Source of the DNA: a virus
Length of the DNA: 23,326 bases
Virus record (IMG/VR): IMGVR_UViG_3300025732_000272
Location: 1-23,326 of that record
Reading direction: 5' to 3' (one strand)
Part shown: in pieces, positions 1 to 23,326 of the stretch
Numbering within the stretch: position 1 is the first letter of the stretch
Layout of the letters: each line of letters begins with the position of its first letter
Notes under the pieces: model-generated
Told to the model about the DNA's origin: nothing
Database searches by the model: none
What the model saw: the letters and a program-made list of their open reading frames with translations, nothing else
Position numbers and translations under genes: made by a program

Positions 1-2697
1 GGAGTGCCTGCAAGTGAAACGCCATCAACAACAACAACAACGACTACTGGTGGAGACAGTGCAGGCTTTGAGGTTGGCATACCTACTGTGCCTACTGGTG
101 GTCTTTCAGTTGGCGTGGCAACGCCAGAAACATCAGTTGTACAAACAGGCGGCGGTACACAGCTACAACAAATTGCAACACAATCAGAGGCTCAACAGAA
201 GAATTTTCAATATCCCCTTGCTGATTATTACGAACAGCCCAATGGAACAATTTGGGTTGTAGATAGAACGACGGGAAAATTAACTCAGTATCAACCCTCT
301 GAAGGTCAAGCAACACAAGTAAGTGGTGGTGCGCTTGCAAGAGCTGGCGCATCAATGGGTGAGGAGTTAGAACTTCCAGCCGACGCAAGATACAAAGGTA
401 GTCTTAAAACATTTGATCCTGCTACGGCAGCCGAAGGCCCATCATCGTCTAATTTAAGTACGATGGCTTTGGTCGGAGAACTTGACCCTAATGCACCATC
501 GTTTAACTTAAAGATCACCAAGAATCCTGACGGCACTACGACGCAAACAGATCGTGTCGGCAATGTTGTTACGTTCGATGCTGCTGGAAATATCTTACAA
601 GACAAGACAACATACACCGCAGGAACGCAAGCTACGCAGGCTGTTGGTACTGTTGGAGGTTTATTCCAGGAAGCGCTTGGCGAATACTACAAAGCACAGG
701 CCGCTGGAGTGCAAGGCGCAACAGGGAATGTACCTAGCGATGTAAGAAATTTATCGGCTGACATTGAAAAGTCAGGTCAGCTTTTGCAGTCTGGTGCATA
801 CCGAGCATCAGAAAAGGATTATCTACAACGCAATGTAGATGCTTTCAAAACGTATGAACAAACGGGCGACAAATTACAACTTGTTCGAGATATAGGGTCT
901 AATTTATCTGACAACTTTGGCGCTGCATTAGGCATATTTGGCAAGGAAAGGGTTCAAGAATTAACTGAGCTTGCTCAATACGGTCTTTCCTTGAATCTAC
1001 CAGTAAGAGCTGTCGTTGGTGCAATTGAAGGCACTAAGGGAGCTTTTGAATCATTTGGTAGCAAGTTTGATGAGGTCTATCAAAATCTCATTAGCAGAGG
1101 TGTGCCGCCAGATCAAGCCATGCAGCAAGCAAGAATTTCTGGTGGTGTAGACGGTTTAATTACATTTGTTACTGAATTTTTAACAGATGTAACACCAGGT
1201 GGTGGTACGGTTGCAGGAAGAGTGGCAAAAGAAACTGCTGGCGAAGCGGTTGAGACATTTTTGCAAGCCAAAGCGGCAGGAGAAAGTAACGCAACTGCTT
1301 TTGGTCAAGCGCTTACCGCAGCACTTGCGGCAGGGAAAGTTACCGCAACAATGGAGGGAGAGCAAAAGGTTCTTCCTAGCATTGACCCAACGGTTGCGGC
1401 AGATGTAGGGCCAACTAATCTTGGACAACTGGTTGTTACAGGCAAGGCAGTTACAGGCACAGTAGTTAGTCAAGATGGTAATAACTCACTGGTTGTAACG
1501 GAAGATGGTGGTGCTAGCGTTGTTCCTTCAGTAGATACGACCACGGGGCAACGTATCAATGTTGGTCAGTCAGTGGTTATGGATTCATCTGGAGGCGTTA
1601 CAGCAACGCCTGAGTCTGTAACAACTGCAGCACCGTCTGGTAATACGGTTGTTGTTGTATCTGTCGTGCCTTCAAATAATACAGCACTTGTTATTGATGC
1701 AGGTGGTAATACGAAAGTTGTACCGGCAATAGATGCTGCTACTGGTGCACAAGTCGACACAGGCCAAACGCTTACTCTATCCGGTAATAATACGTTAACC
1801 AGCGTTGCGCCTATAACTAGCGGCTCTTTGGCTGGGGCCGGAACGCTTGTTAGCGCGGCTACAGCACCAGACTTTACAGGTGCCGTCCAACCAATAACAA
1901 CCGGTGCAGTGGCACCAACAGGCGGCATTACTGGTCAGGCATTGATTGATGCTGCGCTTGCAGCAAATGCAAACTTAACGTCAGGTATTGTTTTGAACAA
2001 CAATAATGACGGCACTTCAACTGTTCTAGTAACAAATGGGGGTGTAGCAGTTGTTCCAACAATGGATACAACAACTGGCACAAAATTAACAACAGGAACA
2101 CAAGTTACAGTCGATACTTCGACAGGTACGGCAACCTCCGTTACAGCTACTCCATCTGTTACACCGACTGTTACGCCAACCGTAACTCCTACTGTAACCC
2201 CCACCGTCACCCCAACGGTAACCCCAACAGTTACTCCGACCGTAACACCGACGGTTACACCAACAGTTACGCCTACTGAGGATATAACGCCTACACCAAC
2301 TGTAGATATTGTTCCTCCAAAACTAGAACCAGAAGCGCCAAAGCCACCACCGGTTGTTGAAACCCCACCGGAAGACATATTGTTGCAACAGATTATTACG
2401 GAACAGACAACACCTGAAGAAGTTCCAACACCAACTATAAAACCCGTGTTGCCAGAGCCACCAGTCATAACACCAGAGGTTCCTGAAGTTATTGTTGAAC
2501 AACCGACAGCCGTTGTTAATAAACCAGTGTATAACCCACCGCCAGGTACTCGCGTTGTTGAAACTGAAGGTATCTTGCCAATGCGTATGCAGCTATCTGA
2601 AGATTACACGGGCGATGTAGAAGGAACGCCTGAAGAAGAACAAAAAGCCGTATGGAATGTTAGGTCACTAAAACTTAGACGTTTGTTAGGAATTTAA
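1..2697 (+). CDS. Thr/Pro-rich virion-associated protein, possibly 5'-truncated
   Basis: The frame is open to the window edge. The first in-frame start is a GTG at base 4 (897 residues), but the true start may lie upstream. The N-terminus is Thr/Gly-rich and is followed by a mixed alpha/beta region. Between about residues 496 and 715 there are three diverged ~45-residue repeats built on the pattern V-T/D-x-G-G-x-x-V-V-P-x-x-D-(T/A)-T-T-G. Next come nine perfect TPTV units, a Pro-rich linker with many PTP and PPP runs, and a short charged C-terminus ending LKLRRLLGI. It heads a run of four long rightward genes that precede the lysis genes, so a virion role (tail, fibre-like or internal protein) is inferred from position and composition. 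I recognise no enzymatic motif and no named family. Confidence 0.75.
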   Translation, partial: GVPASETPSTTTTTTTGGDSAGFEVGIPTVPTGGLSVGVATPETSVVQTGGGTQLQQIATQSEAQQKNFQYPLADYYEQPNGTIWVVDRTTGKLTQYQPSEGQATQVSGGALARAGASMGEELELPADARYKGSLKTFDPATAAEGPSSSNLSTMALVGELDPNAPSFNLKITKNPDGTTTQTDRVGNVVTFDAAGNILQDKTTYTAGTQATQAVGTVGGLFQEALGEYYKAQAAGVQGATGNVPSDVRNLSADIEKSGQLLQSGAYRASEKDYLQRNVDAFKTYEQTGDKLQLVRDIGSNLSDNFGAALGIFGKERVQELTELAQYGLSLNLPVRAVVGAIEGTKGAFESFGSKFDEVYQNLISRGVPPDQAMQQARISGGVDGLITFVTEFLTDVTPGGGTVAGRVAKETAGEAVETFLQAKAAGESNATAFGQALTAALAAGKVTATMEGEQKVLPSIDPTVAADVGPTNLGQLVVTGKAVTGTVVSQDGNNSLVVTEDGGASVVPSVDTTTGQRINVGQSVVMDSSGGVTATPESVTTAAPSGNTVVVVSVVPSNNTALVIDAGGNTKVVPAIDAATGAQVDTGQTLTLSGNNTLTSVAPITSGSLAGAGTLVSAATAPDFTGAVQPITTGAVAPTGGITGQALIDAALAANANLTSGIVLNNNNDGTSTVLVTNGGVAVVPTMDTTTGTKLTTGTQVTVDTSTGTATSVTATPSVTPTVTPTVTPTVTPTVTPTVTPTVTPTVTPTVTPTVTPTEDITPTPTVDIVPPKLEPEAPKPPPVVETPPEDILLQQIITEQTTPEEVPTPTIKPVLPEPPVITPEVPEVIVEQPTAVVNKPVYNPPPGTRVVETEGILPMRMQLSEDYTGDVEGTPEEEQKAVWNVRSLKLRRLLGI
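2149..2280 (+). repeat. TPTV tetrapeptide repeat tract
   Basis: Eleven consecutive 12-nt units encode TPSV, nine TPTV and TPTE. The units differ at synonymous third positions (for example acaccgactgtt, acgccaaccgta, acccccaccgtc), so the protein repeat is conserved while the DNA repeat has decayed. The tract most likely forms an extended rigid or flexible stalk between the repeat domain and the Pro-rich C-terminus of the host protein. Confidence 0.95.
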
Positions 2698-2699
2698 TC

Positions 2700-3722
2700 A
2701 TGGCTAAACAACTTGCAGCCTTGTTAGGTGGTATGGACATGCAGCGACTTGCCGAACTTGTTCGACAGCAAGGCAGAGGCAAAGACACCGTGCTAGCCCA
2801 TATCACGCCTAAAGAAGCCATGATGCTCAAAGCCAATGGCGGTTCAGGAACAGTCAATCCTGTAACGGGCTTGCCAGAGTTTCAGGACTATGGATTTTTA
2901 GGTGGTTATGAAGATTTAGCGCCTGCATCTCAACAAGGTTTAGATAATCAAAATGTGTTTGCACCAGAAGCAATATCTCAGCCTATTGACATGAGTAGAT
3001 CGCTTATCTATACAAACCCGACTGACACAATGGAGCCTAGTCAAGATTTCACACAATTTTTTGACTACTCAGCGCCAACTCGATTTGAAACAGAGCTTGC
3101 AAGGCTGGGGCCAGATCAAGGTGCTGACGCGCTCGGTCAAGCGGCAATGGGCAACTTGCCTGCTATACCGTCTGGCGTTCCTACAGAGATGGGCGCTGGT
3201 CAAGAAAGAAGTGTGAGTGACTTGTTAAAAGCTGGTGCTAAGCAGGTGCTAGGGACAAAAGAAGGGCTTGCCGGTTTGGGAACCTTGGCATCGGTGTTGC
3301 AAGCAAGACAAGCCGGTCGTCAGGCTCGCAGAATGCAACAAGAGTTGTCAGCGCTTGGTCAGCCCCAGCGGCAAATGGGCGAAGAGATGATGCGTTTAGG
3401 GCAGGCCGGTCAGGTAACGCCAGTGCAACGACAGCAACTCGAAGCGTTAGCAGCAAGAGAGCGTCAGCAATTGGCGCAACGTGGCTTAACGTCAGGTACA
3501 GCACAGCAACAAGCCGAAGCTAGGCAGGTAGAACGTACGCAACGTGCGGCGCAAGACTTGTTAGACCAAGGTATTAAGATTGCAGGGATAGGCAATCAGT
3601 ATCAAGCGGCGGCAATCAAAGCTGGTTATGCGGCAGACCAAACCACGCGAGAAATGTTGAACAAAACGCTTGCAAACTTGTATGCCACCATTTACGGTAA
3701 CGTGCAGCCCCCGAAAGGTTAA
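2700..3722 (+). CDS. Ala/Gln-rich virion protein, candidate internal or ejection protein
   Basis: This 340-residue protein starts 2 nt after the preceding stop. The N-terminus has the segment DTVLAHITPKEAMMLKANGG followed by GSGTVNPVTGLPEF (about residues 29-62). I recall similar 'HITP/HMNP...NPxTGLPE' starts in uncharacterised phage structural proteins. The middle is low in structure, and residues about 180-330 are a long Ala/Gln/Arg-rich helical region (RQAGRQARRMQQELSALGQ and similar), probably coiled coil. It sits between the Thr-rich protein and two other coiled-coil proteins, suggesting a shared virion assembly. No catalytic motif is visible, and the function is inferred from context and composition. 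Confidence 0.7.
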   Translation: MAKQLAALLGGMDMQRLAELVRQQGRGKDTVLAHITPKEAMMLKANGGSGTVNPVTGLPEFQDYGFLGGYEDLAPASQQGLDNQNVFAPEAISQPIDMSRSLIYTNPTDTMEPSQDFTQFFDYSAPTRFETELARLGPDQGADALGQAAMGNLPAIPSGVPTEMGAGQERSVSDLLKAGAKQVLGTKEGLAGLGTLASVLQARQAGRQARRMQQELSALGQPQRQMGEEMMRLGQAGQVTPVQRQQLEALAARERQQLAQRGLTSGTAQQQAEARQVERTQRAAQDLLDQGIKIAGIGNQYQAAAIKAGYAADQTTREMLNKTLANLYATIYGNVQPPKG

Positions 3723-3724
3723 TC

Positions 3725-5224
3725 ATGGCACTGAACGAAACCCTTAATACCACGGGTGATCCTATTACAAGAGCCATGCGCTCAGTCATGGGTCAGCAAC
3801 CTGCTTTGAATGAAACGCCTGAGCAGGGTATGCAGCGAAGAATTAGTCGTGGCATTACGGCAGAGGAGCAACTTCCGAGTCTAATGGAGGCGCAACGTGC
3901 TGAAAGTCAACAGGCTCAAGAAGATATTGCAGCGCAACGTACGAGTGCTGCAAAACGCCGTGAAGAGATTGGTAAGGAGTTTGCGACCCAAGAACGAATG
4001 CTGGTCGAATCACCTGAGTATCGTCAAAGAGAGATGCCAGCATTTGAGCCAAGCCCTACTAACCTGGAAGACATCCGAAACGTACTGGCTCTTACTACTG
4101 TTGCTGGTTTTCTTGTTGGTGGCGCTAGCAAGCGGTCAGGGTTGGCTGCTATGGCAGCTCTTAACGGTGGATTAGAAGGATTTCGCCAAGGCAGACAAGA
4201 AGTCTACAAGCGAGAGTTAGATGTTTTCAACAAGAACATTGAAAGTATTAAAGAAAACAATCGCCAAACTTTAGATCGATTCAACAAGGCTATGAGCCTT
4301 TTGCAGACAGATCGTAAGGCTGCTGAAGGTGAGTTAAAAGTGCTTGAAGCAGAGTTAGAAAACTCAACTGCATCGGCTGCTTTAAGACAAGGCCAGTACA
4401 AGCAAGCGCAAGAGATTCTTTACAAGGCGGTAGAAGGCTCTGATCGTGCATCGCAGACGCTTTTGCAGATGAAACAGCAAGCTGATTTGGCAAGAGAACG
4501 TATGCAGCAGCAACGTGAGCTTGCACAAGATCGCATGGCGTTTCAACGTGAAATAGCCCAACTTAAACAAGAAGGGAAGATACAGTCTTTGCCTGGGCCA
4601 TTAGATAAACGATTAGAAAATCTTGGCACATCCAAAGATGGTATCAACCGTATATCATCCTCAGCTAAGCCTGAATTCTTTGGTCTTTTCCCGCAAAAAG
4701 AAGTTGCAGAAACATTCCTTACACTTGTAGATCGTGGTCTTCCTGTTGGGCAGGTGACATCACAGATAGCGCAAACATTTGGAATTAAAGCGCCTCCGAT
4801 CACAAATGATACGGTCAATTTTTGGAAAGATTACCGTGAATTTGTAGCTAAGGTTAGAAATACATTGTTCGGTCAAACCTTGACCAAAGCGGAAGAAAGA
4901 TCGTTTGACCAATTCACAATCAATCCAACTACAAGCGCTGAAAACGCAAGAACATATTTTGACCGTCAAATTCAAATACTGAACGATGCTGCTAATCGAC
5001 AACGAAGAATAGGAAGATCGATTGGCGTTAATGATCAAACCCTTAACGCTTATCTTGGCGAAGAAGTGCCAGGGCAGGCTCAACCGCAACCGCAACCTCA
5101 ACCACGTCCTGGTTCAGTCCCTGATATAGAAACTTTTGTTGCAGCAGCCAGAAAAGCCAATCCTAATGCAACAGATGCAGAGCTTAGAGTTTATTGGCAA
5201 AACAAGTACGGAGCAGCGCGATGA
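3725..5224 (+). CDS. Coiled-coil virion protein, candidate internal or ejection protein
   Basis: This 499-residue protein starts at ATG 3725 just after the upstream stop, in a TTAATCATGGC context that closely resembles the start of the gene at 2700. A short hydrophobic Gly/Ala segment (about residues 118-145, VLALTTVAGFLVGGASK and following) could insert in a membrane. Residues about 150-290 are a strong heptad-like, charged helix rich in Gln, Glu and Lys. The C-terminal third is globular, with a QPQPQPQPRPG linker (about 453-463) and a final helix ending QNKYGAAR. A hydrophobic hairpin plus long coiled coils fits podovirus-like internal core or ejection proteins; this is inference and no family is recognised. 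The stop overlaps the next start as ATGA. Confidence 0.7.
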   Translation: MALNETLNTTGDPITRAMRSVMGQQPALNETPEQGMQRRISRGITAEEQLPSLMEAQRAESQQAQEDIAAQRTSAAKRREEIGKEFATQERMLVESPEYRQREMPAFEPSPTNLEDIRNVLALTTVAGFLVGGASKRSGLAAMAALNGGLEGFRQGRQEVYKRELDVFNKNIESIKENNRQTLDRFNKAMSLLQTDRKAAEGELKVLEAELENSTASAALRQGQYKQAQEILYKAVEGSDRASQTLLQMKQQADLARERMQQQRELAQDRMAFQREIAQLKQEGKIQSLPGPLDKRLENLGTSKDGINRISSSAKPEFFGLFPQKEVAETFLTLVDRGLPVGQVTSQIAQTFGIKAPPITNDTVNFWKDYREFVAKVRNTLFGQTLTKAEERSFDQFTINPTTSAENARTYFDRQIQILNDAANRQRRIGRSIGVNDQTLNAYLGEEVPGQAQPQPQPQPRPGSVPDIETFVAAARKANPNATDAELRVYWQNKYGAAR

Positions 5225-8163
5225 GTACATCATCTATCATTGATCCGTTTGAAAAAAAATCGAAAGAAATAATTGACCCTTTTGACAAGCCCTCTACTGA
5301 TGTTTTAAGTCAAATACCTGGTGGCGCAACATCACCTCCTGGTACTTTTATCGATCAGGTTCCTAAAGGCCCATCTGCATTCGAACGCGGGTTGCAGGCT
5401 CTTGCCGCCGTTCCTGTAATTGGTGGTGGCGCAAGGCTCGCACAGTCTGCGTTAGGCGCTCAACGGTTATACGGTACATCAACTGCAGGAAAAGTTGGTG
5501 GTCAATTGTTATCAGCCTTGCAGCCTAAAACAGTTGGTGAGGCGACTAAGATGGCTGGTGGTGCGTTTGCCGCTGGAACTGCTGGTGGATTGGCTGAGCA
5601 AGCAGCGCAACGTCAAGGTGCTGGCCCTGTAGTAACGCAGCTCGCTGGCATGGCAGGGGAAATGGTTCCTGGTTTAATTACATATCCAGTTAGTAGGGCT
5701 GTGGAACGTGCTGTTACACCTTTGATTCCATCGATGCGTCAAAGCGTTGCAGAAAGTTTGGTCAGACGTTTGCCGCAAACAGTGCGCGAAGGCGCTTTAC
5801 CCGAAGTTGGCGTTACCAGGCAGCAAAGACTTGCTGGTGCTAAAGCAGAGCTTGAAGGCGGTGCGGGTACTGGTGGAGCCGTAACAGTTGGTAAGACGTT
5901 AGAAGATACGGCTAACCGTTTGGTTTCTGAAATGCAAACGGCTACAGCAGATCGAGTGAAACGATTGCAACAAGATTTTGATAGCAGCATTCGTAGCATA
6001 CAAGATCAAAGTGTTAAAGATGCACAAAACGCTGTTAATAGAGCGTTTCAAGCTGGCGCAAGAGTTAGGCAAAATGCTGCTGGTCAAGGTGCTCAGCGTG
6101 TGCAAGAAGCCGAACTTATTGCAAGGCGTATCGAGCAAGAAGCTGCTGATGCGGCGCAACAAGAAGTGACGCGAGTTAGAAGCCAAATTGATGATTTGGT
6201 ACAGCGTCGCAACGCAGCCGTAGCAGAGTCTGAGCGCGGAATGCGGGAGGCTGGGCGTGGATTCGCGCAATTTGGTGAGCGTGTTACGTTGTCTCCAATT
6301 GGTGAAGAAGCTAGAACCGCTGCTAGCACAAGGCTTGATCAACTTAAGGCAACTCGCAGAGCGCAAGTTCAATCTGATTTGGATGCTATCGACAATATTG
6401 TTGCTAGCAAGATGGGTCAAAGCGCAGGAGCTGTTCCAGCAGCAGCAGACTTTGAATCACTGATTAAAACAAAGGTTGGCGCAGGAGCGTTGCCTGGTCA
6501 AGTTGACCCGCAGCGTGAGCCAATGCTTAAACGCTTGCTAGCAGATGTAACTGGGAAGCAAGAAAAGGTCAACGAAGCAGGGCAGACCTTTGTCGTTCAA
6601 ACGCCTGTTTCGTTTAATTCGCTTGAAGAGATACGCAGACGACTTAGAGATCGTTCATATGGTGGCGATGAAGGATTTTCTGCTATTAGTGCAATAGAAG
6701 CTGGCGATCTGGCAAAAGGTGTGGAGGCCATGCAGCGTCAGTTTGTTGGCGATGATGTGTTTGGACGGTACTTAACGAATTACGCTCAGGCAAGTAAACC
6801 GATCAATCAATTCAATACGTTGCAAGGCAAGGTTCTTACAGCGCAAACGCCATTTGGTGAGAGGTTTATCACTGACCCAGCACAGATACCATCAAGGTTA
6901 TTTAGTTCGCAAGAAAGCGTTAAGACCTTTACTGATTTGGTTGGAGGCGATCAGGCGCTAGTTAACAGCCTAGCAACTAAATACTTGAATGATCAAATGC
7001 GTGGTGGCACGGCGCAGGATGTCGCAAGAACGATTGATAGCAACCGAGATTGGCTTGCTTTAGATCAGTTCAAAGGCTTACGCGATCAACTATCTGGTTT
7101 GCAAACAAGGCTCGCACAAGCGGAGACTGGTGCTGCAAGGCTGGGTGCTGCTGGCAAAGCGGCAGAGGCTGAGATTGGTCAGCTTGCAGGCAAGATCACG
7201 CAGCCTCAATTAGCTCCTATACCTGCCGCCGAACAAATTCGTCGTGAAGCAGCTCAAAGCGCCGAAGAGTTATCAAGGCAAGCAGCCAAGCGTGTTACAG
7301 CATTTCTTGAGCCAAGGCAGGAAGCGTTACGCCTTGCCAAAGAAAGCGCTGCGTCGAGATTGCAAAAGGAAGTTAGTGAAGCTCGTGGTCAACTTACAGG
7401 CAGAATTTCTGATATTGAAAAAGAAGCTGCAGCACAAGCCGATGAAATTAGAAAGAATCTTACATTCGGTCAAAAGAATGCAAGCGATGCTTTCTATCAG
7501 CGGTTGACAGGTACAACAAGCCAAAAAGACATTGAGGCAATGGCTGCTGCAGTCAAGCAAGTGCCAGAGGCCACTGAAGCATTCAAGTCAGCAGTAAGAG
7601 AATCGCTATCTCGTGTACCAGAGAATAGATTAATGAATCTATTTGATAGAAATATTGAGCCAGCATTAAAAGCGTCTGGCTTATATCGTGCTGATGAGCT
7701 TGCTGAAGTAAGAGCGCTTGTTGAGGCTGTTGACATAGCTCGTAATGCGGTAGAACGGGCTAAGATTGCTGCTAGTAAGGCAGTAGGAACAATGTCGCCA
7801 GAGGCTGCGTTTACTGATGAAATACGCAAGGAAGTTGTAAAGGCTCGTGTTGGTCAAGCAAGTGTTACAGGCATTGCGGCCTTAGCCGGTACGCTTGCTG
7901 GGTTTGGTGGACAAGGCTTGATGACTTCGTTAGGTATTCCGGCTGCTGCTGCAGGCGTGTTTGGCACTCAAGCAATACGCACAGATTATGCTGCTGCCTT
8001 GCGTCGAGCTGTTGCTGAAATTGTCTCTAATCCCGCTGAACTTCGACGTGTGTTAGCAACGCCTGAACCGCAACGTCCTGGTTTACTAATGACGCTTGCA
8101 AGAAACGTACTTGCTGCAGAGACAGGTTCTCTAGTTCCTCAAGGAGAGATAAATGCCCCTTAA
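5221..8163 (+). CDS. Large coiled-coil internal virion/ejection-type protein
   Basis: The open frame reaches upstream to 5194, but ATG 5221 is chosen because it overlaps the previous stop (ATGA) and has GGAG 8 nt upstream; this gives 980 residues. The N-terminus has two DPF repeats (IIDPFEKKSKEIIDPFDKP). Residues about 55-160 are Gly/Ala-rich and hydrophobic. Long Ala/Gln/Arg helices follow at roughly 200-330 and 600-780. A second Gly/Ala-rich hydrophobic segment lies near the C-terminus (VTGIAALAGTLAGFGGQGL). Two hydrophobic segments flanking long helices, a length near 1000 residues and a place directly before the lysis genes match the style of phage internal virion proteins that are ejected with DNA. 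I see no transglycosylase or peptidase motif. Confidence 0.75.
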   Translation: MSTSSIIDPFEKKSKEIIDPFDKPSTDVLSQIPGGATSPPGTFIDQVPKGPSAFERGLQALAAVPVIGGGARLAQSALGAQRLYGTSTAGKVGGQLLSALQPKTVGEATKMAGGAFAAGTAGGLAEQAAQRQGAGPVVTQLAGMAGEMVPGLITYPVSRAVERAVTPLIPSMRQSVAESLVRRLPQTVREGALPEVGVTRQQRLAGAKAELEGGAGTGGAVTVGKTLEDTANRLVSEMQTATADRVKRLQQDFDSSIRSIQDQSVKDAQNAVNRAFQAGARVRQNAAGQGAQRVQEAELIARRIEQEAADAAQQEVTRVRSQIDDLVQRRNAAVAESERGMREAGRGFAQFGERVTLSPIGEEARTAASTRLDQLKATRRAQVQSDLDAIDNIVASKMGQSAGAVPAAADFESLIKTKVGAGALPGQVDPQREPMLKRLLADVTGKQEKVNEAGQTFVVQTPVSFNSLEEIRRRLRDRSYGGDEGFSAISAIEAGDLAKGVEAMQRQFVGDDVFGRYLTNYAQASKPINQFNTLQGKVLTAQTPFGERFITDPAQIPSRLFSSQESVKTFTDLVGGDQALVNSLATKYLNDQMRGGTAQDVARTIDSNRDWLALDQFKGLRDQLSGLQTRLAQAETGAARLGAAGKAAEAEIGQLAGKITQPQLAPIPAAEQIRREAAQSAEELSRQAAKRVTAFLEPRQEALRLAKESAASRLQKEVSEARGQLTGRISDIEKEAAAQADEIRKNLTFGQKNASDAFYQRLTGTTSQKDIEAMAAAVKQVPEATEAFKSAVRESLSRVPENRLMNLFDRNIEPALKASGLYRADELAEVRALVEAVDIARNAVERAKIAASKAVGTMSPEAAFTDEIRKEVVKARVGQASVTGIAALAGTLAGFGGQGLMTSLGIPAAAAGVFGTQAIRTDYAAALRRAVAEIVSNPAELRRVLATPEPQRPGLLMTLARNVLAAETGSLVPQGEINAP

Positions 8164-8335
8164 GAAAGGTAGTAGTCAAAAGACAATCTCGACCAACATT
8201 GGAGAGATGGTGCGTAAATTCAAAGACACTGGCAAGATAGGCACCAGTCGTCCTGCAAGCAAACGTGCAGCCGTGAAACAAGCCGCTGCCATTGCCCTAT
8301 CAACAGCGCGTAAAACCAAGAGAGGTATGCGATGA
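8153..8335 (+). CDS. Small basic phage protein, DUF6496-like
   Basis: This 60-residue, strongly basic protein begins MPLKKGSSQKTISTNIGEMV and ends with AVKQAAAIALSTARKTKRG. This closely matches a recurrent small phage protein family I know as DUF6496 (MPLKKG-S-KTI--NI...QAVAIAL--ARK). It overlaps the end of the large virion gene by 11 nt and has a strong AAGGAGA ribosome site. The next gene overlaps as ATGA. The basic character suggests nucleic-acid or acidic-partner binding, but the function is unknown. Gene call is firm, family call fairly sure. Confidence 0.8.
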   Translation: MPLKKGSSQKTISTNIGEMVRKFKDTGKIGTSRPASKRAAVKQAAAIALSTARKTKRGMR

Positions 8336-8511
8336 ACTACGACACGATGATGAAAGAAGAAGGCAATAAAGAAATGAAGCGCCAGGAAGCGCAAGCTGCC
8401 GAGGCTGGTCGCAATGAAGTAGCGGGCTCGCTGTCAGCGCAACGCGCTCTTGGCCGCATCCCTGCAGCGCGTGAAGTTGAACGCAAGCCAAAGCGCCGCA
8501 TGACTCGATGA
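8332..8511 (+). CDS. Small charged hypothetical protein (59 aa)
   Basis: The gene starts ATG 8332 in an ATGA overlap with the preceding stop and ends in a second ATGA overlap with the next gene. This precise coupling on both sides supports it as real. The product is 59 residues, Lys/Glu/Ala-rich, probably helical, with a basic tail ending RKPKRRMTR. I do not recognise it. Its position among other small late genes suggests a minor virion or assembly role, but nothing in the sequence states one. Confidence 0.7.
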   Translation: MNYDTMMKEEGNKEMKRQEAQAAEAGRNEVAGSLSAQRALGRIPAAREVERKPKRRMTR

Positions 8512-8717
8512 AGCGTAAGCAAACGGGTATAAACCCTGACCTAGAGGCTGCGATAAGCAAACTCTTGGCTGAGGTCATGGCAGACCCTGAAGCAAGCCTA
8601 ACCGATAAGTCAAAGATTATTGACAGAGCATTGAAGTTAGAAGCCATACGCCTGAAGGCAAGCGATGCTGAATGGGGGAGTGGCTTTATGAATGATGATG
8701 AAGATGACGATAGTTAA
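8508..8717 (+). CDS. Small acidic-tailed hypothetical protein (69 aa)
   Basis: The start overlaps the previous stop (ATGA). The 69-residue product has a basic N-terminus (MKRKQTGINPD), a predicted helical body (LEAAISKLLAEVMADPEASL, then DKSKIIDRALKLEAIRLKAS) and an acidic tail, DDEDDDS. The body is reminiscent of short phage proteins that co-occur with small terminase or head genes, but I cannot assign a family. The stop codon lies in a short inverted repeat (8714-8737). Confidence 0.7.
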   Translation: MKRKQTGINPDLEAAISKLLAEVMADPEASLTDKSKIIDRALKLEAIRLKASDAEWGSGFMNDDEDDDS

Positions 8718-8737
8718 GGTAGACTAGATAACCTTAA
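8714..8737 (+). other. AT-rich hairpin after the small acidic gene
   Basis: TTAAGGT (8714-8720) and ACCTTAA (8731-8737) are perfect 7-bp inverted repeats around a 10-nt loop. The stop codon of the preceding gene is inside the left arm. No T-run follows (TTAACCC), so it is at best a weak terminator or an mRNA processing/regulatory hairpin. Confidence 0.4.
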
Positions 8738-8756
8738 TTAACCCATGAGGCTGAGC

Positions 8757-8999
8757 ATGGATGCGAATCTTCTTTTGAAGGTAGTGCGTATTTCTTTGAA
8801 GTTAGTAGTCGCGAGAGTCTTGACATTGCTAGCAATATCAATGACTTTTGCACTCGCTTGTTGGACAATGTGGGGGCCGACGTATGAGCGTCTTGCAGCA
8901 TTGCTCATCTTTGCTATCACAGTGTTTTTGCCATCGTTAATGAAGGAAACAAAGCATGATGACGACCATGAAAATCGTGAGCAAAAAGGTGATGGTTAA
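8757..8999 (+). CDS. Small membrane protein with two predicted TM segments
   Basis: The frame can start at ATG 8745, but ATG 8757 has GAGG 6 nt upstream and is preferred (80 residues, MDANLLLKVVRISLKL...). Two hydrophobic segments are visible: about residues 15-35 (ARVLTLLAISMTFALACW) and 43-60 (LAALLIFAITVFLPSLM). An Asp/His/Glu/Lys-rich tail follows, HDDDHENREQKGDG. Two membrane passes and a charged tail resemble class II holins or other phage inner-membrane proteins, but a better holin candidate lies downstream at 10196. The role is unknown. Its 3' end overlaps the next small gene. Confidence 0.65.
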   Translation: MDANLLLKVVRISLKLVVARVLTLLAISMTFALACWTMWGPTYERLAALLIFAITVFLPSLMKETKHDDDHENREQKGDG

Positions 9000-9120
9000 G
9001 GAAGTCCCCGCCGTTGCCAAGCAAGTAACCCCCAACTTTCAGCCAAAGTTTACCAATGGCGCACCATGCTATGGAACCATGACGGCTGCGCAGCAATGGG
9101 GGAGCAAAGGTGGCAAATAA
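8956..9120 (+). CDS. Small hypothetical protein (54 aa)
   Basis: ATG 8956 to TAA 9118-9120 encodes 54 residues: MMTTMKIVSKKVMVKEVPAV, then a Pro/Asn/Gly-rich segment and a C-terminal AAQQWGSKGGK. It overlaps the preceding gene by 44 nt and the next gene by 11 nt, and it fills an otherwise empty gap in a gene-dense operon. The C-terminal Gly/Thr/Ala pattern looks protein-like rather than random. No family is recognised. Start choice among the first Met codons is uncertain. Confidence 0.6.
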   Translation: MMTTMKIVSKKVMVKEVPAVAKQVTPNFQPKFTNGAPCYGTMTAAQQWGSKGGK

Positions 9121-9451
9121 TATTGCGTTTCTTGCTACCGGCAAGACATACCTTTTAAGCGTAACAACAACATCTGCGAATGTTGCTGTCTACGCTGACA
9201 CACCTGCTAACCAGTTTGCGCTTTACAACGATGGCAACCATGAAATCTTTGTAAAAACAGGTTCAACCAGTGGCACTACAGCAGTGATACCAACGTCTGG
9301 TACTGGTCAGTATGGATTTGTTGTTCCGCCTAACAGTAGAATTGTGATTACTAACGGCCAAGCCAATGGAACCAATCCGGTTTACTTTGCTGCCATCGTT
9401 GATACGGGTACGCACAACCTGTACATCACACCAGGCGAAGGGATGTCCTAA
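9110..9451 (+). CDS. Small beta-rich protein, possible virion decoration protein
   Basis: GTG start at 9110 with a GGGGGAG ribosome site 5 nt upstream; 113 residues. The sequence is rich in Thr, Val, Asn and Gly with alternating hydrophobic residues (TYLLSVTTTSANVAVYAD, FALYNDGNHEIFVKTG, YGFVVPPNSRIVITNG, PVYFAAIVDTG). This suggests an all-beta sandwich like those of small phage capsid decoration or fibre-associated proteins. It has no signal peptide or membrane segment. It sits between small membrane proteins in the late operon. The structural role is inferred only from composition and context. Confidence 0.65.
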   Translation: MANNIAFLATGKTYLLSVTTTSANVAVYADTPANQFALYNDGNHEIFVKTGSTSGTTAVIPTSGTGQYGFVVPPNSRIVITNGQANGTNPVYFAAIVDTGTHNLYITPGEGMS

Positions 9452-9625
9452 ATGGAAGTGTCGATGTCAGTAGTCATACAAGCCCTAATTGGCGCTGGTG
9501 TAGGCGCTTTTGGTGCTTATGCAGCGATTAGGTCAGACCTAGCTCACTTGAAAGCGAAGGTTGAAATGATTCATGAGTCTGCTGACAAGGCTCATTCGCG
9601 CATTGATCAAATCTTGCAGAAGTGA
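9452..9625 (+). CDS. Small TM plus coiled-coil protein (57 aa)
   Basis: ATG 9452 directly follows the previous stop, and the TGA at 9623-9625 overlaps the next GTG start (GTGA). The 57-residue product has an N-terminal Gly/Ala-rich membrane segment (VIQALIGAGVGAFGAYAAI) followed by a charged helix (DLAHLKAKVEMIHESADKAH, ending IDQILQK) with heptad spacing. The architecture resembles small phage membrane proteins encoded beside lysis genes. It is the first of three adjacent genes with one N-terminal membrane segment and a polar helical tail. The specific function is unknown; holin, antiholin or spanin-accessory roles are possible. Confidence 0.7.
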   Translation: MEVSMSVVIQALIGAGVGAFGAYAAIRSDLAHLKAKVEMIHESADKAHSRIDQILQK

Positions 9626-9903
9626 GCCTTGACCTTTTTGTTTTTATTCATTCTGTGGGTTTGCCTATTGCTTCCGCTTGCATTGGCGGTTACTTTGTTT
9701 TCCTAACACTTAAGTACATTTTGGCTGGCGTTACAAGTTCAATCAACGGTATCGCTAACATCATCACACAGCTTGAACAGCGGGTTGATAACATGAACAC
9801 GCAGCTTCAACGGATAGATATCAAAATCACGCACTCGCTAGGTCTAGAGCCTGACTATGACCGCATTGCCCGTGCAGAAAAGTCAGATAACAGGAAGGAC
9901 TAA
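9622..9903 (+). CDS. Small TM plus coiled-coil protein (93 aa)
   Basis: GTG start in a GTGA overlap; the stop overlaps the next ATG (TAATG). The 93-residue product has a hydrophobic N-terminal half (LFVFIHSVGLPIASACIGGY, then FVFLTLKYILAGV) that could form one long or two short membrane segments. It continues into a coiled-coil-like helix (IANIITQLEQRVDNMNTQLQ, then RIDIKI) and a charged tail. It is the second of three consecutive proteins of this architecture immediately before the holin. I recognise no family. Confidence 0.75.
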   Translation: MSLDLFVFIHSVGLPIASACIGGYFVFLTLKYILAGVTSSINGIANIITQLEQRVDNMNTQLQRIDIKITHSLGLEPDYDRIARAEKSDNRKD

Positions 9904-10196
9904 TGGACTTCAACGTCGGCAAGCTGATCGAAGAATATGGCTTTCCGACCTTGGCTGTTGGTGGTCTTGTATACCTTGTGTATTACGTTTGGCGTTGGTC
10001 TACTGAAGAAATCGATCCCGTACTTTCTTCAGCAAAAAAGTCTGTTGTATCTCTGATTGATCGAATTAGGATGCACGATAACGATTTGATTCGACTTGAT
10101 GAAAAGATTGATACGGTACGCAAACTTCGAGGCGATAAAATTGAACGTGAAACACGCAAGGCTAAAGAAGACATCAATAAGAACGGAGAACATTAA
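9903..10196 (+). CDS. Small TM protein with charged helical tail (97 aa)
   Basis: ATG 9903 overlaps the previous stop (TAATG) with AGGAAGGA upstream; its own stop overlaps the holin start (TAATG). One membrane segment is visible at residues about 13-31 (FPTLAVGGLVYLVYYVWRW). A long, highly charged helix follows (SLIDRIRMHDNDLIRLDEKI, then RGDKIERETRKAKEDINK). It is the third of three small membrane proteins in a row. An accessory role in lysis (antiholin, pinholin or inner-membrane spanin-like) is plausible from position, but no lipobox or classic spanin feature is present. Confidence 0.75.
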   Translation: MDFNVGKLIEEYGFPTLAVGGLVYLVYYVWRWSTEEIDPVLSSAKKSVVSLIDRIRMHDNDLIRLDEKIDTVRKLRGDKIERETRKAKEDINKNGEH

Positions 10197-10675
10197 TGTT
10201 TGAATTACTCTCCGGTGGTTTGCTTGGCAGCATCTTTGGTGGTTTGTTCCGACTAGCTCCAGAGGTTCTAAAGTTCCTCGATAAAAAGAACGAACGCCAG
10301 CATGAGCTGAATATGTTTCAGTTGCAGACCGATCTTGAGAAACTGAAAGGTCAGTTTCGGATGGAGGAAAAGTATGTTGACTACAGTGTTCAGCAGCTTG
10401 ATACCATCAAAGCGGCCTTTGAAGAACAGAGTCAAACGGCTCAGGCAGCAGGTTGGTTTGTGGCTGGCATCTCAGCGCTGGTTCGTCCAGGCATTACTTG
10501 GGCTATCTTTGGTATGTATGCGGCAGTCAAGGCGGCTTCGCTTGTACTTGCGTTTCAAAGCAATGCACCGTGGGCAGAGGTCTTAGTCAAGACTTGGGAT
10601 GAAGATGACTTTGGACTCTTCACCATGATTCTCACATTCTGGTTTGTTGGTCGCAGCATAGAGAAGTACAAGTGA
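10196..10675 (+). CDS. Holin of the GTA_holin_3TM type
   Basis: 159 residues, ATG with GGAG 7 nt upstream. The N-terminus is hydrophobic and Gly-rich (LLSGGLLGSIFGGLFRLAPE) and is followed by a charged helix (residues about 28-75). Then comes a membrane region containing WFVAGISALVRPGITWAIFG (about 87-106), continuing through MYAAVKAASLVLAF, and a last hydrophobic segment FTMILTFWFVGRS. The 'SALVRPGITW' signature and layout match the family I know as GTA_holin_3TM (holins of gene transfer agents and many phages). It overlaps the lysozyme gene as GTGA, as expected for a holin/endolysin pair. It would form inner-membrane lesions that release the lysozyme. Confidence 0.8.
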   Translation: MFELLSGGLLGSIFGGLFRLAPEVLKFLDKKNERQHELNMFQLQTDLEKLKGQFRMEEKYVDYSVQQLDTIKAAFEEQSQTAQAAGWFVAGISALVRPGITWAIFGMYAAVKAASLVLAFQSNAPWAEVLVKTWDEDDFGLFTMILTFWFVGRSIEKYK

Positions 10676-11139
10676 ATGAAGCGATTGAGCTTGCCATCAA
10701 CGTACTCATCAAGCCCTTTGAAGGCTATGCTAAACGCCTTCCTAACGGCGATTGCTGTGCTTATCCTGACCCCGCTACTGGTGGCGACCCTTGGACTATT
10801 GGTTATGGTGCTACTGGTCGTGATATTAGGCAATACACTGTCTGGACAAAAGAACAAGCTGAGACTGCCCTTCAGGAGCATGTCAGGCACTTCGTTGCCG
10901 GATTGGTGAAACTCTCACCACGGCTCGCTTCTGCAAGCCCTAGACGTATTGCTGCAGTCATCAGTTGGGCGTATAACTGCGGCTTAGGCAACTACAGAAT
11001 CTCGACTTTCAAGAAACGTATTGATGCCAATGACTGGGAAGGTGCAGCAGTAGAATGTCGTAAGTGGAACAAGGCTGCAGGCAGAGTGCTACCAGGGCTG
11101 ACTAAGCGTCGAGAAGCTGAAGCATTGATGATGAGGTAA
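10672..11139 (+). CDS. Endolysin: GH24 phage lysozyme (muramidase)
   Basis: 155 residues, GTG start in a GTGA overlap with the holin. The fold signature of glycoside hydrolase family 24 is clear: catalytic Glu17 in KPFEG, then AYPDPATGG with Asp33, then WTIGYGATG with Thr42, the usual E...D...T order of T4/P22-type lysozymes. Downstream family motifs include ISWAYNCGLGNY (about 97-108) and a C-terminal LPGLTKRREAE. It cleaves the MurNAc-GlcNAc bond of peptidoglycan. No signal peptide or N-terminal anchor is visible, so export should depend on the holin just upstream. The insertion between E17 and D33 (RLPNGDCCA) is slightly longer than in the shortest members. Confidence 0.93.
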   Translation: MNEAIELAINVLIKPFEGYAKRLPNGDCCAYPDPATGGDPWTIGYGATGRDIRQYTVWTKEQAETALQEHVRHFVAGLVKLSPRLASASPRRIAAVISWAYNCGLGNYRISTFKKRIDANDWEGAAVECRKWNKAAGRVLPGLTKRREAEALMMR

Positions 11140-11141
11140 GT

Positions 11142-11387
11142 ATGGCAAACCCGATTGCAAAGACGACTAAAGGTAAGGGTAGACACTTTCAGTCGGTTGC
11201 TGAAGGTGGTGGCATGACAGAGGCCGGTAGGAAGGCTTATAACAGGGCTACAGGCTCTAATCTGCAAGCGCCTGCACCAAACCCTCGTACTCCCAAAGAG
11301 AGAGCTAGGAAGCGCAGTTTCTGCGCGAGATCGAGGTCATGGTCTGGGCCTAGAGGTAAGGCCGCTAGAAGACGTTGGAGGTGTTAG
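11142..11387 (+). CDS. DUF6321-like small basic phage protein
   Basis: 81 residues, ATG 2 nt after the lysozyme stop with AGGT upstream. It contains GGGMTEAGRKAYNRATGSNL (residues 22-41) followed by KRSFCARSRSW and a basic C-terminus ending RRRWRC. This matches a common small phage family (recalled as DUF6321: GMT-KGR-KYNRATGS-L-AP ... RRKSFCAR). Two Cys residues occur in the second half. It is highly basic and probably nucleic-acid binding. Its function is not known. Confidence 0.8.
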   Translation: MANPIAKTTKGKGRHFQSVAEGGGMTEAGRKAYNRATGSNLQAPAPNPRTPKERARKRSFCARSRSWSGPRGKAARRRWRC

Positions 11388-11885
11388 ATGAAAACTTGCT
11401 TCAGATGTAAGGAAGCGAAACCTACAACCTTATTTTTCAAACATGCTCAAACTAATGATGGTTTTCACAGTTGGTGCAAAATTTGTTGCAAAGAAGGAAA
11501 TGATCGCTCTAGAGTCAAATTAAATTCAACGATTGAAGGCAGGGCTAAAGTTTTTTTGTTCAACGCTAAAAGAGCTGCGCTAAAACGTAACCAAGAATTT
11601 TCATTAACCGTAGAAGATATTACAAAGTGTTGGATGGAACAGCGCTTCACCTGTGCATATACCGGTAGAAAAATGACGCTTGAATCGGGAAAGTTAAACA
11701 CCGTTTCAATTGAGCGTATTGACAGCAGTATTGGTTACACGCCAGAAAATACAGTTTTGGTTTGCCAAGCAATCAATAGAATGAAATCAGATTTTATGTT
11801 TCATGATTTTTATGAATTATGCAGAGACGTTGTTGAGTTTCTTGGAGATGAAAACCTTAATCTTGAAGTTGGAGCTTACAAATGA
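11388..11885 (+). CDS. HNH-type endonuclease with N-terminal zinc ribbon
   Basis: 165 residues, starting right after the preceding stop. The N-terminus holds a zinc-ribbon pattern, CFRC (4-7) and C30-x2-C33. The C-terminal half has CAYTG (89-93), SIERID (107-112), GYTPEN (116-121) and INRMKSDF (129-136). This is the pattern of phage HNH proteins related to recombination endonuclease VII, in which S-I-D/E-R-I-D and GY..N...C..IN.MK form the beta-beta-alpha metal site. It may be a free-standing homing-type nuclease or act in packaging or recombination. Its 3' end overlaps the next gene as ATGA. The DNA is visibly more AT-rich than the lysozyme gene, consistent with recent acquisition. Confidence 0.85.
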   Translation: MKTCFRCKEAKPTTLFFKHAQTNDGFHSWCKICCKEGNDRSRVKLNSTIEGRAKVFLFNAKRAALKRNQEFSLTVEDITKCWMEQRFTCAYTGRKMTLESGKLNTVSIERIDSSIGYTPENTVLVCQAINRMKSDFMFHDFYELCRDVVEFLGDENLNLEVGAYK

Positions 11886-12049
11886 AAAAGCCAGGTGACC
11901 CAGGCTTGTATGCAGCAATTGCAGCCAAGAGAGAGCGCATTAAAGCAGGGTCTGGTGAGCGTATGCGCAAGCCAGGAACACCTGGTGCGCCAACTGCTAA
12001 AGCCTTTAGAGAGTCTGCAAAGACTGCCAAAAGAAAACCCCGTCGGTGA
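11882..12049 (+). CDS. Small basic hypothetical protein (55 aa)
   Basis: ATG 11882 overlaps the HNH stop (ATGA); TGA ends at 12049. The 55-residue product is very basic: MKKPGDPGLYAAIAAKRERI, then a KPGTPGAPTAK stretch and a C-terminus ending KRKPRR. It resembles the style of the DUF6321-like gene two genes upstream but shows no recognisable family signature. The last codons are part of a strong terminator hairpin used by transcription from the other strand. It is the last well-supported gene of the rightward late block. Confidence 0.7.
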   Translation: MKKPGDPGLYAAIAAKRERIKAGSGERMRKPGTPGAPTAKAFRESAKTAKRKPRR

Positions 12050-12057
12050 TGACGGGG
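12029..12057 (-). terminator. Rho-independent terminator of the leftward block
   Basis: Read leftward, CCCCGTC-ATCACC-GACGGGG forms a 7-bp GC-rich stem with a 6-nt loop (12038-12057), followed at once by TTTTCTTTT (complement of 12029-12037). On the + strand the same stem is followed by TAAAGC, so it works mainly leftward. It lies 99 nt past the last leftward stop (12156) and inside the 3' end of the rightward gene 11882-12049. Confidence 0.85.
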
Positions 12058-12098
12058 TAAAGCTCGTCGGGAAGAGCTCAACTCAGAGGAGACAACAG

Positions 12099-12209
12099 GT
12101 GAGGCTATCTGCTCGCTTGCCTCAAGCGCTTAACCTACTGGCAGATTCAGCGGAGTCACAATTCATTCTGCATGAGCGTGATCGCATCGTCAAGCCTAAA
12201 GATCACTAG
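12099..12209 (+). CDS. Possible small protein (36 aa) opposite the Hjc gene end
   Basis: A strong ribosome site (AGAGGAG, spacing about 7) precedes GTG 12099, giving MRLSARLPQALNLLADSAES, then QFILHERDRIVKPKDH. The last 54 nt run antisense to the end of the leftward Hjc-like gene. A good ribosome site and a helical, protein-like sequence support it; short length, convergent overlap and the absence of a recognised family count against it. Confidence 0.4.
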   Translation: MRLSARLPQALNLLADSAESQFILHERDRIVKPKDH

Positions 12210-12470
12210 ACTCTCCTTGCCATCAGCCCTGCAAATCACTACAGGCACCTTCTCACCCTTGGATGAGACTTTGGCTTGCTCCATCCATTCATAGAGCGCT
12301 ATCTTCCTACGACGCTTGCATTCGATCATAAACGGGCCTAGATCGATGTCTGAGCCACCATCTCTTGCTTGCCCTAGTACACGTGTCACCTTCGTTCCTA
12401 AACGCTCTGTAAGCGCGTTACAGACCTCGCGTTCATAACTAGCACCTCGGTCTTTACCTAGCTTGCTCAA
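12156..12470 (-). CDS. Hjc-like PD-(D/E)XK nuclease, putative Holliday junction resolvase
   Basis: 104 residues. The start is TTG 12470, which overlaps the previous stop (TTGA) and has AAGGAG 7 nt upstream. The N-terminus KDRGASYEREV supplies Glu13/Glu15, then VTRVLGQARDGGSDIDLGPF leads into IECKRRRK with Asp41, Glu50 and Lys52. This is the E...D...ExK active site of archaeal-type Hjc and related phage nucleases. The following ALYEWMEQAK is also typical. It would cut branched recombination or packaging intermediates. It ends the leftward block, shortly before the terminator at 12029-12057. An alternative is a generic VRR-NUC-type nuclease of the same superfamily. Confidence 0.75.
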   Translation of the reverse strand: MSKLGKDRGASYEREVCNALTERLGTKVTRVLGQARDGGSDIDLGPFMIECKRRRKIALYEWMEQAKVSSKGEKVPVVICRADGKESLVIFRLDDAITLMQNEL

Positions 12471-12682
12471 TCGCGTTCTCCTTGTAGGATTTTCCAGGCT
12501 TCTTCCCTGACGGCATTCTCTACGGCATAGCCAAAAGCATCAGGGTCAAGCAACGCATGGATGAACATCTCTCTGACTTTGAGTTTGTGATCAGTTCTTG
12601 CCAGCATGGCTCGTAACTCTCTGGTAAGCGCATAAAGCGTTTCCATCTTGGCCTGCATCTCTTCCCTGGTCATCTCACTCAT
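12467..12682 (-). CDS. Hypothetical helical protein (71 aa)
   Basis: ATG 12682 overlaps the upstream gene's stop (ATGA) and its own stop overlaps the Hjc-like start. The 71-residue product is almost entirely helical and charged: MSEMTREEMQAKMETLYALT, with RELRAMLARTDHKLKVREMF later, and an acidic end AWKILQGERD. No Cys or catalytic pattern is visible and I recognise no family. It is co-translated with the nuclease and the winged-helix protein. Confidence 0.75.
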   Translation of the reverse strand: MSEMTREEMQAKMETLYALTRELRAMLARTDHKLKVREMFIHALLDPDAFGYAVENAVREEAWKILQGERD

Positions 12683-12999
12683 GAAGCACCTACACTAAAC
12701 GGATTGTTGAAGAACTTGGGTTCTATCGTAATACGCGTCTTAGCGAACTTGATAGGGTTCTTAACGGGTTCTTTCTCTACTGGCTCCCAACTCGAAAAGG
12801 TATAAAACCGTTCCGTTACGCAATTGATCTTCTCTGTTCGCTTCTTGATGTGACCCTTGTAAAGCAATGACCGAATGACGTATTTGACTGTTGGACTGCC
12901 AAGCCTGGTTTGCAGTTGGATGTCCTTGAATGTAGCTTCAGTCTTTCGTTTGGAAAGATACTTAAGTACCTTCATGTGGGATTCTGTCAGTTTTGTCAC
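12679..12999 (-). CDS. Winged-helix DNA-binding protein
   Basis: 106 residues, GTG start in a GTGA overlap. Residues 3-60 read as a winged helix-turn-helix: LTESHMKVLKYLSKRKTEAT (first helix), FKDIQLQTRLGSPTVKYVIR (helix-turn-recognition helix), SLLYKGHIKKRTE (wing). This is the layout of MarR/ArsR-like small regulators. The C-terminal 45 residues are polar (EPVEKEPVKNPIKF...) and probably extended. A transcription regulator of the phage programme is the natural inference, but its target is not evident from the sequence. Confidence 0.65.
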   Translation of the reverse strand: MTKLTESHMKVLKYLSKRKTEATFKDIQLQTRLGSPTVKYVIRSLLYKGHIKKRTEKINCVTERFYTFSSWEPVEKEPVKNPIKFAKTRITIEPKFFNNPFSVGAS

Positions 13000-13334
13000 T
13001 GCTGCCCCCTCGCTCGGATGGCGGCGGCGCAGTCTTTCGCTCTTGAAAATTCAGCATAAAAACTGTCATCTTCAGCTCCTAAGATTTCACACGCCTTCGC
13101 ACACACCTCACGCTCGTTTCTTATGCGCTCTTCAATCTGCCAATCTAACTCTCTCAACAGGTCTTTGATCGTGTCGCCATGTCCTGTTGCGTAGCCGCGC
13201 TGGATCATCCATGCGGCCAGCTTCTCACGCTCGGCAGCAGCAACAAGGGTGGCAAACTCTGCGAGTGAGTCTGCGGTAAAAGCATAAATGCCGTACTCGT
13301 TCTTTGCCATGCGGATAATGTCTTCTTTAGTCAT
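12996..13334 (-). CDS. Phage hypothetical protein of the 'MTxEDIIRMA' type
   Basis: The open frame extends to 13364, but ATG 13334 forms an ATGA overlap with the upstream gene and starts the conserved part (112 residues). MTKEDIIRMAKNEYGIYAF, followed by LAEFATLVAAAEREKLA, matches a widespread but uncharacterised phage protein type found in many beta- and gamma-proteobacterial phages. It ends with a second helix rich in Arg, Asp and Ala (NEREVCAKACEILG, AKDCAAAIRARGQQ), containing three of its Cys residues. Function unknown. Confidence 0.75.
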   Translation of the reverse strand: MTKEDIIRMAKNEYGIYAFTADSLAEFATLVAAAEREKLAAWMIQRGYATGHGDTIKDLLRELDWQIEERIRNEREVCAKACEILGAEDDSFYAEFSRAKDCAAAIRARGQQ

Positions 13335-13540
13335 GCCATATCTTCCCGCAATGCAGCGTCCCATACTTTGTCATTAGCGCCTTTAATGACCTCTGTGGTG
13401 GTGAATCGATGCAAGCAAGCAACACAGCGTCGCCTGCGTGTCACCCAAGAGTTCGCAGGCTTCTTACCTCCATACCTGCGAGTCTCTAGGATGATCGTAT
13501 CGTTGTGCTCACCACGTTCGGCGCACTTAGGGCATAACAT
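13331..13540 (-). CDS. NrdR-like zinc-ribbon protein
   Basis: 69 residues; ATG 13540 overlaps the previous stop (TGATG). It has CPKC at 3-6, then ILETRRYGGKKPANSWVTRR, then RRCVACLHRFTTTE (37-50), giving Cys3, Cys6, Cys39 and Cys42. This is the zinc ribbon of the ribonucleotide reductase repressor NrdR (MxCPxC...R..RRRRCxxCxxRFTTxE). The ATP-cone domain that follows in NrdR is absent, and the protein stops about 20 residues after the ribbon. It may bind DNA through the ribbon alone, for example at host NrdR-type boxes. No ribonucleotide reductase gene is in the window. Confidence 0.8.
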   Translation of the reverse strand: MLCPKCAERGEHNDTIILETRRYGGKKPANSWVTRRRRCVACLHRFTTTEVIKGANDKVWDAALREDMA

Positions 13541-13800
13541 CAGAACGGCACACTGTCATCGTCTTGGTAACTCACCTCACGACCTTGCTTTGCAGGCTGA
13601 CCTGGTACAAAGTTATTCACCCTGATCGAGATCAGATCACCATAAGCACTACGCTTTGTCCATGCTGACAGTTTGATCACATCACCAGGCTTGTAAGCCT
13701 GATCGCAGGTGAAACTTCCTGACCAGTCTGGTGCTTTGTCAGACTTCTTCTCTTTAACGGTGAAAAGTACGCCACTGCCTTGTTGCTGTTCGTAACCCAT
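13540..13800 (-). CDS. SSB-like small protein with acidic C-terminal tip
   Basis: 86 residues; start overlaps the previous stop (TAATG). The body is beta-rich (GVLFTVKEKKSDKAPDWSGS, KPGDVIKLSAWTKRS, GDLISIRVNNFVP) with spaced aromatic and Lys residues, fitting an OB-fold-like nucleic-acid binder. The C-terminus is YQDDDSVPF, which closely matches the acidic DDDIPF-type tip by which bacterial SSB recruits repair enzymes. Its position next to the annealing protein and exonuclease supports a single-strand binding role in recombination. It is shorter than typical SSB, so either a minimal OB protein or an SSB-tip mimic; fold assignment is inference. Confidence 0.65.
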   Translation of the reverse strand: MGYEQQQGSGVLFTVKEKKSDKAPDWSGSFTCDQAYKPGDVIKLSAWTKRSAYGDLISIRVNNFVPGQPAKQGREVSYQDDDSVPF

Positions 13801-14015
13801 TATTTCCTCACTAGTTGATATTCGGCAAAGGATTTGCCATTACGGTTAATCGTGTGTGTCACGATGGTGTGACCTTGTTTCCTTAGTTCTTCGACTCTGG
13901 CTGCAAGTCTTGTTGAACCAATCTCTGCATAGGCTTGCAGTTGCGTGAGCGTTCCTTGTTTCAAACGCTCAAGCACTGCCTGCGTCTGCGTCAATTTGGC
14001 ACTCCCATCTTTCAT
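13800..14015 (-). CDS. HTH_39-type helix-turn-helix protein
   Basis: 71 residues; ATG 14015 is in an ATGA overlap. The sequence LTQTQAVLERLKQGTLTQLQ, then AYAEIGSTRLAARVEELRKQ, then GHTIVTHTINRNG fits the helix-turn-helix family I know as HTH_39 (pattern: xILxxL..G..T...A....G..RLaaRI.dLR..Gh.I.t). The ending KSFAEYQLVRK is a usual final beta strand. Small proteins of this type are common in phage early operons and act near recombination or replication genes; a DNA-binding role is expected, target unknown. Confidence 0.8.
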   Translation of the reverse strand: MKDGSAKLTQTQAVLERLKQGTLTQLQAYAEIGSTRLAARVEELRKQGHTIVTHTINRNGKSFAEYQLVRK

Positions 14016-14869
14016 GCAAACGATGGCAACGCCTCGTCTTCGTCCGCCTCCAGAGTCACTACCTTTTTTGCGACAAAACCCTCGACCGCATGATCGTGAC
14101 AGCGCTTCTTGAATGCAATGGCTGCAACCCCGCCAAAGTTATTGATGGTTTCGTGGTTGACCCGAAAGAGTGACGCCAATTTGGCGTTCTTCTCCTCCGT
14201 TGTCATCTTCTTGCTGTCAGCGATCTTGCCGATCAAACCAAAGAAGTTATCCTGCCATTGCATTTCATCCTGGTGAGAACTGTAAACCTTGCTCTTATCG
14301 CCTTCAGGTACTAATACCTTGTACTTACCCTCAATGACCTCAGCAAGCGGCTGCAGAGCCTGTACAGGCGGCATATCAACCTTCTGATATTGATTAGTCG
14401 GGATAGTGTCGAGTTCAGTTTCATCAAGCATCCCCAGTCCACAATGAGCAAGAACAGTCCTGCGTATGGCTTTGGTTGTAGCCTTCATCAAGGCATTAGC
14501 TAGCTTTTCACCAGAAAGACCTGAGATGTCAACTGCTCCCTGATTTTCAGAGCTTCGTCCATCTTTGCCAGTGCATCGGACAGATACAAGATACACATTC
14601 TCAACTCGCTCCCTGTTAGTGATCGCAGTGGACAGTCCATGCAGATTGCTGAGTTGCTGTGTGGCCCCAGCATTCGCATACAAGACCTTCTTTCCTGACA
14701 AGACAAGAAGATCGAACGGCTTCGCACTAGGATCGAGGCCGACTTGCTGACATCTGTAGTTGTAGTATCCGGTGAGTTGCTCTTCCTTGAGTCCACTCAA
14801 ATCTCCTCTAAGTACGATTGAATCAATGATCGATTGATCAAGTTTTGTTGGATCGACTAGATTGCTCAT
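14012..14869 (-). CDS. Candidate RecT-like single-strand annealing protein
   Basis: 285 residues; both ends are in ATGA overlaps. The N-terminal half has YYNYRCQQVGLDP and PFDLLVLSGKKVLYANAGAT, recalling the 'CrxxGLDP...' region of RecT-type proteins. A conserved-looking block LMKATTKAIRRTVLAHCGLG, then MLDETELDTIP (residues 127-157), resembles a motif in phage proteins that sit beside YqaJ-type exonucleases. The gene directly follows such an exonuclease (14866-15756), the classical exonuclease/annealing pair. It would anneal complementary single strands after resection. No Walker motif is present, which argues against an ATP-dependent recombinase. Family assignment is by context and partial motif memory. 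Confidence 0.6.
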   Translation of the reverse strand: MSNLVDPTKLDQSIIDSIVLRGDLSGLKEEQLTGYYNYRCQQVGLDPSAKPFDLLVLSGKKVLYANAGATQQLSNLHGLSTAITNRERVENVYLVSVRCTGKDGRSSENQGAVDISGLSGEKLANALMKATTKAIRRTVLAHCGLGMLDETELDTIPTNQYQKVDMPPVQALQPLAEVIEGKYKVLVPEGDKSKVYSSHQDEMQWQDNFFGLIGKIADSKKMTTEEKNAKLASLFRVNHETINNFGGVAAIAFKKRCHDHAVEGFVAKKVVTLEADEDEALPSFA

Positions 14870-15756
14870 TTGACTAAAAACCTCCGACTTCCAGGTTGTT
14901 CGATAACGTAACGCTCATAGACTTCAGGCATCTCTGCTTGCAGTAGCTTTGGATCAAAACGCTTGGAACCTTTGGCACTGTTCCATGTTGCAAGCACCTT
15001 GCCGTCAAAGGTGATGAGTGAGCCTGCTTCTTTCATCTGACCTTGAATAAAACCTTGTAGCTTTTCTTCAGCCTCCTCGAACTGCTTGATCTGCGTCTTG
15101 ATCGCTTTCAATTGCTGGCAGGCTTGTTCCAGGTGAGAGGTGGCGACCACGGCTTGAGTTGTCGAGGTAGGAAAAAGCCGTCGTGCCGCATCCACTGTGC
15201 TGGCTTCTGGAGGCGTGTTTGTCTGTATTGAGGCCCATATTTGGCTTTCCAGTTGTATGAGCGCGTCTTTTTCACTATCGGGTATTGGCTTGTCAATAAG
15301 TACCAATTCTTGACCTCCAAACAGCACCGCAAGTATGCAACGCTGTACCCTGTGCACCGTAGCCTCGTGTACAACTTGCGCACGATCCTGTGGTGGCATA
15401 AGACCGATTTCAGCATCGTATTGATTCCTTTTGCTTTGGTTGTAGTTCTTCACTTCCACCAGTGTCGTGCCATCAGCAGAGATGAAGTCAAAGTGACTAG
15501 CCATCCATGAATGTTCAGGGTGGTACAACTCATAGTCTGCTTCCTTGAGCTCCATCTGCAACCTGGCACTAGCTTCACGGCCAATGACATCTTGCAGCTT
15601 CAGACCCCACTGAACTGCTTCAATGTGGCTTATGTCTTCCCGTTCTGTCTGGCCTATCTTCTCCAGGTAAACATCAGCAGCACGACCATCCGCGATCTTG
15701 CGAGCATCGGTGGCCCAGATAGCCTTACGTCTTGACTCGGTGTCAAAGCTGGTCAT
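14866..15756 (-). CDS. YqaJ/lambda-exonuclease-like recombination nuclease
   Basis: 296 residues; ATG 15756 has GAGGAGG upstream and overlaps the previous stop. The N-terminal domain carries the PD-(D/E)XK pattern: SHIEAVQWGLKLQDVIGREA (43-62), SHFDFI with Asp90, LVEVKN with Glu101 and Lys103, and RAQVVHEATVH (125-135) in the place of the conserved Q..H motif. This is the arrangement of YqaJ and lambda Exo, 5'-3' double-strand exonucleases. The C-terminal part (about 200-245) is a helical, Gln/Lys-rich extension, followed by a small beta segment. It is longer than lambda Exo (226 residues). Its partner is likely the annealing protein encoded immediately after it. Confidence 0.85.
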   Translation of the reverse strand: MTSFDTESRRKAIWATDARKIADGRAADVYLEKIGQTEREDISHIEAVQWGLKLQDVIGREASARLQMELKEADYELYHPEHSWMASHFDFISADGTTLVEVKNYNQSKRNQYDAEIGLMPPQDRAQVVHEATVHRVQRCILAVLFGGQELVLIDKPIPDSEKDALIQLESQIWASIQTNTPPEASTVDAARRLFPTSTTQAVVATSHLEQACQQLKAIKTQIKQFEEAEEKLQGFIQGQMKEAGSLITFDGKVLATWNSAKGSKRFDPKLLQAEMPEVYERYVIEQPGSRRFLVK

Positions 15757-15998
15757 GCTGCCTCCTCATCAAAGCAGGTTGTGATCTTCTTGCGATCAGC
15801 GCGGCTTCTAATGACTTTGACAATGGCCTTGAGGTCTTCTAAGTCTTGAAAAATCTTTTCAAAGTAATCCATGTTGTGATGAGTAAGACCAAGACCGTCA
15901 CTGCATAGGTTCATAGAACTTGATGCGAGCCTGTACTGCAACCAGGCGATCTTGTTTCTTAACTCATACCGATCTGCTTCATCTAACTTGTAATCCAT
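15753..15998 (-). CDS. Hypothetical helical protein (81 aa)
   Basis: ATG 15998 has AAAGGAG upstream within the repeated leader motif; the stop overlaps the exonuclease start. The 81-residue product is helical: MDYKLDEADRYELRNKIAWL, then QYRLASSSMNLC, a DYFEKIFQDLEDLKAIVKVI helix, and a basic/acidic end RADRKKITTCFDEEAA. I do not recognise it. It is the first gene after the structured RNA gap, so its expression could be influenced by that region. Confidence 0.75.
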   Translation of the reverse strand: MDYKLDEADRYELRNKIAWLQYRLASSSMNLCSDGLGLTHHNMDYFEKIFQDLEDLKAIVKVIRSRADRKKITTCFDEEAA

Positions 15999-16019
15999 GT
16001 TGTTTCTCCTTTGGTTAAG
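15996..16019 (-). promoter_or_regulatory. Repeated leader motif, copy 1
   Basis: Read leftward: CTTAACC, then AAA, GGAGAAACAAC and ATG of the 81-aa gene. The same order (CTTAACC, 3 nt, GGRGA, A-rich spacer, ATG) occurs before 19018 and 19940. It contains the ribosome site; the upstream CTTAACC has no obvious translational reason and may be a regulatory or processing signal. Confidence 0.6.
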
Positions 16020-16099
16020 TACAACAGTAGGGATATTACATCAAAATAAACACTAGGAACATACGCATATCGGGCTCAATCAACCGCCTATCAATATAG

Positions 16100-16128
16100 T
16101 TGCAATGTTCTTTTGTGTTCGTTAAGAT
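16100..16128 (+). promoter_or_regulatory. Candidate rightward promoter of the structured RNA
   Basis: TTGCAA (16100-16105), a 17-nt spacer and TAAGAT (16123-16128) each match 4 of 6 sigma70 consensus bases. A start near 16135 would place the three-tier hairpin near the 5' end of the transcript. The match is weak and its main support is what lies downstream. Confidence 0.3.
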
Positions 16129-16134
16129 TCTCTT

Positions 16135-16235
16135 GTCTGTGTGGAAGCAGATTAGAGCTGTTTGGCTTGTGCCCTGCCCTTGACTTACCCCCAAGGGACT
16201 TCCACCAGGGTGCAGACCAAACAGCTTTTTTGTTT
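16135..16235 (+). ncRNA. Candidate small RNA: three-tier hairpin ending in a T-run
   Basis: Three nested stems stack in one arm: AGCTGTTTGG/CCAAACAGCT (16156-16165 with 16217-16226, 10 bp), GTGCCCTG/CAGGGTGC (16169-16176 with 16206-16213, 8 bp including two G-U wobbles), and CCCTTG/CAAGGG (16177-16182 with 16192-16197, 6 bp, 9-nt loop). T's run directly from the outer stem (16226-16231, then GTTT), as in an intrinsic terminator. The two wobble pairs become A/C mismatches on the other strand, and the T-run is on this strand, so the transcript should run rightward, antisense to the operon. No known RNA family is recognised. It could alternatively be only an elaborate terminator. Confidence 0.45.
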
Positions 16236-16239
16236 CTGA

Positions 16240-16460
16240 CCAGACCGTACTCCGCACGATAGTAGGCACTTACCATGGTGGCTCGGAGTTGAGGTGGTAC
16301 GCCGTATGTCGCAAGACTAGGGGGCAGTTCCCGAATAACCGGCGCGGCTGGTCTTATCTCGAAGCCGAGGGGTCAGGAAACTGACATCGAGATGCTGCTT
16401 GCAGCGGAGGAACCTCCCCTCTCTACCCCGTTCTTGTCTGGGGTAGGGGGGTCTTTGGGA
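16240..16460 (+). ncRNA. Candidate structured RNA domain with multiple helices
   Basis: Successive helices: ACTCCG/CGGAGT (16249-16254, 16284-16289) enclosing AGGCAC/GTGGCT with one mismatch; AGACTAG/CTGGTCT (16314-16320, 16348-16354; one U-G wobble) enclosing short GC hairpins; ATCTCGA/TCGAGAT (16356-16362, 16387-16393) enclosing GTCAG-GAAA-CTGAC (16372-16385), a GNRA-type tetraloop; GCTG-CTTG-CAGC (16394-16405), a CUUG tetraloop; and a 12-bp hairpin (16418-16451). Tetraloop identity and wobble direction favour a rightward transcript. There is no credible open frame. It may be a continuation of the small RNA at 16135-16235 or a separate RNA. Not a tRNA, tmRNA, RNase P or 6S RNA as far as I can tell by eye. 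Confidence 0.45.
16418..16456 (+). terminator. Terminator-like hairpin ending the structured RNA
   Basis: CCTCTCTACCCC (16418-16429) pairs with GGGGTAGGGGGG (16440-16451) over 12 bp with two U-G wobbles and a 10-nt loop, then TCTTT. The T-run is short, so termination may be partial. The wobbles would be mismatches on the opposite strand. An alternative pairing, CCCCTCT (16416-16422) with AGAGGGG (16465-16471), competes with it and could act as a switch. Confidence 0.4.
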
Positions 16461-16471
16461 GGAAAGAGGGG

Positions 16472-16651
16472 TTAAGCCTCTGGTTCTGCATCAGGTTCTA
16501 CAGATTCTGCAACCAGATACTGCAATTGCTCTCTGACAATACTTATCCTTTGTTCCATGTCTTCAACGTAATCAAGTATTGCTTCCAATTCATTAGAGTG
16601 AATCATCACAAAGTCATCTGTTCTTGCTAGCCGATTGAGTAGCTTTCTCAT
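16472..16651 (-). CDS. Small acidic coiled-coil protein (59 aa)
   Basis: ATG 16651 overlaps the preceding stop (ATGA); TAA at 16474-16472. The 59-residue product is MRKLLNRLARTDDFVMIHSN, then a coiled-coil-like ELEAILDYVEDMEQRISIVR and EQLQYLVAESVEPDAEPEA. The exact ATGA coupling and continuous helical pattern make it a likely gene. It is the last leftward gene before the non-coding RNA locus and its stop abuts the final helix of that locus. No family recognised. Confidence 0.65.
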   Translation of the reverse strand: MRKLLNRLARTDDFVMIHSNELEAILDYVEDMEQRISIVREQLQYLVAESVEPDAEPEA

Positions 16652-16863
16652 GTGTTCTTTTCCTCATGTTCTTGTTTCACCGTTTCATCGACGCGTTCTT
16701 GTGATGTGTCGTCGGCATCGACAAGTGCTTGGCGCAGGGCAGTGATAGCCTCAATGGTGTTGCGCTTTGCTTGTTCTAACGCAGACTCAGGCCATACCCA
16801 ATTACCGTGATTAGCCCAACCTTCTAGCGTCCACAGCGCCACCTGCATAGCTTTTCTGCTCAT
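16648..16863 (-). CDS. Small hypothetical protein (71 aa)
   Basis: ATGA overlaps at both ends. The product begins MSRKAMQVALWTLEGWANHG and continues with EQAKRNTIEAITALRQALVD, ending in a charged tail VKQEHEEKNT. The 'MSRxAxQxAL..LE.....AI.ALR.AL' pattern matches a common short phage protein type of unknown function. It probably folds as two helices. Confidence 0.75.
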   Translation of the reverse strand: MSRKAMQVALWTLEGWANHGNWVWPESALEQAKRNTIEAITALRQALVDADDTSQERVDETVKQEHEEKNT

Positions 16864-17072
16864 CGATCCCTCGCTTTCAGCATCGCGTCTGCAGTCATGT
16901 AAGCCTGCCTCGCGGTTGCATCAAAATAATTCCCAGGCCGAGCCAGTGCTTTCATCGCCTGCCCTGCAAAGTAATCACGCAGGGACATACCTGGTTGGAT
17001 TAGGTATGAATGTGCAACGGGAAACGCTGCCCCACCATCTGCTGGCGTCTTTGCTGTTTTGTTTTCAGCCAT
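16860..17072 (-). CDS. Phage protein with GMSLRDYFAGQAMKAL motif (70 aa)
   Basis: ATG 17072 to an ATGA overlap. The protein has GGAAFPV (13-19), then PGMSLRDYFAGQAMKALARP and a C-terminal ARQAYMTADAMLKARDR. This is a frequent small phage protein pattern (GG.AFP....GM.LRDYFA.QA......A...A.YxxADAML..R). Function unknown. Its first 12 residues, M-A-ENKTAKTP-A-D, are nearly identical to those of the next upstream gene (17065-17355), so part of it appears duplicated. Confidence 0.8.
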   Translation of the reverse strand: MAENKTAKTPADGGAAFPVAHSYLIQPGMSLRDYFAGQAMKALARPGNYFDATARQAYMTADAMLKARDR

Positions 17073-17355
17073 TGTTCTTCTCCTTTAGCTTGGCTTCAAT
17101 GGCCCTAGCAAAACCACAGCGGTCAAACCATGCTGCATTACCTTCGTCGATTTTCTGGGACAGATAACTTAAGTCCTGAATCTGTTCATCAGTCAGCCCA
17201 ACCCATTGCTTTGGTGCAACGTAAAGTTTGTCGCCTAGCTTTATATCTTTAGCGTTATCCCATGCGACCTTTGGTCTTCCCGTTTTCTCGAACAAATAAA
17301 CATGCGCTACATGACCGTCGTCTGTCGGTGTCTTTGCTGTTTTGTTCTCAGTCAT
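17065..17355 (-). CDS. Small hypothetical protein sharing a duplicated N-terminus (96 aa)
   Basis: ATG 17355 overlaps the previous gene; the stop lies 8 nt inside the next gene. It begins MTENKTAKTPTDDG, the same peptide (two conservative changes) as the 70-aa gene downstream. The middle, KPKVAWD-like then GDKLYVAPKQWVGLTDEQIQ, contains the 'W.GLTDEQI' phrase common in short phage proteins. The C-terminus is helical (ARAIEAKLKEKNNG). Function unknown. Confidence 0.75.
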   Translation of the reverse strand: MTENKTAKTPTDDGHVAHVYLFEKTGRPKVAWDNAKDIKLGDKLYVAPKQWVGLTDEQIQDLSYLSQKIDEGNAAWFDRCGFARAIEAKLKEKNNG

Positions 17356-17540
17356 TGCATAGCCCCTTTACTCATACTGCGAACATAGAAGTGAATCTCA
17401 ATAGCTCGATGCAGCTCATGCTCATCAACCCCTGCCTGCTCGCATAGGATGGGAAGATAGGCAACATGTCTTGCTAGTTCTTCCTGCCACTTATCGATCA
17501 TGGCTTGGGTTTCAATGTCTTTTAATTGCTTCTTACTCAT
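17352..17540 (-). CDS. Hypothetical helical protein (62 aa)
   Basis: The frame opens at 17621, but ATG 17540 is preferred because it falls at the end of the preceding gene (8-nt overlap), and the upstream part looks like random translation. The product is MSKKQLKDIETQAMIDKWQE, followed by ELARHVAYLPILCEQAGVDE and HELHRAIEIHFYVRSMSKG. It is mostly helical, and I recognise no family. Confidence 0.65.
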   Translation of the reverse strand: MSKKQLKDIETQAMIDKWQEELARHVAYLPILCEQAGVDEHELHRAIEIHFYVRSMSKGAMQ

Positions 17541-17817
17541 GATCGGGCCTTTTTTTGTGTAGAAAGTTTTCTTCCACGCATTCAGCAATACCGAATCGCT
17601 TATTGCCAAAATCTTTTTCAATACGCTTATCTGCTTCGGTTGCTAGCTTGTGCAACTTGTTATAGCCAAATGCCTGAAAGATCGCTTCCTCATAGACTCG
17701 CAAAGCCGTGTGATAAATCAGGGTCGAGTTCATCTGATCATCATCCATCTCTTTGACTTGCTTTTCATAGTGCTCGATCAGCAGTTCATAGGCTTTAATG
17801 GTTAGGCTTTCTTTCAT
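17533..17817 (-). CDS. Hypothetical helical protein (94 aa)
   Basis: ATG 17817 is chosen over the 17892 opening because it forms an ATGA overlap with the upstream stop. The product begins MKESLTIKAYELLIEHYEKQ and has a second helical region (YHTALRVYEEAIFQAFGYNK) and a basic end FLHKKRPDHE. It has one Cys and no metal or catalytic pattern. Unknown function. Confidence 0.65.
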   Translation of the reverse strand: MKESLTIKAYELLIEHYEKQVKEMDDDQMNSTLIYHTALRVYEEAIFQAFGYNKLHKLATEADKRIEKDFGNKRFGIAECVEENFLHKKRPDHE

Positions 17818-18014
17818 GATTGGGACTCCCGCGAGGGTATGTAATGCGACCATGTCCTGAAGGCTTTGTGCTTTCGCATGGTCTCTGGGCATTCAGTCGA
17901 TGGTGGCTTCCAGCCGTACTCACGCCAGACTTGATCGACGGGTCGGAACCATTTATCGGGTGCAATTTGATGGTCGATTAAATCGAGCCAGGAAGGGACT
18001 TGTCTATCTTCCAT
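17814..18014 (-). CDS. Small Trp-rich hypothetical protein (66 aa)
   Basis: ATG 18014 is chosen because the longer frame to 18077 would run through the divergent region and overlap the HNH gene start; GGAG lies 9 nt upstream. The product MEDRQVPSWLDLIDHQIAPD is followed by KWFRPVDQVWREYGWKPPS and TECPETMRKHKAFRTWSHY. It has five Trp in 66 residues. The 'VWREYGWKPPS' phrase is reminiscent of short phage proteins, but the function is unknown. Confidence 0.6.
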   Translation of the reverse strand: MEDRQVPSWLDLIDHQIAPDKWFRPVDQVWREYGWKPPSTECPETMRKHKAFRTWSHYIPSRESQS

Positions 18015-18066
18015 GTAGGTTGACTCCAGTAAGGTATGTGTAAGGTTTGTAAAGCAAACTAATTGC

Positions 18067-18573
18067 ATGGCTAGCAAAGCAGAAAAACGAAGGCGGGATT
18101 TGATAAAAATTCATGGTCATAAATACCGCCGTCATTTTTTAGCTGAGGGTTACTTTTGTTTTTATTGCGGGGATCGTGCTCAAGGTTTAGATCATGTTCC
18201 TCCAGTTTCAATGATTGAAGATTTGCCTTATGAGAAAAGGAAAAAATGGGGCATACCTTGCGTTTTGCTTCCATCTTGTAATGACTGCAACTTCGCTTTA
18301 AGCAATAGAGGTCTATTCAATGTTTTTGATCGCCTCCTTTTTTTAGAGTCGTACTTCGACGCAAAACTGCAAAAGCAAACTAGTTTATGGAGCGAATCAG
18401 AGATTAAAGAGTTAGGCCATAACCTCCAAGGGTACGTTCGCGCAAAACAAGAGGGCTTGCAGTGGCTCGCGAGCAAAATTAGGGCTATACAGGTTAGGCA
18501 AATAAAGCCTGATACGTTTCCTAAGTTCATTGAAGAAGACTCGGACTCCAATTATGTAGAGAAAAGCCCGTAA
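18067..18573 (+). CDS. HNH-family nuclease, inserted antisense in the leftward block
   Basis: 168 residues, ATG 18067. The metal site is visible: CFYCG (31-35), LDHVPP (41-46) and CNDCNFALSNRGL (71-83), i.e. paired Cys knuckles around a D-H-V-P-P core. This matches a class of phage HNH proteins (C-x2-C ... DHVPP ... C-x2-CN...L). The rest is a helical tail ending in an acidic DSDSN segment. It is the only confident rightward gene between 12.2 and 20.2 kb and has AT-rich codon use and no good ribosome site. All three suggest a mobile, free-standing homing-type endonuclease. An alternative is a resident nuclease under its own promoter. Confidence 0.8.
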   Translation: MASKAEKRRRDLIKIHGHKYRRHFLAEGYFCFYCGDRAQGLDHVPPVSMIEDLPYEKRKKWGIPCVLLPSCNDCNFALSNRGLFNVFDRLLFLESYFDAKLQKQTSLWSESEIKELGHNLQGYVRAKQEGLQWLASKIRAIQVRQIKPDTFPKFIEEDSDSNYVEKSP

Positions 18574-18611
18574 AAGCCCATTTAATGGCTTCTAGGGGTA
18601 TTGCTAGCGGG

Positions 18612-18761
18612 TTAGGACTTGCAAAATGACTCGAGCATGTCCCATATCTCACGATTAATCACTAACGTGACTGTGTGCTCGTCTTTGTGCTTGATGTACG
18701 CGTCTTCGAATAAGTCAATGGCACAGTCTTCGAGCGTGACTGGTTTTGTGTCTTCGATCAT
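18612..18761 (-). CDS. Small acidic hypothetical protein (49 aa)
   Basis: ATG 18761 with AGGA 8 nt upstream; TAA at 18614-18612. The product is MIEDTKPVTLEDCAIDLFED, AYIKHKDEHTVTLVINREIW, DMLESFCKS. It is acidic, with a beta-like TVTLVIN strand and two Cys. It lies between the 25-aa membrane peptide and the convergent HNH gene. No family recognised. Its 10-residue-scale patterns and ribosome site support coding. Confidence 0.6.
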   Translation of the reverse strand: MIEDTKPVTLEDCAIDLFEDAYIKHKDEHTVTLVINREIWDMLESFCKS

Positions 18762-18770
18762 GATGGTTTC

Positions 18771-18848
18771 CTATAAGTTAAAGAAGACTGCGCAGGCAAG
18801 GGCGATGCCGAATAGAACGGCTATGCTCCAATCGATTAGGCTTTGCAT
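18771..18848 (-). CDS. 25-residue single-pass membrane peptide
   Basis: ATG 18848 overlaps the last 13 nt of the gene at 18836-19018; TAG at 18773-18771. The product is MQSLIDWSIAVLFGIALACA followed by VFFNL. Apart from the first few residues it is a single hydrophobic helix (residues 8-25) with one Cys. It is comparable in size to known tiny phage membrane peptides. It sits in a leftward early block, so a role in altering host membrane function or superinfection is conceivable, but the sequence alone does not show it. Confidence 0.5.
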   Translation of the reverse strand: MQSLIDWSIAVLFGIALACAVFFNL

Positions 18849-19018
18849 GGTTCATCCCTTAGGCCGTGAATGATTGAGACGTATTCGAGCCATTCTTCGT
18901 TTGTCATTTCATGCCCCCCAAGGATGAATGCTTCAGTGGCTCCGTTAGGCTCGCCGTTGGATAAGTACGGTCTATGCGAAACAATTCGACCAGTAGACAA
19001 TGTGACGTCTTTTCTCAT
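18836..19018 (-). CDS. Small hypothetical protein (60 aa)
   Basis: The frame is open to 19033, but ATG 19018 follows GGAGATAAACATC of the repeated leader and is the proper start (the earlier ATG is part of the ribosome site). The product is MRKDVTLSTGRIVSHRPYLS, then NGEPNGATEAFILGGHEMTN, then EEWLEYVSIIHGLRDEPCKA. It looks like a small beta-alpha protein with no recognised family. It is preceded by two hairpins and the leader motif. Confidence 0.7.
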   Translation of the reverse strand: MRKDVTLSTGRIVSHRPYLSNGEPNGATEAFILGGHEMTNEEWLEYVSIIHGLRDEPCKA

Positions 19019-19041
19019 GATGTTTATCTCCATTGGTTAAG
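19016..19041 (-). promoter_or_regulatory. Repeated leader motif, copy 2
   Basis: Leftward reading: CTTAACC, AAT, GGAGATAAACATC, ATG. It is identical to copy 3 (before 19940) except for the 3-nt spacer and one position in the ribosome site. Such conservation beyond the ribosome site suggests a shared control element. Confidence 0.7.
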
Positions 19042-19042
19042 T

Positions 19043-19085
19043 GATGCTGATTGCATCCCATAGCCGACTATTGCTAATCGGCTAT
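19043..19085 (-). other. Two tandem hairpins between ArdC-like gene and the next gene
   Basis: ATAGCCGA/TCGGCTAT (19060-19067 with 19078-19085, 8 bp, 10-nt loop) and GATGC/GCATC (19043-19047 with 19053-19057, 5 bp, 5-nt loop) lie between the stop at 19095 and leader copy 2. No T-run follows on either strand, so they are unlikely to be simple terminators; mRNA processing or stabilisation is possible. Confidence 0.55.
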
Positions 19086-19094
19086 AAGCTGAAA

Positions 19095-19940
19095 TCAGGC
19101 AGCTAGCGGCATTTCCTCAGCTTGCTCTGCTACTAAGTAATCCATTGCTGCCTGAGCCTTGCTCGCAGCTTTGATGATCGCGTTTTTATCTTGCTTTAAG
19201 ACTTTGAGCCATGATTCGATATAGCTTGCATGTTGCAACTGACCATCAACGCCAGTTTTCATGCAGAGCATGGCTGCACCTAGTTCTGCGATTAGTTCCT
19301 CGAATGCGTAGGCTTCCGAACCGAACCGGTTCATCAATTGGCGATCAAGCCTTGTTTTTGCGCCAGTAGCATGGATGCACTCATGCAGCAATGTTGCGTG
19401 ATAGTCAGCAAGTGATCGAAAGCTAGCAATTGCAGGCATACCGATTACATCTTTAGAAGCCTGATAGAACGCTCCGCTAGCTTGCTGCACTCCACCATCA
19501 AGAGCAAGCCTATCAACTACAGCCTGCACTCTAGAATCAATAGAACCCTGCAGCTTGCCTGAGCCTTTCGAGAATGTTGCACCTTCAATATCGTCAGCAT
19601 TGAACACAAAGTAATGCTTGAGCATTGGAATAGTCGAATCAACGTCAGCGCCGTTAGCATCCTTTTTAGTGATGCTAAGTTGTTTCCAGAAGATGATAGG
19701 CACACCCTTTGAGCCTTTCTTAACGCTCAGGCCTGCATCACTTGCTTGCTTGAACGTGAGCCAAGCATTGGATCGTCCCATGCCCATCATGCCGAGCCAA
19801 AGCTGATTAAGACCACGATAGACCGTACCAGAGACCGGATTGTATGACTCGCAATCCTCATGCCAAGGCTTAACCCAAGGCGCAGTACCCTGCTCTAGTT
19901 CTGCAATGATGCGGTCAGTGATGATTTGTGCAATATCCAT
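19095..19940 (-). CDS. ArdC-like protein: ssDNA-binding N-terminus plus zincin metallopeptidase domain
   Basis: The frame opens at a TTG (19955), but ATG 19940 follows the leader ribosome site and gives 281 residues. The N-terminal domain (residues 1-118) matches ArdC/DUF1738: IITDRIIAELEQGTAPWVKP, NPVSGTVYRGLNQLWLG, AWLTFKQA, KKGSKGVPIIFWK. The C-terminal domain has LLHECIHATG with the HExxH zinc site at 186-190, and FEELIAELGAAML (213-225) with the downstream Glu of the zincin fold. ArdC-type proteins from plasmids and phages protect incoming DNA from restriction; these domains also occur in polyvalent proteins injected with DNA. It sits near the start of the leftward block, as expected for an early counter-defence gene. 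Confidence 0.88.
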   Translation of the reverse strand: MDIAQIITDRIIAELEQGTAPWVKPWHEDCESYNPVSGTVYRGLNQLWLGMMGMGRSNAWLTFKQASDAGLSVKKGSKGVPIIFWKQLSITKKDANGADVDSTIPMLKHYFVFNADDIEGATFSKGSGKLQGSIDSRVQAVVDRLALDGGVQQASGAFYQASKDVIGMPAIASFRSLADYHATLLHECIHATGAKTRLDRQLMNRFGSEAYAFEELIAELGAAMLCMKTGVDGQLQHASYIESWLKVLKQDKNAIIKAASKAQAAMDYLVAEQAEEMPLAA

Positions 19941-19963
19941 GATGTTTATCCCCAAAGGTTAAG
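19938..19963 (-). promoter_or_regulatory. Repeated leader motif, copy 3
   Basis: Leftward: CTTAACC, TTT, GGGGATAAACATC, ATG of the ArdC-like gene. Spacing from CTTAACC to ATG is the same as in copy 2. It fixes the ArdC start at 19940 rather than the longer open frame. Confidence 0.7.
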
Positions 19964-19982
19964 AGGGGCGATCAGCCCCTTT
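19962..19982. other. GC-rich intergenic hairpin before the ArdC leader
   Basis: AGGGGC (19964-19969) and GCCCCT (19975-19980) form a 6-bp stem with loop GATCA, extendable by two pairs on the + strand. On the leftward strand it is followed by CTTAACC rather than T's, so it is not a classical terminator. Its overlap with the leader motif suggests a processing or regulatory hairpin. Confidence 0.5.
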
Positions 19983-19990
19983 CTGGTTAG

Positions 19991-20227
19991 TTAGGCGATT
20001 GCTTGGTTAGCTTTTAGCCATTCGATCGACCTTTCAGTGCAGTCCATTTCTGTATAGCAAGAATGAGCCTTAGTAATCATGTGCGGTTCCGTTGCTACAT
20101 TGTCGATACCGTAGGACTCGCCTAAGCATGTGCGAGCTACTTCGGCATTGATAGCAGTGGCGGCTACTGAATACTTGCTGTATGAAGTTTTAACGATGAA
20201 CCAGTATTGCTGCATTTTGATTTTCAT
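19991..20227 (-). CDS. First leftward gene, hypothetical protein (78 aa)
   Basis: ATG 20227 is preferred over the GTG at 20236 because GGAG lies 8 nt upstream of it (part of the GGAG ends the GTG). The product MKIKMQQYWFIVKTSYSKYS is followed by VAATAINAEVARTCLGESYG and a final helix TERSIEWLKANQAIA. The first 35 residues look like a beta-alpha unit (YWFIVKTS...SVAATAINAEVA). No family recognised. It is the first gene downstream of the divergent region, so probably among the first expressed. Its upstream sequence has a partial leader motif (AACC...GGAG). Confidence 0.7.
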   Translation of the reverse strand: MKIKMQQYWFIVKTSYSKYSVAATAINAEVARTCLGESYGIDNVATEPHMITKAHSCYTEMDCTERSIEWLKANQAIA

Positions 20228-20259
20228 TTGATACACTCCATGAGGTTATAAAAACTATA

Positions 20260-20288
20260 CATATAATCACTACAATTAATATTGTCTA
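20260..20288 (-). promoter_or_regulatory. Candidate leftward early promoter
   Basis: Leftward reading gives TAGACA (complement of 20283-20288, 5 of 6 consensus), a 17-nt AT-rich spacer and TATATG (complement of 20260-20265, 4 of 6). A start near 20253 leaves a ~25-nt leader before ATG 20227. Position at the head of the leftward block supports it. Confidence 0.45.
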
Positions 20289-20389
20289 AGCTTTGCTATG
20301 TGTGTTCATAGAACTTTAGTATTAGATACACACAAACACACACCGATGCTTAAGATAGGCTCGATAAGTACTCTTAAAATCTTAAAAAC

Positions 20390-20429
20390 TATATATAGGT
20401 CTATAGGTGTAGTTCTATAGATATATATA
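20390..20429. repeat. Long AT-rich imperfect palindrome
   Basis: TATATATA-gg-TCTATAG (20390-20406), an 8-nt loop GTGTAGTT, then CTATAGA-TATATATA (20415-20429). The arms pair over 15 bp with one 2-nt bulge. It could be an operator, a DNA-unwinding or cruciform element of an origin, or a transcript hairpin. Confidence 0.8.
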
Positions 20430-20760
20430 AGGGACTAACTATCTTCGATGAGCTAGGGACATCAATGGATTGTTATCTATACGCTCCCTGCATCAATCGA
20501 TAAGGGGCGCAAGGGGCGGTAAGCGTTCACCTTTCCCCTGCGCAGTGCATGAGTAGGCATGTGCTCAAGGTGCAACATGGGCAGGCATTGGCCACAATCA
20601 AGCACACAGATCAAGCTTTGTTGTGGTATCGAATGGGACGGGGCTTGTGAATTTGAGTGCACCACTACTCTTCCCGCCCCAAGGAAAATTCACTTTTCTT
20701 GCCTACCTTAAATATCTATTTGTGTATGATGAGTACATCGACAACATGGAGATGTACGAG

Positions 20761-20973
20761 ATGTTTACGTTAGAGAGAGGTTTAGATATACCGGAGAGGA
20801 AGACAGGGCCTAAATACCCTTATGATCAGTTAGAACTAGGAGATAGTTTCTACCTTGAAGGAGGTGACCTATCGAAGTTATGTAATGCTAACTATAGAGA
20901 GTGGAGAAGAACAGGAAAGAAGTACACGGCAAGGAAGGTAGAGAATGGTGTAAGGGTGTGGAGGATTGAGTGA
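20761..20973 (+). CDS. DUF7303-like small phage protein (70 aa)
   Basis: The frame is open far upstream (to 20623), but that part is non-coding in character. ATG 20761 has GGAG 9 nt upstream and begins the conserved portion MFTLERGLDIPERKTGPKYP, then YDQLELGDSFYL. The C-terminus is KYTARKVENGVRVWRIE. The pattern 'kYPfd.LevGDSF.....A..Y.......yt.RKvenGvRVWRi' matches a small phage family I recall as DUF7303. ATG 20746 or 20752 are alternative starts. The stop overlaps the next GTG start (GTGA). Possibly a DNA-binding regulator; not established. Confidence 0.75.
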   Translation: MFTLERGLDIPERKTGPKYPYDQLELGDSFYLEGGDLSKLCNANYREWRRTGKKYTARKVENGVRVWRIE

Positions 20974-21191
20974 AGCATGATGATGCGGTGAGATGGATTA
21001 CGAAGTATGCAGAAGGTGATCCAAGCTATCCGTATCTGGCGATGAAGTGGTATGAGGAAGAGAGAAAGAAACGTCCTTTGAGTGCTGATGAGCAAAAGAC
21101 GGTGTTGTGGTTAAAGGAAAACTATGGAATTGAAGCCAGATTGCAGAAACTGCCACTACAGCCAAGAAATTGGACTAAAGGAAAGCCATGA
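20970..21191 (+). CDS. Hypothetical protein upstream of terminase (73 aa)
   Basis: GTG start in a GTGA overlap. The product is MKHDDAVRWITKYAEGDPSY, PYLAMKWYEEERKKRPLSAD, EQKTVLWLKENYGIEARLQK and a Lys/Pro/Trp tail. It is helical, with paired aromatic residues. A position just before the large terminase gene might suggest a small terminase role, but it lacks a clear helix-turn-helix and is shorter than usual, so I leave it unassigned. Confidence 0.7.
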   Translation: MKHDDAVRWITKYAEGDPSYPYLAMKWYEEERKKRPLSADEQKTVLWLKENYGIEARLQKLPLQPRNWTKGKP

Positions 21192-21282
21192 CGGTAAGGA
21201 AGTGGTCTTGATCTGCATTCGAGATGGCTTGCTGGCAGAAAAGGTTTGCACCTATTACGAATATGAACCAGGCATTGAATGA
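21124..21282 (+). CDS. Small four-Cys putative zinc protein (52 aa)
   Basis: ATG 21124 has AAGGA 6 nt upstream and its TGA overlaps the terminase ATG (ATGA). The 52-residue product MELKPDCRNCHYSQEIGLKE, SHDGKEVVLICIRDGLLAEK, VCTYYEYEPGIE has Cys7, Cys10, Cys31 and Cys42, a zinc-ribbon-like set. It overlaps the preceding gene by 68 nt in another frame. Without it the 87 nt before the terminase would be empty. Both the ribosome site and the ATGA coupling support it. The function is unknown; it may pair with the terminase. Confidence 0.7.
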   Translation: MELKPDCRNCHYSQEIGLKESHDGKEVVLICIRDGLLAEKVCTYYEYEPGIE

Positions 21283-23039
21283 AGTTTGACCTTAATCACT
21301 TCTACAAGTTCTGCAAGGAACTAAAGGTAGAGACCAAAGAGCTAGGCATTCAACGCTTAGGTAATCGTTTGCTTGGAAGCCAGACCTATGTGATGGAAGA
21401 GATCGCCAAGGGTCTGAACAATGACATTCACTTCTTTGTGATTCTCAAGGGAAGACAGCTTGGGATTACAACCATATCGCTTGCCTTAGACCTTTACTGG
21501 CATTTTAAGAACCCTGGGTTTCAGGGAACGCTCACGACTGATACTGAAGAGAACCGAGACCAGTTCAGAACCACCCTTGCCATGTACATGGATGGATTGC
21601 CACCGGAGTACAAGATTCCTTTGATGACGCATAACAGGAATCAGATGGTCTTAAAGAACCGATCAAGGCTCTTCTACCAGGTAGCTGGCTTGCGAGCCAA
21701 GGGTTCTTTAGGGCGTGGTAAAGGTATTACCTATCTGCATGGCACAGAAACATCGTCTTGGGGTGATGAAGAAGGACTGGCTTCTTTGCTAGCTTCTTTG
21801 GCAGAGAAGAATCCCAATAGGCTTTACCTTTTCGAAAGCACAGCCCGTGGCTTCAACATGTGGCATGACATGTGGGCAGTGGCTAAACGTGCAAGAACGC
21901 AGAAAGCTATTTTCTGTGGTTGGTGGCGCAATGAACTCTACAGTGCTGATGCCAAATCTGACGTCTACAAGGTGTACTGGGATGGCAAGCTAAGTCCTGA
22001 AGAGAAAGAATGGACAAGAGAGATTAAGAAGCTCTACCAGGTAGAGATCAATTCAAGGCAGATTGCCTGGTGGCGGTGGAAGATGAATGAGGGGATTAAA
22101 GACGAAGCCCTCATGTATCAGGAGTTTCCACCGACTGAAGACTATGCCTTCATCATGACGGGTTCGAGTTTCTTCTCACATGCCCGCTGCACTGATCAAG
22201 CCAAGGTTGCCAAGCAGTTGTTACCTCGGTTCTACCGCTTCTCAATGGGACAATACTTTGAAGACACTGAGTTAATTAACTCAACAGAGCGCATGGCAAC
22301 GCTTAAAGTATGGGAGGAGCCGATTGAAAACGCCTACTACGTCATCGGTGCTGATCCAGCATATGGAAGTAGCGACTGGGCTGATCGTTTCTGCATCCAG
22401 ATCTACCGCTGCTATGCAGATGGACTTGATCAAGTTGCGGAATTCGCTACCTCTGAACTCAACACCTACCAGTTTGCCTGGGTGGTTTGCTACCTGGCAG
22501 GGGCTTATAAGAACTCCACACTAAACCTGGAAGTGAATGGGCCAGGCCAAGCCGTGATCAATGAGATGCGCAACCTTAAACGCCAGGCTCAGACGATGGA
22601 GCCGCGCAAAGCCAGAGGCTTAATGGATGTCTTATCGCACATGCAGCATTACCTGTGGCGGCGTAATGACTCACTAGGCGGTGTCTCAAACTCGCTGGGT
22701 TACCTGACCACGCATTCATCCAAAGAACGGATGCTGAATTACTTCAAGGACTATTTCGAGCGCGGGATGATGAATGTCTACTCGATGGATTTACTTGAAG
22801 AGATGAAATCCGTGGTGCGTGACCAGGGTTCTATTGCTGCTTATGGGCGCAACAAAGATGATCGTGTCATTGCCACAGCGCTTGCTTGCGTAGCTTTTGC
22901 TGAGCAACTCATGCCAAGGCTCTTGCAAATGCGTATGACGCGTGATCGCAAAGAAGAAGCCATAACGCCCGTGCAAGTGCCGGTCGTGGATAAGCAGATC
23001 AACAACTACTTAAAAGCTATTGGCGTTGGGCCTCAGTAA
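21279..23039 (+). CDS. terL: Terminase large subunit (packaging ATPase/nuclease)
   Basis: 586 residues; ATG 21279 in an ATGA overlap. ATPase domain: Walker A-type KGRQLGITT (57-65), preceded by hydrophobic FFVIL; a Walker B-like strand ITYLHGTE with Glu157; and coupling motif LFESTARG (184-191). Nuclease domain (RNase H-like): VIGADPAYG with Asp359, LEVNG with Glu418, and NKDDRVIATALA with Asp527/Asp528. It pumps DNA into the procapsid and cuts the concatemer. The usual Walker B aspartate before the catalytic Glu is replaced by Thr (GTE instead of hDE), as in some phage terminases with S/T-E. The small subunit is not identified in the window. Confidence 0.95.
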   Translation: MKFDLNHFYKFCKELKVETKELGIQRLGNRLLGSQTYVMEEIAKGLNNDIHFFVILKGRQLGITTISLALDLYWHFKNPGFQGTLTTDTEENRDQFRTTLAMYMDGLPPEYKIPLMTHNRNQMVLKNRSRLFYQVAGLRAKGSLGRGKGITYLHGTETSSWGDEEGLASLLASLAEKNPNRLYLFESTARGFNMWHDMWAVAKRARTQKAIFCGWWRNELYSADAKSDVYKVYWDGKLSPEEKEWTREIKKLYQVEINSRQIAWWRWKMNEGIKDEALMYQEFPPTEDYAFIMTGSSFFSHARCTDQAKVAKQLLPRFYRFSMGQYFEDTELINSTERMATLKVWEEPIENAYYVIGADPAYGSSDWADRFCIQIYRCYADGLDQVAEFATSELNTYQFAWVVCYLAGAYKNSTLNLEVNGPGQAVINEMRNLKRQAQTMEPRKARGLMDVLSHMQHYLWRRNDSLGGVSNSLGYLTTHSSKERMLNYFKDYFERGMMNVYSMDLLEEMKSVVRDQGSIAAYGRNKDDRVIATALACVAFAEQLMPRLLQMRMTRDRKEEAITPVQVPVVDKQINNYLKAIGVGPQ

Positions 23040-23046
23040 GCGTCAA

Positions 23047-23326
23047 ATGATGGAAGTGATTCCTGCGTTTATGCGGGATAAGAAACGCGGCATTTCCATT
23101 GCTTTGTTTGCCGAGCTATGCGGCCTTGACCCTTTGCACTTAAGAGATGTGTTTCTCAATGGCAAATACCCGCTCACAGAACTCGTACAGACCCGTGTGA
23201 ACCGTGCTTATGAGCATTGGGTGAATGGCGACGTTGCTGTCATGGTGAAGTCGGGTAAGAAGTATGTGGAGTTTCGCAAGCAACCCAAGCCGCAAATGGT
23301 AAGGCGCAGGCTCGTTACCTTTGATG
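23047..23326 (+). CDS. Hypothetical phage protein following terminase, cut by window end
   Basis: ATG 23047 lies 7 nt after the terminase stop; an in-frame TTG at 23026 (MGLSKRQ...) is an alternative start that would overlap the terminase end. The visible 93 residues include IPAFMRDKKRGISIALFAEL, then CGLDPLHLRDVFL, YPLTELVQTRVNRAYEHWVN and a basic EFRKQPKPQMVRRRL-type end. The middle resembles a Cro/C1-type helix-turn-helix (ISIALFAELCGLDPLHLRDVF) plus a second helix. I recall similar small proteins near terminase and portal genes in uncultured phages. The reading frame is open at the window edge. Confidence 0.75.
   Translation, partial: MMEVIPAFMRDKKRGISIALFAELCGLDPLHLRDVFLNGKYPLTELVQTRVNRAYEHWVNGDVAVMVKSGKKYVEFRKQPKPQMVRRRLVTFD

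Follow-up and report, generated by a model that had tools for sequence, protein, structure and literature searches.

A conserved composite site between the early and late gene arms of an uncultured phage family: a candidate packaging-initiation signal

When the genes of a phage run away from each other on both sides of a gene-free interval, an obvious question arises: does such an interval hold promoters only, or also an origin of replication or a signal for DNA packaging? The 23,326-base virus record considered here (hereafter the window, that is, the whole stretch of DNA that was analyzed) contains an interval of this kind at 20228-20760, which the original prediction described as an AT-rich divergent control region and a possible replication origin. 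The interval forms the switch between early and late genes in an uncultured phage; the more specific question is what the composite 64-bp site that lies in it does.

The phage family and the divergent interval

The following features define the genomic setting and the left part of the interval.

20228-20470, no strand assigned: AT-rich left half; presumably the promoter/operator region of the leftward early genes; GC 0.313; strongly mosaic, partly conserved among relatives
20392-20429, no strand assigned: imperfect AT palindrome with arms at 20392-20406 and 20415-20429; 13 of 15 pairs
20545-20566, no strand assigned: conserved block GTGCATGAGTAGGCATGTGCTC, seen in alignments; single match in the window
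20761-20973, plus strand: first late gene, encoding a 70-aa protein; similar to DUF7303, but below cut-off; conserved together with the composite site
21279-23039, plus strand: terL, the terminase large subunit; phrog_2, 1.5e-11

The rightward arm of the window includes terL, the genes after it and a lysozyme, and the leftward arm encodes a RecE-like exonuclease (phrog_434), a protein with a weak SSB match, an HTH_39 protein and an ArdC-type anti-restriction protein. A TerL search in IMG/VR yielded 115 matching stretches, 80 of which were kept. The only two close genomes in GenBank are MW202753 (35.6 kb) and MW202825 (34.2 kb), both annotated as circular, with terminases that are 73.7% and 72.7% identical, respectively, to that of the window. 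Another relative (G004) has a 127-base terminal repeat and makes a complete circle of 37,312 bases. The family is one of uncultured tailed phages, whose complete or near-complete records measure about 34-41 kb. The loci that carry the site stem from many separate metagenome records, and no cultured relative was found; MAG contigs, the source of the only matches in the search for a host (5 of 103 candidate stretches), point to no firm host. In the complete relatives, a leftward arm (RecE-like, SSB, ArdC) and a rightward arm (terminase, portal, capsid, lysis) diverge from the interval and converge about 25-28 kb beyond it, so that its description as a divergent control region holds. The two ends of one 37,502-base contig (L235 and L255) carry copies of the divergent region that are near-identical, not identical, which is what one would expect of a circular or permuted genome whose join varies among strains.

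Several other genes are of interest in their own right. The 3' end of the late arm of the window has an Endonuclease VII/HNH-like gene (11388-11885; phrog_1035, 2.9e-30); a small NrdR-like zinc-ribbon protein is encoded at 13331-13540 (27.8 bits, well under the TIGR00244 cut-off of 124.65); and the large late protein encoded at 1-2697 has about ten PTVT repeats in a run near its C-terminus. In relatives, the stretch from the 70-aa gene to terL holds exchangeable DNA-modification genes, for a cytosine methyltransferase or a Mom-like protein, opposite an ArdC gene (L023, 4595-5293; L039, 4950-5699; L028, 2902-3339; L032, 3806-4276); those scanned matched C5 cytosine methyltransferase PF00145 in L023 and Mom-like PF25680 and phrog_1384 in L028.

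How, then, do the features first noticed in the interval fare upon comparison with shuffled sequences and with relatives? That 533 nt are free of genes was confirmed: there is no credible gene between the starts of ORF 19991-20227 (minus strand) and ORF 20761-20973 (plus strand), and an extra base that relatives carry between GTAC and the start codon makes it unlikely that the latter ORF begins upstream of 20761. The separation of all leftward from all rightward transcription holds for most genes but not for ORF 18067-18573, a plus-strand frame with weak endonuclease-like matches inside the leftward arm. Likewise, the interval is AT-rich in its left half only, at 20228-20470, where the GC content of 0.313 is matched by only 0.4% of windows of that size, but not at 20471-20760, where it is 0.486, above the window mean of 0.472. 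The AT palindrome is present, with a score equaled in 1 of 300 dinucleotide shuffles of the interval, but is not kept in relatives: in 25 aligned relatives, the best 15-bp arm score ranges from 9 to 14, the shuffle mean being 10.3 for the whole interval. The 8-nt direct repeats (TCTTAAAA, AAGGGGCG, TCGATAAG, CAACATGG) and the 8-bp inverted repeat GTGAATTT/AAATTCAC with its 31-nt loop (20647-20654/20686-20693) are also there; the interval has 10 repeated 8-mers, a number reached by 2 of 300 shuffles, and three inverted repeats of 8 bp whose loops do not exceed 31 nt, a number reached by 8 of 300. The good leftward promoter, by contrast with these confirmed features, was not recovered, as a strict sigma-70 scan detected no promoter-like site in the interval on either strand, and a single site, at 20148, in the region 19900-21300, where 3.5 are expected by chance.

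When the relatives are aligned, the left half of the interval is mosaic and the right half contains sharp blocks. The palindrome and the short repeats that first drew attention are not the conserved features. As a separate observation on the conserved block GTGCATGAGTAGGCATGTGCTC, its core is reverse-complemented in place (CATGCCTACTCATCAC) in several relatives, e.g. L096, L098, L100 and L101, and has a variant form in L003; these inversions resemble hairpin-loop inversion.

A rigid, single-copy composite site

The right half of the interval contains the following features.

20629-20692, plus strand: composite 64-bp conserved site; PWM score 73.6, next best site -29.3
20632-20637, plus strand: Box 1, AATGGG, at a fixed distance from the core
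20652-20666, plus strand: Box 2, TTTGAGTGCACCACT, with a GYGC palindrome; family consensus close to TTTGCGTGCCCCATT (information profile of 32 representatives; alignment)
20671-20688, plus strand: Box 3 (core), TTCCCGCCCCAAGGAAAA; exact CCCGCCCCAA in 48 of 58 protein-fetched loci
20725-20730, plus strand: -10-like hexamer TATGAT, 42 nt beyond the core; presumed to belong to a rightward late promoter
20733-20757, plus strand: inverted repeat GTACATC-N11-GATGTAC immediately ahead of the first late gene; unchanged in all 40 aligned rows, without covariation

A reality check on the conservation is important because the motif-fetched loci and the rows of alignment A3 were chosen for the core, so that core invariance there is uninformative; the presence of the core was therefore counted on the 58 protein-fetched loci that include the 70-aa gene together with over 700 nt of upstream sequence, and conservation was also assessed on flanks without the core. 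Beyond the exact copies, variant or displaced copies were found in eight more of these loci, and the core is absent only from L120 and L121, both without a terminase hit. The non-exact cores comprise a variant in L019 and variants upstream of an inserted endonuclease gene in L036 and L117; the core is degenerate in L069, L070, L071, L073 and L075. The alignments did not include rows that carry an endonuclease insert or are short on the left; in one alignment, this removed 14 of the 59 distinct upstream sequences. The distance from Box 1 to the core is 41 nt in 94 of 112 loci, 40 nt in seven and 42 nt in two, with Box 1 not found in nine; this count includes motif-fetched loci, which were chosen for the core, not for Box 1.

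A position weight matrix (PWM) of 64 columns was built from 32 representatives at 80% identity, one (L228, a tandem copy) being dropped before building. Each of the eight genomes or fragments scanned contains one strong hit, the weakest being that in MW202825. The full matrix gives 73.6 for the window and 80.1, 79.3, 83.3, 73.4 and 76.7 for G001 to G005, and the next scores in those genomes belong to one-base shifts or to unrelated sites at -14 or lower. In held-out relatives, the site was found at the expected place with scores of 17.9 (MW202753), 16.2 (MW202825), 15.2 (L218) and 24.0 (L220), and L069, L070 and L073-L076, also held out, score 26-33, the best of 20 shuffles reaching -24. Among five MAG contigs, no hit was obtained in L217, which starts inside the 70-aa gene, or in L219 and L221. 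A second matrix was built from 21 distant representatives only. With the core included, it scores the window site at 58.0 and the next best site at -26.1; in a flanks-only version, which omits the core used for selection, the window site scores 23.0, the next site 0.7 and the best of 50 shuffles 13.0. The flanks-only model finds the MW202753 site at 19.1 but does not find the site in MW202825, which is detected by the full matrix alone. Together, the full-matrix and flanks-only results indicate an old, rigid site that occurs once per genome and has a direction. In the divergent region of the genomes scanned, the composite site is oriented toward terL, at a distance that varies from about 0.6 kb upstream in the window to 2.5 kb in L077, and in several lineages the core is tandemly duplicated.

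Two further observations concern the architecture of the site. A dyad symmetry (AATGGGACGGGG versus CCCCGCCCCA, with GTGCAC near the centre) is visible in near relatives, but a scan of the consensus gave no standout centre (0.110, the next being 0.107), and the symmetry was discarded. Copies of the core only, close to TTCCCCGCCCCAARAAAAATCAGTTTTT, occur at a late-gene boundary in L284 (at 8603), L269, L275 and L283, and in MW202753 (at 16622), some of them located inside the first codons of a gene, and not always in the same frame. They do not qualify as composite sites, since the flanks are missing and the PWM scores are between -35 and -6 in L269, L275, L283 and L284.

Neither the 1401-nt surroundings nor the 101-nt site region had a match in 50,697 phage records, and the core string CCCCGCCCCAAGG did not occur in the literature searched. 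The site appears to be a phage cis site beside the terminase that is absent from the records searched, and the kind of site proposed below is a candidate. Whatever that kind, a single-copy signal conserved down to 73% terminase identity provides a handle to find and orient phage fragments.

A replication origin or a leader RNA?

If the interval were a replication origin, the AT-rich half could serve as the unwinding element and the composite site as the initiator-binding site. The AT-richness of the left half is compatible with such a role, as is the presence of one unique conserved site per genome, and the suggested check by cumulative GC skew at first seems to agree: the minimum falls in or near the region in all three complete relatives, at position 5 in G004, 650 in MW202753 and 1968 in MW202825, that is, near but not always inside the divergent region. 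The maximum, however, is not opposite the minimum but at the convergent gene junction (28,568 in G004, 25,822 in MW202753 and 27,547 in MW202825), so the skew follows gene orientation. In general, skew sums the effects of replication and transcription and does not separate them, as stated in PMC3269016. A skew caused by replication should make the fourfold-degenerate sites of rightward genes change beyond the antipode; no difference was seen in any of the three complete genomes, the values on the two sides being 0.006 and -0.036 in G004, -0.291 and -0.336 in MW202753, and 0.046 and 0.039 in MW202825, with standard errors of 0.03-0.06. Being confounded with gene orientation, GC skew was rejected as evidence of an origin.

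The search for the other parts of an origin gave little. The DnaA box TTWTNCACA has no match in the whole window, where 2.9 are expected; the repeats in the interval that might be taken for initiator boxes or iterons are short and mostly two-copy; the AT-rich half varies as a mosaic between relatives, which do not keep its palindrome. Nor did the nine early-arm ORFs scanned, the ORFs of G004 or the annotations of the two GenBank relatives reveal a clear initiator, helicase, primase or polymerase; ORF 12679-12999 has a weak match to the O-like initiator family phrog_678 (E 0.0039), below several regulator matches. We consider an origin at this interval, with the composite site as the initiator-binding site, possible but unlikely. 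The more general point, which corrects a common reading, is that a divergent phage promoter region with a skew minimum is not necessarily an origin.

Could the conserved right half act as RNA instead, namely, as a leader of the late operon with an antitermination, processing or translational element? The 5' region is long, its plus strand folds with a z of -2.0, and an invariant 7-bp inverted repeat lies ahead of the start codon. The reverse strand, however, folds as well (z -2.4), and the RNAalifold consensus of 40 sequences consists almost only of invariant pairs, with a covariation term of -0.07. A helix after the core fails the controls, and RNAalifold predicts none there: this A/T hairpin is convincing by eye, but 29 of 500 shuffles reach its percentage paired and 38 of 500 its covariation score. 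Rfam and ARAGORN searches gave no hit. Since pairing in and around the composite site comes without covariation, the site behaves as a DNA recognition site rather than as RNA; a candidate DNA site is also the simpler reading, and a leader RNA seems very improbable.

A presumed late promoter, possible packaging and known systems

As a DNA site at the start of the rightward late unit, the composite site might be an upstream activator site, to which a phage regulator, e.g. the winged-helix protein encoded at 12679 or 13800, would bind and recruit the host RNA polymerase to the -10-like hexamer downstream. The hexamers themselves speak for this: in 24 lineages, the best ones downstream of the core are above shuffles (p 0.003, i.e. 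0.3% of 300 shuffle sets reach them), and TATACT stands 12 nt after the core, ahead of the inserted gene, in L020, L048 and L056. Tandem duplication of the core would also suit an activator site, as would the clustering of the hexamers near 12, 18-22, 30-34, 42-43 and 54 nt from the core, with a weak helical phasing (p 0.03). On the other side, the range of these distances, from 12 to 54 nt, contrasts with the spacing within the 64 bp, which is fixed to one base. Furthermore, visual inspection shows no evident -10 at the core-only copies in late operons, and no regulator has been linked to the composite site. We regard an activator site as possible, although on balance doubtful.

The reading that we prefer, with a probability of about 0.4, is that the composite site is a packaging-initiation (pac-like) site beside a late promoter. 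It fits best because of the place of the site before the terminase unit, its single copy, its direction and its 64-bp geometry, which is intolerant of indels. As can be envisaged from the gene layout, the AT-rich left half would drive the leftward early genes, and the right half would comprise the composite site, then the presumed late promoter, then the operon that starts with the 70-aa gene and terL. The terminase complex would bind the replicated concatemer at the composite site and make the first cut there, and heads would be filled from the site in the direction of terL. The composite site would accordingly predict where packaging (or late transcription) begins.

If this is a packaging site, a pac-like or terminally redundant mode is more likely than cos. 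Viromes of the Manatee Spring were made from DNase-treated particles, according to PMC8388828, a paper that we infer to be linked to MW202753 and MW202825; virion-derived genomes of these two relatives were assembled as circles, which argues for pac/headful-like or terminally redundant packaging rather than a simple cos site. A cos site was also sought through contig ends. Among 98 left ends counted, 30 of them within 1 kb, those of three contigs (L006, L246 and L300) lie 0-3 bases before the core, and a fourth contig, L008, which was noticed separately, starts inside it. The ends scatter, however, from about 20028 to 21265, and the two ends of one contig (L235 and L255) differ at the base before TCCCCGCC, so that contig starts at the core are explained by assembly branching and strain variation and were not counted as proof of a cos site.

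Some observations count against packaging. We saw no genome terminus, and in MW202825 the flanks by themselves miss the site. The -10-like hexamers just downstream would fit an activator site equally well, and core-only copies occur elsewhere in L269, L275, L283 and L284. The family searches made did not turn up a small terminase subunit. An activator site comes close behind a packaging site as an explanation, and both may hold. In a rather improbable combination of the two, one rigid signal would be read by a small protein and both start late transcription and mark the start of packaging; the reader would perhaps be the 70-aa product of the next gene, in a phage family perhaps devoid of a recognizable small terminase subunit. 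For the 70-aa protein, the structure model has a pLDDT of 83, and the fold search gave no significant match, the best PDB match (E 0.28) being uninformative on DNA binding.

Comparison with known systems is instructive here. Around cos of HK97-like phages, endonuclease genes are described in PMC10448857, and an endonuclease-like gene is inserted just after the core in L020, L036, L048, L056 and L117; the three scanned (L036, L048 and L056) match phrog_2340 at 8e-28 to 5e-26. The likeness to the HK97-type terminase/HNH region, as presented in PMC10448857, lies in endonuclease genes just upstream of the terminase unit; unlike in that arrangement, the phrog_2340 gene is an occasional insertion here and is absent at that place in the window, and so is not a required part of the module. 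The nearest annotated genomes, those of the Manatee Spring phages ctz7E20 (MW202753) and ctah5458 (MW202825), share the two-arm layout of the window and a TerL that is 73-74% identical, and the PWM finds the site at the matching place, although it is more diverged there than in the window (17.9 and 16.2 versus 73.6) and is not annotated.

Activator-dependent late promoters are represented by those of P2 (Ogr) and Mu (C), which resemble the present arrangement in that a site precedes a -10 that lacks a clear -35; the differences are the rigid 64-bp geometry, the variable distance to the -10 and the unassigned regulator here. The packaging sites of tailed phages are represented by cos of lambda and pac of SPP1 and P22. 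For the site described here, we saw neither a cut nor termini, identified no small terminase and obtained no INPHARED match, but like them it is a single-copy, rigid, oriented signal of multiple boxes, close upstream of the terminase genes and with endonuclease genes nearby.
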